DNA of 64,000 bases from Terriglobales bacterium. GTDB lineage: Bacteria; Acidobacteriota; Terriglobia; Terriglobales; Acidobacteriaceae. This document shows, piece by piece, positions 1 through 64,000 of this stretch (position 1 is its first letter; every line of letters begins with the position of its first letter). The stretch spans positions 186,001 through 250,000 of the forward strand of contig JAICSO010000001.1 in NCBI GenBank assembly GCA_025936825.1, in the 5' to 3' direction. A program made the position numbers and the translations under genes. The notes beneath the pieces were generated by a model that was not told the DNA's origin, ran no database searches, and saw nothing but the letters and a program-made list of their open reading frames with translations.

Positions 1-1
1 C

Positions 2-526
2 GATATCTCCGTCATGCAGGATATCGACCTGGTACTGCTTGGCAACCGCAGCGGCCAGAACTTGTTTGATGTCATGGCCAGTCTGAAAGCCGCCCGCCCG
101 GATCTGAAGATCATCGTGACCGGCGCCGGAATGGATGAAGAGACAATTTTGAAGGCGATCGCGTCCGGTTCCAAAGGCTACGTGGACGAGGCCGCTTCCG
201 CTGCTGAGTTCGTGCAGGCCATTCGAGTCGTTCACCAAGGTTCGGTTTGGGCGCCGCGTCGCGTGCTGTCGATGTTCATTGAGCGCGTAAGTTCGGCTCC
301 GGGGCGCATTTTCCCGGCAGGCCGCGTGACCTTTACGGACCGCGAAAAGGAAGTTCTGGAAATGCTGGTGGCGGGCCGCTCCAACAAGGAGATCGGCGCC
401 GCGCTGGGAATTGAAGAGCGCACCGTGAAAGCCCACGTTGCCAAGCTGATGCGCAAAGTCGGAGTGCAGAACCGCATCGCGCTTTCGGTACACGCGATCA
501 CGCACTCGCTGGTCACAGCCAAGTAA
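2..526 (+). CDS. NarL/FixJ-type response regulator, 5' truncated, receiver lacks phospho-acceptor Asp
   Basis: DNA-binding response regulator. The frame is open to base 2, so the N-terminus lies outside the window; the first ATG is at 14. The first ~95 visible residues look like the second half of a receiver domain. Residues ~105-165 form a LuxR/NarL helix-turn-helix (FTDREKEVLEMLVAGRSNKE, then ERTVKAHVAKLMRKVGVQNR). The beta-3 strand normally ending in the phosphorylated Asp reads DLVLLGNRSG, with Gly where Asp is expected, so phosphorylation control is doubtful. The family fold is certain; target genes are unknown. A strong terminator follows the stop. Confidence 0.88.
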   Translation, partial: DISVMQDIDLVLLGNRSGQNLFDVMASLKAARPDLKIIVTGAGMDEETILKAIASGSKGYVDEAASAAEFVQAIRVVHQGSVWAPRRVLSMFIERVSSAPGRIFPAGRVTFTDREKEVLEMLVAGRSNKEIGAALGIEERTVKAHVAKLMRKVGVQNRIALSVHAITHSLVTAK

Positions 527-557
527 GTTTCGGGGAAAACCTGCCCCATCGCTAAAG

Positions 558-584
558 GGCGTCCGCTTCGGCGGGCGCCTTTTT
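558..584 (+). terminator. Rho-independent terminator
   Basis: A 9-bp G+C-rich stem (one G-T pair) closed by a TTCG tetraloop is followed directly by TTTTT. It lies about 30 bp after the regulator stop codon and separates it from the phosphatase gene. Confidence 0.85.
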
Positions 585-644
585 CGTGCCGTTTCCGTTC
601 ATCCATTCGGTCGCACAGTAAGATAGCAACATCACGCTCAGATT

Positions 645-1263
645 ATGAGGTCGCTTGCCAGAACCGTTTGCCGGGTCGCTGCTACGGCCGCAATTAGCGT
701 CGCTCTGTGCGCTGGTGCCGCGCCACAGTCGCAACCGGCGAACCGGCCTGAGGTCCATCACACCCCAGCAAGAAAGTTGAAGTTGATCGGCGTGCCGAAT
801 TTTGGGGAGGTCACGCCTTATCTTTACCGAGGTGCGCAGCCAAGCCTCCAGGGTTTCCAAGGGCTCGCGAACATGGGAATTGACATCGTGATAGACGCGC
901 GCCTGTCCCACAAGAGCTCAGAGAAGAAAGTGGTCACGGCGGCCGGCATGCAGTACATTTCGATCCCCTGGCACTGCATGTTTCCCAAGGACAAAGCCAT
1001 GGCGCAATTCCTGGCTGTCCTGCGGGAGAATCCGAAGAAGAAGATTTTCGTTCACTGCCGGCTCGGCGACGATCGCACCGGAATGATGATTGCGTTATCG
1101 CATGGCGGTCGACAACTGGACCGCCGAAGAGGCCTTCGCTGAGATGATGCACTTTGGGATGAACCGCAGAATCTGCTTCCCCCTGATCAAATACGAGAGC
1201 AAGTTTCCCGAGCGGCTCAAGAAGAATGCTGATTTGCGGGGAGCTGTTGTAGCGCAACGCTGA
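645..1263 (+). pseudogene. Secreted dual-specificity/tyrosine phosphatase-like protein with a one-base frameshift
   Basis: The N-terminus has a signal-peptide-like hydrophobic stretch (residues ~8-27). A Cys-phosphatase signature, VHCRLGDDRTG (C-x5-R), lies near residue 140. The uninterrupted frame stops at 1142 after a run of low-complexity Arg residues. Removing one T of the TT at 1095-1096 restores a natural continuation: A-Y-R-M-A-V-D-N-W, then an acidic/aromatic helix region ending at the TGA at 1261-1263, about 205 residues in all. This is either a genuine frameshift mutation or a sequencing/assembly error; the downstream frame still looks like protein, which favours a recent or artefactual event. 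The active-site loop is upstream of the shift. The substrate is unknown. Confidence 0.75.
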
Positions 1264-1671
1264 CAAAACTTGCTCTATTCGCTTGCAGTGCCGGATACCA
1301 ACGTGCGTCATCCCGACAGCCCGTATTTTCAGAGTCTGTTACGAAACCCACTCTCTTTTGCGGAACGCAGTGGAAGCGGAACGTTGAAAGCTTCGTATCC
1401 GCTTGTTCTGCGGATTATAGGAAGCGCGATCAGGGTCCCCGCGCCGCAAGGGCGACCGACCTTAGCCCAGCACTTCAGCGCTGGGAAACGTGCAAGAAAA
1501 CTCCAAGTCCCGGGGGACGACCGAGTTTCGTAACAAGCTTTCGCTAACAGCCAACGAGCCTCCCGATCGACTGATGGCGAAAGCCGGGCACGAACGCGAT
1601 TCTGTCGTGGATACCGAACAAATTTCCCCAGAAAACGGGACCTGTGCCGTAGAATTCGTTCAGGGCACGCT
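1264..1671. other. Gene-free stretch
   Basis: No convincing coding frame. A small palindrome (CCCAGC / GCGCTGGG at about 1466-1485) resembles the hairpins seen between other genes here. The right end probably holds the promoter of the small exported protein at 1672, with a TAGAAT-like -10 near 1650. Confidence 0.4.
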
Positions 1672-1869
1672 ATGAGAAAACTCGCCATCTGCTTCCTGGC
1701 AATGTCCGTTCTACTTGGATCCGAACTTCCCGCATACGCCCGACGCCATCATCACCACGTCAACAAGGAAGCGCGCGCCGCCCAAAAGCGCAACAAGGCC
1801 CGGGCTAAACAGCTGAAAAAAGAAGCCCGAGAACGGCAAAAATCGAGACCCCAACGGCCTCAGCAGTAG
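1672..1869 (+). CDS. Small exported basic His/Lys/Arg-rich protein
   Basis: 65 residues. Residues 1-23 form a typical signal peptide (MRKLAICFLAMSVLLG... ending PAYA). The mature part is a short HHHH cluster followed by a strongly charged K/R/E/Q tail with no hydrophobic core, probably unstructured. It could bind metal through the His run or bind the cell wall or nucleic acid by charge; neither can be shown from sequence. Not assigned to a known family. Confidence 0.55.
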   Translation: MRKLAICFLAMSVLLGSELPAYARRHHHHVNKEARAAQKRNKARAKQLKKEARERQKSRPQRPQQ

Positions 1870-2323
1870 GCGAGGAGCGGCCGTTTCCCCACGGATCTTG
1901 GCCGTTTCCCCCAGCCTCTTTAGTAAAAACCCGAGCCCATCCATGGTTACTAAAGGTCATTGTCCTCGGTAATCTTGTTACCCCGCCCCCTTAGGTCCAT
2001 ACTCGCATCACCTACCACAGAACCTGGGAGACGGGGTTGGAAGTGGCGACGCGAGTCGCTATTGCTAACCCCGATTTTTTTGTCCAGATCACGCCCCGTC
2101 CCCCGGCCTTCCAGGAATTGAATCATTGAATCATTGAGGGATTGAATCATTGAAGACCCACCTGTGCACGCGCTCGTGTCTTCTTCTTCAACGATTCAAT
2201 GATCCGATGATTCAATGATTCAATTGCCAAAATCCTAACCCTGCCAATGCCCTATCCCCGTGCCTTTCTGGCCTCTTGCGGGCTCCTGATCCGCTGTGGC
2301 ATCGTCGAAGGAGAGGTTAAGCC
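1870..2323. other. Gene-free stretch with word-type inverted repeat
   Basis: No gene recognised. The main content is the inverted repeat at 2117-2225. A short run with a Shine-Dalgarno (AAGGAG near 2308) leads into the next gene. Confidence 0.5.
2117..2225. repeat. Word-type inverted repeat (ATTGAATCATTGA)
   Basis: The left arm (2117-2153) has about three tandem copies of ATTGAATCATTGA-like words. The right arm (2187-2225) carries the inverse (ATGATTCAATGATTCAAT). A 33-bp unrelated spacer separates them. The same word recurs in the same arrangement at 3355-3511. It could form a long imperfect hairpin. Confidence 0.8.
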
Positions 2324-2551
2324 ATGCCAGATCCCAACAACAAGGCCGAGCAGGCTTCAGCAAAATTCAGCAAGACTGTGGCGGAAACCACCGAGCGCCT
2401 GGAAAGAGAGGCGCAGGAGTTCGTCAAGTACCTGAACGACGAGGTTGTGCCCACCGTTCGCGTGCATTCCACCAAGGCGTTGCGATCGGCCGCCCAGAAG
2501 CTCCAGGAGCTTGCTAACTATATGGAGCAGCACTCGTCTTCTACCAAGTGA
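2324..2551 (+). CDS. Small amphipathic helical protein of unknown function
   Basis: 75 residues, charged and Ala/Glu/Lys-rich, predicted almost entirely helical or coiled-coil, with no signal peptide. The start is supported by a good Shine-Dalgarno (AAGGAGAGG) about 9 bp upstream. It sits just before rlpA on the same strand with a 29-bp gap, so the two may be cotranscribed. No family recognised. Confidence 0.65.
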   Translation: MPDPNNKAEQASAKFSKTVAETTERLEREAQEFVKYLNDEVVPTVRVHSTKALRSAAQKLQELANYMEQHSSSTK

Positions 2552-2580
2552 TCATCAAACTTGTTCTGATTGAGTGCTGA

Positions 2581-3354
2581 ATGCTAAGTGGCCGTAAAAC
2601 CATTCGCTTGAGGGCTTCGGTTGCCCTTTCCCTGGTGTGCCTTTTTGCCCTGACCGCGTGCTCGCACAAGCCGCCGAGAGCTTCGATTCCGCCTGCGCCT
2701 CCGCCCACGGGGACGGCTCCGGCTGGTGAGCCGCCGGCAAAGGCTGAAGCCGGCAAGGTTCCGGAGGCCGCTCCCCCGGAATTAGAAATCCCGGCGGAGG
2801 CCAAGCCCGTGTTCGTTGAAACCGGCATCGCCAGCTGGTACGGGCCGCCGTATCACAACCGTCGCGGCTCGAACGGCGAAGTTTACGACATGCATGCTAT
2901 GACCGCGGCGCATCGCACGCTGCCGCTCGGCTCGATCGTGCGGGTGGTGAACCTGGAGACGAAGGCTTCAACTGTCGTGCGCATCACGGACCGCGGGCCA
3001 TTTATTGAGGGCCGGGTGATTGATCTCTCCAAAGCGGCAGCCGAAAAGATTGGAATGATCCAGAAGGGCACGACCGAGGTCCGGCTCGAAGTTCTGAAGA
3101 CGCCGGTTCCCATTTCGGACGGCGGCCGCTGGGCGGTTCAGATCGGTGGTTTCGATCACGAGAAGGTCGCGCGCGATCTCGCGGGAAACCTGATGCGGCG
3201 CTACCATACGGCGAAAGTCCTGACCTTCAACAGCCCGGTGGGTGACTGGTGGGTGCGCGTGCGGGTGAAGGGTGACCTACGAGCGCGGGCCGAGGAAGTG
3301 GTGAAGGATACCACCACAAATGAAGGCGCAATTTTCCTGGTCAGGCTCGACTGA
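2581..3354 (+). CDS. rlpA: RlpA-like septal ring lytic transglycosylase with SPOR domain
   Basis: RlpA cleaves peptidoglycan strands lacking stem peptides during cell separation. The 257-residue protein starts with a lipoprotein signal whose lipobox is LTAC (Cys ~23), then a Pro/Ala-rich linker, then the double-psi beta-barrel (residues ~80-170). The barrel begins TGIASWYGPPYHNRRGSNGE and carries DRGPF, with the conserved Glu, His and Asp of the family. The C-terminus (~180-257, WAVQIGGF...) is a SPOR domain that binds denuded glycan at the septum. Length and domain order match classical RlpA. Gene-body assignment is firm. Confidence 0.95.
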   Translation: MLSGRKTIRLRASVALSLVCLFALTACSHKPPRASIPPAPPPTGTAPAGEPPAKAEAGKVPEAAPPELEIPAEAKPVFVETGIASWYGPPYHNRRGSNGEVYDMHAMTAAHRTLPLGSIVRVVNLETKASTVVRITDRGPFIEGRVIDLSKAAAEKIGMIQKGTTEVRLEVLKTPVPISDGGRWAVQIGGFDHEKVARDLAGNLMRRYHTAKVLTFNSPVGDWWVRVRVKGDLRARAEEVVKDTTTNEGAIFLVRLD

Positions 3355-3511
3355 GATTGAATCATTGAATGATCGGAGGATTGAATGGCAGCTGTGAGCA
3401 ATGAGCGATGAGCGAAATCGTGCATTGAGGCGTTTGGCTGGTGCTCACTGCTCACCGCTCACCGGTGGGTTTTCAATGACTCAATCCCCCGATGATTCAA
3501 TGATTCAATCT
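3355..3511. repeat. Nested word-type inverted repeats
   Basis: The outer pair uses the word GATTGAATCATTGAATGATC (3355-3384) and its inverse (3474-3511). The inner pair uses GTGAGCAATGAGCGATGAGC (from 3394) and its inverse CTCACTGCTCACCGCTCAC (about 3443-3461). The whole spacer between rlpA and the HIT gene is this structure. The outer word is shared with 2117-2225. Confidence 0.8.
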
Positions 3512-3537
3512 CTCTCACTTTGCGCTAGCATTGCTGC

Positions 3538-3879
3538 ATGAACGACTGTCTTTTCTGCAAAATCATCGCCGGCCAGATTCCTTCGAAGAAGATTTATGAA
3601 GACGAGCACACATATGCCTTCGAGGACATCGATCCCAAGGCGCCGACGCACGTGCTGATCGTGCCCAAGAAGCACATTACGGGCTTGAAAGAAGCCACTC
3701 GCGAAGAGGCGGAGATTGTCGGCCTGTGCCATCTGACGGCTGCGAAGATTGGGCGCGAGCGTGGCATCGAGGATGGCTATCGCACGGTTCTGAACGTCGG
3801 TCCGAAATCCGGGCAATCGGTGTTCCACCTTCACGTGCATTTGCTGGGCGGACGTGACCTGCGCTGGCCGCCGGGGTAG
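3538..3879 (+). CDS. hinT: HIT family purine nucleoside phosphoramidase/hydrolase
   Basis: 113 residues, the usual size for HinT. The N-terminus CLFCKIIAGQIPSKKIYED carries the family CxxC and the C-terminus has the His triad HLHVHLLGGR. The middle segment THVLIVPKKHI is also typical. The family hydrolyses adenosine phosphoramidates and aminoacyl-adenylates in the cytoplasm as a homodimer. Short intergenic repeats isolate it on both sides, so it is probably transcribed alone. Confidence 0.96.
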   Translation: MNDCLFCKIIAGQIPSKKIYEDEHTYAFEDIDPKAPTHVLIVPKKHITGLKEATREEAEIVGLCHLTAAKIGRERGIEDGYRTVLNVGPKSGQSVFHLHVHLLGGRDLRWPPG

Positions 3880-3904
3880 AGCGCAACTGCGATTCGTTTT
3901 CGCC

Positions 3905-3975
3905 GATTCCCACGGATAAACGCGGATGACTTCAGAAAGACAGGATCGGCGAAGATCCGCGTTTATCGGCGGAGA
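3905..3975. repeat. Word-type inverted repeat (ACGCGGAT)
   Basis: The left arm contains CCACGGATAAACGCGGAT (from 3908) and the right arm GATCCGCGTTTATCGGCGG (from about 3954). It is the same CGCGGAT word class as 24363-24474 and 25575-25772. Confidence 0.7.
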
Positions 3976-4050
3976 TGAAGTTGTCTTGGTTCAATTCGCG
4001 TATGCGTTGCCATACGTGGCGTAAAATAGTTGCATTCGTGGGAGCAGGCC

Positions 4051-4635
4051 GTGTTTGAATTTCCTAAACGGCGCAGTTCGCGGCGCAATGCGGCGCTGCT
4101 CGCCTCCTTCGTTGTCCACGGCACGATTTTGTTTATCCTGCTGCACCGGCAGCCGGTTTTCGTTAAACCCTCTTCCGTTGCCTGGGGACGGCAGGGCACC
4201 TCTGGCACGCTCATCTATCTGCCGCCGCGGCTTGAGGTCGCAAACAATACGCATCCCAAACTGCAACTGAACCGCAAGCCGAAGCCCGCCCCTGCTCCGC
4301 TTGCTCCGGTCGAAGCTGCGCGCGCAGGATCGTCGAATGGATCAATCTTTACTGGGCCTGCCAAAGGAATCGAAGCCACTCCCGCCATCCCGTTGGCATT
4401 TCCCGACCCCGAAATTTACCCTTGGCAACTAAGCGGAGTGCAAGGCGACGTGATTGTCGAGGTCACCATCGATCAGAAAGGCAATGTGTCCGACACGCGC
4501 GTGCTGCAGTCGCTGAAGCAGGATATCGACGAGAAATGTATTGCTACGCTGCGCAACTGGCGCTTCCGTCCCGCGATGGTGGACGGCATGGCCATCGCCT
4601 CACGCCAGGATGTGCACTTCCATTTCCCGAGTTAA
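4051..4635 (+). CDS. TonB-like energy transducer
   Basis: TonB-type proteins transmit proton-motive force from ExbBD to outer-membrane receptors. There is one N-terminal membrane helix after a basic cytoplasmic tip (LLASFVVHGTILFILLHR), a Pro/Ala-rich periplasmic spacer, and a C-terminal TonB domain (VQGDVIVEVTIDQKGNVSDT ... LRNWRFRPAMVDG). I chose the GTG at 4051 because GGAG sits 6 bp upstream. A TTG at 4030 would add seven residues but has no ribosome site. No exbBD is nearby, as is common for the multiple TonB paralogues of Acidobacteriota. Confidence 0.9.
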   Translation: MFEFPKRRSSRRNAALLASFVVHGTILFILLHRQPVFVKPSSVAWGRQGTSGTLIYLPPRLEVANNTHPKLQLNRKPKPAPAPLAPVEAARAGSSNGSIFTGPAKGIEATPAIPLAFPDPEIYPWQLSGVQGDVIVEVTIDQKGNVSDTRVLQSLKQDIDEKCIATLRNWRFRPAMVDGMAIASRQDVHFHFPS

Positions 4636-4696
4636 GGCGGAATTCACGCCTGGACTTACCCGCACTTACCGTTACAGATCGTTACACATCCCCATA

Positions 4697-4724
4697 TTGA
4701 CTTTTGACCTCGCGGCGTCATAAT
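4697..4724 (+). promoter_or_regulatory. Possible sigma-70-type promoter
   Basis: TTGACT (4697-4702) and CATAAT (4719-4724) are separated by 16 bp, about 90 bp upstream of the PEGA-protein start at 4814. Confidence 0.45.
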
Positions 4725-4813
4725 TGTGCCGTCGCGTTTAGGGCTTGTCCGGACTCCCCTCGGATCAAATGCCACCTTTTAGAAAGTCCTTCGCGCAGAG
4801 GGAGACACTCACA

Positions 4814-5677
4814 ATGTTAAGAAATTTAATATCAGTCCTACTGATCGTCTTAATGCCTTCAACCATAACTATTGCCCAAGCTCCGTCCACTGACACCAAA
4901 CCTAATCAGGATGCAAAGTCTGCGCAAACTACGGAGGCGGCTGCGCCTAAGCCAGCGATGCAGGGATTCGGATTAGAAGACGGAACGCCAGTGAAAATAA
5001 GGACGGCTAGGACGATATCGTCGGCCGATGCGCATACTGGCGATACCCTGGATTTCGAGGTGCTAGAAGATGTCCTCGTAAAAGACACATTGGTCATCCC
5101 CAAAGGCGGTATTGCGTGGGGCACCGTAACTGACGCCCAGCCCAAACGTCGAATGGGTCGAGGCGGCAAACTCGACGTAAACATCGATGCTGTACGACTT
5201 GTTGATGGTGAAAAGGTACCTTTGCGCGCCGTTAAGGATGTCAAAGGTGGTGGCCATACCGGTGCGATGACAGGAGCGATGGTCGGAACTGCAATCGTAT
5301 TCTTTCCCGCGGCGCCACTGTTCCTGTTCATGCACGGAAAAGACATTACCATTCCGAAGGGTACCGAGATCACGGCATATATCAATGGGAACACGCGGCT
5401 AGAGGAAGCCAAGTTCAAAGCAGCAACGCCCGGCACCGTTGCCACTGCGCCGGTAACAACATCAACTGCTCTTCTGGATATCTCCTCTACCCCGGCCGGC
5501 GCAGACATTGAAATCGACGGCAAGTTCGTTGGCAGTACGCCGTCATCCATAAGCCTGTCGCCCGGGGACCACGACATCGTAGTCAAGAAGGCAGGATTTT
5601 CGGCTTGGCAAAAGAAGATGTCAGTGTCAGCGGGCCACATCACTCTTGCTGCCGAGCTGGTTGCAGAATCGAAGTAG
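4814..5677 (+). CDS. Secreted PEGA-domain protein
   Basis: 287 residues from the ATG at 4814, which has GAGGGAGAC upstream and directly begins a signal peptide (MLRNLISVLLIVLMPSTIT). The middle (~60-190) is beta-rich with a Gly/Ala hydrophobic stretch near residue 165 (GAMTGAMVGTAIVFF), possibly a glycine-zipper hairpin. The C-terminus (~225-287) is a PEGA domain: LLDISSTPAGADIEIDG, then a PGDHDIVVKKAGF-type repeat. PEGA domains are surface beta-sandwich modules abundant in Acidobacteriota. No enzymatic function can be assigned. It is followed 98 bp later by a second PEGA protein. Confidence 0.88.
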   Translation: MLRNLISVLLIVLMPSTITIAQAPSTDTKPNQDAKSAQTTEAAAPKPAMQGFGLEDGTPVKIRTARTISSADAHTGDTLDFEVLEDVLVKDTLVIPKGGIAWGTVTDAQPKRRMGRGGKLDVNIDAVRLVDGEKVPLRAVKDVKGGGHTGAMTGAMVGTAIVFFPAAPLFLFMHGKDITIPKGTEITAYINGNTRLEEAKFKAATPGTVATAPVTTSTALLDISSTPAGADIEIDGKFVGSTPSSISLSPGDHDIVVKKAGFSAWQKKMSVSAGHITLAAELVAESK

Positions 5678-5775
5678 CCCGCATCGGAGGTAAGTAGAGG
5701 GTTGTTTCGTCGCGAGAACGCGGTATGTAGGCCGTTCTCGCGACGGACAGCCACAGATCGCGCTAGGAGAGCACG

Positions 5776-6579
5776 ATGAAAAACTACAAGTTTGCGATCT
5801 TGGGTGTGGCAATCATTCTTTTTCTCACCGCAGCAGCGTTCGCCCAGGACAATGGCGGGCAGATGGGGAAGGTGCCGGCAGAGAAGGCTCGGGTTTACGT
5901 GACCGACAGCCACTCTTGGGAAGTTGGCAGTGGCGGGGGTGGGGTGGACGGAACTTTTGGCACCGCAGGATCGGGAGGCGCACGTCCGCAGACCGCCGAG
6001 ATCATCAAGACGTTCGGCGAACGCTGTTCCGACGTCCTGATTAACAACATTCGCCAGAAAGCGGATTACATCGTCGTGCTGGACCACGAGGGCGGAAAAA
6101 GCTGGATGGTGCATCGCAACAAGGTTGCGGTCTTCCAGCGGATCAGCGGCGACTCGATCGTAAGCAAGTCCACGTATTCGTTGGGTGCGTCTGTGCAGGA
6201 GGCATGCACTGCTATTCGCGGCGACTGGGCGAAGAACTCGGAGACCATCCGCCAGGCTGCGGAAGAAGAAGCGCCTGTGCGAATGCGGCCGATGGTTTCG
6301 GGATCTATGGCTCCTGGGGGTACTGGGCCGATGCTGCCGCTTGCAACGCGGCTGAATATGACCCGTGTAACCGTCACCTCCGCGCCTGATGGAGCTGATA
6401 TTGCGGTGGATGGCAGCTTCGTCGGCAACGCTCCCTCGACCGTGAACTTAACAGAAGGCGATCACACCATCACGGTGACTCGGAATGGCTATAAAACCTG
6501 GGAGCGCAAGATCAAAGCCATTGGCGGCATGGTCCGACTGAATGCCGAGTTGGAGGCGCAGCAGGACGCGGCGAAGTAA
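5776..6579 (+). CDS. Secreted PEGA-domain protein (second copy)
   Basis: 267 residues with a signal peptide (MKNYKFAILGVAIILFLTAA, cut after AFA) and an unassigned N-terminal domain with a Gly-rich loop (~50-70). That domain reads like a small alpha/beta fold (RPQTAEIIKTFGERCSDVLI). The C-terminal PEGA domain starts at ~195 (VTVTSAPDGADIAVDGSFVG) and is clearly paralogous to the one in the upstream gene. A Shine-Dalgarno (AGGAGAG) precedes the ATG. The non-PEGA parts are unrelated, so this is domain sharing rather than simple duplication. Confidence 0.88.
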   Translation: MKNYKFAILGVAIILFLTAAAFAQDNGGQMGKVPAEKARVYVTDSHSWEVGSGGGGVDGTFGTAGSGGARPQTAEIIKTFGERCSDVLINNIRQKADYIVVLDHEGGKSWMVHRNKVAVFQRISGDSIVSKSTYSLGASVQEACTAIRGDWAKNSETIRQAAEEEAPVRMRPMVSGSMAPGGTGPMLPLATRLNMTRVTVTSAPDGADIAVDGSFVGNAPSTVNLTEGDHTITVTRNGYKTWERKIKAIGGMVRLNAELEAQQDAAK

Positions 6580-6649
6580 GGCCCAAACAAATTGCCACGG
6601 GTTACGCGGATGAACGGGGATTGAACTAAGGAAGCTCCTCAAGTGATGT

Positions 6650-6757
6650 CATTCCGAGGAGTGCAGCGCAGCGGAACGACGAGGAACCTGCTTATCCCAG
6701 GCTCCTCCGATGCTGCTGGCGAACAGCAGGTCCCTCGTCGCTTCGCTCCTCGGAATG
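6650..6757. repeat. Inverted repeat (ATTCCGAGGAG...GACGAGG)
   Basis: The left arm 6650-6691 begins CATTCCGAGGAGTGCAGCG. The right arm 6726-6757 is its imperfect inverse and ends CGCTCCTCGGAATG. A degenerate single copy of the same unit is seen at 22409-22474. Confidence 0.75.
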
Positions 6758-6834
6758 ACAATTATCGTTTTGTAAGACTAAAAGCCTGAGAAATCCGCAA
6801 AGATCTGGTTTCCTGGCGAAAGAAGTTGTGCTTT

Positions 6835-8259
6835 TCAGAACTCTAAATGCGTGCGCATGCCCGGAATCAGCACGGGCCCGCGGTCGCGGTTATAACCAGG
6901 ATTGTTGACGTGCTGGAGATCAGGCCCTAAATAGACACCCTTCCAAACGTGCGCCGTGTAGTAAGTCTCCACGATATCTTCCCGGCCATAATTCAGCGCA
7001 GCATCGCCGAGCAAAAACCCAAGTCCGCCCGCCGCTAAGTAAAGCTGGTGATCTTTGCAAATCGCGTTTGTCACAAATGTAATTCCCGCGCGATCGTAGC
7101 GACGACGCCACATGCTGCCGACCGCGCCGAGCCCACCTTCAAACGTTTGGTCAACTTCGGTGTAGGCGAAGGATTCAGTTTTCCCGTTGTTCCATCCGAA
7201 GCGGCCAAAAGCGGTGAGGTTTTTCGAAAGGCTCTGTTCCAGGTTGATGCCGAAGCCATACTTTCGCGTGATGTGCCAGGGATGATTGGTGATGTCAGGC
7301 CGCGACACCAAGCCCGCGCGAAATTGTGTGACCGCATCGCGGTAGATTCCCATGTTCGCGGAATTTGTGAACGCCAACAGCCGCACCGTCCCTGATTTTT
7401 GCGGAATAAATCCGTGCCTAAGTTCGTACTCCCAGTTCTCGGCATGAACCTGCCAAGGCCGCCAGACCAGGTCGATCCCGTTGGCCACTTTGGGCATGAG
7501 CGCTTCGGCAAAGCGGAAGCCCCAGTTGCGGTCCTCGTAATCGGCGGTGATTCCGACGGTGTAGCCGCGCGTGTCGGCCGCGTAATCCCAAGCGCCGTTG
7601 TTGTCGATGGTCCAGTTCATGAACTGGAAATGGGTGTCCGAGCCGACCGAATTGATATCGAAAAAGTCCGGCATGCTGAATTTGCCGAAGCGCACTTCTA
7701 GTCGACGCCGCGGCAGCTCCGGGAACAGAGAAAGATAGTTACGCTCGTTCTCGACCTTGTCTTTGCTGAGCGCAAAGATTTTGTGGATCATGCCGCGCCC
7801 CAGATACGGCGCCTTGCTCAGCAGAGGATTGCGGACGATGTCGAGATTGGGCGCTCCCGCCAGCCCCAGGCCGGTGGTGAGGGCCGCGCCGCCCGCTTCC
7901 TCAATGTCGACCAGGATTTCGGTCGAGTCATTCAGGCGAATGCCGGTGTAAAACGTGACCACACGCGATGTTGCCTTCTCGTAGTTAGGATCGAGGCTGT
8001 TGGGCCCGCTATAGGGCGCGTGAAATGGCGGATGCGTCTGAAAAATGAAATTTGCCTGGCCAGAAAGCCAGTAGCGCGTGTCGGCGAGATGTGGAAACAT
8101 CGCCGGTGGATCGTTGGTGTGTGATTCAGCAGGAACCGGCTGTTGAACTTGCTGAGGAGCGCTTGCAGATGGTTCATCCGATTGGCCGACAGCCTGACAC
8201 GCACATGTCATTATCAGCGCAATTGTGGACATCCGTCGGATCGCGATGCTGCGTCGCAT
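6835..8259 (-). CDS. OprB-like carbohydrate-selective porin
   Basis: 474 residues, rich in alternating aromatic beta strands, ending in Phe (RTHLEF*) as outer-membrane barrels do. A signal peptide lies near the N-terminus; the true start may be the internal Met at 8232 (MSTIALIMTCACQAVG). Features typical of the OprB/carbohydrate porin group include RYWLSGQANFIFQTHPPF, RLEVRFGKFSMPDFFD and the late GGLGFLLGDAALNYG segment. It probably forms a sugar-permeable channel. It is transcribed divergently from ogt. Confidence 0.85.
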   Translation of the reverse strand: MRRSIAIRRMSTIALIMTCACQAVGQSDEPSASAPQQVQQPVPAESHTNDPPAMFPHLADTRYWLSGQANFIFQTHPPFHAPYSGPNSLDPNYEKATSRVVTFYTGIRLNDSTEILVDIEEAGGAALTTGLGLAGAPNLDIVRNPLLSKAPYLGRGMIHKIFALSKDKVENERNYLSLFPELPRRRLEVRFGKFSMPDFFDINSVGSDTHFQFMNWTIDNNGAWDYAADTRGYTVGITADYEDRNWGFRFAEALMPKVANGIDLVWRPWQVHAENWEYELRHGFIPQKSGTVRLLAFTNSANMGIYRDAVTQFRAGLVSRPDITNHPWHITRKYGFGINLEQSLSKNLTAFGRFGWNNGKTESFAYTEVDQTFEGGLGAVGSMWRRRYDRAGITFVTNAICKDHQLYLAAGGLGFLLGDAALNYGREDIVETYYTAHVWKGVYLGPDLQHVNNPGYNRDRGPVLIPGMRTHLEF

Positions 8260-8379
8260 TGTTCTCGCTCAACATCAGATTAAATGCACTTGCGTTAAAA
8301 AGCCGTAACCGCCCTCGATATGCCGGCTGAGCACGTTTATAGAATAGATGATATTGGGCGACGTACGAGAAACCTGGTT

Positions 8380-8874
8380 ATGCAAGAATCCTATTTCTAT
8401 TCGTATTGCGAATCTCCCATTGGGAAGTTGCTGTTAGTGGGCAGCGAGCGCGGCCTGGCGCAGATCTGGTTTGAGGGACAGACGCATAAGGCTGCGCTGG
8501 GGGACAACTGTCACGAGGATTCAAGCGAGTTGCGTGACGCGGTTCGGCAGCTTCGCGCGTATTTTGCGGGAGAACTCGAGACCTTCGACGTTCATCTCGC
8601 ACCCGAAGGCACCCCCTTCCAGCAGAAGGTCTGGAACGAACTGCTCAAAATTCCTTATGGCGAGACGATTTCGTACGGGGAACTGGCGCGGAGAATCGGC
8701 AATCCGAACGCGAGCCGCGCCGTAGGGCTGGCGAACGGAACGAATCCGATTCCGATCATCATTCCGTGTCACCGCGTGATCGGATCGAATGGCAAACTCA
8801 CCGGGTACGGTGGCGGATTGCCGATCAAAGAGAAGCTGCTGGCGCTGGAAAAACGGCAACTGCGTTTGCTGTGA
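8380..8874 (+). CDS. ogt: Methylated-DNA--protein-cysteine methyltransferase
   Basis: This suicide enzyme removes O6-alkyl groups from guanine. It has an N-terminal RNase H-like domain (residues ~5-75) and a C-terminal DNA-binding domain with FQQKVWNELLKIPYGETISY, the helix SRAVGLANGTNPI and the acceptor motif IPCHRV. I prefer the ATG at 8380 (164 residues, MQESYFYSY), matching the family's usual N-terminus. An ATG at 8320 in frame would add 20 residues without clear homology or ribosome site. Confidence 0.95.
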   Translation: MQESYFYSYCESPIGKLLLVGSERGLAQIWFEGQTHKAALGDNCHEDSSELRDAVRQLRAYFAGELETFDVHLAPEGTPFQQKVWNELLKIPYGETISYGELARRIGNPNASRAVGLANGTNPIPIIIPCHRVIGSNGKLTGYGGGLPIKEKLLALEKRQLRLL

Positions 8875-8887
8875 AAACGAAAGAATT

Positions 8888-9070
8888 AACCGCCGAGTAC
8901 GCAAAGATCGCAGAGAAAACATTTTTGGTTTTCTTCGCTGCTTTGCGGTTAACCGCGTTGCCTTTACTTTTCCTTCACGCCAGGTCATTTAACCACCGAG
9001 AGAACTCACAGGTGAAACATCCCATCATTCTCTCGGCGTACTCTGCGATCTCTGCGGTTCACTGCTTTTT
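8888..9070. repeat. Word-type inverted repeat (GCAGAGAA / CTCTGCG)
   Basis: The left arm near 8888-8915 reads AACCGCCGAGTACGCAAAGA. The right arm 9031-9070 reads CTCGGCGTACTCTGCGATCT. An intermediate copy lies at 8990-9012. The structure fills the ogt-kinase spacer. Confidence 0.65.
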
Positions 9071-9093
9071 CTCTGCTAAGATGATGCGCACTT

Positions 9094-11739
9094 ATGTCCT
9101 CCCCTTCGCCACTGGGACAAACCGTTTCTCATTACCGCATCGTGCAGAAGTTGGGCGGCGGCGGTATGGGAGTGGTGTACAAGGCTGAGGACACGCAACT
9201 CGGCCGGTTCGTCGCGCTGAAATTCCTTCCTGACGATGTTGCCGGAAACCAGATGGCGTTCGAGCGCTTTCGCCGCGAGGCGCGGGCTGCCTCGGCGCTC
9301 AACCATCCCAACATCTGCACCATTTACGAGATTGGCGACCATGATGGCCGCCCATTCATCGCGATGGAGTACCTGGAAGGCAAGACGCTTCGCGAGCTGA
9401 CGTTCGGGCGTCCGCTGGAATTGGAGCGCCTGCTTGACCTCGGAATCGAGATCGTCGACGCGCTCGACGCGGCACACTCCAAGGGCATCGTCCATCGTGA
9501 CATCAAGCCGGCAAATATCTTTGTGACCGATCGAGGGCACGCCAAGATTCTGGATTTCGGTTTGGCGAAAATGGGCCCGGTTAGTTCCGAAAAGCTCACG
9601 TCTGCTCCCACGGTGACAGAAGAGCACTTGACCAGTGCAGGCAGCACGCTGGGCACGGTCGCTTATATGTCGCCGGAGCAGGCGTTAGGCAAGGATTTGG
9701 ACGCACGCACGGATTTGTTTTCGTTCGGCACGGTTTTATATGAGACTGCGACAGGCATGCTCCCGTTTCGCGGCGACACTACGGCGGCCATTTTCGACGC
9801 GATTCTTAATAAGCCTCCAGCGCCGCCAAGCCGCGTTAATCCGGAGCTCCCCGCTGAGTTGGAACGCATTATCAATAAGACCCTGGAAAAAGACCGTGAC
9901 GTCCGCTGTCAGAGCGCGGCGGAAATACGCGCCGACTTAAAGCGCCTGAAGCGGGACAGCACTTCTGGAAGGATGAATGCCGCGACGCCCGTGGTGCAAC
10001 TACGGGAACGCAAAAAAGGTATTTCCCTCTGGATTGCTGCAGCGATGGCTGCTGTGCTAACCGCTCTTGGAGCATGGTGGTTCACGCCTGCGGCGCAGCC
10101 TCACGTAACCGGAACCACGCAACTCACGCATGACGGCCTTCCCAAATGCTGCATGGCCACAGACGGTGCGCGCGTGTACCTCATGGAGTCTGACCCGAAC
10201 AGCGGAGAGAATCTCCTCAAGCAGGTTTCAATTAAGGGCGGCGAGGCCACGACGATCCCCACCTCGTTGAGAAATGTCTTCCCATTAGATCTCTCGCCCG
10301 ACAAATCCGAGTTATTGGTTGCGGCGAATGGAGCGGCCGGCAGCAACGAATCGTTATGGGCTTTACCTTTGCCTTCAGGTTCGCCCCGCCGTATTGGCGA
10401 CCTCCTGACAGGTGGAGTGAGCGCAAAGTGGTCTCCAGACGGGAAACACATCGTCTTCGGCAAAGACAACGAGCTTTGGCTTGCCAACGCCGATGGCAGT
10501 AACGCGAAGCGCATCTTTTCAGCAACAGGCCATCCTGAAGCACCCAATTTCTCGCCTGACGGAAAGCGCCTTCGCGTTACGGTCAGCAATACGGAGAAGA
10601 ATACCGTTGAGCTTTGGGAACTCGCCGCGGACAGCTCGCGACCGCATCAGCTTCTGGCGGGATGGCACAACCCGCCGCGAGAAGGTTACGGTACCTGGAC
10701 ACCAGACGGCAGATACTACTGTTTCAATGTTGCGGACGCCTCTTCAAACATATTCGCGTTAGCAGATTCTCCTGGGTGGTGGCGCAAGTCTTCGAGCCAG
10801 CCGGTCCAGTTAACGTTCGGCCCACTCGCGTTTTACATGGGCACGATCGCTCCTGATGCCAAGCATGTCCTCGCCGTGGGGTTTGACAATCGTGGTGAGC
10901 TCGCCCGTTATGACACCCGCAGCGGCCAAGTGGTCCAGTATCTTGGTGGCATTTCAGCTACGCAGGTCGCTTTCTCGAAAGATGGAAAGTGGATGGCGTA
11001 TATCAACGTCGGGGACTACACGCTGTGGGTCAGCCGCGTTGACGGGACCGGGAAGCTGCAACTGACGTATGCGCCGACGTCGTCCGCTCTGCCGCGCTGG
11101 TCTCCCGACGGCACAAAGATTACATTTATGTCCGCACAACTCGGGAAGCCCTGGAAGACTTTCGTGGTCTCCGCACAAGGAGGCACGCCAGAGGAATTAC
11201 TCCCGCAGGACACTGCGGAAGGTGACCCCGCTTGGTCGCCCGACGGTACGCAGATGGTCTTTTCACGCCTGCCCGATGCTGCCAATTCTTCGGACGTCAG
11301 GATACTCGACCTGAACACGAAGGAAGTGAAGGTGCTGCCGGGATCGTCAGGGCGATTCAGCCCCCGTTGGTCGCCGGATGGACGGTACATTGCCGCCCTG
11401 GATTTTGCGCGACGCTCGACGAAGCTTTCGCTCTACGATGTTCAAGCCCAGAAGTGGTCCGACTGGGTGACGGATCCTAACGGGATCGCCTATCCCACCT
11501 GGACGCCCGACAGCCGGTTTGTCCAATATGCAAACATTTCCGGCCGCGCGAGCGCACCTGCCTACAACAAAATCGCTCTGGGAAGCAGCCGCATTCAGCA
11601 ACTCTTTACGGTGCCAAATTCGCGGCCCTATTCGACCAATGTTGGTCCCTGGAGTGGGATGACTCCCGACGGTTCATTGATGTACACCCGCGACGTGAGC
11701 ACGCAAGAGGTTTATCAGCTGGACGTCGATTTTCCATAG
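9094..11739 (+). CDS. PknB-type Ser/Thr kinase with TolB/PD40 propeller
   Basis: 881 residues. The cytoplasmic kinase domain (~10-275) has the Gly loop [19 protein letters not shown] Lys, HRDIKPAN (~133-140), DFGLAK and the substrate loop [10 protein letters not shown]. All catalytic residues are present. One membrane helix (~308-330, [20 protein letters not shown]) leads to an extracytoplasmic six- to eight-bladed propeller of PD40 repeats (W-S-P-D-G motifs, ~380-860). The layout suggests a receptor kinase sensing a periplasmic ligand. This fusion is strongly expanded in Acidobacteriota. A paralogue is at 16172. Confidence 0.95.
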
Positions 11740-11815
11740 CAACAAACCGCCGCTCGTACAGTGGCCTGTCCTTCGGTTACCATATTTGAGGGCTGCTGCC
11801 CGCATCCAATCAACT

Positions 11816-12397
11816 ATGAAGAAGAATCTGCTGCTCCTGACGGTAGTTCTGTTCTTTGGCACATTGACGTTCGCTCAAGATCCTTCGCTGCTGCGTCCGC
11901 CCAAAGGCTCGCCCGTGGCGCTGATTGTATTTGAGGACTTGCAGTGCCCGAAGTGCCGGCAGGATTCGCCGATTGAACAGCAAGCGGCGCGCGCCCACAA
12001 GATTCCGCTGATCATCCACGATTTCCCGCTGCCCATGCACAACTGGTCGTATCAGGCCGCGATTATCGCGCACTACTTCGATTCGCAATCGAAGGATTTG
12101 GGAACCGAGTTCCGTGCTTTCATATTCCAGCATCAGCCGGAGATTACGCCCGATACCCTGCAGACCTTCGCGCAGCGGTTCGCGACCGAGCACAAGACCC
12201 AACTGCCATTCGTGATTGATCCGCAGGGGAAATTCGCGGCAGAAATAAATGCCGACAAGGACCTCGGACGCAAAGTGGGCATCCAGCACACGCCGACCAT
12301 CTACGTCGTCAGCAGCCGCAATCCTTCGCGACCCTTTGTCGAGGTCACGGACAGCTCGCAATTGTTTCAAACGATCGAAGCCATGCAGAACGAATAA
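11816..12397 (+). CDS. Exported DsbA-like thiol oxidoreductase
   Basis: 193 residues from the ATG at 11816, which begins a signal peptide (MKKNLLLLTVVLFFGTLTFA). The thioredoxin-fold CxxC is CPKC within FEDLQCPKCRQDSP (residue ~43). The late cis-Pro loop HTPTIYVV (~160) and the helical insert match the DsbA/thioredoxin_4 family. It probably oxidises or isomerises disulfides in the periplasm. A start at 11786 would place ten residues before the signal and is less likely. Confidence 0.88.
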   Translation: MKKNLLLLTVVLFFGTLTFAQDPSLLRPPKGSPVALIVFEDLQCPKCRQDSPIEQQAARAHKIPLIIHDFPLPMHNWSYQAAIIAHYFDSQSKDLGTEFRAFIFQHQPEITPDTLQTFAQRFATEHKTQLPFVIDPQGKFAAEINADKDLGRKVGIQHTPTIYVVSSRNPSRPFVEVTDSSQLFQTIEAMQNE

Positions 12398-12417
12398 AGC
12401 GGGATTTGAAACGGGTT

Positions 12418-12525
12418 ACCTCTGCGGCGTTCCTCGGGGTACCTTCGCGTCCTCTGTGGTTTAGATTTTCAAGAACCTCCACCACAAAGGACGCTGAGTT
12501 TCACAGAGGAAAAACACAGAGGAAC
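12418..12525. repeat. Word-type inverted repeat (CACAGAGGA)
   Basis: The left arm ~12419-12462 contains CGTCCTCTGTGGTTT. The right arm ~12480-12525 contains ACCACAAAGGACGCTGAG and CACAGAGG twice. The word class is shared with 14008-14207. Confidence 0.7.
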
Positions 12526-12533
12526 TTGGCTCG

Positions 12534-13910
12534 CTACTTCACTTGCCCCGCAACGTACGCGCTGACCTGAACAAACACGCTGTCCTGGAACAGGATTTTT
12601 CCTTGCGAATCCGCGCGAAGCTTGATTTCTGCAAATTTTTCGCTTAACTGTGAAGGAGCGATGGCGCGAAGCAGCACCGTGCTTTGGCTGTGAGGGAAAA
12701 CCGACACGGGGGAAATTGGAGAAGCAGACCATCCCGAAGGCAGTTCCGCTGCGACGGTGACTTCCACAGGAGTGTTGTTGGAGTTCGCGATTACGACCGG
12801 AATGGTTAAGGTGTCGCGAGGTTCGACGGCGATCTCCGGACGCAACGTCTCCAAGGATTTCAATTCGTGCGCACGCCAGAAATTTCGATAGAAGCCGAAC
12901 GGGCCACCGAACTGCACAGCCAGCTTTCCCTCCGACTCTGCTGGGACGGGGCTAACCGGCGCGAACACAATCGGCGTAGAAGAAAGCCCCTGAAAAACAT
13001 CTTCAGTTGCGCCGCTCTCAACATGCGACTTTCCCAGCCACAGGCGAACGGGCTCGGGCAGGTACCCGGCCTTCTCCATGTCCGCGATAGCAGCCGCTGA
13101 TACGTCTCCGTTTTCGATTCGTTTGCCGATATTCGGATCAGGCAATTGCGTGTAGTAGGCCGCGGCTGACTGGGCGGCTAGTTGCAGGTAAGTGACCTTG
13201 CGCGACGGTGAAGTCTGATTTCCGTCGTACTCGGGGCCGTGTCCCTTGAAGAATGCAGTATCGAAGGCGTCGGTGAAGTAGTAGAGCTTCTGCGGCTGCC
13301 AGGGGGTGAGCCCCTCGAACGCATTTTCGAACTGGCGAATCGGCGCGACTAGTTGTGAAGGAAACATGGTTGGGTTTCCTGCCATGTCGAAGGCTTCAGT
13401 CGCAGTTACGCCCGCCGCCTGATGATCGCCGTGATTCTCGCCGGCGACGCTGCCTGGAAGCCACGTAAAGACGACCTCAGGCCGGGTGAGGCGCACAATG
13501 CGAACCACCTGTTCGAGCACGGATGCGCTCGGCCAAGTGGCGAGCGATAGAAGAACGTCCTGACTGGCCGTGTCGCGTCCATCGAGATACCAAACGTTCG
13601 TGATGCCCAGCCTGCTTAGCGCCTTGCGGCCTTCAATTTCGCGAACGAGACCCAAAGCTTTTGCACGCTCGCGTCCCGTGGAATTGGAGCCGGAGTCGCC
13701 TCGCGTGCAATACACCACCGCAACGCGTTTGTGCTGATCGAATACGCCGCGTGCGAGATAGCTCGAGACGATGGTGTCGTCATCCGGATGAGCGACGACA
13801 ACAAGGATGTCAGCTTTGTAGCGGTCGTCAGGAGTGGAGATTTGGGCGAAGGCGATTCCACAACTCAACGTGATCCAGGCGAGAAGGTAAAAGGTTCTGC
13901 AACGATTCAT
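12534..13910 (-). CDS. Secreted PIG-L/LmbE-type deacetylase with C-terminal beta domain
   Basis: 458 residues from the ATG at 13910, which starts a signal peptide (MNRCRTFYLLAWITLSCG). The Zn-site motif VVVAHPDDDT (~38) and the second ligand motif ENHGDHQAAG (~165) identify the PIG-L N-acetylglucosaminyl deacetylase fold. Residues ~350-458 form an NPCBM/NEW3-like Ig-type domain (LTIPVVIANSNNTPVEVTV, then LPSGWSASP). The physiological substrate is not known; such exported acidobacterial forms are probably sugar or small-amide deacetylases. It is convergent with the DsbA-like gene. Confidence 0.88.
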   Translation of the reverse strand: MNRCRTFYLLAWITLSCGIAFAQISTPDDRYKADILVVVAHPDDDTIVSSYLARGVFDQHKRVAVVYCTRGDSGSNSTGRERAKALGLVREIEGRKALSRLGITNVWYLDGRDTASQDVLLSLATWPSASVLEQVVRIVRLTRPEVVFTWLPGSVAGENHGDHQAAGVTATEAFDMAGNPTMFPSQLVAPIRQFENAFEGLTPWQPQKLYYFTDAFDTAFFKGHGPEYDGNQTSPSRKVTYLQLAAQSAAAYYTQLPDPNIGKRIENGDVSAAAIADMEKAGYLPEPVRLWLGKSHVESGATEDVFQGLSSTPIVFAPVSPVPAESEGKLAVQFGGPFGFYRNFWRAHELKSLETLRPEIAVEPRDTLTIPVVIANSNNTPVEVTVAAELPSGWSASPISPVSVFPHSQSTVLLRAIAPSQLSEKFAEIKLRADSQGKILFQDSVFVQVSAYVAGQVK

Positions 13911-14257
13911 CAGATACGTGCGGAGTCGGTTTCGCTTACATCGAACTGCGCTCATGGATCACTCAATCCTGTGCTTCGTATTCGCGCCCGCTGCGCGGCA
14001 CACAAACTACCACAGAGGACACAGAGTTTCACAGAGGAAAACACAGGGAAACCGAGACGCTGATGGAAATAAGAATCGCGAGCGCGTGATAGGGCCGTGG
14101 CGTCTCCTGCGGCTTACCCAGCTACGTTCGTGTCCCGAATCGCCGGGAACATCGGTGCAATACGACTTCTCTCTGGCATTTCTGCGTGAAACTCTGTGTC
14201 CCGGTGGGAGGGTTGAGCTCGCGAAAGCGACCAGATAGACGAGATCGTCTTCGAAGG
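13911..14257. other. Gene-free stretch with word-type inverted repeat
   Basis: The word ACCACAGAGGACACAGAG occurs at 14008-14049 and its inverse AACTCTGTGTCCCGGTGG at 14181-14207. The arms are near-perfect over about 25 bp. Nothing else recognised. Confidence 0.6.
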
Positions 14258-14926
14258 TCAGCCCACGCGGCGCGCGTCTTCGAACGCGTGCTTTTTCTCC
14301 AGCTCGGTTTGGGCGGTTTTCATGTCGGCTTCGAACTTCTCGGCTTGCGCCATGAGAGCGGCGTTGGCCGACGCCAACTCACCTTCAATCGTCATCAACC
14401 CGGATTCTGCCAACCCGCGCGCCACGTCCAAAAGGTGGGGCACGGTGCTTTCGACGTAAAGCGCTTCTGCGGGATCGGCGATCCACACCGTGCCGCCGAT
14501 GAGCTTGGTATGCCAGAAGACTTTACGCATAAGCAAGAGCGCGATCGCCTCGTCGTTCGCCTTTCCGAAGATCCACTTGTTGCGCTTGAAATCGTAGTAG
14601 CGGCTGGAGAACTGCACAGGAACAAGTTTGCCCGACTTTAGAAACTGGAGTTGCCGACGATCTGCTTCCTTGCGCAGCGTATTAATGACCGGCACCTCAG
14701 CGTCATTTGGTTCGAGCGAAGGCAGCACCTCGCGAACGGTTTCCGTCAGGTTGACCGCGACCGGAGCATGCAGGCCATCGGTGTTGCGGAGCTTCACGTC
14801 CCCGTGCAACACAAAAAAATCCGCGCCAGATCCAGACTTATGAAACGGCCACTTGAGTTCGACCTGAAGCGGTAAGCCTGATAGGGTCACGTAGACACGA
14901 GCGCTGGGTTGTCCGTTGGTAGTCAT
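14258..14926 (-). CDS. Conserved hypothetical protein
   Basis: 222 residues, no signal peptide. The N-terminal part (~10-110) is beta-rich (VYVTLSGLPLQVELKWPF). The middle contains RYYDFKRNKWIFGKANDEA, and the last ~50 residues are a long charged helix ending in a coiled coil. Codon use looks like that of neighbouring genes, so it is likely real. I do not recognise a family; the composition suggests a cytoplasmic structural or regulatory protein. Confidence 0.7.
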   Translation of the reverse strand: MTTNGQPSARVYVTLSGLPLQVELKWPFHKSGSGADFFVLHGDVKLRNTDGLHAPVAVNLTETVREVLPSLEPNDAEVPVINTLRKEADRRQLQFLKSGKLVPVQFSSRYYDFKRNKWIFGKANDEAIALLLMRKVFWHTKLIGGTVWIADPAEALYVESTVPHLLDVARGLAESGLMTIEGELASANAALMAQAEKFEADMKTAQTELEKKHAFEDARRVG

Positions 14927-15002
14927 TGCAGAATTGCTCTCCCCACGAGAAGCGTAAAAGCGATTCTACGGCCTGGAGGCGTTCGGCGAAAAGTGAGGAA
15001 AG

Positions 15003-15028
15003 CAAAAGGAGCGGTCGCAGCCGCTCCT
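15003..15028 (-). terminator. Rho-independent terminator of the receiver-domain gene
   Basis: Read on the minus strand: an 8-bp perfect stem AGGAGCGG/CCGCTCCT with a 6-nt loop, followed by TTTT. It lies 22 bp after the stop at 15051. Confidence 0.85.
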
Positions 15029-15050
15029 GATTTCGTGTGTTGGTGAGTTG

Positions 15051-15434
15051 CTATTTGCCTGCGCCGGCGGCCATGGTCTTCGGCTGCTGCAGAGCAGCAA
15101 TCTTCTTTACCAGGTGCTCCATGTCTTCCCCGGTGTCAATGTTGCCGTCAACATAGGGATGACGGGATCCGTCGGTGTGCATAACCAGCACGCGCGCCGT
15201 GGCGCTGGCTTTCTTTACCATGTAAGGCAGGTGGTGACGGTCGTCGCGAGAGAGAGTCGGGCCCAGGATTACAAGGTCAAACTGGCCCTGGTTGAGGGCC
15301 TGCTGGATGGCCTTGCGGCCGATAGCGGTCTGGACGCTAAATCCCGCGTTTTGAAGGGATTCCGCTTGGGTCGCTAGTACCTGCTCGTTCTGCTCACCGT
15401 AGAGAACTTTCATCGACATGCTGGGTTTCGACAT
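15051..15434 (-). CDS. Stand-alone receiver-like protein lacking the phospho-acceptor
   Basis: 127 residues with CheY-like alternation: VLYGEQNEQVLATQAESLQN (beta1-alpha1), FDLVILGPTLS (beta3), ARVLVMHTDG (beta4). The residue after FDLVIL should be the phosphorylated Asp but is Gly, and the alpha1 acidic pair is reduced to Glu-Gln. It is probably a pseudo-receiver working by protein-protein contact. The start may be the Met at 15434 or the one seven codons on. It has no output domain. Confidence 0.75.
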   Translation of the reverse strand: MSKPSMSMKVLYGEQNEQVLATQAESLQNAGFSVQTAIGRKAIQQALNQGQFDLVILGPTLSRDDRHHLPYMVKKASATARVLVMHTDGSRHPYVDGNIDTGEDMEHLVKKIAALQQPKTMAAGAGK

Positions 15435-15597
15435 TGTGGCTCCTAAGAACGCTACGTTAGCAACCGCGCGGCAGGTTGAGAACGTAACCGAAGACCACGC
15501 ACGAACGGGGCGTCTCGGTGGAATTTGCCTTCATCATGCGATTCATGAGCCAGGTTTTGTGTGGAGTGGTAAATTATTGCCGAAAGGAATTCGGGCC

Positions 15598-16071
15598 ATG
15601 CGTACTCATCTAGCGTTGGTGGTAGGCACATTTTTCTTGCTTGCAGCGAGCGCTTTCGCGCAGGACGTGCAAAGCTCGTTCTGCAACTTCGACGACGAGA
15701 ATCAGGTTAGTGTTCAATACAATCCTGCCGTGAAAGAAACCCCAAGAATGGGGAAGGTCTGGTCTCCCGGCGTGACGCTCTACGTACAAACACCGTTGAC
15801 GCTGGGGAACTCGACAATCGGGCTGGGCGCCTATTCAGTGCATTTCGTTCCGGACAAAAAAAACTGGACGATTGTGGTGAACAAGAATGTCAACAAGGGC
15901 GCGACTTATGACTCATCGCAGGATGTCGCCCGCGCGCCGATGGAAGTTGGGGAGTTGCCCTCGCCAGAAAAGACACTGCAGCTTTCGTTCGGGCATATGG
16001 CCCCAAAACACTGCAGCCTGCGCGTCTACTATCAGAAGACTGGCGCTTTCGCCGAGTTCATGGAAAAGTAA
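15598..16071 (+). CDS. DUF2911-type exported protein
   Basis: 157 residues. AAAGGA lies 10 bp before the ATG at 15598, which begins a signal peptide (MRTHLALVVGTFFLLAASAFA). Family hallmarks include GVTLYVQTPLTLGN, then LGAYSVHFVPDKKNWTIVVN and LQLSFGHMAPKHCSLRVYY. DUF2911 proteins are predicted beta-sandwich exported proteins of unknown role, common in Acidobacteriota and Bacteroidota. A terminator follows immediately. Confidence 0.9.
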   Translation: MRTHLALVVGTFFLLAASAFAQDVQSSFCNFDDENQVSVQYNPAVKETPRMGKVWSPGVTLYVQTPLTLGNSTIGLGAYSVHFVPDKKNWTIVVNKNVNKGATYDSSQDVARAPMEVGELPSPEKTLQLSFGHMAPKHCSLRVYYQKTGAFAEFMEK

Positions 16072-16090
16072 GTTCAGCAGGATTTCGTCG

Positions 16091-16124
16091 GCCGCGAGGC
16101 GCTCCGCTTCGCGGCTTTCTATTT
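16091..16124 (+). terminator. Rho-independent terminator
   Basis: An 11-bp G+C-rich stem from GCCGCGAGGCG with a 3-nt loop is followed by TTTCTATTT, 20 bp after the DUF2911 stop. Confidence 0.8.
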
Positions 16125-16171
16125 GACCTGTATTTCGGCTGTCCGTAAGATGGCTGTCCTGCGAGTTTCCC

Positions 16172-18907
16172 TTGATTGGTTCGACAGTTTCGCACTTCAA
16201 AGTTCTTCGTGAGCTAGGTCGCGGGGGCATGGGCGTGGTGTACGAAGCCGAGGACGTCACCCTCGGCCGCCACGTCGCGCTCAAGTTCCTGCCGCGCGAT
16301 GTGGCCCACAGTTCCGGCGCGCTGGAGCGTTTCCGCCAGGAAGCGCGTACCGCCTCAGCCCTGAATCACGAAAACATCTGCACCATCTACGAAGTCAATG
16401 AACACGAAGGCCAGCCGTTCATTGCGATGGAACTGCTGGAAGGCGAATCGCTGTCGGAGCGCTTGCTTTCGCGCCCGCTCACCAACGACCAGATCCTCGA
16501 TATCGCGATTCAGGTCGCGGACGCGCTGGATGCTGCCCACCGCAGGGGAATTGTCCACCGCGACATCAAGCCCGCGAATATCTTCGTTACCACACGCGGT
16601 CGTGCGAAGGTGCTCGACTTTGGCCTTGCCAAATTGGCGCGCGAACACGAGAAGACGGCCGTGGCAACAGGGGCAACACTCGATAGCCCAATGTTGACGA
16701 GCCCAGGCGCAACCGTCGGGACGGTGGCATACATGTCCCCTGAGCAGGCGCGCGGCGAAGAGGTGGATGCGCGCTCCGACCTGTTCAGTTTCGGCGCGGT
16801 GCTGTATCAAATGGCAACGGGGCGCCTGCCGTTCGACGGACCTACATCTGCAGTAATTTTTCACGCCATTCTGGAGAAGAATCCTCCGCCTCCATCTGAG
16901 TTGAATCCGTCGCTTCCACTGGCACTCAACGATGTCGTGCTGAAATTTTTGGAGAAGGATCCCGATCTCCGCTGCCAGAGTGCCGCAGAGGTTCGCGCCG
17001 ACCTTAAACGAATCAAGCGCGGGTCGAGCGCGAGCGGGAGCTCTGGAAGCGTCGCGCAGGCGCCGTCGTCCGCCAGCGCCTCCGGAATTCGCTCTCAATC
17101 GCAGAGTTCGGCGGGCGCCACGGCCCAAATGCCGCCCGTCGCGCGCAAATGGAATGCGATTCGGATTCGCCAGTTCCTGGTGCGTTTTGCCATAGGGCTC
17201 GTGATCGGGATTGTCATCTTCGCAGGATTCGCGCTTTACAACTACTTTAAGGCGCCGAAGACCGTGATCCATCCCCTGGCGATGCAGATAACGAAACTGA
17301 CGGAGGACGGCTCGGCGGTCGCGGGCGCGATTTCCCCCGATGGGCGATACGCGGCTTACATCAAGCAAGGAGAGCAGCAGAGTCTTTGGGTGATCCAGAT
17401 TGCCACGGGCAGCCAAGCCCAGGTGGTACCGCCGGGGCCGGGTTATTTCCTATGGGAGCCCACGTTTTCGCCGGACGGTAATTACATCTACTACGGTCAT
17501 AGCGACCCGCAGAATGAAAGCGAGGCGCTGCTCCTCGCCGTCCCCAGCTTAGGGGGAACTTCCCAGCGCGTGCTTGCGGATATTTCCACGCCAGTAAGTT
17601 TCTCGCCGGACGGAAAACGAGTATTGTTCGGCCACCATGATCCAGGAGAAAAGAACGGACAGTTGGTAATTGCTGACAGTGACGGTGGGAATCGCCACGT
17701 CATCGCGGAGCGCCCGAATCTGGGATTTAACGGTATTGCGATCTCGTGGTCTGGCGACGGGAAGCTGATTGCGGTTCCTGAGTATGACTTGGGCAATGGC
17801 AGACTCAGCTCGGTTTCGGTGTTTTCGCCCGAAGGGACTCTCGTCAAGAGTTTTCCCGAGCCGATGCTGGTCGACGGAGTAACTTGGCTGCCAGACGCGA
17901 GCGGGATGTTCCTGGAATGCCGCGCCCCCGAGTCCAATTTCCGCAGGCAGATCAAGTTCCTTTCCTACCCGTCAGGTGAGTTACAGAATGTCACCAATGA
18001 TTTGAATGAATACCGCAATCTCACGTTAACCGCGGATGGCAAGGCTCTCGTGACTGTGCAGGAGCAAGAGTCAATGGCGGTTTTCGTAGGAAATATGCCG
18101 CCGAAGCTGCCAGCCGAGATTGTGTTGGGATCTTCGCCGATCAGTACAGGTCAGGTATCCGGCTGGCTGCGCTGGAGCAGTGACGGAAAGCTGCTTGTCA
18201 ACGATCAGAACTTCCACTCCTTCAAAATGGATCCCACGGGCAGCGGGCGAGTTCAAGTTCCCGACCGCGATACGAACGCCGCTTACGCAATTTCGTGCGG
18301 ACCGGACGCGTTCGTTGTCGGCATGCTCGCGAACGACATGCTGAATCTGTTTCGCTACGACCGGTTGATGCGTGACAAGAAGCAGTTAACCAATGAGCGA
18401 GACGCGGAACAGCCTGTCTGCACCAGAGACGGGAAATGGATTTATTACGAAAACAACCTGGAAGGCCCAGCTTTAAAACGTGCGCCAACCGACGGAGGCA
18501 AACCTGAAGTGGTCGCAAAGAACGCCTTCAATGGTGTTGCCTTATCCCCGGACGATAAACGCATTGCTTATCAGTCGTTCTCCGGCATGAACGGAGAACA
18601 TAAGACCCAAATCGTTGTTCAGGACGTCGATGGGGGCAACAAATCCTTCCTTCCCTCCATGGGAGTAGTTCGCACGCCGGTCTGGGCTCCGGATGGGCGC
18701 GGGCTCATACTGGACAAGGCTACCGGGGCCGGCAGCAATCTGTTCTATCAACCACTGGATGGAAGTGCTTCAACCCAAATTACGCACTTCAATAGCGAGC
18801 CGCGGTTCATTCCTGCTTACGATGTATCGCCGGATGGAAAGCAAATCGCGATCACGCGGGCAAGAGTGAACGATGCGGATCTTGTAATCTTCCAGAAATT
18901 CCGCTGA
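16172..18907 (+). CDS. PknB-type Ser/Thr kinase with TolB/PD40 propeller (second)
   Basis: 911 residues from a TTG start. No in-frame ATG gives the family N-terminus, and [20 protein letters not shown] matches it. Kinase motifs are complete: [27 protein letters not shown] (~128-135), [17 protein letters not shown] Ser/Ala/Gly-rich linker (~285-325) precedes one membrane helix (~333-357). The extracytoplasmic region has WD40-like PD40 blades ([33 protein letters not shown]). It is a paralogue of the kinase at 9094 with only moderate propeller similarity, suggesting different ligands. Confidence 0.95.
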
Positions 18908-18967
18908 CTTCCCGCCAGGGGGTATTCCAGCATCGGATGGCTCCTGTGTTTATAATGCGGATTGATC

Positions 18968-19540
18968 ATGGGGCAGCAGCGACGTTACGCCCTGGTGGCT
19001 TACATTCAGAACCAGGTTGGGGAATTCGTAGAAAAGCTCCGCAAGGAACTCCATCCAGAACTTCCTCATCTCGCCGCACACGTCACTCTACTTCCGCCGC
19101 GATACTTGCAAGGGCCTGAATCGGCGGCGGTTGAAAGTCTTGAGCAGAACTGCAAGCGTGTGGAGCCCTTTGAGGTCTCGCTGGGCGAAGTTGAGACTTT
19201 CATTCCTGCAACGCCCACCGTTTTTATTCGCGTAGCCCACGCCGCATATCGCATGCGCGAACTGCACGATCTGCTGAATATCAATGGCCTCGCCTGCAAC
19301 GAGGAGTGGCCGTACATGCCGCACCTCACCATCGTGAAGATGGGCGCGGAGAATGAAGCGCAGCATGCCTACCGCATGGCACGGACCCGCTGGGCAGAGT
19401 TTGAGGGGAGCCGTTGCATTGAAGTGCGGGACCTTACATTTGTGCGCGAAGAAGCGCCGTACAACTGGGTCGATCTGGCTACGATGCATTTGGGAGCGCC
19501 GCGCACCGCCTTGGGTGGAAGTCGTCGCCGAAGTTCGTAA
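18968..19540 (+). CDS. 2H phosphoesterase (2'-5' RNA ligase/LigT-like)
   Basis: 190 residues. Two HxT-type motifs spaced about 90 residues apart mark the 2H superfamily: AHVTLLPPR (~40) and PHLTIVKM (~122). Family members ligate or hydrolyse 2'-5' or cyclic phosphodiesters in RNA or nucleotides. The ATG at 18968 is preferred; a TTG two codons earlier is possible. The C-terminal 12 residues are a basic Ser/Arg tail. Confidence 0.85.
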   Translation: MGQQRRYALVAYIQNQVGEFVEKLRKELHPELPHLAAHVTLLPPRYLQGPESAAVESLEQNCKRVEPFEVSLGEVETFIPATPTVFIRVAHAAYRMRELHDLLNINGLACNEEWPYMPHLTIVKMGAENEAQHAYRMARTRWAEFEGSRCIEVRDLTFVREEAPYNWVDLATMHLGAPRTALGGSRRRSS

Positions 19541-19647
19541 TCCGGGGATGAGAGGGCGAGTTTCTTCGCGCTGTTTGTGAGCTTTGCGGTTACAATTTTC
19601 AGGCCCTCATCCGTACAAAATCCGCTCAGGATGCATACCGCTCATTC

Positions 19648-20856
19648 ATGAAGATTACTGACGCGAAAGTTATCGTCTGCAGTCCCGGCAGAAATTTCGT
19701 CACGCTGAAGATCACGACTGAAGACGGCATTTATGGCTTGGGAGACGCGACGCTGAATGGGCGGGAGCTCTCGGTTGCAAGCTATCTTTCGGATCATGTT
19801 GTTCCTCTCCTGATTGGCCGCGATGCGCGCCGGATCGAAGACATTTGGCAATACTTCTACAAAGGCGCGTACTGGCGCCGCGGTCCAGTGACCATGAGCG
19901 CGATTGCCGCGGTCGACGTCGCGCTTTGGGACATCCAGGCAAAAAGTCTCAACACGCCGCTTTATCAGCTACTCGGCGGACGTTCTCGCGAAGCGGTGCT
20001 GGTCTATGGACACGCAAGTGGTGAGGATGTCGAAAAGACGCTGGGATCGTTCGGCCATTTCGTCAGTCTCGGATATAAAGCGATTCGCGCGCAGTGTGGG
20101 ATTCCGGGACTGAGCAGCACTTACGGCATCGGGCACGGCGGCGCGGTGTACGAACCTGCTGAGAAAGGCTTACCACCCGAGAACCAATGGTCCACAGAAC
20201 ACTACATGCGTTTCATCCCGCAATTGTTCGCGGCGCTGCGCAAGGAGTTTGGCCCCGAGATCCACATGCTGCACGATGCGCATCACAAGCTTACGCCGAT
20301 TGAAGCTGGACGTGTTGGCAAAGACCTGGAGCCGCATCGCCTGTTCTGGATGGAAGATCCCACGCCTGCGGAGTTGCAGGAGGGATTTCGCATTATCCGG
20401 CATCACACTACGACGCCGATTGCCGTCGGCGAAGTGTTCAACTCGATCTTTGATTGTCAGCATCTGATCCAGGAGCAGTTGGTCGACTACATCCGCACGA
20501 CCGTTGTGCACGCGGGCGGCATCACGCATTTGCGGAAGATTGCCAATCTGGCGGAGTTGTATCAAGTTCGTACCGGCTGCCACGGCGCAACGGATCTCAG
20601 CCCGGTTTGCATGGGAGCGGCATTGCATTTTGATCTCAGCGTGCATAATTTCGGCGTTCAGGAATACATGCCGCACACCGCGGAGACGGACAAAGTGTTT
20701 CCGCATGCATACTCGTTTAAAGATGGGTTCATGCATCCGGGAGACAGGCCCGGTATCGGCGTCGACATCGACGAGAAATTAGCGGCGCAGTATCCCTATG
20801 AGCGGGCTTATCTGCCGGTGAACCGGAAACTGGATGGTACCCTGCACAGCTGGTGA
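19648..20856 (+). CDS. manD: D-mannonate dehydratase (enolase superfamily, ManD/RspA)
   Basis: It converts D-mannonate to 2-keto-3-deoxygluconate in the hexuronate pathway. 402 residues, full length. The N-terminal capping domain runs from [14 protein letters not shown] to the [10 protein letters not shown] motif. The barrel has [11 protein letters not shown] (metal Asp and general-base His), MEDPTPAEL (metal Glu) and VGEVFNS (metal Glu), the exact ManD signatures. The C-terminal [12 protein letters not shown] is also typical. Some ManD members have low or gluconate activity, so substrate preference is inferred. xylA lies 119 bp downstream on the same strand. Confidence 0.93.
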
Positions 20857-20975
20857 CTTCGGGAACTGTGTTTCCTTGTTGATCCCATTCTGCTAAATCG
20901 ATATAGTGTGAGTTCAACGTAAGTCAGCAGCCTGCCCGCTGCACCCCCTGGGACAATAAATAAGGAGCAACTTTC

Positions 20976-22142
20976 ATGCCGGACCAGTTTCAGCCCAAGC
21001 CTGAGCATAAATTTTCCTTCGGATTGTGGACGGTTGGAAACCGCGGACGCGATCCTTTCGGCGATTTTGTTCGCGAACCGATCTCGCCGGTGCAGATCGT
21101 CGAAATGCTGGGTGAAGTCGGCGCCTGGGGCGTGAACCTCCACGACAATGACCTGGTGCCTATCGATGCGGCGCCTGCGGAATATGAGCGCATCGTGAAG
21201 GACTTCAAGAAAGCTTGCAAGGAAAACGGAATTGTTGTCCCTATGGCTACAGTGTCGCTGTTCTTCCATCCGATTTTCCGCGACGGCGCATTTACCGCCA
21301 ATGATCCTGAAGTCCGCGGATATGCGGTGCAGAAGACGATGCGGGCCATGGACCTCGGCGCAGAACTCGGCGCAAAGACGTTTGTGCTCTGGGGTGGTCG
21401 CGAAGGCGTGGAAACGGATTCCTGCCGCCGTCCCGATGAAGCTGTGAAGCGCCTGCGCGAAGCCGTGAACTATCTCTGCGAATACAACATCGACAAAGGA
21501 TATGGCTACAAGTTCGCCCTCGAAGCTAAGCCAAACGAGCCGCGCGCCGATATCTACATGTCGACCACCGGGCACTATCTAGGGTTTATTCCCACGCTCG
21601 ATCATCCCGAGATGGTTGGCGTCAATCCGGAAGTCGCGCACGAGACTATGGCTGGCCTGAACTTCCTGCACGGCGTGGCGCAGGCATGGGAGATGGGCAA
21701 GCTGTTCCATATCGATCTGAACGACCAGATGCCCGGACGTTATGATCAAGACCTGCGCTTTGGGTCGTCGAACATCAAGGCTTGTTTCTTTCTCGTAAAG
21801 TTCCTCGAAGATGTTGGCTACTCCGGCCCGCGCCACTTCGACGCGCACGCCTATCGCACCGAAGATTACGAAGGCGTGAAGGATTTCGCTCGTGGATGCA
21901 TGCGTAGCTATCTCCTGCTGAAGCAGAAGGCCAAGGAGTGGAACGCGAACAAGGAGATTCAGTCCATCCTGCGTGAACTTGGCAAGGCCGCGAATGGCAC
22001 TCCGGCGGTGGGCAAGTATTCCAAGAAAGGCGCGGCGGCGTTGTTGGGTTACGAATTCAACAAAGATCAGATTCTCAAGAAGCGCCTGCCATATGAGCGT
22101 TTAGATCAGCTGACTATAGACGTGATACTGCAAGGGTGCTAG
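20976..22142 (+). CDS. xylA: Xylose isomerase, short (actinobacterial-type) class
   Basis: It interconverts D-xylose and D-xylulose. 388 residues, the size of class I enzymes. NLHDNDLVP carries the ring-opening His56 and Asp59; SLFFHPIFRDGAFTAND, LWGGREG, LEAKPNEPRADIY and FHIDLNDQ carry the metal and substrate ligands. AAGGAG lies just before the ATG. With manD upstream and an exported GH2 enzyme downstream it suggests use of glucuronoxylan-derived xylose and glucuronate. Confidence 0.98.
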   Translation: MPDQFQPKPEHKFSFGLWTVGNRGRDPFGDFVREPISPVQIVEMLGEVGAWGVNLHDNDLVPIDAAPAEYERIVKDFKKACKENGIVVPMATVSLFFHPIFRDGAFTANDPEVRGYAVQKTMRAMDLGAELGAKTFVLWGGREGVETDSCRRPDEAVKRLREAVNYLCEYNIDKGYGYKFALEAKPNEPRADIYMSTTGHYLGFIPTLDHPEMVGVNPEVAHETMAGLNFLHGVAQAWEMGKLFHIDLNDQMPGRYDQDLRFGSSNIKACFFLVKFLEDVGYSGPRHFDAHAYRTEDYEGVKDFARGCMRSYLLLKQKAKEWNANKEIQSILRELGKAANGTPAVGKYSKKGAAALLGYEFNKDQILKKRLPYERLDQLTIDVILQGC

Positions 22143-22553
22143 CGTTGGCGCGCTCGCGCGCGATATCGGCACCGTCCGCTATGGGCGGACTCGGCTGCCT
22201 TTCTTCTCTGTCCCGGCACTTCCGTGCCGGGCTTTCTTATTCCGCCGCTGCGCGGCTGCCGCGACGGTAGTCCTATCATGTTGGCTCCGATGCAGGTCTC
22301 CTTACGTTGCGGGCGCCGTCGCAGTTTCGGCCGCATTTGTTTCGGGCGGCCACCACGACCGGGAAGAACACGACTTCAGTCGTGCCAACGACTCGTTCTT
22401 ACTCCCTTGTCATTCCGACCGAAGCAGGATGATTCGCTTGCGAATCGTTGCTGAGTGGAGGAACCTGCTTTTCTTTGCCAGCCCCCACTCACCTCACCAG
22501 GCGGCACATAACGCTGGGATTTCCAAGCTGGTAATCTTCTGTGCGGAGAAATT
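22143..22553. other. Gene-free stretch packed with palindromes
   Basis: Apart from the xylA terminator it contains a CACGACT/AGTCGTG hairpin (22369-22384), a GATTCGC/GCGAATC hairpin (22431-22446) and a degenerate copy (22409-22474) of the ATTCCGA...GAGGAACCTGC unit seen at 6650-6757. No coding frame is supported. Confidence 0.6.
22212..22238 (+). terminator. Rho-independent terminator after xylA
   Basis: Perfect 8-bp stem CCCGGCAC/GTGCCGGG, TTCC loop, then CTTTCTT. It lies about 70 bp downstream of the stop. Confidence 0.75.
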
Positions 22554-24356
22554 ATGAAATGCGCCGCAGCCTGTCTGCTTGTTCTCTTCTCTTTTTCTTT
22601 TGCACAAACTTTATTCGCTCAAAACGGTCCTGCGCCGTTGATTGCAGATCCTCCCAGCCGCGCCAGCATCAGCCTGGACGGAATGTGGAACACAATCATC
22701 GATCCCTACGAATCCGGCATCTCCAGCCACTTCTACGAGAATCGCAAGCCAGCCTCGAAAACGGATTTAGTTGAATACAACTTCGAGCGCTCGCCCAAGC
22801 TGAAGGTTCCCGGAGACTGGAACTCGCAACGAGAGGACCTGCTCTGGTACGAAGGGCCGATGTGGTATCAGCGGAGCTTCTCGTATCAGAAGAAGGCGAA
22901 CAAGCGCGTGTTCCTGTATTTCGGCGCAGTGAATTATCTCTCTCGCGTCTGGCTAAACGGGGCGAAGTTGGGCGAGCACGTCGGCGGATACACGCCATTC
23001 AATTTCGAAGTTACCGATCAGATCAAAGATGGGGACAACAGCGTCGTCGTCGAAGTGGACAATACGCGGCGGCTGGAAGGCGTGCCCAGCATTCATACGG
23101 ATTGGTGGAACTACGGCGGGATCACGCGCAGCGTGAAGCTGATCGAGGTACCGGAGACATTTATACAGAATTACTCGGTTCATCTGACCAAAGAAAGCGC
23201 GGACGAGATTGTTGTTGAGGTAACCTTAAATATCCGTGAACACCTAATCAACAAACCTCTCGTCACTGTAGAAATCCCCGAGCTCCACTTGAAGCAAAGT
23301 CTGGGAGAGCGGGACAGGGTCGGAACGATGTCCCAGAGACTGCAAGCAACGGCAGACCTGTGGTCTCCTGAGAAGCCAAAACTGTACGGGGTGATGATTT
23401 CCGCCGGTGACGATCGCGTCACCGATCACATCGGCTTTCGTACCATCGAGACTCGCGGCACCCAAATCCTCCTCAATGGCAAGCCGATATTTCTGCGAGG
23501 AGTCTCGGCGCATGAAGAAGCGCCTTATCGCGGTAGCCGTGCAGTTTCCATAGATGACGATCGCACGCTGATTACCTGGGCTAAGGAACTGGGCTGCAAC
23601 TTCATGCGGCTGACGCACTATCCGCACAACGAAGACATGATTCGTCTTGCCGACCAGATGGGCATGCTGATCTGGGACGAGACGCCCGTTTACTGGGAAA
23701 TACAATTCCAGAATCCTACTGTGCTCGACAATGCCAAGGCCCAGTTGCGCGATGTGATTGCGCGAGACCAGACCCGCGCCGCGGTGATCATCTGGTCGAT
23801 CGCCAACGAAACCCCGATCACGCCAGAGCGCAATGCGTTCCTAAAGATCATGGCCGACTACGCGCGTAGCCTCGATTCAACTCGCCTCATCGGCGCCGCG
23901 TCGGATAAGGCCACGCGCATCGACGCGCAGCATATGGCGCTCGATGATCCGCTGGGCGAATACCTGGATGTGATCGGCCTGAATGAATACATCGGCTGGT
24001 ACTTTGGGAAGAAAGAGGACGCTGACCAGATTCAATGGAGCTTCAAGTACCAGAAGCCGGTGATCATCACGGAATTCGGTGGTGGCGCGCAATACGGCTT
24101 GCATGGCGATTCGGATACGCGCTTCACCGAGGAGTATCAGGCAGACCTGTACCGTCACCAACTCACGATGCTGAACAAGATTCCGGCACTGGCGGGAATG
24201 TCGCCGTGGGTGCTGATGGATTTCCGTTCACCGCGGCGAACACTGGCTGGAATTCAGGATTATTACAACCGCAAGGGTCTGTTCTCTGATCGCGGCCAGC
24301 GCAAGCAGGCGTTCTACGTGCTGCAGAAGTTCTATGAGGAGAAGGCGAAGCAATAG
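22554..24356 (+). CDS. Exported GH2 beta-glucuronidase-like glycosidase
   Basis: 600 residues with a signal peptide (MKCAAACLLVLFSFSFAQTL). The domains are those of GH2: jelly-roll sugar-binding (~40-210; WYEGPMWYQRSF, VWLNGAKLGEHVGGYTPF), Ig-like (~210-305) and TIM barrel (~305-600). The barrel has LLNGKPIFLRGVSAHEE, acid/base Glu419 in IANE, and nucleophile Glu507 in ITEFGG. The sequence resembles beta-glucuronidases (WWNYGGITR, HYPHNEDMIRLAD), but beta-galactosidase or mannosidase activity cannot be excluded. Its position next to manD and xylA supports a uronic-acid substrate. Confidence 0.92.
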   Translation: MKCAAACLLVLFSFSFAQTLFAQNGPAPLIADPPSRASISLDGMWNTIIDPYESGISSHFYENRKPASKTDLVEYNFERSPKLKVPGDWNSQREDLLWYEGPMWYQRSFSYQKKANKRVFLYFGAVNYLSRVWLNGAKLGEHVGGYTPFNFEVTDQIKDGDNSVVVEVDNTRRLEGVPSIHTDWWNYGGITRSVKLIEVPETFIQNYSVHLTKESADEIVVEVTLNIREHLINKPLVTVEIPELHLKQSLGERDRVGTMSQRLQATADLWSPEKPKLYGVMISAGDDRVTDHIGFRTIETRGTQILLNGKPIFLRGVSAHEEAPYRGSRAVSIDDDRTLITWAKELGCNFMRLTHYPHNEDMIRLADQMGMLIWDETPVYWEIQFQNPTVLDNAKAQLRDVIARDQTRAAVIIWSIANETPITPERNAFLKIMADYARSLDSTRLIGAASDKATRIDAQHMALDDPLGEYLDVIGLNEYIGWYFGKKEDADQIQWSFKYQKPVIITEFGGGAQYGLHGDSDTRFTEEYQADLYRHQLTMLNKIPALAGMSPWVLMDFRSPRRTLAGIQDYYNRKGLFSDRGQRKQAFYVLQKFYEEKAKQ

Positions 24357-24362
24357 ACTTCA

Positions 24363-24474
24363 TTCTCCGCGGATTAACACGGATCAACGCGGATCAAATC
24401 CTTACCTCTCCGGAGGGAAAGGTGTAACAGCAAGTCTTGCTAATCAGCGCCTATCCGCGTGCATCCGCGGGGAA
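24363..24474. repeat. Word-type inverted repeat (CGCGGATCAACACGGAT class)
   Basis: The left arm ~24366-24400 has three CGGAT(C/T)AA words. The right arm ~24441-24474 contains ATCCGCGTGCATCCGCGG. Confidence 0.65.
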
Positions 24475-24520
24475 TGGAGTTCGTTTTTCGGGGGATGTTT
24501 CACCTCACGTAGGTTGCCGA

Positions 24521-25003
24521 CTACATATTCGCAGCGACCACGTGTTGTGTGTCTTTCACTTTGTCGGCGTCCAGCGGCTTCAGCTTCTTGATTTCGTAGC
24601 TGCCTTGTTCAGGCGCGATGGAAAGCAATCGGCCGTGCCCTTTCATCATGCCGGGGACCAGCTCTACGCGGATGTAGTAGGTCTGGCCGCCCTTCAGGTC
24701 CTCTTCAACCCCGGACTGCTTGTCGTTGGAACGGAACACGTGCTTCCCAGCAGGAAGCTTGACTACAAAAAATCGTCCGTTCTCCATGCGTGCAAGCTCA
24801 GTTTCGTCCAAGTAAACCGACGGTGAAAGAGCGCTGCCTACAAATTGTTTATACCGGTAGACATAGACGGTCGCCTGCGAACTCGCATCTTGCGCTGCGG
24901 CGGTGTTGGCGGTTGATGTTGCTGTGGCTGGCGTTTCCTGCGCGTACGCAAACGAACAGAATAAAACCACACCCATGACTGCTTTCGTCACTGAGAGCTT
25001 CAT
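24521..25003 (-). CDS. DUF2846-type exported protein
   Basis: 160 residues with a signal peptide (MKLSVTKAVMGVVLFCSFAYA) and an Ala/Thr-rich spacer. The beta-sandwich domain begins ATVYVYRYKQFVGSALSPSV and continues with KLPAGKHVFRSND and GGQTYYIRVELVPG, the DUF2846 pattern. The role is unknown; related proteins are predicted surface or lipoprotein modules. The long last segment, ending VVAANM, is not conserved to my knowledge. Confidence 0.85.
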   Translation of the reverse strand: MKLSVTKAVMGVVLFCSFAYAQETPATATSTANTAAAQDASSQATVYVYRYKQFVGSALSPSVYLDETELARMENGRFFVVKLPAGKHVFRSNDKQSGVEEDLKGGQTYYIRVELVPGMMKGHGRLLSIAPEQGSYEIKKLKPLDADKVKDTQHVVAANM

Positions 25004-25256
25004 GTTGCTTTCTCCAAACCTTTCTGTAGGGGAGTGGTTCTCTGGGACTTCCAGGCTGCGGCAGTCGCAGTTACTGCTACCGCTGACATAAGGCTGCAGC
25101 GCACGTCCTGTTGCTGAAAATTACCGAAGACCAGTACCGAAGGTCACAGGCCTGGGATCGACACGGCAAAACAGGCAGAGATTAAGGTATGTGCGATCTT
25201 TTCGGATCGAACGACAACAGCAAGTTGGGCAGCCGCAGCTAATGGGCAGACGGTGC

Positions 25257-25457
25257 CTATACTTTGCGTTTCTTCGGCTCTTCTCCGCTAAGGCTGCCTT
25301 CGGCGGTAATGCGGGTCGCCTTGCAGACCTCTTTGGCGACCTTCAGAGCGGTGTCGCGGAGAGGCGCCCCGTCGGCAATGATGGAGCTGGCCGCCAACGT
25401 GAATTGCAGCGCGTCTTCCTGCTTATCGAAGTAGAGCACAACCTGACTTGCTGCCAT
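25257..25457 (-). CDS. Small conserved hypothetical protein
   Basis: 66 residues starting MAASQVVLYFDKQEDALQFT, cytoplasmic, mixed alpha/beta with a basic end (EEPKKRKV). GGAGG 9 bp upstream supports the ATG at 25457; the frame extends further upstream but only through repeat-rich DNA. It could be a small regulatory or nucleic-acid-binding protein; no family recognised. Confidence 0.6.
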   Translation of the reverse strand: MAASQVVLYFDKQEDALQFTLAASSIIADGAPLRDTALKVAKEVCKATRITAEGSLSGEEPKKRKV

Positions 25458-25938
25458 GGCGGGAGACCTCCGAAGTAATTCGTTTCCGACATCATAGGGC
25501 GGAATTGGCGCGGAAAAGTGTACTGAGTTGGTGCCCCTAGAAAACCGACTACTCAGAAGGGCAGAAACGAAACTTCGTTGCCACGGATTGACGCCGATCA
25601 ACGCGGATTCGCCACTTGGAACTAGAAGATAACGCTCACTCGGGAGCCTGCTCGTCGGATAACGTCGCAAAGACGTAAGAACCTTGCGACCAGTTAAATC
25701 GATCCAAATCGCCCGCTTACACCATTACCAAATTCCCAATCCGCGTTCATCCGTGTTGATCCGCGGAGAGGAAGTTTTCAGCCTTAGCGCCCCTACAGCA
25801 TCCGCCGTACAGCTAAATCCTTTGTTCGAGCGTAAAACATTCTTCAGGCACAAACATCCAGACCCTTCCCTCGCGAAGTTCTGCTGAAGCTAGCCGTGGA
25901 ACCGGATTCTCTCATCGAAGGGCCAGCAGGAGTGGTCT
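25458..25938. other. Gene-free stretch with word-type inverted repeat
   Basis: CCACGGATTGACGCCGATCA lies near 25580 and its inverse TCATCCGTGTTGATCCGCGG near 25745 (arms 25575-25612 and 25737-25772), with a 125-bp spacer. This is the same word class as 24363. No gene supported. Confidence 0.6.
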
Positions 25939-26385
25939 ATGGTTCGCTGGTCAATCTCGTTTATTGGAACAATTGCATTGCTGGGCTGCATCGCAGCAGC
26001 ACAGGATTCGCCTTCTCAGCTTTTCTCGTCAGACCTGGTTGCATGGTCACGAATGCAGCAGCCAACCTCGCCGGAACAGCAGCCGCAGCGGCAGCAGCCT
26101 ACGCCTGATCCCAACCCGCAGAGCCAGCCTGCGCCGACTCCTAGCGCGCAGACACCCGCGGCTCCGAGCTCTACTGAAACCAGTACTTCTCCCGCGCAGA
26201 CCTTTACCGGCACCATCAGCAAAGAAGCGGACAGCTTCACGCTGAAGGTTTCCGACACGAGTTCCTACAAGTTGGACAACCAGCAGCAGGTGCAACAGTA
26301 CGTCGGACAGCGGGTGCGCGTTACCGGAACTCTCGATCCGGCCAGCAATCTGATTCACGTGGAGCGGGTAGAGCCGATGTCGTAG
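25939..26385 (+). CDS. Exported DUF5818-like protein with Pro/Gln-rich linker
   Basis: 148 residues: signal peptide (~1-21), a low-complexity Pro/Gln/Ser/Thr linker (~38-90), then a small beta domain (FTGTISKEADSFTLKVSD ... YVGQRVRVTGTLD). This is the DUF5818 type found in Acidobacteriota, an OB-like barrel of unknown function. Confidence 0.75.
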   Translation: MVRWSISFIGTIALLGCIAAAQDSPSQLFSSDLVAWSRMQQPTSPEQQPQRQQPTPDPNPQSQPAPTPSAQTPAAPSSTETSTSPAQTFTGTISKEADSFTLKVSDTSSYKLDNQQQVQQYVGQRVRVTGTLDPASNLIHVERVEPMS

Positions 26386-26550
26386 AAGCAGTGGCTAGTA
26401 GGCAGTTGAGCAAGAGTTCCCTCTTTGCTTGGGATTTGGGCACGCGGCTCAGACGCCGCGTGATCGTCTCAAGTTTGTCTTTTGTTTTTTGCGGGCGTAT
26501 ATTAAGCACTGGAACTGTTGTGTAGTACCAGGATTTGGCGGAACACACCA

Positions 26551-26571
26551 GTGGGCGCAAGCCCACTTTTT
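26551..26571 (+). promoter_or_regulatory. Attenuator-like hairpin in the rimP-nusA-infB leader
   Basis: Perfect 6-bp stem GTGGGC/GCCCAC with a GCAA tetraloop followed by TTTTT, 67 bp upstream of rimP. A terminator shape in front of the nusA operon is a known arrangement for feedback by NusA or antitermination. It could also end an upstream transcript, but no gene lies close upstream on this strand. Confidence 0.6.
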
Positions 26572-26601
26572 GCTTGTGGGGTGTTTTTCGGTGGCAGAAG
26601 G

Positions 26602-26627
26602 CGCTCTAAGTAATTGCATTTAGAGCG
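26602..26627 (+). promoter_or_regulatory. Second leader hairpin before rimP
   Basis: Perfect 8-bp stem CGCTCTAA/TTAGAGCG with a 10-nt loop, ending 11 bp before the rimP ATG. It overlaps the region where the ribosome binds and could control initiation. Confidence 0.5.
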
Positions 26628-26638
26628 GTTGAAGAGAA

Positions 26639-27133
26639 ATGGCGGTCGATCTCGAAAAGGTGCAGGCCATTGTGGAGCGGGTTGCCGCTTCGCAAGGTCT
26701 TGAGGTGGTCGAGGTCGAGTTGCGGGGCGGCGGCAAGGCCCGCATGCTTCGAATCTTCATCGACAAGGCATCCGGGGTGACGCACGAAGATTGTGCGAAC
26801 CTGAGCCGCGAAGTGAGCACGGTCCTCGATGTCGAGGACGCGGTTCCCGGCGGATCGTACGTGCTGGAAGTTTCATCTCCGGGGCTAGATCGCAAGCTGT
26901 TTCGGCCGACGGATTTTGAGCGGTTCCAGGGCAGCCGGGTGAAGTTGACGACCCGCATGCCGGTGAATGGTAATCGTCATTTTGAGGGACGCTTGGAGCA
27001 TTTCGAATCGGGCCGGTTGACTTTAGACCTGACCGAAGCGCGTCGCAAGCATCGTCCCGCAGAAGGTGCTCCGCAGAAGTTGGAACTTGAGTTGGCCAAT
27101 GTGGAGAAGGCCAATCTGGTGCCAGAATTGTGA
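26639..27133 (+). CDS. rimP: Ribosome maturation factor RimP
   Basis: 164 residues, the normal length. N-terminal alpha/beta domain (GLEVVEVELRGGGKARMLRI, then FIDKASGVTHEDCANLSREV) and the hallmark VLEVSSPGLDRKLFRPTDFE, followed by a C-terminal SH3-like barrel. It assists late 30S subunit assembly. It is first gene of rimP-nusA-infB. The Shine-Dalgarno is weak (GAAGAG), and a hairpin sits just upstream. Confidence 0.97.
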   Translation: MAVDLEKVQAIVERVAASQGLEVVEVELRGGGKARMLRIFIDKASGVTHEDCANLSREVSTVLDVEDAVPGGSYVLEVSSPGLDRKLFRPTDFERFQGSRVKLTTRMPVNGNRHFEGRLEHFESGRLTLDLTEARRKHRPAEGAPQKLELELANVEKANLVPEL

Positions 27134-27206
27134 GCTTCTAGCTCTTAGCCTTTAGCTCTTAGCTAGGTCGTTTTGGCTAAGAGCTAGAAGCTAACAGCTA
27201 ATAGCT
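27134..27206. repeat. Word-type inverted repeat inside the rimP-nusA gap
   Basis: A perfect 17-bp inverted pair, GCTTCTAGCTCTTAGCC at 27134-27150 and its complement at 27175-27191, is flanked by further AGCTCTTAGCT/AGCTAATAGCT words. It lies within what should be one operon transcript, so it would form a strong RNA hairpin between rimP and nusA. No T-run follows. Confidence 0.85.
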
Positions 27207-27215
27207 GGGTTTCTT

Positions 27216-28661
27216 ATGGCAAGCGAGCTCTACAACACAATTGACGCTCTCAGTAGAGAGAAGGGCATTGATCCGCAGGTTGTGGTGAGCGCGGTGGAAG
27301 ATGCGATTGTTGTCGCCACCCGCAAGTACTACAAGACCCAGGAAAACCTGCGCGCCCATCTCGATAAAGACACGGGAAAGATCCGCGCCTTCGCAGTGAA
27401 AAGCGTTGTAGAGACGCCCGAACAAGTCGAAGATCCGACTCTGCAGGTCACGGTCGATGATGCGCGCAAGGTTGATCCCAATGTCGAGGTCGGCGGGGAA
27501 TTGCACATTCCGAAAGAAACCGAAGGAATTCTCGGCCGCATCGCCGCGCAACTGGCGAAGCAGGTCATCTTCCAGAAGGTGCGCGAAGCCGAGCGCGACA
27601 CTGTGTACAACGAGTACATCGGCCGCGTGGGCGAGATCGTCAACGCGACTGTAAAGCGGATCGAAGGCCCGGACGTGATCTTCGATATCGGCAAAGCGGA
27701 AGCGAAAGCTCCGCGTAAAGAACAGTCGCGGCTTGAATCGTTTGCCATTGGCGAGCGTGTCCGCGTGGTGATCGCTCGCGTTGAAAAAGCTGCGAAGGGA
27801 CCTGGCGTCGTTGTCTCTCGCGCCGCGCCGGAACTGGTGCAGCACCTTTTCCAGACGGAAGTCCCTGAAATTTATGACGGTACGGTTGTGATCCGCGCTA
27901 TCGCCCGTGAAGCCGGCGAACGCACCAAGATCGCAGTCATGTCGAAAGACAAAGAAGTGGACGCGGTGGGCGCGTGCGTTGGCATGAAGGGCATGCGTGT
28001 GCAATCCATCATCCGCGAACTGCGCGGCGAGAAGATCGACATCATCGAGTACCACGAAGATCCGGTGACGTTTGCCGAAAAGGCGCTGCAGCCCGCGAAG
28101 GTCAGCCGCGTCACTGTGATCGATCCGATGGAGAAGCACCTCGAAGTCGTGGTCGACGACAGCCAGTTGTCGCTTGCGATCGGGAAGAAGGGGCAGAACG
28201 TTCGTCTGGCCGCAAAGCTGCTTGGCTGGAAAATCGACATCAAGAGCGAGGAAGAGAAGCGGCAGGAAGTCGAGCAGCAGATGTCCGCTCTCACCAGCGC
28301 GACTGCAACTCCGCTGGAGAGCGTCGAAGGCTTGGGCGAAGGCATTGTCGAGAAGCTTAAGGGCGCCGGTATTTCCACCGTTGAGGCTCTTGCCGACATG
28401 ACGCCTGAACAGCTCGAAGCCATTGAAGGAATCGGGCCGAAGACGGTGGAAAAGATCAGTGTCGCTGTGAATAATTACTTCGCCAGCCTTGAGGGCGGCG
28501 AGCAGGTCGCTCTTCCTGAAACCGAGGGCGAAGAGGCAGCGGCTGAACCGGCCAACTCCGAAGAAGTATCCGCCAGCGCGGATTCAGAGCAGCAACCGGA
28601 GGAAGTGCAGGCGGAAGCGGCAGCCGAGGCTGCAGAAGAACCGGCAGAGCAGAAGGAGTAA
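27216..28661 (+). CDS. nusA: Transcription elongation/termination factor NusA
   Basis: 481 residues. N-terminal RNAP-binding domain (~1-130), S1 domain (~135-200, GEIVNATVKRIEGPDVIFDI), two KH domains (~205-345; GACVGMKGMRVQSIIRELRG and IGKKGQNVRLAAKLLGWKI), and a C-terminal helix-hairpin-helix (LEAIEGIGPKTVEKI, ~405). The last ~55 residues are an acidic Glu/Ala tail. It binds RNA polymerase and leader RNA and is often autoregulated in this operon. Confidence 0.98.
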   Translation: MASELYNTIDALSREKGIDPQVVVSAVEDAIVVATRKYYKTQENLRAHLDKDTGKIRAFAVKSVVETPEQVEDPTLQVTVDDARKVDPNVEVGGELHIPKETEGILGRIAAQLAKQVIFQKVREAERDTVYNEYIGRVGEIVNATVKRIEGPDVIFDIGKAEAKAPRKEQSRLESFAIGERVRVVIARVEKAAKGPGVVVSRAAPELVQHLFQTEVPEIYDGTVVIRAIAREAGERTKIAVMSKDKEVDAVGACVGMKGMRVQSIIRELRGEKIDIIEYHEDPVTFAEKALQPAKVSRVTVIDPMEKHLEVVVDDSQLSLAIGKKGQNVRLAAKLLGWKIDIKSEEEKRQEVEQQMSALTSATATPLESVEGLGEGIVEKLKGAGISTVEALADMTPEQLEAIEGIGPKTVEKISVAVNNYFASLEGGEQVALPETEGEEAAAEPANSEEVSASADSEQQPEEVQAEAAAEAAEEPAEQKE

Positions 28662-28736
28662 GGTTTCAAGGTTTCAAAGTTTCGCGAAGATTTGTGATGA
28701 AACCTTGAAAACGTGAAACCTTGAAACATCGGAAAC
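28660..28736. repeat. Word-type inverted repeat in the nusA-infB gap
   Basis: AGGTTTCAAGGTTTCAAAG starts at 28661. The inverse words TGAAACCTTGAAA occur twice between 28698 and 28727. The word is different from that between rimP and nusA, although both gaps lie in one operon. Confidence 0.75.
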
Positions 28737-28795
28737 TTTCCGTGAGGTTGATATGAAGACTTAGCGGGACAAAGTTCGGAGGAACAAAGAGGCGG

Positions 28796-31705
28796 ATGAG
28801 TAAGATTCGAATTAACGATCTGGCCAGAGAACTGGAAGTCAAAAGCAAAGCCATTCTCGATGTGCTGACTGAAGTCGGAGTCACCGAGAAGAAGTCGCAT
28901 TCCAGCTCGCTCGAAGAGCACGAAGCTGAAAAGGTTCGTGCACACTTCAAAGGCTCTGGGTACGGGCACAGCGCGGGGAAGTCGTCGCGCGCCTCGCATC
29001 CCAGCCCCGATGAAATCAAAACCAAGATTGACTTGTCGCATATCTCCAAGCCTGGAGACGTGCTGAAGGCCATTCTTGATAAGAAGCAGCCTGCTGCTCC
29101 GCCCGCACCGGCTCCGCTTCCGAAACCCTCCGCACCTCCGGCGCAAGAAGCCAAGCCGGCCGCGCCTGTAGCGCCAAAGCCCGCGGCTCCGGCAACACCC
29201 CCTCCAACTCCAGTTGCACCCAGAATTGTTACTCCGGCTACGGTCGCAGCACAGCGGCCGCCGGTTGCGCCTCCGGTAGCTCCGGTCGCGCCGCCACAGG
29301 CTCCAGCGGCCGTGACGCCAACCGTTCCTCCGCGGCCAGCGCCGACTAGTCCGGTTACGCCTCCGCCGCCGCAGGTCAACGCCTCCGCTCCTGCTGCCAC
29401 GAGTGCGCCGCCAACGCCTCCAGTTCAGCCACAACGTCCGGCAGCGGCGGCACCGCCGAGTGCTCCGGCGCGTCCGCAAACACCGCCAGGGCCGCGCATG
29501 ATTGTTCCACAGACGGGACCACGCCCGGTGTACAAGGCGCCGCCGGTTAAGCCGGGACAGCCGATCGCCAATCGCCCGATTGCTAACCGTCCTGCTCCGG
29601 GGCGTCCGGTTCCAGGTCAACCGATTTTCCAGCGTCCGCGCCCGGCAGGCCCGGGGGGCGCGCGTCCGCCATTGCGTCCCGGCGAGCGACGGCCAATGCA
29701 CCCCACGCGGTCTGGCCCTCCGGGCTCGCGTCCGATGGGAGTTGGTCCAGGCTTGCCGCCTCCGGGAGCGCCAACGCGTCCCGGCAGCCGTCCGGGTGGG
29801 CCAGCCCGCCGACCAGGTCAACGCTATGTTCCTCGCGGGGTGAAGGAAGGCCCAATGAAGGGCTTTGTTCCGCCGCCGCGGCTGTCGCTTTCGAATGAGC
29901 CGCTGCCGATCACTCGGAACATCACCATTACCGAGGGGATCAGCGTTAAGGATCTGGCCGAGAAACTCGAGATCCGTGCCAAGGATCTGATCGCGCGCTT
30001 GCTGGCTCGCGGAGTGTTCGCCACCATCAACCAGACGCTCGATCCTGAGCTTGCTACTGATATCGCGCGCTTCTTCGGCGCTGAGGCGAACGTAATCACG
30101 TTCGAAGAGCAGGCCGCGAAGGATGTCGCCGAGACCGCCGCGAAAGAAGAAGGCGCAGCCGCCGAAGGCGAGCCGCGTCCTCCCGTGGTCACCATCATGG
30201 GCCACGTCGATCACGGCAAGACCACACTGCTCGACTCGATCCGCTCGACCAACGTTGCCGAAGGCGAAGCTGGCGGAATCACGCAGCACATCGGCGCGTA
30301 CAAGGTTTCCATTCAGGACAAAGATTCTCCGGCATACGGTCGCCAGATCGTGTTCCTGGATACGCCCGGTCACGAAGCGTTTACCCGCATGCGTTCGCGC
30401 GGGGCAAAGGCCACCGACATCGTCGTGCTCGTTGTAGCCGCGGACGATGGCGTGATGCCGCAGACGATTGAGGCTATCGACCACGCGCACGCCGCCGAGG
30501 TTCCGATCATCGTTGCGGTGAACAAGATCGACAAGCCCGGCGCTCTGCCTGATCGCGTGAAGAAGCAGCTCGGCGATCGCGGACTGGTTCCGGAAGATTG
30601 GGGCGGCAAGACGGTATTCGTGGACGTTTCCGCCAAGCAGAAGACCAATCTCAATCTGCTGATGGAAATGATTTGCCTGGTTGCCGATCTGCAAGACCTC
30701 AAGGCTATCGCCGATCGTCCGGCAACCGGCGTCGTGCTCGAAGCCAAACTCGATCGCGGACGCGGTCCGGTCGCCACCGTTCTCGTGCAAAACGGTACGC
30801 TGCGCACCAGCGACAACTTCGTCGTCGGCAACGTGTACGGCAAAATCCGCGCCATGTTCGACGATCGCGGAGCGCAGTTGCAGGAAGCACCCCCGTCCAC
30901 GCCGGTCGAAATCCTCGGCATGGAAGGTTTGCCGCAGGCGGGCGATCAGTTCCTGGTTGTCGCCGACCGCGACAAGGCGCGCGGCATCTCCGACTACCGC
31001 GAGCAGAAGGCCCGCGAAGCGGCTCTTGCCAAGAGTTCGCGCGTGTCGCTCGAAGGTTTGGCCGAGCAGATGAAGAGCTCCGGCATCAAGGAACTTAACA
31101 TCATTCTGAAGGGCGATGTGCAGGGCTCGGTCGAAGTCCTCAGCGACCTGCTCTCCAAGATGTCAAACGACCAGGTGCGGCTCAAGGTGCTACGCTCGGG
31201 CGTGGGCGCGATCACCGAGTCGGACGTGCTGCTGGCCTCGGCGTCGAACGCGATCATCATCGGCTTCAATGTTCGTCCGGAGCGCAAGGCGCAGGAACTG
31301 GCCGAACAGGAGAAGGTCGACATCCGCCTGCACTCGATCATTTACGAGTTGCAGGACGAGATCAAGCGCGCCATGACCGGCTTGCTTGAACCCACGATCA
31401 AAGAGACCCACCAGGGACGCGCGCAGGTGCTCGATACATTCCGCATCCCGAAGGTGGGCACGGTTGCCGGCTGCCGCGTGACCGATGGCCTCATCAAGCG
31501 CGACTCTGAAGTGCGGCTGCTGCGCGACAACGTGGTTGTCTTCAAGGGCAAGGTCGGCTCGCTACGCCGCTTCAAGGACGACGCCAGCCAAGTCACCAAC
31601 GGCATGGAGTGTGGCATCTCGATCGCGAACTACGGCGATGTCAAGGTTGGCGACGTGATCGAGGCATTCGTGACCGAGCGAGTGGCGGCGGAAGTGATGG
31701 CCTAG
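28796..31705 (+). CDS. infB: Translation initiation factor IF-2
   Basis: 969 residues. An N-terminal IF2N helix-turn ([20 protein letters not shown]), then a ~260-residue Pro/Ala-rich and later Arg/Pro/Gly-rich disordered linker, a second IF2N motif (~375), and the GTPase domain with GHVDHGKTT (~469), DTPGHE and NKID. Domains II-IV follow to the end. It delivers initiator tRNA to the 30S subunit. GGAGGAAC lies upstream. The usual ylxR is absent before it, and rbfA/truB do not follow: the next gene is on the other strand. Confidence 0.98.
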
Positions 31706-31707
31706 AA

Positions 31708-31740
31708 AACGTCGTCGGTCGCAGGTCCTTGGTCGTTGGC
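31708..31740. repeat. Left member of a long-range inverted word repeat
   Basis: GTCGTCGGTCGCAGGTCCTT begins at 31711 and GTCGTTGG follows. The inverse words (CCAACGACCAAGG, CGACGACCGACG, CGACGACCTGC) lie at 32773-32845, flanking the broken PD40 gene on its other side, about 1 kb away. Confidence 0.6.
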
Positions 31741-31856
31741 CAAACCCAGTCACCGACTCCTACCCACCCTGTCGCAAGTGCCGCGACAAGGGTGGGGTAA
31801 CCTGCAATCCCGCTGTCGCAAAGAAACAAGACACGGGTCGACGACCTGTGCTCTTG

Positions 31857-32734
31857 TTAGTGTTTGTCCCAAAGGATGCTGGGCTCAGCCTGGATACCAT
31901 GGGCCAGAACCGTACGATTCTGATTGGACAAGTCGATCAACAGAATTGAGGCCTCTGGGGCGTTTCCATACGCGGCGACCACCAGATATCTGCCGTCCGG
32001 CGAAATAGATGGTCCAACTAGCGACAGCTTTTTATCTGTCGCGACTTTCTGCAGAGCAGTGCCGTCGAGTTTTACCGGGAATATTTCCGATTGCTTCTTG
32101 TTTTCGCGACGAGAAGAAAACAGAATGCTTTCGCCGTCTGGACTCCAGCATAGCCGGATCATCTCAGAGTTATCGGCGATTACCTTTTTCGGGTTCGTGC
32201 CGTCACCATTTGCAACCCAGATTGAGCCGCTTGATTCTGCGCTCTCGCGATACTTCGAGAACGCCAGCTTACTTCCGTCCGGACACCATAGGCCCCGAAC
32301 GCAACTCCTAGTCCGAGAATGAGGGCACCCGCAGTTGACGCTATTTTCTTCCCATCCGCGGACCAGTCCACCGGGCATGCGCCACCAGGAATGTTCGTAA
32401 GTTGTACGTGGCCTGAGCCGTCCGCATTGATGAGTTGCACTTGTCCAAAAACAATGTGCTTTGTTCCCCATCCCTCGTGCGCGCAATATGCGATCTTCTG
32501 GCCATCCGGCGACCAGACGGCTACGATTCCCTCCGCTAGCCGCCGAGGCTTCGATTTCGGAGTGTCGACTATCCAGAGGTCTTCGTGCGATGAAAAGAAA
32601 CCTCCCGGGCCAGTTACGTAGGCAAGCCTTTTTATTCCAAAAGCGCCAAAACCGTCATCGCTCTGAGCGAAGGTTTGTGGAAGAGCACCGGTAAACCCCG
32701 AAATAAAAAGCGCGAGAACAATTGCCTTGTTCAT
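31857..32734 (-). pseudogene. PD40/TolB-like exported propeller protein, frameshifted
   Basis: The ATG at 32734 opens a signal peptide (MNKAIVLALFISGFTGA) followed by PD40 blades (AVWSPDGQKIAYC, DWSADGKKIAS). This frame runs off into unlike sequence near 32290. A second minus-strand frame takes over with WCPDGSKLAFSKYRES, LCWSPDGESILFSSRREN and SISPDGRYLVVAA and ends at 31857. A one-base loss (or two-base gain) near 32275-32320 explains this. The repaired product would be ~290 residues, a periplasmic propeller resembling the kinase ectodomains but without a kinase. It is either a decayed gene or an assembly error. Confidence 0.75.
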
Positions 32735-32772
32735 GCGGCGGATTATCTCACGTAGAAGGACGCCTGCGGTGC

Positions 32773-32845
32773 TTGCCAACGACCAAGGAGCAACGACCAT
32801 CGACGGCTATGCCGACGACCGACGTCCGACGACCTGCAAGCGGTG
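32773..32845. repeat. Right member of a long-range inverted word repeat
   Basis: Tandem-like words of CCAACGACCAAGGAGCAACG and CCGACGACCGACGTCCGACG. This is the inverse of 31708-31740. Confidence 0.6.
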
Positions 32846-32874
32846 ACCGGCTATAATCCTCCCACTCTCAAGCC

Positions 32875-33465
32875 ATGGCTTCGGAAACTGCACGCATTGA
32901 AGCCTTCTCGGACGGCGTGTACGCAATCGCGATCACGCTGCTGATCCTCGACCTGAAGGTGCCGATGACGCAGGACGGCCATCTTGGCGTGGCGCTCCTT
33001 CGACAGTGGCCCACATATTTTGCCTTCCTAGTCAGCTTTGCGTTAATTGGGATCATGTGGGTGAACCACCATCGGGTGTTCAACCACATTCGCCGATCCG
33101 ACAACCGGTTGCTATTCCTGAACCTGCTCCTGCTGCTGGGAGTCACATTCGTCCCGTTTCCCACAGCGCTCCTCGCCGCCCACCTGCGTGGCGCGGATGC
33201 CCGCGTAGCCGCCACCGTGTTCAACGGCGCCTACGTCCTGATTGCCATATTTTTCAATGTCTTATGGCATCATGCGGTGGATTGCGCTCTGCTCGACTCC
33301 GCCACTTTAGATTCAGCACACTCAATCTCCCGGCAATATGCTCTCGGACCGCTCGCTTATCTGGTTTGCTTTGCCCTAACGTGGGTAAGTGTGCCACTAA
33401 GCCTCGCCCTGAATATCGCGTTGGCGGTTTTCTTCGCCATCCCTCCCCGCATACGCTCAAAATGA
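32875..33465 (+). CDS. TMEM175/DUF1211-family potassium channel-like protein
   Basis: 196 residues, about five to six membrane helices. The first helix carries the TMEM175 signature R-x3-FSDGVYAIA (RIEAFSDGVYAIAITLLILD), which forms the pore and selectivity region. LIGIMWVNHHRVFNHI is also characteristic. Bacterial members are tetrameric K+-permeable channels with one copy of the six-helix repeat, as here. The ATG lacks a strong ribosome site. Confidence 0.9.
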   Translation: MASETARIEAFSDGVYAIAITLLILDLKVPMTQDGHLGVALLRQWPTYFAFLVSFALIGIMWVNHHRVFNHIRRSDNRLLFLNLLLLLGVTFVPFPTALLAAHLRGADARVAATVFNGAYVLIAIFFNVLWHHAVDCALLDSATLDSAHSISRQYALGPLAYLVCFALTWVSVPLSLALNIALAVFFAIPPRIRSK

Positions 33466-33667
33466 GACTGATTGATCGCTTCCCGATGCATTTGCAACGA
33501 AAGTGTTGCATTTTTTGATTCCCCGGGCGTAAGATCAAGACTGGATGCGGGTTTTGGCGTCCAATCTAGCCGTAAAGCTGCCCTTTCTTCCTGGGTTCGA
33601 AATAACGCGTTGTCTCAAAAACCGAGGTAAGCAGGTATGCCTCTGACCAGCTTTGGAGAGACCTCTT

Positions 33668-34399
33668 ATGTCCTGGTACGCGTACTGCCTCACTGAGCAC
33701 CGGTTGTCTAACGGTACTCGCACACGCCGCCCCTTCGTCCTCGACGGCATTCAAGGTGTTAACGGAGCCACAGTCCTCAGTTATCCGAGCGGCGACTTCG
33801 CAGTGGTAGTCAGCGAATTTGACCGAGCAGCAACCAAGTTGGAAGAAAAGCACGTTCTGGAGCATGCCAAAGTCGTCAGCGTGTGCTTCCGGCAGGGTAC
33901 CGTGCTTCCCTTCCGGTTTGGGACGATCTTCGACAACGATGAGTCTCTGAAGCATGCCGTTCGCGCCAACAAGCGGGCGTTCGGCGAGAGCGTCGCCCGG
34001 CTGAAAGGCAAAGCGGAGATGCACGTTAAGGTCCTGGTCAGGGACGGTGCGCTCCGGGAGCTTCGGGATGTAACGATTCCCGACACAGTGGGGGGCGAGT
34101 ATCTCGCCAAACTCCGCGAAAAGGCCTCGAACGACCGCGAGCGCCAGACACGAGCCAAGGCGCTTTCGGTTCAAGTCCACCGGCTCTTCAATCCGCTGGA
34201 AGAAGAAATCAGTTGTAAGCGGGTTGACACAGACGGAATCCTCATCGACATAGCCCACCTGATCGACAGCAAATCCATAGAAAAATATCAGAACCGAACC
34301 AGCAGCGCAGTCAAGCAGCTCAAGAACTGCGAAGTGTCGGTCAGCGGGCCTTGGCCTCCGTATCACTTTTTGCCTGGTAAGCTGAGAACGGTAGCGTAA
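33668..34399 (+). CDS. GvpL/GvpF-family protein (orphan)
   Basis: 243 residues; GGAGAG lies 9 bp before the ATG. The N-terminal segment WYAYCLTE, the central VVSEFDRAATKLEEKHVLEH and VVSVCFRQGTVLPFRFGTIF are classic GvpL/F motifs, and the C-terminus ends GPWPPYHF as in family members. These proteins are accessory gas-vesicle components. No gvpA or other gvp gene occurs in the window, so it may have another role here. A terminator follows. Confidence 0.9.
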   Translation: MSWYAYCLTEHRLSNGTRTRRPFVLDGIQGVNGATVLSYPSGDFAVVVSEFDRAATKLEEKHVLEHAKVVSVCFRQGTVLPFRFGTIFDNDESLKHAVRANKRAFGESVARLKGKAEMHVKVLVRDGALRELRDVTIPDTVGGEYLAKLREKASNDRERQTRAKALSVQVHRLFNPLEEEISCKRVDTDGILIDIAHLIDSKSIEKYQNRTSSAVKQLKNCEVSVSGPWPPYHFLPGKLRTVA

Positions 34400-34410
34400 G
34401 GATTATGTGG

Positions 34411-34430
34411 CGCGGGCGCCTTCGCCCGCG
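34411..34430 (+). repeat. Perfect hairpin
   Basis: CGCGGGCG/CGCCCGCG with a 4-nt loop, 12 bp after the gvpL/F stop and just ahead of the main terminator. Confidence 0.6.
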
Positions 34431-34443
34431 AGGGTTGTGTGAG

Positions 34444-34474
34444 GGTCGGACATTCGTGTCCGACCTTTTGTTTT
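34444..34474 (+). terminator. Rho-independent terminator built from a dispersed palindrome
   Basis: Perfect 9-bp stem GGTCGGACA/TGTCCGACC, TTCG loop, followed by TTTTGTTTT. The same palindrome recurs at 42226-42248 without a full T-run and, diverged, within uvrD at 38475-38498. Confidence 0.85.
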
Positions 34475-34520
34475 GAGCGTGCGGCCCAGCTCGCCTCGCT
34501 AAAAGGATGGGATTTGCCGC

Positions 34521-35771
34521 TCAACCTCTCACCAGGGAGATCAGCAGCATCGCGGTTAAGAGTACGATCATGCCTGTCAAACCCCAGGCGACTACGTCGT
34601 AGGCGCGAGAGTTGGTGAGCCGGCCCATCAACTCCGGCTTTTTAACCAGCAGCAGCATGAACACCAGCACAAACGGCAGCAAGATTCCATTCAGAACTTG
34701 CGATAGAACCGCGAGCTTCACGAGAGGCGCATGTGGAATGAGAATGATCACCGCCCCCACGATGATCAGGGCTGTATACAGCCAGTAAAAAACCGGCGCT
34801 TCGCGAAATTTCTTGTTCAGCCCAGACTCGAATCCCAATGCTTCGCACGCGGTATACGCGGTTGAGAGCGGAAGTATGGACGCGGCGAATAGCGATGCAT
34901 TGAGCAACCCAATCGCAAAAAGAAGATACGCGTATTCACCACCCAGCGGGCGAAGAGATTGCGCCGCATCCGCTGCGTCGCGAATCTCATGATGGCCATG
35001 CATAAAGAGTGTGGCTGCACAGGCGATTACGATGAACGCCGCAATCATCACCGAGAAAAGCGATCCAACGACGGCATCGATTTGGCTATATTTCAGGTCG
35101 GACTTCGGCGTGCCTTTGTCCACAATGGAAGCCTGAAGATAAAACTGCTGCCACGGAGCGATCGTGGCCCCAATAATTCCGACGGAGAGATACAGGTAAG
35201 CATTGTCTTTCAGTTCCGAGACTCGGGGAAGGCGTAGGATGTGTTTCGAAGCCTGAAACCAATCTGGGGCGGCCAGGAACGCCGTAATAATGTAAGCAAT
35301 GTACAAAAACGAGAGGAAAACAAAAATCTTCTCCAGCTTCCTATAATCGGCATACACCACCAACAACCAAACCAGAACAGCGGCAATTGGGACTGAGATA
35401 TATTTGCTCATCCCGAACAGTTCCATGCTGCTGGCGACGCCGGCAAATTCCGACGCGACGTCGCCCATGTTGCACACGACCAGACCGCACATCAGAAGAA
35501 AAGTGGCCCTGATTCCATACTGCTCGCGAATGAGTTCGCTCAAGCCTTTGCCAGTAGCCACTCCCATTCGCGCAGAAATCTCCTGCGCAAATGTGAGGCA
35601 CACAGCCACGGGAATGATGGTCCAGAGGAGTGAATAGCCGAACTGAGAGCCAGCGGCGGCGTAGGTGTAGATGCCGCCGGAATCGTTATCAACGTTGGCG
35701 GTGATGAATCCCGGTCCAAGGATGGACAGGACGAACAACATGCGGACGAGGGCTGGGCGGAAGCGTGCCAC
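34521..35771 (-). CDS. Nramp-superfamily divalent metal transporter with unusual metal-site motifs
   Basis: 416 residues, ~11 membrane helices, the fold of Nramp/MntH (LGPGFITA near residue 18; QFGYSLLW; FLLMCGLVVCNMGDVASEFA). In helix 1 the canonical DPGN reads DSGG (within NVDNDSGG). In helix 6 the canonical MPHN reads APWQ (GIIGATIAPWQQF). The Asp is kept, but the Asn and the soft-metal Met are lost. It is likely a divalent cation transporter with altered selectivity, possibly like Nramp-related Mg transporters; this cannot be decided from sequence. Confidence 0.82.
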   Translation of the reverse strand: MARFRPALVRMLFVLSILGPGFITANVDNDSGGIYTYAAAGSQFGYSLLWTIIPVAVCLTFAQEISARMGVATGKGLSELIREQYGIRATFLLMCGLVVCNMGDVASEFAGVASSMELFGMSKYISVPIAAVLVWLLVVYADYRKLEKIFVFLSFLYIAYIITAFLAAPDWFQASKHILRLPRVSELKDNAYLYLSVGIIGATIAPWQQFYLQASIVDKGTPKSDLKYSQIDAVVGSLFSVMIAAFIVIACAATLFMHGHHEIRDAADAAQSLRPLGGEYAYLLFAIGLLNASLFAASILPLSTAYTACEALGFESGLNKKFREAPVFYWLYTALIIVGAVIILIPHAPLVKLAVLSQVLNGILLPFVLVFMLLLVKKPELMGRLTNSRAYDVVAWGLTGMIVLLTAMLLISLVRG

Positions 35772-35920
35772 GTTGTTCTCCCACCTCGGCTTTGACGTTC
35801 GCCATCACCATATCTTCGATTATGGCACGAGCCGCGCTAACAGAAGCTTGAAAAGAATAGTGCGATTGATTCCGGGCAAACTCGGTCAGGACGAGGCCCG
35901 AAAAACTTGAAGCTAAATGC

Positions 35921-37486
35921 CTACTGAATGGGAGTACGCGCGAACTCGCTGTGCTTCCTACTATAGAAGCGGTAGATACCCAACCCGATCAGCAGCCAGC
36001 CGAAGAAGCGCAGCCAAGTTAGGATCGGCAAGCCCGACATCAAGAGTCCGCAAAAAAGCACGCTCAGCACAGGAGCGACGATCCCGCCGGGCGCACGGAA
36101 GCCACGGTGCCGTCCGGGCTCGCGATACCGCAAGATGATCACCCCCAGCGACACCAGCACAAACGCGAAGAGGGTACCGATGTTGGAGAGATCGGAGAGG
36201 GTGCCGATATCGAGAATCCCGGCCGGAATTCCCACCACAAACCCCGCGATCCATGTCGCCGTCGACGGCGTCCTGAACTTCGGGTGAACGTAGCTGAACA
36301 GCTTGGGCAGCAGCCCATCTCGCGACATCGAGAACCACACTCGCGCCTGGCCCAGCTGGAACACTAGCAGGGACGAAATCATGCCCATCATCGCGCCGAA
36401 TAGGACTCCGAGGCGAATCCAGCGCAGCGAAGGCGAGCCGACGACTTCGCTCAGGTGCTTGATGCTGTTCACGACGGGCGCGGCGTCGTCGCGAACCGAT
36501 TCCCAAGGCACGAGCCCCGTGAGCACGACCGCCACCCCGATGTAGAGGATCGTGCAAACCACGAGCGTCGCAATAATCCCGATAGGCAGATCGCGCTGCG
36601 GATTGCGTGCTTCTTCGGCAGCGGTCGAAACCGAGTCAAATCCAATGTAAGTAAAGAAAATGATGGAGCCGCCAGTCAGGATTCCCGACCATCCCATCGG
36701 TGCGAACGGGTGCCACAGTTCGGGATGAATATAGTGCGCTCCGGCGATGATGAAGGCGAGGATCGCGGCAATCTTCAGGATCACCATTCCATTGTTCGCC
36801 TCCGCCGACTCGCGGATGCCGCGCACCAGCACCACGGTGAGGACCATCACGATCAGGAATGCCGGGATGTTAAAACCGAAATGGAGTCCAGGAGCGTACA
36901 GCATCTCGCCCTGCAACCCGGTCATGCCTGAGGGCAAATAGGCCGGCGAAACCCAACGTAGGCCAGGATGCCAGCCGAACCAGTCGAACATGTTGACCAA
37001 ATGTTGTGCGAACCCGACACTGACGGCCATGTTGCTGACCGCATATTCAAGGATCAGGTCCCAGCCGATGATCCATGCGATCAACTCCCCCATGGTCGCG
37101 TAGGTGTAGGTGTAGGCGCTTCCCGCGATCGGAATCATCGAGGCGAGTTCGGCATAGCAGAGCCCAGTAAACGCGCACACAATCGCCACCAGCACGAGCG
37201 AGAGGGCGAGCGCCGGGCCGGCGCCGGGGCGACCTGTGGTGGCCGTGTGCTTGATCAGGTAGTCGAGAAGCGGTGCGTTCAGGATTGACGAGCTGTCGAA
37301 CTTCTGGCCGGCAATAGCGGTGCCAATGACGGTGAAGATGCCGGAGCCAATGACTGCCCCGATGCCCAACGCCGTCAGCGAAACCGGGCCGAGGGTCTTC
37401 TTCAGACGTCTCTCGGCATGCTCCGAGTCTGCGATCAGCTTGTCGATGGACTTGCAGCAGAAGATCTGGCTCTTGCCCTCATTCAT
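35921..37486 (-). CDS. APC-family cationic amino-acid permease
   Basis: 521 residues, ~12-13 helices. The early segment LKKTLGPVSLTALGIGAVIG, then SGIFTVIGTAIAG, is the conserved helix-1 region of the CAT/APC family. SGSIIFFTYIGFD-like and STAAEEARNPQRDLPIGI motifs in helix 6-8 are also typical. It probably imports amino acids by proton-linked or exchange transport. The ATG at 37486 is preferred; a TTG at 37528 would add 14 polar residues. Confidence 0.9.
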   Translation of the reverse strand: MNEGKSQIFCCKSIDKLIADSEHAERRLKKTLGPVSLTALGIGAVIGSGIFTVIGTAIAGQKFDSSSILNAPLLDYLIKHTATTGRPGAGPALALSLVLVAIVCAFTGLCYAELASMIPIAGSAYTYTYATMGELIAWIIGWDLILEYAVSNMAVSVGFAQHLVNMFDWFGWHPGLRWVSPAYLPSGMTGLQGEMLYAPGLHFGFNIPAFLIVMVLTVVLVRGIRESAEANNGMVILKIAAILAFIIAGAHYIHPELWHPFAPMGWSGILTGGSIIFFTYIGFDSVSTAAEEARNPQRDLPIGIIATLVVCTILYIGVAVVLTGLVPWESVRDDAAPVVNSIKHLSEVVGSPSLRWIRLGVLFGAMMGMISSLLVFQLGQARVWFSMSRDGLLPKLFSYVHPKFRTPSTATWIAGFVVGIPAGILDIGTLSDLSNIGTLFAFVLVSLGVIILRYREPGRHRGFRAPGGIVAPVLSVLFCGLLMSGLPILTWLRFFGWLLIGLGIYRFYSRKHSEFARTPIQ

Positions 37487-37631
37487 AGTGGGCTCGGAAG
37501 CTTTGCTCGTGCTGGAAGATTGCGCCAATGCGCCTCATTTGCTGACAAATCCACGCTCAAAGACACTGGAAGGGCGAGCCTTTCGAGCCCGCCCCTTTGA
37601 CTGACGGCTGATGGTTGACCGCTGATGGGCT

Positions 37632-37793
37632 TTACCGCTTCGCCTGTCCGCGCGCCAATTTCTTTACTTTTGGCTTCTTCGATCCGCGCGCATACTCGCG
37701 GGGCTTCAAGGGTTTTTCGGCCTTGCGCTTCTTGCGCGACGCCCGTTTCGCTTTTTTGCGATCTTCTTTGCTCAGTGTGCTTGTGTTGGCCAT
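37632..37793 (-). CDS. Tiny, extremely basic protein
   Basis: 53 residues starting MANTSTLSKEDRKKAKRASR; about 40% Lys/Arg with no hydrophobic core. AAAGGA lies 4-6 bp before the ATG, and the frame ends with GQAKR* at 37632. Composition suggests an RNA- or ribosome-binding peptide (compare small ribosome-associated proteins), but no family is recognised. It is oriented with the permease gene downstream of it. Confidence 0.55.
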   Translation of the reverse strand: MANTSTLSKEDRKKAKRASRKKRKAEKPLKPREYARGSKKPKVKKLARGQAKR

Positions 37794-38138
37794 GAATCCT
37801 TTTCTTGATTTGGTAATTGGGAAAATTTGTAATTTGGTAATTTGAAAACCGAACGCGTCCGAGCGCTGTGCCAGAAAACCAGCGGCTGGAAGGCAAAGGC
37901 TTCTTAAATTACCAAATCACCCACTTACAAAATTAACAGATTTCCTCGTGCCGTCCGCATTCGACTCGCTACACTCGCTCAGGGCAGGCTCTACGGGACT
38001 TGGTCGCGTTTATCTTCTACCCAGGGCTTACGCCCTGGGCTAAGTTGTACCGCTCCTCCGGAGCTGGGACCGATCTGCTGGCGGGTGCTTCGCACCAGCA
38101 GAACCAGAACCGAACAACCGAAAGCTAAGAGCCAACAG
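37794..38138. other. Gene-free stretch of stacked palindromes
   Basis: From left to right: an AT-rich inverted word repeat (GATTTGGTAATT at 37808-37819, complement at 37907-37918); a CCCAGGGC/GCCCTGGG hairpin (38020-38039); a GCTCC/GGAGC hairpin (38052-38064); an imperfect CTGCTGG...CCAGCAG hairpin (38075-38102); and AGCTAAGAGCC words (38125-38150) running up to the uvrD stop. No gene. Confidence 0.7.
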
Positions 38139-40886
38139 CTAAGAGCCGACTCTCTCCAGCTGCGCATACTTCTCCACCAGCTTTTTCAGGCCGAAGCGAG
38201 GGAATTGTACCGTAATCTTGGCCTCCTCGCCGTCACCTTCGCGCTGGTAAACCGTGCCCTCGCCGTATTTCGGATGACGTACCTTCTGTCCTGGACGAAA
38301 GCCGCGCTTCCCCTTCGGCTCCTCGACCTGCACTTTGGGCAGGCTGAATTTCTTCCCTCGCGACGCGAAGAACTCGGCAATGTTGTCGATGGAGTTGTAT
38401 CTGGGGGCCTTAGTCGCTTGTGGCTGCTGCTCCTTCCACGACGCCGACTGATCTTCGTCCTCATAGTTGTAGTGGGGTTCGGACATTCCTGGCCGACCAG
38501 AGCGCGAGTCACTCCACGCGGGGGTGCCCCACTTCTCCCCGTTTTTAGGAGAAGTGGGGAAAGCATTCCTCTGGGCGCGAGATCTTCTCGTCGTGCCCAT
38601 CTCCTCCATCAACTCTGCCGGGACCTCTTCCAGAAACCGTGAGGGCACGCTCGCTTCTGGCATGTCAGTTCCATAGCGGCGGCGATAGACGGCACGTGTG
38701 ATGATCAGTTGATCCATGGCTCGCGTCATGCCGACGTAGCAGAGGCGCCGCTCTTCCTCGATGTCATCAGGATTGAGGAATGTTCGCGAGTGCGGGAAAA
38801 GCCCTTCTTCCAGCCCGCATAGAAACACCAGCGGAAACTCGAGTCCCTTTGCCGCATGCAGCGTCATCAAAGTGATCTGGGCGCGTTCGTCGTAAGCATC
38901 GGCGTCGCTGACCAGCGCCGCATGGTCGAGAAATTGATCGAGCGTTTCACCGCGGTCTTTGGAGTCCATTGCGGCGTTCACCAGTTCGCGGATGTTTTCC
39001 ACGCGCGAGTAGGCCTCTGGGGAATCCTCTTCTTCCAATATCTTGATATATCCGGTGCGGTCGATCAGGAACTTGAGAATCTCGGCGGTATTGGCGGCAT
39101 CTCCAGGAGCGCGAAAGCCTTCGACCGGCGCATCGGTCTTCTCATCGGCTTCGCTACCATCCGAAGAGCCTCCGGCCAGATCGGCAGGATCGAATGCTGC
39201 CTCCTCGCTACTCTGGTCTGAACCATCAGCCTGCACTGAGCTCTCCGCACGGATTTCGTGGTGCCCGCCAAAATCGAAAGCTGAGGGATCGAAGTCCGTT
39301 TCATCTTCGGGCGCAGCGTCGTCTTGCGCGCGCGAGGGCGCCCGTGCCTCCACGTCATCGCGTAACGACAGCCGCCCTCGGCTGTCCTGCGGAGGATCAC
39401 TCCGCTCCTCCGCACTCTCCGTTAACCTCTCCGCATAAGTTCCCGCCGCCATCGCCCGCGCATCTTCGATCAGATCGCGAAACGATTTCAATGCCTGCAG
39501 GGCCCGGCCCGGCAAAAGATTTCGCTGAATGGCCTCGCCCATCGCTCCCCACAACGACAGCCCAGTTTCCAGCGCCAACCGCTCCACAACTTCCATCGTG
39601 GTCTTGCCAATCCCGCGTGGAGGCGTATTAATCACGCGCATCAGCGAAACCGAGTCATCCGGATTGTGAATGACCTTCAAATACGAAATCAGATCTTTGA
39701 TTTCCGCTCGCTCGTAAAACGAAAATCCGCCCACCACGTGATACTTCAGCTGATACCGACGCATTGCCTCTTCAAACAGTCGCGACTGCGAGTTCGTGCG
39801 ATACAGCACCGCCGCCTTGGGATCTTCGCCGCGTTCCGTTGCCTCGCGGACGTACTTGGCAATCGAGTCAGCCGCGAATAGGGCCTCATTCTCGCCATCC
39901 GGCGCTTCATAAAAACCGACTTTCGTGCCGCCCTGGCGAGAGGTCCAAAGATTCTTTCCTTTGCGGCGCACGTTGTTTGCCACCACCGCAGAGGCGGCCT
40001 GCAGAATGTTCTGCGTAGAGCGGTAGTTCTGTTCCAGGCGAACGATCTTCGCTTCAGGGAAGTCTTGCTCGAACTCAAGAATGTTGCGGATGTCTGCCCC
40101 GCGCCAAGAATAGATCGACTGATCTTCATCGCCAACGGCGCACACGTTGTGGCGATCCCCGGCCAGCAGTCGCATCAGTTCGTACTGCGGCCGGTTGGTG
40201 TCCTGATATTCGTCCACCAGGATGTATTGAAACTTGCGGTTGTAGTACTCGCGAACGTGCGCCGCCGATTTCAGCAGCCGCACAGCTTCGAGCAGCAGGT
40301 CATCAAAATCGAGAGCGTTCGCCTTGCGCAGTTCTTTCTTGTACTCCTCGTAGATGTGCGCGATGCGCTCGGTCTTCGGATCCGCCGAGTTGAGATAGAC
40401 CTCCTGCGGATCGAGCATGTGGTTCTTCGCCCACGAAATGTGCGATAGCACCGCCCGCGGCGTGAGTTCCTTGTCGTCGATTCCCAGCCGCTTCATGATC
40501 GACTTCGTCACCTGCTGCTGGTCGGTTTCGTCGTAGATGACAAAGCTCTTGGTGTGTCCGATCGGCGGCTGCCCAGGCAGGGACGACGGAATGCGCAGAG
40601 CCTCGATGTCCCGCCGCAGCATGCGCACGCAAAATGAGTGAAAAGTCGATATCACCGGTTTCGCAATCGTCGAGCCACCAACAATCTTCTCGACGCGCTC
40701 GGCCATCTCGGCGGCAGCTTTGTTGGTGAACGTGACCGCCAGAATCGACTCCGGCATCGCCCCAATGTGCTCGACCAAATAAGCAATGCGGTAGGTGATC
40801 ACGCGCGTCTTGCCGCTCCCTGCGCCGGCAAGGATCAACACTGGCCCGTCGACGGTCTCGACCGCCTCGCGCTGCTGCGGATTCAA
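38139..40886 (-). CDS. uvrD: UvrD/PcrA-type superfamily 1 DNA helicase
   Basis: 915 residues, 3'-5' helicase for nucleotide-excision and mismatch repair. Motifs: Q-motif LNPQQREAV at the start, Walker A GAGSGKT, motif Ia AVTFTNKAA, motif II VDEYQDTN, QNYRSTQNI, VHTLHAAKGLE-like LMTLHAAKGLE and YVGMTRA. An acidic low-complexity insertion (~500-600) and a C-terminal linker are unusual; the linker encodes two dispersed DNA palindromes. The C-terminal Tudor-like tail (GQKVRHPKYGEGTVY) contacts RNA polymerase in PcrA. The annotated TTG at 40886 cuts the family N-terminus; a CTG at 40904 with GGAGCGG upstream would give MSFLSQLNPQQ. Confidence 0.95.
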   Translation of the reverse strand: MNPQQREAVETVDGPVLILAGAGSGKTRVITYRIAYLVEHIGAMPESILAVTFTNKAAAEMAERVEKIVGGSTIAKPVISTFHSFCVRMLRRDIEALRIPSSLPGQPPIGHTKSFVIYDETDQQQVTKSIMKRLGIDDKELTPRAVLSHISWAKNHMLDPQEVYLNSADPKTERIAHIYEEYKKELRKANALDFDDLLLEAVRLLKSAAHVREYYNRKFQYILVDEYQDTNRPQYELMRLLAGDRHNVCAVGDEDQSIYSWRGADIRNILEFEQDFPEAKIVRLEQNYRSTQNILQAASAVVANNVRRKGKNLWTSRQGGTKVGFYEAPDGENEALFAADSIAKYVREATERGEDPKAAVLYRTNSQSRLFEEAMRRYQLKYHVVGGFSFYERAEIKDLISYLKVIHNPDDSVSLMRVINTPPRGIGKTTMEVVERLALETGLSLWGAMGEAIQRNLLPGRALQALKSFRDLIEDARAMAAGTYAERLTESAEERSDPPQDSRGRLSLRDDVEARAPSRAQDDAAPEDETDFDPSAFDFGGHHEIRAESSVQADGSDQSSEEAAFDPADLAGGSSDGSEADEKTDAPVEGFRAPGDAANTAEILKFLIDRTGYIKILEEEDSPEAYSRVENIRELVNAAMDSKDRGETLDQFLDHAALVSDADAYDERAQITLMTLHAAKGLEFPLVFLCGLEEGLFPHSRTFLNPDDIEEERRLCYVGMTRAMDQLIITRAVYRRRYGTDMPEASVPSRFLEEVPAELMEEMGTTRRSRAQRNAFPTSPKNGEKWGTPAWSDSRSGRPGMSEPHYNYEDEDQSASWKEQQPQATKAPRYNSIDNIAEFFASRGKKFSLPKVQVEEPKGKRGFRPGQKVRHPKYGEGTVYQREGDGEEAKITVQFPRFGLKKLVEKYAQLERVGS
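38475..38559. repeat. Two dispersed palindromes inside the uvrD coding region
   Basis: 38527-38538 (CCCCACTTCTCC) and 38548-38559 are a perfect 12-bp inverted pair with a 9-nt loop. 38475-38498 (GGTTCGGACATTCC, then TGGCCGACC) is a diverged copy of the GGTCGGACA palindrome seen at 34444 and 42226. Both lie in frame in the linker before the C-terminal Tudor-like domain and are translated as Gly/Pro/Ser/Lys-rich sequence. Confidence 0.8.
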
Positions 40887-41018
40887 TTGTGAGAGAAACG
40901 ACAGGGAAACCGCTCCAGAACTCCGGGATCAGAACTTCGCTGATTCGATTCTACAGGAGCGTTCTTTATTGCCAGCGCGGGAAACGACGGGCACAGATCA
41001 TGCTTCAGATCAGACTTC

Positions 41019-41663
41019 TCAGGCAATTTGCTTTTGTTGTTTTTCACGCAGCGTGCGGAAAGTGATTGAATATCGCAGGGAATCTTGTGCTGGAATGCTG
41101 TGCTGCCATTGCCAGCGGACTGCTCCCTGGAGCATGTAGATCGAGCGAGGCTGCAGCTTCACCGAAATGATCTTCCCTGGCTTGTTGTACGGCTTAAACC
41201 GCATCCTGGCTGCGGCCAGCAGGGAAATTCCAATCACGATCCCGAACTGCGGGGCGTCACGGTGCCAGCCAATCGGCGCACCAGGCGGGTACTCCAGGAT
41301 CAGGCCTTCGGCGAGTTCATCCGCCGCGATGTGGGCAAATTCCGCCGCGCGCTGACGCACAGCGAACAGAAATTGCGGCAACGGTTTGGTGGGATTCGCC
41401 CGTCGCCGGCTGAAGTCGTATTCCAATCCATACTCGACCCTTCGCCGTTTCGCACGGTACCCCTGGAAATCGAAAGCGTCGAATGTCTCGTGTTCGATAT
41501 TGCGAAGAAGATCGGCCTCTTCCTTGGAACTCAAGAAGTTCGGTTGGTAAACGAATCCTTCTGGAAGGACCGGCTCCGTCGAGAATAGATTTCCCTGGCC
41601 CACAACAGTGTTGGACTGCAGCTTGAACCGGCAGGTTGCAGCGTGACGCCCTGCTGAGGACAT
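41019..41663 (-). CDS. alkB: AlkB-family 2-oxoglutarate/Fe(II) dioxygenase
   Basis: 214 residues from the ATG at 41663. It oxidatively demethylates alkylated bases. FVYQPNFLSSKEEADLL opens the fold, and IGWHRDAPQFG carries the Fe-binding HxD. The distal His and substrate Args lie in RWQWQHSIP and LRYSITFRT. The size matches short bacterial AlkB homologues of the ALKBH2/AlkB-like group. The frame is open upstream of 41663, but that would overlap the divergent CMD gene at 41734. Confidence 0.9.
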   Translation of the reverse strand: MSSAGRHAATCRFKLQSNTVVGQGNLFSTEPVLPEGFVYQPNFLSSKEEADLLRNIEHETFDAFDFQGYRAKRRRVEYGLEYDFSRRRANPTKPLPQFLFAVRQRAAEFAHIAADELAEGLILEYPPGAPIGWHRDAPQFGIVIGISLLAAARMRFKPYNKPGKIISVKLQPRSIYMLQGAVRWQWQHSIPAQDSLRYSITFRTLREKQQKQIA

Positions 41664-41733
41664 TTTCCACACCCGCTCAGAATCCAATCGCGACCCGCGA
41701 GAATCCAAAAGGCAAAATGCAACTGGAGGACAT

Positions 41734-42216
41734 ATGAAACCGCGCATTGAGGGCGCCAAAGTTGCTCCTGGCGCATACCACGCCATGCTGGGGCTGGAAC
41801 GTTACCTGCACGAGTCCGGACTCGAAATCCCGCTGCTTCATCTCATCAAGTTGCGCGCCTCGCAGATTAACGGCTGTGCGTATTGCATCGACATGCACTG
41901 GAAGGACCTGCGCGCGATTGGCGAGAACGAGCAGCGCCTGTATGGACTCGATGCCTGGCGCGAGTCCCCGTACTACACCGATCGCGAACGCGCGGCCTTA
42001 GCTTGGACGGAAGCGGTTACCCTGATTAGTGACGGCCATGTGGACGACGCAGTGTACGAAGAGGTTCGTCCACACTTCAGCGAGAAAGAACTCGCCGATC
42101 TGACTTTTGCAATTGCGACCATCAACGCCTGGAACCGACTTGCAATCTCCCTTCGTGCCGAAGCAGGTACGTATCAGCCCGCGGCGAGGGCACAGGAAGT
42201 AAAGAAGACTGCGTGA
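41734..42216 (+). CDS. Carboxymuconolactone decarboxylase/AhpD-family protein
   Basis: 160 residues; GGAGGACAT directly precedes the ATG. The CxxC-x3-H site is CAYCIDMH (~47-54), the redox motif of AhpD-like peroxidase partners. KLRASQINGCAYCIDMHWKD and the downstream LAWTEAVTLIS helix are typical of the alkylhydroperoxidase-like subgroup. It probably has a peroxide-stress or small-molecule redox role. It is divergent from alkB with a 70-bp gap. Confidence 0.93.
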   Translation: MKPRIEGAKVAPGAYHAMLGLERYLHESGLEIPLLHLIKLRASQINGCAYCIDMHWKDLRAIGENEQRLYGLDAWRESPYYTDRERAALAWTEAVTLISDGHVDDAVYEEVRPHFSEKELADLTFAIATINAWNRLAISLRAEAGTYQPAARAQEVKKTA

Positions 42217-42225
42217 GTTCGTGTG

Positions 42226-42248
42226 GGTCGGACATTCGTGTCCAACCT
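42226..42248. repeat. Dispersed GGTCGGACA palindrome, diverged copy
   Basis: GGTCGGACATTCGTGTCC followed by AACC; one mismatch from the perfect copy at 34444-34465. It lies between two convergent genes. Confidence 0.7.
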
Positions 42249-42254
42249 CCGCGA

Positions 42255-42701
42255 TCAGTCGTGCATTCCAATCTGCTCCAGGTGATGCACAAGATGTCGC
42301 ACATAGTCTTTGGCAAGGAACTCGAGTGTCACCGCTTCTGCTGTGCCGATACGGCAAGGCGTGTTGATCTTGGCCGCTGGTAATCGAGCAATGACATGCG
42401 CGAGGTAGCGGTTGTAGGCGGCCCACAGAGATACGAGAACTTTCCAGTCCGCATCGTTGGGTGCCTGCACGCGCACGCATCCGTTCTGGTCGTAGCCGGG
42501 GAACTCCAGCGAATCCTGCAGCGAAGCACGCACGAAGCGCTGATGATTGTTGGAAGCCGAATCAATGAGGTGTCCGACGACCTCCTTGCGTGACCAGGCG
42601 CCAGGGCGAAGCGGCACAGAAACCTCTGCCTCGGTCATTGCCGCCAGGCAGGGCTCGGTCGAATAGATGATCGACAATAACTTCGTAGATAATGCTTGCA
42701 T
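42255..42701 (-). CDS. DinB-family protein (first of three)
   Basis: 148 residues, four-helix bundle. The metal-binding His are in VVGHLIDSASNNHQR (~43) and VRHLVHHLEQIG (~135). DinB/DUF664-like proteins include bacillithiol-type thiol transferases and damage-induced proteins; the substrate is unknown. WSRKEVVGHLIDSASN is a strong subfamily marker. It is convergent with the CMD gene. Confidence 0.88.
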   Translation of the reverse strand: MQALSTKLLSIIYSTEPCLAAMTEAEVSVPLRPGAWSRKEVVGHLIDSASNNHQRFVRASLQDSLEFPGYDQNGCVRVQAPNDADWKVLVSLWAAYNRYLAHVIARLPAAKINTPCRIGTAEAVTLEFLAKDYVRHLVHHLEQIGMHD

Positions 42702-42755
42702 GTTCTTCCTCGTTTTCGCATTTTATCCATCTCATCCGACCTTGCGCCGATGGCA

Positions 42756-42802
42756 TTTAAGCTGGAAGCTAAGAGCTAAGAGCTGAAAGCCAAGAGCCAA
42801 GA
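42756..42802. repeat. Direct word repeat (GCTAAGAGC)
   Basis: Four successive variants of GCTAAGAGCTAAGAGC / GCCAAGAGCC immediately upstream of the next DinB gene. The word is shared with 27134-27206 and 38125-38150. An inverted arm is not obvious here. Confidence 0.6.
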
Positions 42803-42810
42803 GCTTCGTT

Positions 42811-43413
42811 ATGCCCTATCTTTTTCTTGTCGAAACCTACGGCACCGAGCGGATCAAGGTGCTCAGCGTGTGGAGCGAGTTCCGCGACGAAGACATGCCG
42901 GTGCGGCCGCACCCCACCGACACTCGCGGACGCAGCGTCCACGAGCACATGGTGCACCAGTGCGCGGGCGAGGACCTGTGGTTCCGCAACATGCTCGGCA
43001 TCGATGTGCAGGCGCCTCCGCTGCCGCAGCAGGAAACGCGGCTGGAGTTCATCCGGCGCTACGCCGAAGATAGCGGCAAGCGGTTGGCCGCGCTGGAGCA
43101 GAAGGACGGCGCCTGGTGGGAAGAGGAGACGAGCTTTTTCGACGTGCGGCGCGCGCGGGCGTGGATCATGACCCGGCGGCTGTGTCACACCTCGCATCAT
43201 CGCGGCCAGCAGATGGCCATGCTGCGCATGCTCGGACGCTCCCTGCACAGCAACTACGGTCCCACGGCCGACACCGGTGGCCTCATGCAGAACCACGCGC
43301 CGACAATTTACGCGTATCCGCACTTAGCCGCCCTGCTTGACGGCGAAGCCTTTGGACGCGCAAAGGCGCAGTTACCCGGAGCGGAAGGGAAGAAGGTGAC
43401 GGAGAGAGGATAG
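42811..43413 (+). CDS. DinB-family protein (second of three)
   Basis: 200 residues. His ligands in VHEHMVHQCAGEDLWF (~45) and CHTSHHRGQQMAMLRMLGR (~130) are typical DinB metal sites. The C-terminal part (HSNYGPTADTGGLMQN) is characteristic of a subgroup with an extra tail. Codon use is unusually G+C-rich at third positions compared with neighbours, suggesting strong selection or a different history. It has only weak similarity to the other two DinB proteins here. Confidence 0.88.
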   Translation: MPYLFLVETYGTERIKVLSVWSEFRDEDMPVRPHPTDTRGRSVHEHMVHQCAGEDLWFRNMLGIDVQAPPLPQQETRLEFIRRYAEDSGKRLAALEQKDGAWWEEETSFFDVRRARAWIMTRRLCHTSHHRGQQMAMLRMLGRSLHSNYGPTADTGGLMQNHAPTIYAYPHLAALLDGEAFGRAKAQLPGAEGKKVTERG

Positions 43414-43449
43414 GGCTCTGGCCGCGTCGGAGTCGCGGGCACGCTTGTG

Positions 43450-43833
43450 CTATCGCGCGTAGTCGCTGTAAACCCGCTGCAGCTCAGTTATCCAGCAGAT
43501 GTCGGGATCGGAAGTATCCCTCCCGAGGTGCTTCGCTAACCTAAAAAAACCATTACCTGGTTTGCAATCCCCGCCTGCGTGGACAACAAGTACCGTGATC
43601 ATTCCTCTTCCCGCGATGTCGGCTTCCCAAGAGAGTTGGCCCAAGAAGTGTCGGAAGTCATCTCCGTGGGGGTCAAAGCGAACCGAGCTTATTCGTCGGG
43701 CCAACTCTCCATAGCTGATCGTGCTTTGGGCCCTTGCGGTATCCATGAGGACGGCTTGCGCTTCTTCCTTCGCTTTTCCCCAATCTTTGACGTCGTGGCC
43801 AAAAGTGCTGTCCAATAAGTTCTCGGTAATCAT
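43450..43833 (-). CDS. Hypothetical accessory-region protein
   Basis: 127 residues, no signal peptide. STISYGELARRISSVRFDPH reads like a winged-helix segment; GMITVLVVHAGGDCKPGNGF is followed by FFRLAKHLGRDT. This pattern is one I associate with a recurrent hypothetical family of genomic islands, but I cannot name it. It sits beside the DUF5131-TcmP pair and is transcribed divergently from it, 147 bp apart, so all three may belong to one acquired block. Confidence 0.65.
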   Translation of the reverse strand: MITENLLDSTFGHDVKDWGKAKEEAQAVLMDTARAQSTISYGELARRISSVRFDPHGDDFRHFLGQLSWEADIAGRGMITVLVVHAGGDCKPGNGFFRLAKHLGRDTSDPDICWITELQRVYSDYAR

Positions 43834-43980
43834 GCCTGCTCTCCGTTGGAAGCCTATTCTGTTGCGTTCGGCTTTTCAATGGTTGTATTTCGGTAGGTCT
43901 GCCAACATTCGTAGGCGAATAAACGGCGAACACGTGCTACGATGATTGCTCAGTCTTTTGCAATGTTCTACCTAGGCTAA

Positions 43981-44868
43981 ATGGCGACGAAGACCAAAAT
44001 CGAATGGACGGATGCAACATGGAACCCAGTCCGTGGTTGCACGAAAATCAGTCCGGGTTGTAAGCATTGCTACGCCGAAGCTTTTGCGGAGAGGTTTCGC
44101 GGAGTGAAGGGCCACCCATACGAGCACGGTTTTGATCTCAGGCTGGTGCCGGGAAAGATCTTTGAACCATTTTCGTGGACTAGTCCAAGTATGGTCTTTG
44201 TGAACTCCATGAGCGACCTGTTTCATCAGGACGTTCCCGACGAGTACATCATCGAGATCGTACGGGTCATGATGAATGCGAACTGGCACACCTACCAGGT
44301 ACTAACGAAGCGTTCTGAACGACTCATGGCAATGCTCAATGGTTCCCTCCGATTTGCGACGAGCACAGAGCACATTTGGTGGGGCGTCAGTGTTGAGGAT
44401 ACTAAGTACGGCAAACCGAGAATCGATCACTTACGACAAACTCCGGCCCAAATTAAGTTCTTATCTGTTGAGCCCCTCTTAGAAGACTTGGAGTTTGTTG
44501 ATCTTTCTGATATTGATTGGGTCATAGTTGGAGGCGAAAGCGGTCCGGGCGCGCGACCCATGAAAGAGGAGTGGGTTCGCAACTTACTCCGCTGCTGTCG
44601 TCATTACAAGGTTCCGTTCTTCTTCAAGCAATGGGGTGGAGTTCAGAAGAAGAAGACAGGACGGCAACTCGAGGGCCAGACGTACGATGAGTTCCCGTTC
44701 ACAGCGAGGGAAGCAATACCTGATAGGGTAGTAAGACGACAGCTCGCCTCAGATCTGGAGGCACAATTTAAGGCGAATGAAGCCCTCAAGTTCGTCTGGG
44801 GAGCAGCTGGTTCCTCCCCTCTTTCCCGAATTACCGCTCAACGCTCAAGGCAAGTCCCGTCGCTATAA
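43981..44868 (+). CDS. DUF5131/phage Gp37-Gp68-type three-Cys protein
   Basis: 295 residues. The N-terminus IEWTDATWNPVRGCTKISPG continues to KHCYAE: three Cys (20, 27, 30) in a radical-SAM-like C-x6-C-x2-C cluster. Downstream motifs TYQVLTKRSERL, WWGVSVEDTKYG and VGGESGPGARPM are typical of the family. The activity is unproven; an Fe-S enzyme acting on nucleic acid or a small molecule is inferred. Its last 92 bp overlap the start of tcmP in another frame, so the pair is translationally linked. Base composition is lower in GC than the flanks. Confidence 0.92.
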   Translation: MATKTKIEWTDATWNPVRGCTKISPGCKHCYAEAFAERFRGVKGHPYEHGFDLRLVPGKIFEPFSWTSPSMVFVNSMSDLFHQDVPDEYIIEIVRVMMNANWHTYQVLTKRSERLMAMLNGSLRFATSTEHIWWGVSVEDTKYGKPRIDHLRQTPAQIKFLSVEPLLEDLEFVDLSDIDWVIVGGESGPGARPMKEEWVRNLLRCCRHYKVPFFFKQWGGVQKKKTGRQLEGQTYDEFPFTAREAIPDRVVRRQLASDLEAQFKANEALKFVWGAAGSSPLSRITAQRSRQVPSL

Positions 44869-45679
44869 GCGAATTCGTACCCCAATTTGGTCTGAGCACA
44901 AAGCAAAGTTCATCCAGCAGTATCTACAAATCTTCGTTCAGATCACAAAGTCTGGTGCGTACATAGATGGTTTTTCTGGCCCGCAGAACGAAGGCCAAAC
45001 TGACGCTTGGACGGCAGAACTGGTTTTGAAGAGCGAGCCTAAGTGGCTAACGCATTTCTTCCTTTGCGAAACGAATCGAAAGAGTTTGGTCGCGCTTCGG
45101 AAGCTGAAAAGAACCCAACCCTTTCACGATAGAAAAGGACGGAAGATCTATCGCAAGATCGAAATTAAGCCGGGTGACTTCAACATAACCATTGCAGAGA
45201 TTCTGACCACGAAATGCATCACCCAAAAGAAGCCTACCTTTTGTCTGCTCGACCAACGGATGTTCGAATGCAATTGGGAGACAGTCAAGAAGCTTGCAGC
45301 ATATAAAAAACAACCAAACAATAAGATTGAACTGCTGTACTTCCTTGGGGTCGGCTGGCTACACCGCTCTATGTCAGGGATCAAGCATCCCGAAAAAATG
45401 GACAGATGGTGGGGCCGACAGGACTGGCGCAAGCTAAAGGGCATGACTCATGGCGATATTGCGGAACTCGTCCGCAAAAGGTTTGAAGATGAGCTAGGCT
45501 ACCGGTTCGCCGCGGCGTATCCCATTTATGAGAGGGAGGAGGGAAATAGAGTGATGTACTACATGATTCACGCTTCCGATCATGAGGAAGCACCAACGTT
45601 AATGGTGCGTGCACATCACAAGGCCGTTCGCTCGTTGCCGAAAGAGATTCAAGAGCCTCTCAACTTTCCAAGCGAATAA
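44777..45679 (+). CDS. tcmP: Three-Cys-motif partner protein TcmP
   Basis: 300 residues. TPIWSEHKAKFIQQYLQIFV opens the family domain. GAYIDGFSGPQNEG and CLLDQRMFECNWETV occupy the places of the methyltransferase-like motifs (usually D-x-FAGxG and DPxG), and the second is altered here. TcmP is found next to three-Cys (DUF5131-like) proteins in many genomes, as here. Function unknown; a base- or nucleotide-modifying or defence role is inferred. The 92-bp overlap with the upstream gene is unusually long; the real start could be a little later, but no good ribosome site is seen. Confidence 0.9.
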   Translation: MKPSSSSGEQLVPPLFPELPLNAQGKSRRYKRIRTPIWSEHKAKFIQQYLQIFVQITKSGAYIDGFSGPQNEGQTDAWTAELVLKSEPKWLTHFFLCETNRKSLVALRKLKRTQPFHDRKGRKIYRKIEIKPGDFNITIAEILTTKCITQKKPTFCLLDQRMFECNWETVKKLAAYKKQPNNKIELLYFLGVGWLHRSMSGIKHPEKMDRWWGRQDWRKLKGMTHGDIAELVRKRFEDELGYRFAAAYPIYEREEGNRVMYYMIHASDHEEAPTLMVRAHHKAVRSLPKEIQEPLNFPSE

Positions 45680-45712
45680 TCGTTGTCACGGATTCGGGAG
45701 TAGGCAGAAAAA

Positions 45713-45737
45713 GGCCGCGCTTTAGCGCGGCCCTTTT
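45713..45737. terminator. Bidirectional terminator between tcmP and glnA
   Basis: Perfect 8-bp stem GGCCGCGC/GCGCGGCC with a TTTA loop; CTTTT follows on the plus strand and CTTTTTC on the minus strand. It serves the two convergent genes. Confidence 0.85.
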
Positions 45738-45759
45738 AACTTCACAACTGACTGAATTC

Positions 45760-45781
45760 GGCACGACTAAAGTCGTGCCCT
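45760..45781. repeat. Dispersed GGCACGACT palindrome
   Basis: GGCACGACT AA AGTCGTGCC followed by CTCCC. Related palindromes are at 22369-22384 and, in coding DNA, at 50005-50083. Confidence 0.65.
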
Positions 45782-45790
45782 CCCAGCGCC

Positions 45791-47221
45791 CTAGAACTGG
45801 TTCCACAAAAACTGGTTATAGACCTCGTGGTGGAATTGGATCTCCGGGCCCTTCACGACGGTCCCGAGCAAGCGCGCGCAGCGGTCGGCTGATGCTTGCT
45901 TCAGGTCGGCGTAGCGTCCCTTCACATCGTCGCCCAGGATCTTCGTGGTCCACTCCGACTTCCGGAAATCCTCGAGTGCGGTGTAGATGTTGTCAGGCAG
46001 GTAGCGTTTCGCCTGGCGCAGGTTCTTGACCTTGGAGATTTCGCCGTCGATACCGCTCTTGAAGATCGAGTACATCACCAGGTAAGGGTTTGCGTCCGGA
46101 CCCACCGAGCGAACTTCGACGCGCATGGAGCGGTCGTTGCCGATAGGAATGCGGACCATGGAGCCGCGATCCACCGCCGAAGCGATGATCTGGTTTGGCG
46201 CTTCGAAGTGCGGATCGAGCCGGCGATACGCGTTCACGCTAGCATTGAGCAGCAGGCAGATGTCGTTGCCGGCGGTGAGAACGCGGTCCACAAACGACCA
46301 TCCCAGTTTGCTGAGTTTCTCCTCGCCCTTCGGATCCCAGAACAGGTTCTTGCCGCCCTTGCTGATGGAAACGTTGGTGTGCATGCCGCTGCCATTGACG
46401 CCCACAACCGGCTTTGGCAGGAACGACGCTGTCATCCCCAGCTTCGTCGCCACTTCGCGGCAGATCAGCTTGTAGAGCTGGATCTGGTCGGCGGCGGCAA
46501 CCACTTCACCGTATCCGTAATTGATTTCAAACTGTGAAGGCGCAACTTCCGGGTGGTCCTTCTCGTTCTGGAAGCCCATCGCGCGCTGGATTTCCGCAGT
46601 CGTGTCGATGAACGTGCGCAGCGGATCGCCAGGCAGTGAGTGATAGTAGCCGCCGGTGTTCACGTACTCGAACTTGCCGGTTTTGTGGTAATGGCGCTCG
46701 GCATCAACTCCCTGGAAGAGGAAGCCTTCAATCTCGTTAGCGGCGTTCAGGGTATAGCCATTGCTCTTGTGCTGCTGCTCGGCGAATTCTTTCAGGACGC
46801 CGCGGATGTCGGCGGCATACATTCCACCCTGTTTTTCAATGACGTCGCCAAAGACCATGACTTTGCCGGGGCCAAAGAAGTCGGCTGGCGCCCAGTAGAA
46901 AGCGGACCAGTCAATGCCGAGGCGCAAGTCGCTTTCGCGCTGCGCGGTGAAGCCGCGGATCGACGAGCCGTCGAAGGTCAGGTTGTCCCAGCTCTTGAGC
47001 AGGAACTTTTTGTCATAGTCGAGCATGTGCAGGCGGCCTTCAAGGTCGCTGAACAGCACGGTGACAGCCTTAATGCGCTTTTCGTCGGTCAGATATCGCA
47101 GCCGCTCTTCGCGGACCTTGTCAGGCGAGACGCGGTTCTTGCGTTGCTCTTTCGCTTCCAAATTCAGGTCTTCCAATTCGCCGTACGACAACGCGAGAAA
47201 ATCCCTAAGTTCGTTGGACAT
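45791..47221 (-). CDS. glnA: Type I glutamine synthetase
   Basis: It condenses glutamate and ammonia to glutamine in the cytoplasm as a dodecamer. 476 residues. FDGSSIRGF, NEIEGFLF, PEVAPSQFEINYGYG, GVNGSGMHTNVSISKGGKNL and the late RSVGPDANPYL are GS-I signatures. The adenylylation loop motif NLYxLPxEE is not seen at its usual place, so control by GlnE is doubtful. AAGGAGAGC precedes the ATG. A candidate sigma-54 promoter lies 83-98 bp upstream. Confidence 0.97.
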   Translation of the reverse strand: MSNELRDFLALSYGELEDLNLEAKEQRKNRVSPDKVREERLRYLTDEKRIKAVTVLFSDLEGRLHMLDYDKKFLLKSWDNLTFDGSSIRGFTAQRESDLRLGIDWSAFYWAPADFFGPGKVMVFGDVIEKQGGMYAADIRGVLKEFAEQQHKSNGYTLNAANEIEGFLFQGVDAERHYHKTGKFEYVNTGGYYHSLPGDPLRTFIDTTAEIQRAMGFQNEKDHPEVAPSQFEINYGYGEVVAAADQIQLYKLICREVATKLGMTASFLPKPVVGVNGSGMHTNVSISKGGKNLFWDPKGEEKLSKLGWSFVDRVLTAGNDICLLLNASVNAYRRLDPHFEAPNQIIASAVDRGSMVRIPIGNDRSMRVEVRSVGPDANPYLVMYSIFKSGIDGEISKVKNLRQAKRYLPDNIYTALEDFRKSEWTTKILGDDVKGRYADLKQASADRCARLLGTVVKGPEIQFHHEVYNQFLWNQF

Positions 47222-47560
47222 TGCTCTCCTTGTTTTATGGATGACCGGCGGGTAGTCCGCGGGCAGCCCCAGGTTTGTACGAGACTCAATAGAGTACGGG
47301 TTCGGCAGGGGTTACGCCAATCAAAAGCAATGATGGGCGGTATCAAGGATTCTTATGGAAAGGCAGGTCTCAGGTGCCAGGTGTCAGGTTTCGGGCATCA
47401 GCTTTGAGCCGCCAGCTTGCGAGAGAGGCAGACTATAGGCGCTACAAGTAATCGTCGGTGCTTGGACGAAAGGTCGACGATTTCTTCTTGACCATCGACC
47501 ATCTTCTACTTAGGATGTCACGAACTTCCCCGCGCACAACCTATTTCTTTGGAGGATCTC
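47222..47560. other. Gene-free divergent promoter region
   Basis: Space between glnA (minus) and a membrane-protein gene (plus). It contains the candidate sigma-54 element and a direct word repeat CAGGTGCCAGGTGTCAGGT (47373-47391). No coding frame supported. Confidence 0.6.
47304..47319 (-). promoter_or_regulatory. Candidate sigma-54 (RpoN) promoter of glnA
   Basis: On the minus strand TGGCGTAACCCCTGCC fits the -24/-12 pattern TGGC-N8-TGC with correct GG-to-GC spacing, 83 bp upstream of the glnA ATG. glnA is a classical RpoN target, but one C replaces T in the -12 box and no NtrC sites were confirmed. Confidence 0.45.
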
Positions 47561-48070
47561 ATGGCCAGTCCTGGTATGGGGCTTAGCGGTGCGCCACAAT
47601 CAATCGCCAATGCTGTCGAGCAAAAACTTCGCGCCGAACGCGTGGTCAAAGCCGGCGCGAGCTGGTTCATTACCGTTGGAGTGCTTTCAATCATCAACTC
47701 CGTGCTGTCGATGAGTGGCGCTGGTTTCCACTTCATCTTCGGGCTAGGTGTGACCGAGTTGGTGGACATCCTCGCCCATCAAGCTGGGCAGAGTGGCTTT
47801 GCTCTCGATCTCGTCATTAACGGCATCGTCGCCGGAGTGTTTGTGTTGTTCTGGCATTTCGCACGCAAAGGGCAGCAGTGGGCGTTTCTGGTGGGGATGG
47901 GCTTATATGCGCTCGACGCTCTGTTGATGCTCTACTTCAAAGACATTCTCGCCGCGGCATTCCATGGATACGCGCTCTATCGCATGTACATGGGGATGAG
48001 CGGCATTTCTGCACTGCAGCGATATGAGTCCGCAATGACCGCTGCGGGAGCCCCCATTCAACCGCGATAA
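47561..48070 (+). CDS. Hypothetical membrane protein, four helices
   Basis: 169 residues from the ATG at 47561 with GGAGG 6 bp upstream. Four hydrophobic segments: ~32-50 (ASWFITVGVLSIINSVLSM), ~55-72, ~83-103 and ~111-131 (WAFLVGMGLYALDALLMLYF). The N-terminus is cytoplasmic and Gly/Pro-rich. I recognise the general architecture as common in Acidobacteriota but can assign no function. Confidence 0.8.
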   Translation: MASPGMGLSGAPQSIANAVEQKLRAERVVKAGASWFITVGVLSIINSVLSMSGAGFHFIFGLGVTELVDILAHQAGQSGFALDLVINGIVAGVFVLFWHFARKGQQWAFLVGMGLYALDALLMLYFKDILAAAFHGYALYRMYMGMSGISALQRYESAMTAAGAPIQPR

Positions 48071-48145
48071 CCGCGATAACCACTACCAAGTCGCCAAACG
48101 GCGCATTGCTATCTAAAATCTCATTCGCTGAATTAGGAGACATTG

Positions 48146-48335
48146 ATGAAGATGCGCCAGCTTGGAGCCTACGGTCCCGCGGTTTCTGCACTCGGCCTCG
48201 GGTGCATGGGGATGTCGGAGTTCTACGGGACCGGAGACGACCGCGAATCCACCGCGACCATCCACCGCGCTTTGGACTTGGGGATTAATTTCCTCGACAC
48301 GGCGGACATGTATGGTCCGTTTAAGAACGAACTCG
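48146..48335 (+). pseudogene. N-terminal remnant of an aldo/keto reductase
   Basis: AGGAGA precedes the ATG. About 63 residues are clearly aldo/keto reductase: [20 protein letters not shown], then the cofactor-pocket stretch [20 protein letters not shown]. Homology then stops abruptly, and the rest of the barrel (about 260 residues, including the catalytic Lys and His) is missing. The following DNA is palindrome-rich intergenic sequence. It is a truncated relic; the frame continues open to 48565 without family character. Confidence 0.8.
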
Positions 48336-48667
48336 AGCGGCTGCAGGGCCGCGGTATCCCGAGCAGACAATGGCGCTGCTGGATTCGGCGCTCCGGGCAT
48401 CGTAGCGAACTTGCCGCCTTCGCATCCAGCCTGCGGCGTAACCTTCACGGTTGTCCCGGGAGAGGGACATTTGCCAATAGCCCGGCCTTTAAACGCCGGG
48501 TTAACAATTCAACCAAACGCAGTCCTGTAGGGACGGCTGAAACTCAGTCGTGCCTGCGGCACTAACTCACATTCCCCGAGGGTCCCGCCACTGAAGTGGC
48601 GGGCTACTGGCGACGATCCCTCCGGGATCCGACTCCATGTTGCGCATCTGGACTCGATACCAGCGAA
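48336..48667. other. Palindrome-rich stretch after the reductase remnant
   Basis: Hairpins CCCGGC/GCCGGG (48481-48500), CCCGCCACT/AGTGGCGGG (48584-48603) and GATCCC/GGGATC (48615-48629), plus an imperfect CAGTCCTGTAGGGACGGCTG element. No gene supported. The truncation point of the reductase adjoins this block. Confidence 0.65.
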
Positions 48668-49144
48668 CTACTTCCAAGTCCTTAACAAACGCCTCACGTC
48701 TATCAATTGCCCAAGGTGATGCGAGTTGTGGTTGGCCACCAGCATCGCCTCGCGCAGGATTGTCTGGCCATCGCCCCAGGGAATTTTCGCGAACAGGTCG
48801 GTTTTCGGGTCCTCCACTAGCGTCTTCATCGCCGCAAGATCGTCGTGAAACGACTTCACGCTCTTGTCCCACGCGGCCTCACTCGGGGGCGCCGCAGATT
48901 TCGGCCAGTAGTCATCGGGCCACTTCAGCTCTTTGTATTTAGGGTTACGGCTGAAATCGAGGATGTCCCACTGCGCCAGGCGAATATGTTCGAGCAGCAT
49001 CCACGCGGAATGCCACAGGCCTTTGGGAACCTCGCCTCGCAACTTCGGGGGAAAATCGGCGACCACTTTGTCAAAAGGTGCGTGCGCATGTGCGCCATTC
49101 AGGAGTTCTAGCAAATGCTGACGAAGAGCTTGATCGTTGTTCAT
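48668..49144 (-). CDS. DinB-family protein (third of three)
   Basis: 158 residues. GLWHSAWMLLEHIRLAQWDI (~43-62) and VANHNSHHLGQLIDVRR (~138) carry the metal-binding His of the DinB bundle. The DFSRNPKYKELKWPDDYWP segment marks a widespread acidobacterial subgroup. Function unknown. It is transcribed in tandem with the UvrC-like gene upstream, 18 bp apart, so they may share a transcript. Confidence 0.9.
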   Translation of the reverse strand: MNNDQALRQHLLELLNGAHAHAPFDKVVADFPPKLRGEVPKGLWHSAWMLLEHIRLAQWDILDFSRNPKYKELKWPDDYWPKSAAPPSEAAWDKSVKSFHDDLAAMKTLVEDPKTDLFAKIPWGDGQTILREAMLVANHNSHHLGQLIDVRRLLRTWK

Positions 49145-49162
49145 GCGAGGAGTGCCTCGCGT

Positions 49163-50476
49163 CTAGGATGAGGACGGAGCTATCTGCGACGCAGAAAATG
49201 TCCCAGGCACTTCCGGCTTCTCGCCTTTCGCAACGCGACCAATGCCGCGCACGATGCGCCGCATGGGCCACTGGCCGCTCTGATCGGCGAAGAATATTCC
49301 GCCCACGCGAGTTGAACGGTAATACCAGCGTTTCAGGATCGCGAGATGTTCGATCCGCTCAGCCGTGCTACGTGCTTCCGAATGGGAGAAACGTGCCAGC
49401 GTTTCTTCGATTCGCGACTCTATCGATCGCGACTCCGCGTCCGGCGCGATGCTGAACTCCACGGGTCCGTACAACGTGCACGCCTCAAATAGAAATAAAG
49501 AGACTGACTGGGATGAACTCTCGGTTGCGGCGCCTGGTTGAATGATGAGCGCCCGGAGTTGATCCACTCTGCGCACAATTTCGGGCAACTGCGAGAGCAA
49601 CGGTTTCAGCTTCTCAAGTTTTGCGTGGATCGTCGCCGCTTCCTCGAAGGCCAGGTCGGCGGAAGCGCGATCGCGCTGCTCGGCGAATTCCCGCGAGAGC
49701 GATTCGCCTTGCGTGTCGAAGAAATTCTGCACACGCAATACCTCGGCTTGATATTCGAAATCCGTGCAACCTTTGAAGCAAGGGGCTAGGCACATCTTCA
49801 TTTCTGAGTAGACACAGCCGGGGAAGCTGGGATCGGGGTGGAGATCGTCCACGCACCGCCTCATCATGAAGAAGTCGAGCGCATCGCTGGCGAACTTCTC
49901 AGCCGTTGTGCGCGAGGGGAAAGGGCCGTAATACAAGTTGTGCACGGAACGTGTTTGCCCGGACTGCTCGCCTCCTGTTTGCGATGAAGTTTCGTTGTCG
50001 AGCGCGGGAGGGCACGAGTTCCACTTGTGGTTTTGCGTCGTGTTGAAGGCCTGGTCGGCACGGCTGGAAGTCACGCCCTCCCGACGAAGCAGTTTACTCA
50101 GCCGAGTTGTTATCGAGGCCCGGGGATATTCATTCTCGAGATGCAGTTTCACCAGCGGCGCCGGCCGCAACTTCAGCCGGGCCGAATAGGTTTTTGGAAA
50201 GATCGCACGCAGGAGTCGGTAGAGCACAACCTGAGATTCGAAATCCGAGCCGGTCAGCGTGTATTCGATATCTCGTACTCGGCCGCGGAGATTGAGTCGC
50301 TTGCTATGTTCGGCGGGAGGCCCTAGCAATCGCAGCAGGCGTCGGCGGAGATTTGCCGTCTTGCTGACGTAAGGCTCGCCGTCCCCGCGCAGAACGAACA
50401 CCGCAGCCGATGCGGGAAGCTGCTGAAAGAAGCCTTCATCGCAGTCGGGAGAGAATGGAAGCGAATGCGCCGGCAC
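49163..50476 (-). CDS. UvrC-like GIY-YIG nuclease lacking the RNase H half
   Basis: 437 residues. The N-terminus (~18-100) matches the UvrC GIY-YIG fold (GVFVLRG-like AAVFVLRGDGEPYVSKT, then NLRRRLLRLL). The middle has the UvrC Cys-rich segment (MMRRCVDD ... CVYSEMKMCLAPC, ~225-255) and a UVR-like helix pair (FEEAATIHAKLEKLKPL). The C-terminal RNase H and HhH domains of full UvrC (~600 residues) are absent. The first catalytic Tyr pair is degenerate. An in-frame insertion at ~125-165 is encoded by a palindromic repeat. It is probably a Cho-like or regulatory repair protein. Confidence 0.82.
   Translation of the reverse strand: MPAHSLPFSPDCDEGFFQQLPASAAVFVLRGDGEPYVSKTANLRRRLLRLLGPPAEHSKRLNLRGRVRDIEYTLTGSDFESQVVLYRLLRAIFPKTYSARLKLRPAPLVKLHLENEYPRASITTRLSKLLRREGVTSSRADQAFNTTQNHKWNSCPPALDNETSSQTGGEQSGQTRSVHNLYYGPFPSRTTAEKFASDALDFFMMRRCVDDLHPDPSFPGCVYSEMKMCLAPCFKGCTDFEYQAEVLRVQNFFDTQGESLSREFAEQRDRASADLAFEEAATIHAKLEKLKPLLSQLPEIVRRVDQLRALIIQPGAATESSSQSVSLFLFEACTLYGPVEFSIAPDAESRSIESRIEETLARFSHSEARSTAERIEHLAILKRWYYRSTRVGGIFFADQSGQWPMRRIVRGIGRVAKGEKPEVPGTFSASQIAPSSS
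50005..50083. repeat. Palindromic repeat inside the UvrC-like coding region
   Basis: CGGGAGGGCACGAGTTCCA (50005-50023) and its imperfect inverse TGGAAGTCACGCCCTCCCG (50065-50083) enclose 41 bp. It is read in frame as a Ser/Asn/Thr-rich linker. It resembles the GGCACGACT palindromes at 45760 and 22369. Confidence 0.75.
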
Positions 50477-50507
50477 AGACCTATTCTACTGACGCAACAC
50501 ACCGCCA

Positions 50508-51401
50508 TTACCGAAAGAACTCACTCATCGGTGTTGCTGTAGCACTCGCGCCGGGATAGTCATTGATCCCGAGCAACTCGAGAATTGTGCGCAGCGTGTT
50601 CTCGTGGCGAAAAGGAGTGTCCACTTTTATGCCGGGTATCACATGTTCGCCAGCAACAACGGTGAGCACCTGGCCCTGCGTATCGCGATCAGCGTTGTCA
50701 AATGTGATGAACAAAACGCTGTTGCTGCCAGACTGAAAGTGCCTGCTGTTCAGCAAGGGACCGATGTTCTGCTGCAGCCACGCATCCGCCGCTTTGGGGG
50801 TGCCGTTGTGAGCGTCGTGCGCAAGATCAGGAATGATGATCGAATAACTTGGCAACACATCTTTAGCCAAGTCGATCTGAAGCTGGTTGATGGGAACAAT
50901 GTTCTGCTGTTCCTGGGGATGATTCACAACATCGCTGTACCATGCCGCTGGGTCGTGACGCTTGACGTAATTGCCCGAGGCTACGCCCATAAAGCCGGCC
51001 TTTGGTAGAGAGTCTGCATATACTTTCCACGAAATACCCGCCTTAATCATTTGGCGAAAGATGTTGTCGCCGGTGATGGTTTGTTTGCAGCCGTTTCCGC
51101 TGCAGCCGAAATTCAGCTCTCCACTTCCTGACGAGAGCCACAGGTAATCCAGCAGCGAACCTTGCTCGTCGGAGAAATAGTTGGTCGCAATCCCGTATTT
51201 ATCGCCAACTGCACTCAACCATGGCATCTGGTTGTGATAGACAGTCGAAAAGCTATGGTTTTCTTCGATGACAAGAAAGACGTGCGCGACTGGCCTGCCG
51301 CCTGTTCCGGGAATGGCGCGGTGCATGACGGGACTGTTGCCGCCGCCGCATCCGGAGCTGATCGAAGCAAGACACACGAGTGCGAGAAACTTCAATTTCA
51401 C
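50508..51401 (-). CDS. Phosphoesterase (phospholipase C/acid phosphatase-like) lipoprotein
   Basis: 297 residues with a lipoprotein signal (LASISSGC, Cys18). VFLVIEENHSFSTVYHNQMP is the first metal-binding motif of the PF04185 phosphoesterase family; PDLAHDAHNGTPKAAD, VLFITFDNADRD and FRHENTLRTILELLG supply the rest. Likely exported and acting on phosphate esters such as phospholipids. Length is that of the small acid-phosphatase-like members. Confidence 0.88.
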   Translation of the reverse strand: MKLKFLALVCLASISSGCGGGNSPVMHRAIPGTGGRPVAHVFLVIEENHSFSTVYHNQMPWLSAVGDKYGIATNYFSDEQGSLLDYLWLSSGSGELNFGCSGNGCKQTITGDNIFRQMIKAGISWKVYADSLPKAGFMGVASGNYVKRHDPAAWYSDVVNHPQEQQNIVPINQLQIDLAKDVLPSYSIIIPDLAHDAHNGTPKAADAWLQQNIGPLLNSRHFQSGSNSVLFITFDNADRDTQGQVLTVVAGEHVIPGIKVDTPFRHENTLRTILELLGINDYPGASATATPMSEFFR

Positions 51402-51680
51402 AGAAACCTCCCCAACGCGAGCCCCAGCGCAGAATCCTCCGGCTCAACGTTCCCGGAATGCGCACACGTTACCCGAACTAGGTCACGCGCGACGATTGAA
51501 TTGTCGTTAACTGCGCTTACGCGATTGCGAAGCAGACGAATGAGGCGCGGTGGATTTTAAACTTATTGGGCTCAGGCTACGAGAGTAGATAATGGTTGCC
51601 AATCGGCGAAATACCTTACGAAGGGTCACTAGAGGGCAACTTCGGCGATCACGTTACGGCGAGCGCGGATGAGATGAAGC

Positions 51681-52259
51681 TTACGGTTGGTCGTCGTCGG
51701 TGGAGGGACGTTGGCGTCGAACGCGATTTGTCCTCACGAGTTGCGGCGACGGCCGGACAGCAGAAGAAGATTTCACGTATCGGTAGAACCGTGGTTTGCC
51801 GCGGTGTTTCCAGTAAGGCGTCGTGTAGTCGTCAATTCCGGGTCCGGTACTTAGAACGCTGAAGAAGATGTGCTGCGAAGGCTTAATAACTATGCCGACG
51901 TGTCCGCGCCAAACTACAAGATCACCGGGCTGGGGCTTCTTGACTCGCTGAAATCCATCCACCCCGGCATAGAGCTCGGACGATGGAGCATATCCGTAAG
52001 TGAATCCGGCCTGCTGGTAAATCGTATGGACAAGATGGGAGCAATCCGGCTCGTCGTTTCTAACGCGGGAATCGAGAGCCGCGGCAATTAAGGACAACCG
52101 GTCCTCATCTGTAAGTGAACGGGCGGGACTGGCTTCGCCATCTGTCGAGGACTCCGGAATTGGGCGGGGGTTGGCCTTGGTTGCCTTCTCGGCATAGACG
52201 GTGCACACAGTAAGCGCAGTCAGCACCGTCACGAGGCCGAATTTTCGAGCCATCCGCAT
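51681..52259 (-). CDS. NlpC/P60-type cysteine peptidase, exported
   Basis: 192 residues with a signal peptide (~1-23). Catalytic Cys in PDCSHLVHTIYQQAGF (~72) and His in GDLVVWRGHVGIVIKP (~120), with the third polar position further on. Such enzymes cut peptidoglycan stem peptides. The N-terminal ~45 residues after the signal are linker and the C-terminal 30 residues are basic. ATG at 52259 or 52253 are both possible. Confidence 0.82.
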   Translation of the reverse strand: MRMARKFGLVTVLTALTVCTVYAEKATKANPRPIPESSTDGEASPARSLTDEDRLSLIAAALDSRVRNDEPDCSHLVHTIYQQAGFTYGYAPSSELYAGVDGFQRVKKPQPGDLVVWRGHVGIVIKPSQHIFFSVLSTGPGIDDYTTPYWKHRGKPRFYRYVKSSSAVRPSPQLVRTNRVRRQRPSTDDDQP

Positions 52260-52356
52260 GTCCCATTTTGGATGCAGACCGGCGGAATGAGGCAGGTTAC
52301 GGGTGTTCCAGGAAGCCGCTTTTCTGGTGCAAGGGCGTTGGTTCCTGACTGCAACC

Positions 52357-52977
52357 CTATGCAGTAGCTGCCTTTGCCTTGACCACGTCTGCGACCAGGT
52401 CCTGTTTCAATTCCTCATCTTCCAAGACCTGCACACGGCGGGCGGCAATGTTGACGGGTTCAAGTCGCAGGATGTCGCCGCGGCTGACCTCAATTTGGAA
52501 GCGGAACCAATCGGTGCGATAGAGCCGGCCGGACGCGTAGAACGTGACCGATGCGGCCACTTGGCCGTCGTAATCATCGCCGGTGCAGTCGAACAGGTGT
52601 CGGCCGAGTTCTTCATTCCAGGTACATCCGCCCACAAGAGGCTCATTCATGAAGGAGCGCAAAGCCGGCACTGCCATGGAGAGCTGGCGTAATTGCACCA
52701 TCTGCAACAGGACGGAAATGCGTGCCAGATTCGTAACCACAATTCGAGTTTGGCGGTTGCTGATCCGCTCCAACTTCACATGCAGTTCGGGCGACCACTG
52801 CCGCTCAAACTCCTCGCGCGCCAGCGCCAGACTTTTGTCTGTAGTTTCGGCATAGCGCAGGGTGGCGCGCGCCAGCACGATGCTAAGAATGGTCGTGGTG
52901 ATGGTGGCAATCAGGGGAATATAGGCCACAACTAACTGAAACGGGATACCGTGTTGGCCGAACCATTGCATGTGCAT
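52357..52977 (-). CDS. Hypothetical membrane-anchored protein
   Basis: 206 residues from the ATG at 52977. One N-terminal membrane helix (~12-34, PFQLVVAYIPLIATITTTIL), then a charged coiled segment (~38-60) and a beta-rich domain (~65-180; SPELHVKLERISNRQTRIVV). The layout resembles small membrane-anchored proteins of unknown function with an Ig-like cytoplasmic part. No family named. The final ~20 residues are charged. Confidence 0.7.
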   Translation of the reverse strand: MHMQWFGQHGIPFQLVVAYIPLIATITTTILSIVLARATLRYAETTDKSLALAREEFERQWSPELHVKLERISNRQTRIVVTNLARISVLLQMVQLRQLSMAVPALRSFMNEPLVGGCTWNEELGRHLFDCTGDDYDGQVAASVTFYASGRLYRTDWFRFQIEVSRGDILRLEPVNIAARRVQVLEDEELKQDLVADVVKAKAATA

Positions 52978-53205
52978 GAGGCGCCCCTTCGCGCATAGCC
53001 TTGTCGCGAGATGGGCAGAGTTTAACGAGGGGAGGGCGTGTAGCACAGTTGTCCGAAGGACTAGGCCAGAATCGCGCGACCGGCCAACTTAGTAGTGGGA
53101 AAACGTTCATTACAAGGGCAGTTGAAAACCCCCACTTTCCTACTCCAAGAAATGTGGGGGTGATCGGATGGCCCGCGGAATTGCCCCTAAAGATGAATTC
53201 AATAC

Positions 53206-53238
53206 AAAACGGTGGAACGAAAAGCGTCCCACCGTTTT
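53206..53238 (-). terminator. Rho-independent terminator
   Basis: Perfect 10-bp pair AAAACGGTGG/CCACCGTTTT with inner ACG/CGT pairing, ending in TTTT on either strand; 28 bp after the stop at 53266 on the minus strand. Confidence 0.8.
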
Positions 53239-53265
53239 GCTGGCGCCAGAGTGCCGGAAGTGTTA

Positions 53266-54351
53266 TCAGGGTACCGTCGTGCACGCGTGCTGGTTATTGT
53301 CGTACTCCGGTTGAATGGCGTAGTTCTTGCCATTCAGAGTGACGTTACTGGGGTCAAAAAATGCAGCTTTTTCCGTGAAGATAACGAAACTGCACTCGTC
53401 ACCGATTTCTTCGCCGAAAATACCGACGTCGTCACTGTTCCACCACGCCGTCCCATCCGGATCAGTGATGGTTTCAATCAACTCGTGCGACAGGACATTG
53501 TTGGTGGAGTCCGCGAGTTGCCCGTTCGGAGTTCCCGGACGAACATCGCACCCGGGAACGTCTTGGAACGGTTCTACGCTATAGAGAACGTGGCCGACCG
53601 CATCGGGGAAGGTCGCGCTGCTGTGATACGCGCAGAAGACAAACGAGTTCGGTAGGTCGGGCGAATAACAGGTGCTGAAGCTATCGGTGAAGCACTCGTC
53701 CTGCCCGGGCGGAAGGAACACGTGGAACTCGTTACTGTATCCGTCGGGAGTTCCAAGGGCTGCAGCAACCGCGTGCACGACGCCGAGGATCTGGGCATCG
53801 ATGAGCGGTTTCTTCGTAGGCTTGTAATTGATGATCACGTCGGTACCCGCGACTGTGTAGCGGTCGTCGGCAGAAGTCCCGGTGTACTGGTCCGTGATGT
53901 GAATAAAGTCACTCTTTCCGAGTTGGGTTAGAAATTCCTCCGGGTTGCCCCAGCAACTGGCAATCGTGCATTTCCCTTCTGGGTTCAAGTAGATCGCCAC
54001 TTGTTGCATCGACGTTACAACGTTTCCGCCATTAAAGATGAGATCAGCGGGAAACCGTGGTCCTCCTGAGTCTGGAGCGGAGTTCAGGTTAGAAGTTTTC
54101 GGCGAGCCAAAGAGTTCGGCTGGGCCCGCCGCTCGCCCACGAGGAGTGTTCGAGGGAGTGGCATGAATGTTCACGTTTTTAGCCGCTGCACCCGCCGCAT
54201 AATCTGCCGCAGAAGGGTTCAGAGTGACATGACGAGAACTTGTTTCCGATTGCAAGTACATGGCAGACAACAAAACCAATACTGCCGTTCCGGTTGCAGC
54301 CGGCACGGATTTGGGGAAATGACGCGCAATGCTCTGACCTGGAAGTTTCAT
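53266..54351 (-). CDS. Exported putative metalloprotease-like protein
   Basis: 361 residues with an N-terminal hydrophobic signal/anchor (~17-33). The core (~95-355) contains NNVLSHELIETITDPDGTAW, the HExxE-type motif followed by TDP that marks a group of secreted zinc-dependent protein families related to plant phosphate-induced/EXORDIUM proteins. Multiple Cys (GCDVRPG, DECFTDSFSTC, GDECSFVI) suggest disulfides. Catalysis has not been shown for most members. Confidence 0.7.
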   Translation of the reverse strand: MKLPGQSIARHFPKSVPAATGTAVLVLLSAMYLQSETSSRHVTLNPSAADYAAGAAAKNVNIHATPSNTPRGRAAGPAELFGSPKTSNLNSAPDSGGPRFPADLIFNGGNVVTSMQQVAIYLNPEGKCTIASCWGNPEEFLTQLGKSDFIHITDQYTGTSADDRYTVAGTDVIINYKPTKKPLIDAQILGVVHAVAAALGTPDGYSNEFHVFLPPGQDECFTDSFSTCYSPDLPNSFVFCAYHSSATFPDAVGHVLYSVEPFQDVPGCDVRPGTPNGQLADSTNNVLSHELIETITDPDGTAWWNSDDVGIFGEEIGDECSFVIFTEKAAFFDPSNVTLNGKNYAIQPEYDNNQHACTTVP

Positions 54352-54792
54352 ACAGTCTCCTGAGAAGAATCGCCCAACGCGGGAGAAGGGCCCAGAGACA
54401 GTGGTACACGGTGAAAGGAAAACGTATCGCTTTGCAATCTGTCGTACGTCGTTCCACGAAATCAGGTCCCACGAACGTGGTGACTGGGGAATGGCATGGG
54501 GGTTGCCCTTCCTGACGTCATCCGACAGTCAGCTAGAGTACCCGCTGGCGAGAGTTTCGGCAAATGAAGTTGTCAAGAAAACGTAAAAGCAGCGCCCGTG
54601 CGCGAGACGAGGTCAGCGTAGTAAAGGAAGTCATTCAGTGACATTTAGTGATAAGAAATTAGCGATAGATTGACGCACCGGAGATTTTCTACCAACAACT
54701 CCTGAATATTTCAGCACTAGGCTAGCTTTCGTCGCTCGCACATGGCGCGCGGCGAAACCATACTCGTGAATTGAAATGCAGGAGGAATTTCC
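54352..54792. other. Gene-free divergent region
   Basis: Upstream space of two divergent exported-protein genes (53266 minus and 54793 plus). The right part is A+T-rich (about 54630-54720) and likely holds promoters. No repeat or coding frame recognised. Confidence 0.5.
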
Positions 54793-55350
54793 GTGATTCG
54801 AAAAGTGTTTCTCGTACTTGGCTCTTCACTTTTGCTTGTGGCGCTGATGTCCGGCGCTGCGTCCGCCCAAACGGTCAGCTGGCGACAGGTCGTGGGGATT
54901 ATTCCTGCCGGAAATGTCGTCGGCTCCGGCACCGGTGCAATCGCAGGTGGATTCCTGCCTTGGACGACAACCAGCGGTTCTGCGCGAGTGAACCTGGAAA
55001 CTGGAGAAATCCAGTTCACCGTACGGGGATTGGTATTCGCAGGCGGGTCGTCCAGCATAACCATAGGCACGGTTGGCCCGGTCACTGCAGTCAAAGGAAC
55101 CCTGATCTGTGACAACGACGGCAGTGCGAGCGGAGGCAATTCTGTTGTGGTCGAGACGCCTTCTGTTCCGTTGAGTGCGACAGGAGACGCTTCTTTCCGC
55201 GGAAGTCTGGGGAGTCTGCCAGCCGTGTGCTCGACGGAATCCGACATAGCGTTTGTCGTACGGGTGAGCGGATTCGGCGGCAATGCAGTGGAGGGTCCCT
55301 GGATCGCCAACGGCGCCGTGCTTATAAAAGGCGACACGCATCGAGATTAG
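54793..55350 (+). CDS. Exported hypothetical beta-rich protein
   Basis: 185 residues from a GTG start with a strong GGAGGA 6 bp upstream. Signal peptide MIRKVFLVLGSSLLLVALMS cut after ASA. The mature part is Gly/Ser/Val-rich with alternating strands (SARVNLETGEIQFTVRGLVF, TIGTVGPVTAVKGTLICDND) and two Cys likely forming a disulfide. No family recognised; probably a periplasmic or surface protein. Confidence 0.75.
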   Translation: MIRKVFLVLGSSLLLVALMSGAASAQTVSWRQVVGIIPAGNVVGSGTGAIAGGFLPWTTTSGSARVNLETGEIQFTVRGLVFAGGSSSITIGTVGPVTAVKGTLICDNDGSASGGNSVVVETPSVPLSATGDASFRGSLGSLPAVCSTESDIAFVVRVSGFGGNAVEGPWIANGAVLIKGDTHRD

Positions 55351-55441
55351 TTTCCCGGGAAGATGTGGCGATCGGGTGTTTCCTGGAACCCCGATCGTCG
55401 CATCATTTATGCAGCGGCAACCGCCCGCCAGAGCCTCTGCC

Positions 55442-56857
55442 TTAATTCAGCTCCGCTGCTGACGCCAGAACCTCGGGCACAATCGCGTTGACGTCGTCAT
55501 CCCCGGTCAGGTGGTTTACGATGCAGGCCCGCAGGCAGAATTTCCCCTTCAATTCCGCGTTCGACAAATAGACACGGCCTCGGTTCACAATCTTCTTCAG
55601 GAGGGCGACATTGAACTGGTTGCGTTCCTCTTCGGTTGCACGATCACTAACCAAGTGGCGGAAGCAGACAGCACTCAGTTCCACCGGAGCACCCAACTCG
55701 AGTTCAGCGTGACTTTTTACTTCCGCAGCCAGTCGCTGCGCCTGCTCCAGATTCATGCGAATGGTTTCGCGAAAAGCCTGCAGTCCGTGATAGCGCAACG
55801 ACAGCCAAAGCTTGAGCGCGCGGAAGCGGCGTGAAAGCTCCATCGACTCTTCGAAAAACGCGAAGCCCTCGATGGGATCAGAACTCAGCTGCTTGGCGTA
55901 AGCGCCGGTGTAAGTGAAGGTCGTACGCGCAAGTTCAGCATCGCGGTACAGAATGCAGCCGCAATCGAGCGGCTGAAACAACCACTTGTGCGGGTCCAGC
56001 GAGATAGAGTCGGCGTCACAGAGACCCTGCAATTTCTCGGGAACGGCAAGCGCCGCCAGTGCTCCATAGGCTCCGTCAACGTGCAGCCACAGATGGCTTG
56101 CCCGAGCAATGGAGGAGATTTCGGCGAGTGGATCGATCGACCCGGTGTTGACCGTTCCGGCTGACGCAATCACAGCAACAGGTTTGCGCCCGTCAGCTTT
56201 ATCCTTCTTTATCGCCCGGCTCAACGCCGCCGGCAGCATGCGATAAGCGTCGTCGCACGAAACATAGTGCAGGTTCTCCCGCCCAATTCCCAACATGGCG
56301 ACCGCTTTGGGAATTGACATGTGGACTTGGTCCGAGGCGTACAGCACTGGTTTGTCAGTGCCAGCCATGCCGCGATCGTTTGCAGGAATTCTCGACTCCC
56401 GCGCCATCGCAAGCGCCATAAGGTTGGCTGCCGAGCCTCCGCCGGTGAGCGTTCCTGAAAAGCACCTGCAGCCGACCGCTTCCGCAAGCCATAGAACTAC
56501 TGTGCGCTCGATTGTGACTCCTGCCGGGGAAGAGCGCCAAGCGGTCATGTTCTGGTTCAGGATCGAAGCGAGCAAGTCGCCAAGCGCGGCAACTGGCTCC
56601 GCCGAACCCTGGACGTAGCCGAAGAAGCGTCCATTTTGCGCGCGGCTGTGGGCGATCACGTCAGCCAGAGCTGACAGCGCGCGCTCTCCCAATCCGTGCT
56701 CGGGTAACTCTTCCGAGAACAGCCGTACTGTCTCTGCGCCGCTGGTGGATGGAAACACCCGGCGTTGCCCCAAGCTTGATAAGTAATCGCTGGTTATCTG
56801 CACTAAGTCTTCGGCAAGATAGCGGAACTGTTCCCCCGAAAGCTTGAGACGATTCAT
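55442..56857 (-). CDS. PLP-dependent group II (aromatic-type) amino-acid decarboxylase
   Basis: 471 residues, fold-type I. FFGYVQGSAEPVAALGDLLA, GTLTGGGSAANLMALAMARE (phosphate grip), HVDGAYGALAAL (Asp for pyridine N) and SLDPHKWLFQP (PLP Lys) are the classic DDC family motifs. It decarboxylates an aromatic or related L-amino acid; the substrate cannot be chosen from sequence. It is just left of the cassette-like array. Confidence 0.93.
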   Translation of the reverse strand: MNRLKLSGEQFRYLAEDLVQITSDYLSSLGQRRVFPSTSGAETVRLFSEELPEHGLGERALSALADVIAHSRAQNGRFFGYVQGSAEPVAALGDLLASILNQNMTAWRSSPAGVTIERTVVLWLAEAVGCRCFSGTLTGGGSAANLMALAMARESRIPANDRGMAGTDKPVLYASDQVHMSIPKAVAMLGIGRENLHYVSCDDAYRMLPAALSRAIKKDKADGRKPVAVIASAGTVNTGSIDPLAEISSIARASHLWLHVDGAYGALAALAVPEKLQGLCDADSISLDPHKWLFQPLDCGCILYRDAELARTTFTYTGAYAKQLSSDPIEGFAFFEESMELSRRFRALKLWLSLRYHGLQAFRETIRMNLEQAQRLAAEVKSHAELELGAPVELSAVCFRHLVSDRATEEERNQFNVALLKKIVNRGRVYLSNAELKGKFCLRACIVNHLTGDDDVNAIVPEVLASAAELN

Positions 56858-57010
56858 GCTGCGAGATTAAATCAAAATGGTCGATGGATCGGCGGATGCC
56901 GCCGCGTATTCGGCATGACACTAATGACGGCAGCGTTTTTCCTCGGAGCTTTAAAGCTAAACGGCTAGTTTCTCCAGGTGGTGGATGTTCAGGGGTATTG
57001 TGTCGGCGCT

Positions 57011-57043
57011 GGTCGATGAGTGATAACGCGTGATTACAACAAC
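57011..57043 (-). repeat. Cassette repeat R1 (inverted orientation)
   Basis: On the minus strand GTTGTTGTAATCACGC, then GTTATCACTCATCGACC. Same 31-bp length as R3, R4 and R6. Confidence 0.7.
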
Positions 57044-57070
57044 TGAACACGACGCGATAAACTCCCTTGA

Positions 57071-57421
57071 ATGGTAAATCCCAGTAAGCGCGATTCTGCT
57101 GCCAGAAAGGTCGTAGCAGTGGCCCGATTCATTGTCACATACGAATTCGGTATTCCGTTTGGGTGTGTCCGAATGAATCGCGCTCTGTCCTGGCTGGCAC
57201 CTTACGAAACCGGCTTGCCCACGGTCTTTGAAGAGTACCTACGAGAAGTGCAGACCTTACCAATCACGCAGGAACGTCTGCGTTGGGATCGCAGCGTGCT
57301 TCGGGAAAAGGACAAAGTGCTTGAGGGGACCAATCAACGATTTCGGGATCGAGTTTTCGACACCTGCTGGGATCTTATCGACCGCTTTGCCCAGGACAGC
57401 GATCCCGGGGTCAATGATTGA
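57071..57421 (+). CDS. Cassette ORF 1, hypothetical
   Basis: 116 residues, soluble, aromatic- and Arg-rich (ARFIVTYEFGIPFGCVRMNR, SWLAPYETGLPTVFEEYL). No signal or membrane segment. Its stop codon lies inside repeat R2, so the last residues are encoded by the repeat. No family recognised. The ATG lacks a clear ribosome site, making the start uncertain. Confidence 0.55.
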   Translation: MVNPSKRDSAARKVVAVARFIVTYEFGIPFGCVRMNRALSWLAPYETGLPTVFEEYLREVQTLPITQERLRWDRSVLREKDKVLEGTNQRFRDRVFDTCWDLIDRFAQDSDPGVND

Positions 57422-57440
57422 TAACGCCTGTTAACAACAA
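57409..57440 (-). repeat. Cassette repeat R2 (inverted orientation)
   Basis: On the minus strand GTTGTTAACAGGC, then GTTATCAATCATTGACC; 28 bp between the GTTG and TTGA landmarks. It overlaps the 3' end of ORF 1. Confidence 0.65.
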
Positions 57441-57469
57441 TTGTCCGGTAAAATCATTCCGCTCAGCTT

Positions 57470-58330
57470 ATGCAACCTGTTCCCGACCTGTTCGGAGATC
57501 CTAACAACCGCAACGACGTTGAGCTGTACTACAGCGTGTATTTGATTCAACTGCTTCGTGCCAGGCGCACACGTCGTGTCGTGGAAGCATGTCGTTCCAT
57601 TCGTCGGTATGCCAAGAATTATGGCCGACCTAAGGATGCCATCTTTACTTTTCCACTGGAAATGGATGCCTACAATCGAGGCAAACAGAACGCTGCTGCG
57701 ATGTGGCGGGTACTTCAATCGTGGGACCGAATGGTGCTGGGCAGGTCGATCAAATTCACTAAGCACCGCTGGAGCACGAAGGATGCTCATCGCGTGCTGT
57801 TCTTCTATGCTCCGGTACTTTATCTTCGTGGGCATTACAGACTGGGATGTGAGCTTCTTGAAAAGGGAATCAAGATGCACTCTCGAAAAAAGGGTTGGAG
57901 CTTCGAGCTGTTGTGGCATGTGTACAAGCCGCTCAGGCGACCGTCCAGAACATACGATGTTGCCCTAATACATTTTTATCGGGCGCTACGGCAGGACGTT
58001 CGCGAGTGGGAGTTGTGGGCTGACTTCGTAGACGATTTCCCCGCAAAGTTATTCCGGCTAAGCGGAGTGAATCGAGATGATCTCCGCGGCGACCCAGCTC
58101 TACTGAATCCGTTCTTTCAATGGATTTGTAACGAGCGGAATCGCCGCTTGTTGAGCGGGACGACCGAAGGCGTGAAGGACCTTTTAGACGACGATGCAGA
58201 GGTTAAGCGTCGCCAAACGATCGTCGCAAAAAAGATAGCAGCATTACGAAACGACCCAAAAAGGTTGGGTTTGGAAGAGGAGATCAAAAGGGCCTTTCCA
58301 GAACTCGCCAACCTCAATCCAATGGCTTAG
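57470..58330 (+). CDS. Cassette ORF 2, helical hypothetical protein
   Basis: 286 residues, soluble and predicted all-helical, with TPR-like spacing of aromatic and small residues (AAAMWRVLQSWDRMVLGRS, FYAPVLYLRGHYRLGCELLE, HFYRALRQDVREWELWADF). The C-terminus is a charged helix. The stop TAG at 58328-58330 touches repeat R3. No family recognised. It could be a protein-interaction or RNA-binding protein. Confidence 0.72.
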   Translation: MQPVPDLFGDPNNRNDVELYYSVYLIQLLRARRTRRVVEACRSIRRYAKNYGRPKDAIFTFPLEMDAYNRGKQNAAAMWRVLQSWDRMVLGRSIKFTKHRWSTKDAHRVLFFYAPVLYLRGHYRLGCELLEKGIKMHSRKKGWSFELLWHVYKPLRRPSRTYDVALIHFYRALRQDVREWELWADFVDDFPAKLFRLSGVNRDDLRGDPALLNPFFQWICNERNRRLLSGTTEGVKDLLDDDAEVKRRQTIVAKKIAALRNDPKRLGLEEEIKRAFPELANLNPMA

Positions 58331-58360
58331 TTGGCGAAAAATCGCCATTACACTCATTGA
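58330..58360 (+). repeat. Cassette repeat R3
   Basis: GTTGGCGAAAAATCGCCA, then TTACACTCATTGA. TGGCGA/TCGCCA forms a perfect internal hairpin. It starts at the last base of the ORF 2 stop codon. Confidence 0.75.
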
Positions 58361-58398
58361 CATTGCGAACCACGGCTATCCCCCAGCGTTCGAGGCCG

Positions 58399-58812
58399 TC
58401 AATGACAGCCAGTTGCGCTTCCCACAGCCAAGCCGATTAAGCCGAGCAACACTGCTCCCTCCGCGACAGAATTGCCCCGGGAGTTGTACTTCGTGCTGCC
58501 AACGGCTCCAACTGTGGCTCCAATACCGGCTCCGGCCAACACTCCAATGAGAGCGCGTCTGCTTCGGCAACCGGATGGCGTACCAAACGTGTTGATCGGA
58601 TGCCTCCGGGGAACGTTGATACGACCCCGAGGGTGATGGGCAAAGACGTCACAAGAGGTGCTGTCTTGAAAACGGCAGTCACTGCTTGGCGCCCACACTT
58701 CCGCCGGATTATTCCACGGCTTTCTGGCTTCGATTGGCTGTGCTGTCTGTGCCCTAGCAGTAGCGGCGAATAGAAGAAATGCCAGAAGGACTGAACAAGT
58801 CTGCTTTGTCAT
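58399..58812 (-). CDS. Cassette ORF 3, exported glycine-zipper protein
   Basis: 137 residues on the opposite strand to the other cassette ORFs. Signal peptide MTKQTCSVLLAFLLFAATAR. The C-terminal half is a glycine zipper (ALIGVLAGAGIGATVGAVGS, then GAVLLGLIGLAVGSATG) of the kind that inserts into membranes. The linker is Pro/Arg/His-rich. Function unknown. Unlike its neighbours, its 3' end, not its 5' end, faces R3. Confidence 0.72.
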   Translation of the reverse strand: MTKQTCSVLLAFLLFAATARAQTAQPIEARKPWNNPAEVWAPSSDCRFQDSTSCDVFAHHPRGRINVPRRHPINTFGTPSGCRSRRALIGVLAGAGIGATVGAVGSTKYNSRGNSVAEGAVLLGLIGLAVGSATGCH

Positions 58813-58929
58813 GGGCCCTACAGTAACGTTCGCATGATTTGCAATATGCCCCGGCTATGACAGTTCTCAGACTGTCACAAGGACTTCAACGCAGTGTCCA
58901 TCTGTCAAAAGGTGGGAAGAAGAACCATG

Positions 58930-58960
58930 GTTGGTGATACATCTCTATATCACTCATTGA
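58930..58960 (+). repeat. Cassette repeat R4
   Basis: GTTGGTGATACATCTCTA, then TATCACTCATTGA. GTGATA/TATCAC forms a perfect 6-bp hairpin. Confidence 0.78.
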
Positions 58961-59041
58961 TCCCTGAAAAGCGGCAAAGTATTCCTGCAAGATCGCTCCC
59001 TATTTTCGTTCCACTGAACAGAAGCAGGGGGACTGGCGATT

Positions 59042-59218
59042 ATGAAGCGTCTGCGAAGCCTCAAAGACGAGATCGCGCTGTTGATCGTCGGAGTGATTAC
59101 CGCAGGCGCTGTTGTGTGTGCGTTCGTTCTGTACCTCCACTTTTTCAGTGCAAGAGCACGGTATGAGAAGACACACAATGTCGCGACGGAAGTGACTTCT
59201 GACCGCCCAGCCAAATGA
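59042..59218 (+). CDS. Cassette ORF 4, 58-residue single-helix membrane protein
   Basis: Starts MKRLRSLKDEIALLIVGVIT; one membrane helix (~13-35) with a basic cytoplasmic N-terminus and a polar C-terminus ending DRPAK. AGGGGGA lies 9 bp before the ATG. The stop TGA ends 2 bp before repeat R5. Small membrane peptides in cassette arrays are often toxins or regulators, but nothing here proves that. Confidence 0.6.
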   Translation: MKRLRSLKDEIALLIVGVITAGAVVCAFVLYLHFFSARARYEKTHNVATEVTSDRPAK

Positions 59219-59220
59219 GG

Positions 59221-59250
59221 GTTGATGATAAACCTCATATCACTCATTGA
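59221..59250 (+). repeat. Cassette repeat R5
   Basis: GTTGATGATAAACCTC, then ATATCACTCATTGA (30 bp). TGATA/TATCA pairs, and ATGAGG/CCTCAT pairs with the DNA just upstream. GGCCG...GGGGCTGGC follows, echoing GGGCTATGC after R6. Confidence 0.78.
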
Positions 59251-59292
59251 GGCCGTTTGGGGCTGGCTTTATTAGCGGATTCCGGTGTCTAT

Positions 59293-59862
59293 ATGTCCAT
59301 GAATCCTAAGAAGACGCTGATCGCCCTTTCCGGCCTCGGCGTTGTGGCTATCGTCACGCTTGTAATCACCGCCGACCGCACCCACAAAGGATTAGCTGCC
59401 GAGCTGGTCATCAGCAACGCCGATATAGGCATTCCCGGTGTTTCCAAAATGTACGCAGCCCGATTGTTTAATCGTGGGTGGTGGTCGATTCGTGTCTCCC
59501 GGTGTGATTTTGTTGACGACACGCTCTCGCCGGGAAAGAGCGTGGCCTACGCTGTGCAGCGATGGGATAGGGCAGTGGGTCAGTGGAAAACGGTGGTGGA
59601 GTCAAGTCTTTCGGACTTCTGCAAGCCCTATCCGCTGGGAATCGTGAAAGCAAGGTCTACATCCGGCCTCCTCTGGCCGGGACAGAGCCTATCAAGCGGA
59701 GACGAAGCCACAGCAGCGCGAGTACCGTGCGACGTAGGCGACAGAGGAAGGTTTGTCGTTTTCGTAGGCGCACCCGGCAATTATGCAATGGCTGTTTCAA
59801 CCAGAGATTTTGTCATCGATGAACACCCGCAAACGGACATCTCACTTCGACTCCGGCACTGA
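59293..59862 (+). CDS. Cassette ORF 5, membrane-anchored hypothetical protein
   Basis: 189 residues from the ATG at 59293 (other Met codons at 59257 and 59299). One N-terminal helix (~8-26, LIALSGLGVVAIVTLVITAD), then a beta-rich extracytoplasmic domain with Trp-rich strands (RLFNRGWWSIRVSRCDFVDD) and four Cys. No family recognised. The stop is 8 bp before R6. Confidence 0.7.
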   Translation: MSMNPKKTLIALSGLGVVAIVTLVITADRTHKGLAAELVISNADIGIPGVSKMYAARLFNRGWWSIRVSRCDFVDDTLSPGKSVAYAVQRWDRAVGQWKTVVESSLSDFCKPYPLGIVKARSTSGLLWPGQSLSSGDEATAARVPCDVGDRGRFVVFVGAPGNYAMAVSTRDFVIDEHPQTDISLRLRH

Positions 59863-59869
59863 AGCTGCC

Positions 59870-59900
59870 GTTGACGATAAATCCCCATTACACTCATTGA
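59870..59900 (+). repeat. Cassette repeat R6
   Basis: GTTGACGATAAATCCCCA, then TTACACTCATTGA; followed by CCCTGCTTTTAAGGGCTATG. Confidence 0.78.
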
Positions 59901-59951
59901 CCCTGCTTTTAAGGGCTATGCTCTAGAATTTCCTGAGCTGTCTCGCTCCCT

Positions 59952-60479
59952 ATGACTCCACCTATGGAACCGAAGGATTCGGAGGCGCCTGTCGCAGGTG
60001 TCGTGCCGTCAGACCGCCTAATTGGTGAGGATGAGGAAGACACAAAGCTCCTGCGACACATGGCAGCTGCTGCCGACGAGTACATTGGTTCATTTGGTTG
60101 GTGTCAGAGGGTAATGAGGTCATTCTTTGCGGGAGGAGTGGGGGGAATATTCGCAGTTTTCCTCTTCGAGATCGCTCCGGCTCGTCCAGACGTTGGTCAG
60201 TGGATTTGGATCGTGGTTGGCGATATACCCTCCGCTTATCTCCCGCTAGATGACGCGACGACAGCGAAGCAGGTGTTCAGCACATACGTTCAAGGAATGA
60301 TGAGGTGGGTTGAACTGGCGCGACAAGGGAAACGAGGAACACCGGAAGATGGCGTTCCGCCGATCAATGCCCCCCCGACGCCAGAATGGGCTGAGAAGCT
60401 GGAAAAGAGGCTCCATCTGCTTCGATTCACGGTGCAGCCCGTCTTCGAGGACAATGACGAACCAACCCAAGTCCAGTAA
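59952..60479 (+). CDS. Cassette ORF 6, hypothetical protein
   Basis: 175 residues. A charged N-terminus, a possible amphipathic or membrane helix (~58-75, FFAGGVGGIFAVFLFEIAPA), then VGQWIWIVVGDIPSAYLPLD and TTAKQVFSTYVQGMMRWVEL, ending in a charged helix. The VVGDIPSAYLPLDDA pattern resembles a family I recall from mobile cassettes and islands (VVGDLPPAYxVxDDAP), but I cannot name it. The stop lies 5 bp before R7. Confidence 0.7.
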   Translation: MTPPMEPKDSEAPVAGVVPSDRLIGEDEEDTKLLRHMAAAADEYIGSFGWCQRVMRSFFAGGVGGIFAVFLFEIAPARPDVGQWIWIVVGDIPSAYLPLDDATTAKQVFSTYVQGMMRWVELARQGKRGTPEDGVPPINAPPTPEWAEKLEKRLHLLRFTVQPVFEDNDEPTQVQ

Positions 60480-60484
60480 TGACT

Positions 60485-60510
60485 GTTGATAATCTCGATT
60501 TCACTCATTA
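60485..60510 (+). repeat. Cassette repeat R7 (shortened)
   Basis: GTTGATAATCTCGATT, then TCACTCATTA; the internal arm is about 5 bp shorter than in R3-R6. Confidence 0.65.
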
Positions 60511-60571
60511 ACGCAGAAAAAGGCGAACGGAAGGCGCAAGCTTGTGCAATCGCGTGTTTTCGCCAGTTGAG

Positions 60572-60618
60572 GTTGAATGCGCGATGATTTTCTGTTTGCA
60601 AGACCTATCGCTCATTGA
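60572..60618 (+). repeat. Cassette repeat R8 (degenerate)
   Basis: GTTGAATGCGCGATGATTTT, then spacer and CGCTCATTGACCCTG. The interval R7-R8 is only about 60 bp and has no ORF, as if a cassette had been lost. Confidence 0.5.
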
Positions 60619-60705
60619 CCCTGAGTCTCTTTGAATTTAGCTTTCCGGGTACCCCATTGCCGACGGTATTCCCAAATGTATTTAGAGCGTGCCGCCGAGG
60701 TTGTT

Positions 60706-61458
60706 TTAGCCGCTCAGGACTATTTGCAATGATCGAAGCACGTCCGTTGCGCTTCCGAGCTGCAGAAGGAAGGCTTCTGCTCGTTTGCTACGGCATTGCA
60801 GTCCTCTAAACTGCGCCACGGTGTCCTGCAGCGCGAAAAAGTATTTCGGATCTTGGCTGGCATGTGCATAGCACGCGGCCTGCTTCTTATCTTCTACCGT
60901 AGTGATATCGACGTAATGCGTCGGCGCGGGAAACTGGTTTGTATCATCGCCATCGGATACTTCGTAGTAGTACAGAGAGAACCTCTGGTTCAGTTGTTTC
61001 CAGGCTTCATAAGTCAGGTTGGCAATGGCGCGATGGTCGGCGTGATTGTCAATTGGCCAGTGCGTGAACACGGCGTCGGGATTCTCCGCCTCAATCAGCT
61101 TTTTGAATTCTTCATAGTGCGCATTGTCAACAATGGCGTTCCCGTTGACCTGACCGGCATATCTGGAATCCGCGCCGAGGATGGCACATGCCTTCTTGGC
61201 TTCGGAGATGCGGGTCGCAGCTGAAATCTGTTGCCACGCCCCATTGTTCAGATACAACAACGTGACTTTATGCCCTAATGATGTGAGCCGGGCGATAGTC
61301 CCGCCGCAACCATACTCGGGATCGCCAGGATGGCCTCCGGTCACGATTAATTTGCGCGAAGCCGTGTCCCGGCCCGATGAGGTATTGAGTGACGCAGCGC
61401 TCAGAGCTTTCGCTCCCGTCAGCGCCCCGGTTGCCATCAACATTTGCCGTCGGTTCAT
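60706..61458 (-). CDS. PIG-L-family deacetylase with Tat-like signal
   Basis: 250 residues from the ATG at 61458, opening MNRRQMLMATGALTGAKALS, a twin-Arg-type signal. The Zn site reads TGGHPGDPEYGCGG; the more usual AHPDDE has Asp where Gly stands here, while the ligands His and the second Asp are kept. WPIDNHADHRAIANLTYEAW supplies the third ligand. It is likely an N-acetyl sugar or amide deacetylase. Only the fold is shared with the PIG-L enzyme at 12534. Confidence 0.88.
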   Translation of the reverse strand: MNRRQMLMATGALTGAKALSAASLNTSSGRDTASRKLIVTGGHPGDPEYGCGGTIARLTSLGHKVTLLYLNNGAWQQISAATRISEAKKACAILGADSRYAGQVNGNAIVDNAHYEEFKKLIEAENPDAVFTHWPIDNHADHRAIANLTYEAWKQLNQRFSLYYYEVSDGDDTNQFPAPTHYVDITTVEDKKQAACYAHASQDPKYFFALQDTVAQFRGLQCRSKRAEAFLLQLGSATDVLRSLQIVLSG

Positions 61459-61652
61459 ATTCGGACAAAAGTGTACAAAATCAGGCTGCTGAAGTCTTCC
61501 GATTCGGAGGCTCAACTTTGTCAGATTGTTGATCACACTTATAAACGCGAATCGTTATTGAGTAGCAGATCGACAGCCTCATTTAGAATCTGCTATCTCA
61601 CCTCACGGGTGGTTTGACCCTCCTTTCCCGCGTCCCATAAACTGAACTTTCC

Positions 61653-63614
61653 ATGGCAGAAACCATTCACATCAAGCTCCCCGACGGGAGCGAGAAGGAA
61701 GTTCCTAAAGGCACGACGCCGCTCGAAGTTGCCAAGGGCATCAGTCCGCGGCTGGCGGATGCGGCGCTGGCAGCGAGAGTGTCCTCGAATGGCGACCAGC
61801 CCGCGCTGATTGACGTCGGTCGTCCGCTCGAGCAAGACACCAAGCTGGAAATCCTCACCGAACGGAATCCCGAGGCGCTGGAAGTATACCGGCACTCCTC
61901 CGCGCACCTGCTCGCAGCGGCAGTGCTCGAACTCTTTCCTGAGACCAAGCTCGGCCACGGTCCCGCAACCGAGAACGGATTCTTCTACGACTTCTATCGT
62001 CAGACGCCGTTTACGCCCGAGGACCTGGAAAAGATCGAAAAGAAGATGCAGGAACTGGTTCAGCAGAACTTGCCCTATGCGCGCGAGTTTTTGCCGCGCA
62101 CCGAAGGCCTGGAGCGCTTCAAGAACGAAGGCGACTTCATGAAGTGCCACTTCATCGAGCAGTTCACCAAGCCCGATGAAAAGATCTCCATCTACAAGAC
62201 CGGCAAGTTTCTCGACTTCTGCCGCGGGCCGCACATTCCTTCGACCGGCAGGATCAAGGCGTTTAAGCTCCTGAATATCGCAGGAGCCTACTGGCTTGGC
62301 GACGAGAAGAATCCGCAACTGCAGCGCATTTACGGCACGTCGTTCTTCTCGAAGAAAGATCTCGACGCCTATCTGCATCAGATCGAAGAGGCCAAGAAGC
62401 GCGACCATCGCGTGATCGGCAAGCAGCTTGATCTTTTCTCCATTCAGGAGCTCGCAGGGCCGGGGCTCATCTTCTGGCATCCAAAAGGCGGGATTATCCG
62501 CAAAGAGATGGAAGACTGGATGCGTGATCAGTACATCCGGCGCGGCTACTCGCTGGTGTACACGCCGCACGTGATGCGGAAGCAGCTTTGGCAGACCTCC
62601 GGGCACGAGGGCTACTACTCGCAAAACATGTTCGACGTGATGGAGCTCGACGACGCCGAGTATCGCCTGAAGCCGATGAATTGTCCCGGCCACATCCTTA
62701 TCTATAAAGATGGGCTGAAGTCGTACCGCGACCTGCCCGTTCGGTTGGGCGAACTGGGCACGGTGTATCGCTATGAGCGGTCGGGCGTGATGCATGGCCT
62801 GTTGCGCGTGCGCGGATTCACCCAGGATGATGCGCACATCTTCTGCACGCCGGAGCAGATAGAAGGTGAGATTGCAGCCTGCGTAGAGTTCGCGGCTGAT
62901 GTGCTGAAAGATTTTGGCTTCGACAAGTTCGTCACGGAGCTTTCGACGTGGAACCCGGACGACAAGAAGAACTTTGTGGGAAGCGAAGACCAGTGGAACC
63001 TGGCGACGTCGTCGCTCGAAAAAGTGTTGAAGAAGTTGGGGATCGAGTACAAGACGATTCCCGGAGAAGCGGCGTTTTACGGTCCGAAAATCGATATCAA
63101 GCTCGTTGACGCGATCGGGCGTCTTTGGCAGCTTTCGACGGTGCAGTTCGATTTCAACCTTCCTGCGCGCTTCGGTCTCGAGTATGTCGCCGAAGACGGC
63201 ACGCGCAAGCAGCCAGTCATGGTGCATCGCGCGCTGTACGGATCGATTGAACGATTCTTCGGAGTGCTCATCGAGCACTACGCCGGGGCGTTCCCGGTGT
63301 GGCTGTCGCCGGTGCAGGTGGTTGTCGTTCCCATCGCCGAGCGGCATGTGGAGTACGCGAACAGAGTGGAGTCTCAGCTTCGAGAAACGAACGTCCGTGT
63401 CGAAGTCGACGCCCGCAACGAAAAGATGAACGCCAAGATCCGCGAGCACGCGATGCAGAAAGTCCCGTTCATGCTGGTGGTAGGAGACAAGGAAGCCGAA
63501 GCCGGCAAGGTCAACGTCCGTACCCGCGGCAAAGAGAAGACGGAAGACATGACTGCTGAGGAATTTAGGGAGAAGCTCAGGAAGTTAATCGCAGAGAAAA
63601 GCGCTCAGCTTTAG
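61653..63614 (+). CDS. thrS: Threonyl-tRNA synthetase
   Basis: 653 residues, full length. TGS domain (~1-62), editing domain with HSSAHLLAAAVLELFP (~73) and CRGPHIPSTG, catalytic core with MNCPGHILIYKDGLKSYRDL, motif 2 RYERSGVMHGLLRVRGFTQD and motif 3 near VMVHRALYGSIERF, then the anticodon-binding domain (~545-653). It charges tRNA-Thr and clears mischarged Ser. No T-box or obvious leader structure is visible in the 110 bp upstream. Confidence 0.98.
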   Translation: MAETIHIKLPDGSEKEVPKGTTPLEVAKGISPRLADAALAARVSSNGDQPALIDVGRPLEQDTKLEILTERNPEALEVYRHSSAHLLAAAVLELFPETKLGHGPATENGFFYDFYRQTPFTPEDLEKIEKKMQELVQQNLPYAREFLPRTEGLERFKNEGDFMKCHFIEQFTKPDEKISIYKTGKFLDFCRGPHIPSTGRIKAFKLLNIAGAYWLGDEKNPQLQRIYGTSFFSKKDLDAYLHQIEEAKKRDHRVIGKQLDLFSIQELAGPGLIFWHPKGGIIRKEMEDWMRDQYIRRGYSLVYTPHVMRKQLWQTSGHEGYYSQNMFDVMELDDAEYRLKPMNCPGHILIYKDGLKSYRDLPVRLGELGTVYRYERSGVMHGLLRVRGFTQDDAHIFCTPEQIEGEIAACVEFAADVLKDFGFDKFVTELSTWNPDDKKNFVGSEDQWNLATSSLEKVLKKLGIEYKTIPGEAAFYGPKIDIKLVDAIGRLWQLSTVQFDFNLPARFGLEYVAEDGTRKQPVMVHRALYGSIERFFGVLIEHYAGAFPVWLSPVQVVVVPIAERHVEYANRVESQLRETNVRVEVDARNEKMNAKIREHAMQKVPFMLVVGDKEAEAGKVNVRTRGKEKTEDMTAEEFREKLRKLIAEKSAQL

Positions 63615-63728
63615 AACCACACTCGTCTGCACGGGCGAGGGCGCCTGCGCCTCCATAAGACGTTTTCCACCGTACAACACCCCTCCTTCTGGCTGAATCC
63701 CATAGCAGCGCAATTCGGGAGGAGGTGT

Positions 63729-64000
63729 ATGAACTCAACGGGGGTTGTGATTGTTCTAATCGTTGCGGCAATCATCATTGTTGCCGCTCTTGTCATGATG
63801 GCTACACGCAAGCGCCGCAGTCAGAAACTGCGCGAGCGGTTCGGGCCTGAGTACGATCGTGTGGTCAACCGAGAAGGCGACGCGTCCAAAGCCGAGCGGG
63901 TGCTGGAGTTCCGGCAGAAGCACCGGGAGAAATTCAAGGTTCGGCCCCTGTCGCCAACCGACCGATCGAGTTTCCGCTATCGCTGGAATGAAGTGCAGAG
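63729..64000 (+). CDS. Membrane-anchored hypothetical protein, 3' truncated
   Basis: 90 codons visible, frame open to the right edge. GGAGG just upstream of the ATG. One N-terminal helix (~4-25, TGVVIVLIVAAIIIVAALVM), then a charged segment KLRERFGPEYDRVVNREGDA that continues to KVRPLSPTDRSSFRYRWNEV. This is a small inner-membrane protein family frequent in Acidobacteriota and Actinobacteria; no function is known. Confidence 0.8.
   Translation, partial: MNSTGVVIVLIVAAIIIVAALVMMATRKRRSQKLRERFGPEYDRVVNREGDASKAERVLEFRQKHREKFKVRPLSPTDRSSFRYRWNEVQ

What the first reader, a model, noticed from the sequence alone, without database searches (positions are those of the whole stretch)
38475..38559. 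Dispersed palindromes translated inside the uvrD linker
A perfect 12-bp inverted pair (CCCCACTTCTCC) and a diverged GGTCGGACA palindrome, the latter also present at 34444 and 42226 in intergenic DNA, sit in frame just before the Tudor-like tail. This suggests that intergenic palindromes can insert into coding DNA where a flexible linker tolerates it.
Basis: seen in the sequence. Interest (0 to 1): 0.58.

Follow-up and report, generated by a model that had tools for sequence, protein, structure and literature searches.

The report
Mobile palindromes translated inside UvrD helicase
Short repeated DNA hairpins, probably spread by a transposase, sit inside genes of this acidobacterium and are read as protein in floppy parts of the repair helicase UvrD, and about a quarter of the related UvrD linkers examined carry similar hairpins.

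Summary
uvrD (38139-40886, minus) carries a perfect 12-bp inverted pair (element B, 38522-38562) and a decayed copy of a dispersed palindrome (element A, 38469-38498), both in frame, in a predicted disordered linker (residues 766-860) before the Tudor-like tail. A is REP-type: GTGG/GTAG tag, short GC stem, 4-nt loop. GGTCGGACATTC occurs 32 times in this genome, reversed control 0. In relatives, 24 of 101 UvrD linkers carry a tetraloop palindrome. Tagged forward copies share one codon phase (14 of 14), reverse copies nearly so (11 of 12), while stem types differ. REPs also lie in frame in RecG, NrdJ, SelA, LeuRS, ValRS and MnmE. The kind is known: Di Nocera 2013 reported intragenic REPs, including UvrD/REP helicase genes. 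Apparently new: the phylum, the breadth at one linker, and stem exchange at a fixed phase, the last inferred. B is a separate repeat family of unknown mechanism.

The parts
38139..40886 (-). uvrD/pcrA-type helicase gene, 915 aa
   Evidence: PcrA model 829.5 bits, under its 911.2 cut-off; PDB 1pjr E 1.5e-180
38469..38498 (+). element A, decayed REP-type copy: tag-like GTAGTGGGG, then TTCGGACA-TTCC-TGGCCGA (one stem mismatch); read on the minus strand as SGRPGMSEPH
38522..38562 (-). element B, hairpin with 12-bp arms 38527-38538 and 38548-38559; read as AFPTSPKNGEKWGT; its exact arms are in 1 of 101 UvrD linkers
39362..39386 (+). REP of the ACAGCCG type (GTAAC tag remnant, then GACAGCCG-CCCT-CGGCTGTC) in the 2B-domain insert; same stem type as the REPs that flank a RAYT gene at G000:C97
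39326..39353 (-). decayed partner REP GTGGAG-GCACGGGCG-CCCT-CGCGCGCGC in the 2B insert, its tag facing that of the neighbour
   Evidence: sequence; compared with intact copies
34444..34465 (+). intergenic copy of element A, perfect stem, loop TTCG
42226..42247 (+). intergenic copy of element A preceded by GTGTG, one stem mismatch
34405..34430 (+). intergenic REP of another stem type: ATGTGG, then CGCGGGCG-CCTT-CGCCCGCG

Best explanation
Element A and the 2B-insert pair are REP-type elements (GTGG/GTAG tag, often GTGTGG; 7-9 bp stem; 4-nt loop) of an acidobacterial REP population, probably spread as non-autonomous DNA by RAYT (HUH tyrosine) transposases. Most copies lie between genes or at gene edges; some lie in genes, and copies that keep the frame and fall in a disordered segment survive and are translated. 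In UvrD two disordered segments take them: the 2B insert and the linker to the Tudor-like tail. The linker has two long-lived REP positions, one in each orientation, each in a fixed codon phase, and in different lineages the stem and loop have been exchanged for other REP types. B is a different, less abundant palindromic repeat that is in the linker only in this species. Shown: dispersal, tag and stem anatomy, in-frame placement, predicted disorder, recurrence across relatives, shared phase, different stems at aligned codons, a RAYT gene flanked by one REP type. Inferred: mobilisation by RAYT, survival by tolerance, age of the sites, and exchange by re-insertion or gene conversion.
For: Dispersal: 32 vs 0 control; four stem types counted in 30 chosen genomes, reversed controls 0-3 per genome. 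Perfect stems of 8 bp or more with a loop of exactly 4: 44 vs 10.4 expected in 464 kb. UvrD: 20 of 46 linkers vs 1.4 expected under codon shuffle, N-terminal conserved part 1 of 21 vs 4.6, tail 3 of 49 vs 3.5; 24 of 101 linkers, 23 of the 26 palindromes with a loose GT-tag match beside the stem. Phase with the stricter tag: forward 14 of 14, reverse 11 of 12. Fourteen aligned reverse-site segments: 90.2% of cells paired, 16 cells changed on both sides vs 4.9 in shuffles (0 of 500), covariation score 0.353 vs at most 0.172 when slid. Intact A in the UvrD linker of same-genus G007. G005 and G006, same genus, have 1 and 0 A stems and no loop-4 palindrome in the linker. Disorder. RAYT open frame with HVH, flanked by GTGTAG-CGACAGCCG REPs on both sides. 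REP-bearing extra segments in RecG, SelA, NrdJ; A copies in LeuRS, ValRS, MnmE and ABC-F genes that score over NCBIfam cut-offs.
Against: No RAYT flanked by A among the 7 PF01797 loci looked at; the nearest A copy is about 1.6 kb from one. No empty site in uvrD. The loop-4 criterion was chosen after a first scan that allowed any loop up to 24 nt, in which only 6 of 94 linkers reached 1 or fewer of 100 shuffles (about 2 expected). Conserved C region 6 of 17 vs 2.1; other loop lengths are raised too: linker 51 vs 7.5, 2B insert 23 vs 3.5, N-terminal part 52 vs 30.5. In the genome sample, loop 7 is also raised, 16 vs 8.4. Two covariation measures do not stand out: pairs with double change 4 vs 1.9 (29 of 500 shuffles) and further pair types 5 vs 5.6 (470 of 500), and the tool says these two are the ones least inflated by relatedness. 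UvrD stem type tracks the genome's own REP types only weakly: exact one-sided p 3/84 over 9 chosen genomes, and G003 has as large a share of A as G000 and G007 but no A in uvrD. My gene caller is rough; of 10 tagged palindromes it put in genes, one (near 87616 of the joined sample) probably precedes the true start and one (near 226776) is probably a chance hairpin.
Confidence: 0.75

Rival explanations
1. The linker hairpins are vertically inherited and kept as structures: the stem changes by compensatory mutation because the DNA or mRNA hairpin is itself useful, for example to slow translation between the helicase core and the tail.
For: Fixed codon phase in both orientations; more double-sided stem changes than in shuffles by two measures.
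Against: 72 of 101 rows have no REP that I recognised in the linker, and presence/absence needs at least 16 changes on a quick tree with 36 open forks; several copies are decayed; the double change is in essence one block, GGGCG/CGCCC to GGACA/TGTCC, at two pairs in 6 of 14 rows, and both stems are dispersed types in these genomes.
Confidence: 0.15
2. Each lineage acquired its linker REP by independent insertion at a preferred target in the uvrD coding sequence, with no long-lived site.
For: Different stem types at the same place; at least 16 changes on the tree; cleavage sites of TnpAREP are set partly by the GTAG motif (PMC8266576, part 1 of the discussion).
Against: The four species of the window's genus that group together (L058, L059, L060, L061) all carry the reverse copy at aligned codons although the stem type differs, which fits one old site better.
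Confidence: 0.3
3. The palindromes are chance products of GC-rich, repetitive linker codons.
For: Linker codons are rich in Arg, Ala, Gly and Pro; the first, loop-free scan gave only a small excess (6 of 94).
Against: Codon-shuffled linkers give 1.4 of 46 against 20 observed; the uvrD copy of A scores 21 against at most 12 in Markov sequences; tags recur beside the stems.
Confidence: 0.03

Closest known systems
GTAG-tagged REP elements and REPtrons (Di Nocera 2013 PMC3733652; TnpAREP survey PMC6006769)
   Same: GTAG/GTGG tag directly 5' of a short GC stem, small loop, dispersed singles and inverted dimers, one stem type flanking a RAYT gene; intragenic copies in replication and repair genes including UvrD/REP helicase genes; recB hit at about the same site in two Xanthomonas species (PMC3733652 section 15).
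   Different: Host is an acidobacterium; in PMC3733652 the word occurs once in the text, for TIR-flanked transposases (figures and supplements not seen), and PMC6006769 gives Acidobacteria class 3 enzymes with atypical structures. One uvrD linker is occupied by different stem types over many genera.
Rickettsia palindromic elements (RPE)
   Same: Palindromes read in frame inside genes of known function (PMC3733652 passages).
   Different: RPEs end with CGTC, and CGTC repeats are not tied to transposase genes (PMC3733652); the elements here have a GTGG/GTAG tag.
REPINs / BIMEs
   Same: Inverted pairs: the A pair in the G007 uvrD linker, the pair in the window's 2B insert, an A pair in LeuRS.
   Different: REPINs are described mainly as intergenic (recalled; only the start of the abstract of PMC3116915 was seen).

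Membership tests
GTAG/GTGG-tagged REP (definition in PMC6006769 section 38) | GTAG or GTGG 0-2 nt 5' of the stem | tested here: met
   Of 30 own-genome loci of A, 25 have GTGG (22) or GTAG (3) directly before GTCGGACA; 14 read GTGTGG. Other types: GTAG-GGACAGCCG, GTGTAG-CGACAGCCG. The window's uvrD copy has only a tag-like GTAGTGGGG.
GTAG/GTGG-tagged REP (definition in PMC6006769 section 38) | fully paired stem of 7-20 bp, loop of 2-5 nt | tested here: met
   Intact A: 8-9 bp, loop TTCN. The uvrD copy in the window has one stem mismatch, so it is a decayed member; L002, L005, L014 have a longer loop and L015, L029 no second arm.
GTAG/GTGG-tagged REP (definition in PMC6006769 section 38) | at least one copy within 1000 nt of a tnpAREP (RAYT) gene | tested here: inconclusive
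   Met for the ACAGCCG type: REPs about 70 and 157 bp from the PF01797 match G000:C97:140889-141185. Not found for A: nearest about 1.6 kb.
GTAG/GTGG-tagged REP | many dispersed copies, singles and dimers | tested here: met
   In G000 29 A stems and 12, 18, 19 of three other types; a dimer at G000:C96:17205-17269.
element B as a GTAG-tagged REP | unpaired GTAG/GTGG tag next to the stem | tested here: not met
   B copies end in GTGGGGCACC, where the GTGGG is part of the paired arm; B is not filed as a REP.
Rickettsia palindromic element / CGTC repeats | CGTC at one end | tested here: not met
   The tag is GTGG/GTAG in the copies aligned.
RAYT-mobilised element | cleavage and strand transfer by the cognate transposase | not testable with these tools
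   needs biochemistry

The most novel reading that the evidence does not exclude
The UvrD linker is a standing docking site for REPs in coding DNA: an old inverted pair keeps its position, orientation and codon phase over many genera while its stem and loop are repeatedly overwritten by REP types active in each genome, so mobile DNA rewrites a helicase linker in place without breaking it.
Probability: 0.3. Interest if true: 0.7.

Novelty: new member of a known kind. Interest (0 to 1): 0.5.

Why it matters
It shows that dispersed hairpin repeats feed new peptide into repair, replication and translation proteins in another phylum, and gives a natural series of UvrD linkers (29 of 101 that I labelled as carrying a REP) in which insertion, decay and stem exchange can be dated and the effect on UvrD tested. 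It also warns annotators: linker peptides such as RVGTGALARPAGRSP in these bacteria look like translated repeats.

Tried and rejected
Chance hairpins: rejected by codon-shuffle and Markov controls, though the first scan without a loop rule was weak. A general rule that REPs enter genes in one codon phase only: rejected, because A copies in other genes use several phases (VGRTFLSD, GSDILVRQ, LSDKNVRPT). A clean tie between UvrD stem type and the genome's REP repertoire: only weak. A precise empty site for B or A in uvrD: not found; close pairs differ by decay or length. One A-in-gene call, L029, is a chance half-site. Literature: eight paper searches; read: PMC3733652 sections 15, 16 and part 1 of 17 plus found passages, PMC6006769 section 38 plus found passages, PMC8266576 outline and part 1 of its discussion; all other papers were seen only in search listings. 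No paper on REPs inside acidobacterial genes turned up in these searches.
Full report
Observation. They lie in the open frame of a UvrD/PcrA-type helicase gene, 38139-40886 minus. The uvrD copy of A scores 21 against at most 12 in six Markov sequences. The genome has 6.54 Mb in 141 contigs. That it is an acidobacterium of the order Terriglobales is my reading from named relatives: the contig of same-genus G007 has the length of one from an Acidobacteriaceae MAG, RYN_4, and the nearest named loci are titled Acidobacteria, Acidobacteriales or Terriglobia.

Two repeat families. Of 30 own-genome loci of GGTCGGACATTC looked at (of 32 places), 25 have GTGG or GTAG directly before GTCGGACA and 14 read GTGTGG. 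Most have the second arm TGTCCGAC after a 4-nt loop; L002, L005 and L014 have a long loop, and L015 and L029 no second arm. The full stem GTCGGACATTCNTGTCCGAC is in 6 of 120 family genomes: 21 in the window's, 33 in G007, one each in four others. With the loop left free, six of eight genus genomes have 6 to 50 copies; G005 and G006 have 1 and 0. Element B, about 41 bp, has 7 exact places in the genome and occurs in 9 of the 29 other genomes tested, reversed control 0. It has no unpaired tag and is kept apart. Its exact arms are in 1 of 101 UvrD linkers, the window's; decayed copies would be missed.

A second site in the same gene. The 2B-domain insert (residues 476-598, against 8 residues in PcrA 1pjr) holds GACAGCCG-CCCT-CGGCTGTC at 39367-39386 and a decayed GTGGAG-GCACGGGCG-CCCT-CGCGCGCGC at 39326-39353, tags facing each other. 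PMC3733652 says that HH dimers predominate (table in section 17); I did not check which end it calls the head.

These are REPs. In 464 kb of this genome perfect stems of 8 bp or more with a loop of exactly 4 number 44 against 10.4 expected; loops of 3, 5, 6, 8, 9 and 10 give 9, 8, 9, 5, 6, 14 against 9.0, 7.4, 5.4, 8.8, 8.4, 10.4, and loop 7 is raised, 16 against 8.4. Only 13 of the 44 have all-pyrimidine or all-purine loops, so other families are mixed in. The REP definition in PMC6006769 section 38 is met for tag, stem and loop by intact copies. Its last criterion, a copy within 1 kb of a RAYT gene, is met for the ACAGCCG type: the PF01797 match at G000:C97:140889-141185 has GTGTAG-tagged CGACAGCCG REPs on both sides, and its 180-residue open frame holds MPDHVHLI and ANPVRAGL (that these are RAYT motifs is recalled). 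For A it is not met in the loci seen. Two other PF01797 loci, one of them in two frames and so perhaps broken, are flanked on both sides by different palindromes (CCCGGGGC..., CCCAGGAC...), like the TIR-flanked transposases that PMC3733652 section 16 reports for Acidobacteria.

The UvrD linker in relatives. A first scan for the best hairpin of any loop up to 24 nt found 6 of 94 linkers at 1 or fewer of 100 codon shuffles, about 2 expected. Its top hits suggested the 4-nt loop, which one search then tested on other DNA. In 50 distinct UvrD genes of acidobacterial relatives, tetraloop palindromes (stem 7 or more, at most one mismatch) occur in 20 of 46 readable linkers (1.4 expected under codon shuffle), 3 of 12 2B inserts (0.8), 6 of 17 conserved C regions (2.1), 1 of 21 N-terminal parts (4.6) and 3 of 49 tails (3.5); palindromes with loops 3 and 5-8 are also raised in the linker (51 vs 7.5), the 2B insert (23 vs 3.5) and the N-terminal part (52 vs 30.5). 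These linkers overlap those, so the test is not independent. Over 101 distinct linkers 24 carry a tetraloop palindrome, and 23 of the 26 palindromes have a loose GT-tag match beside the stem. With a stricter tag, forward copies start in the same codon phase in 14 of 14 and reverse copies in 11 of 12 (L172, the exception, and L182 look like chance). Forward copies mostly read RVG..., reverse ones ...PH. Stem types differ: GGACGGGCG, GGCGCGCG, CACACGCG, CGCGGGCG, CGCGGACA, TCGGACA and others. Within the window's genus, G003 and G001 have GGCGGGCG-type stems where the window species and G007 have the A type at the aligned codons. G007 also keeps an intact forward A copy.

Covariation and tree. 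On 14 aligned reverse-site segments, 90.2% of cells pair (79.0 in shuffles), 16 cells change on both sides (4.9; 0 of 500), and the covariation score is 0.353 (0.154; 0 of 500; at most 0.172 when slid). But pairs with a double change are 4 (1.9; 29 of 500) and further pair types 5 (5.6; 470 of 500), and those two are the measures least inflated by relatedness. The signal is in essence one block, GGGCG/CGCCC against GGACA/TGTCC, which is what exchange of whole REPs would give. On a quick tree of 101 UvrD rows, with REP labels set by hand (15 forward, 11 reverse, 3 both, 72 none), presence changes at least 16 times; 36 of 98 inner branches are open.

Does the stem follow the genome's own REPs? 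Counts of four stem types in 30 chosen genomes give only weak support: P1-type (GCGGACA) and P2-type (GCGGGCG) linkers differ in the expected direction with exact one-sided p 3/84 over nine genomes, and G003 does not fit for A. G098 keeps a REP in uvrD although its genome holds 0, 0, 0 and 3 of the four stems, the three with loops unlike REPs.

Other genes. In the same 464 kb, tagged REPs lie in frame in RecG (two), SelA, NrdJ (three) and an FAD-binding oxidoreductase-like protein (two). Against PDB homologues, RecG has 60 residues where T. maritima RecG has 4, SelA about 38 extra residues, and NrdJ 75 against 44 at one of its sites. A copies of this genome also lie in LeuRS (an inverted pair), ValRS, MnmE and an ABC-F gene, all above NCBIfam cut-offs, and in a LolCE-like gene just below its cut-off; in G007 one lies in an RlmI-like gene below cut-off. 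In LeuRS the pair falls in a stretch of low similarity to 1h3n that is only somewhat longer, so it is not shown there as a pure insertion. By my rough coding score, of 48 distinct A places 27 are intergenic, 11 at gene edges and 10 in genes; two of the 10 are in the same LeuRS gene and one (L029) is a chance half-site. Of 17 tagged palindromes in the 464-kb sample 10 fell in predicted genes, which cover 83% of the DNA, so REPs are thinner in genes than outside but not rare there; at least two of the ten are doubtful.

Mechanism. A UvrD model from 27 homologues (mean pLDDT 72.6, pTM 0.51) has pLDDT near 30 in residues 497-591 and 766-860 and mostly 60-96 elsewhere. All four palindromes fall in these two stretches. 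The likely course is insertion of REP DNA by a RAYT acting on single-stranded hairpins (PMC8266576, part 1 of the discussion), loss of copies that break a frame or a fold, and survival of those in disordered stretches. The constant phase with different stems in the linker suggests that old sites are overwritten by later REPs, by re-insertion or by gene conversion between copies; this last step is inference.

Known or new. PMC3733652 already reports REPs inside genes of DNA synthesis and repair, including UvrD/REP helicase genes, suggests that flexible linkers tolerate them, and notes different REPs at about the same site in recB of two Xanthomonas species. So the kind is known. The acidobacterial host, the breadth of occupancy of one uvrD linker and the stem exchange at a fixed phase were not found in eight paper searches; figures and supplements were not seen.

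Noticed in passing
window 38020-38039: Palindrome CCCAGGGC-TTAC-GCCCTGGG just downstream of uvrD, similar to those that flank other PF01797 loci in this genome (compare G000:C140:950662-951004).
   Followed up: partly
L002, L005, L014 around 1501: Variant of element A with a long loop (about CCTTCGGCTTCGCTCAGGGCA) between the arms; in L002 and L005 it lies in a predicted gene.
   Followed up: partly
L237:7749-10127 (RecG), L237:11043-12566 (SelA), L246:438-3515 (NrdJ): In-frame REP-bearing extra segments: in RecG just before VMTATPIPRT, in SelA, and three REPs in the B12-dependent ribonucleotide reductase.
   Followed up: yes
L019 (G000:C96:17205-17269): Inverted pair of element A read in frame in a leucyl-tRNA synthetase gene.
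   Followed up: partly
L176, L113, L265, L276 linkers: A second hairpin, like GCGGGGCGAAGCCCCGC, follows the forward REP and is read as AGRSP; possibly part of a longer composite element.
   Followed up: no
G098 uvrD linker (L162): REP in uvrD although the four REP stem types tested are almost absent from that genome (0, 0, 0, 3).
   Followed up: no
L271 against L177 linkers: L271 has 18 extra bases that repeat part of the hairpin GGTGTGGCACACGCGCCC in tandem, a possible small duplication or re-insertion.
   Followed up: no
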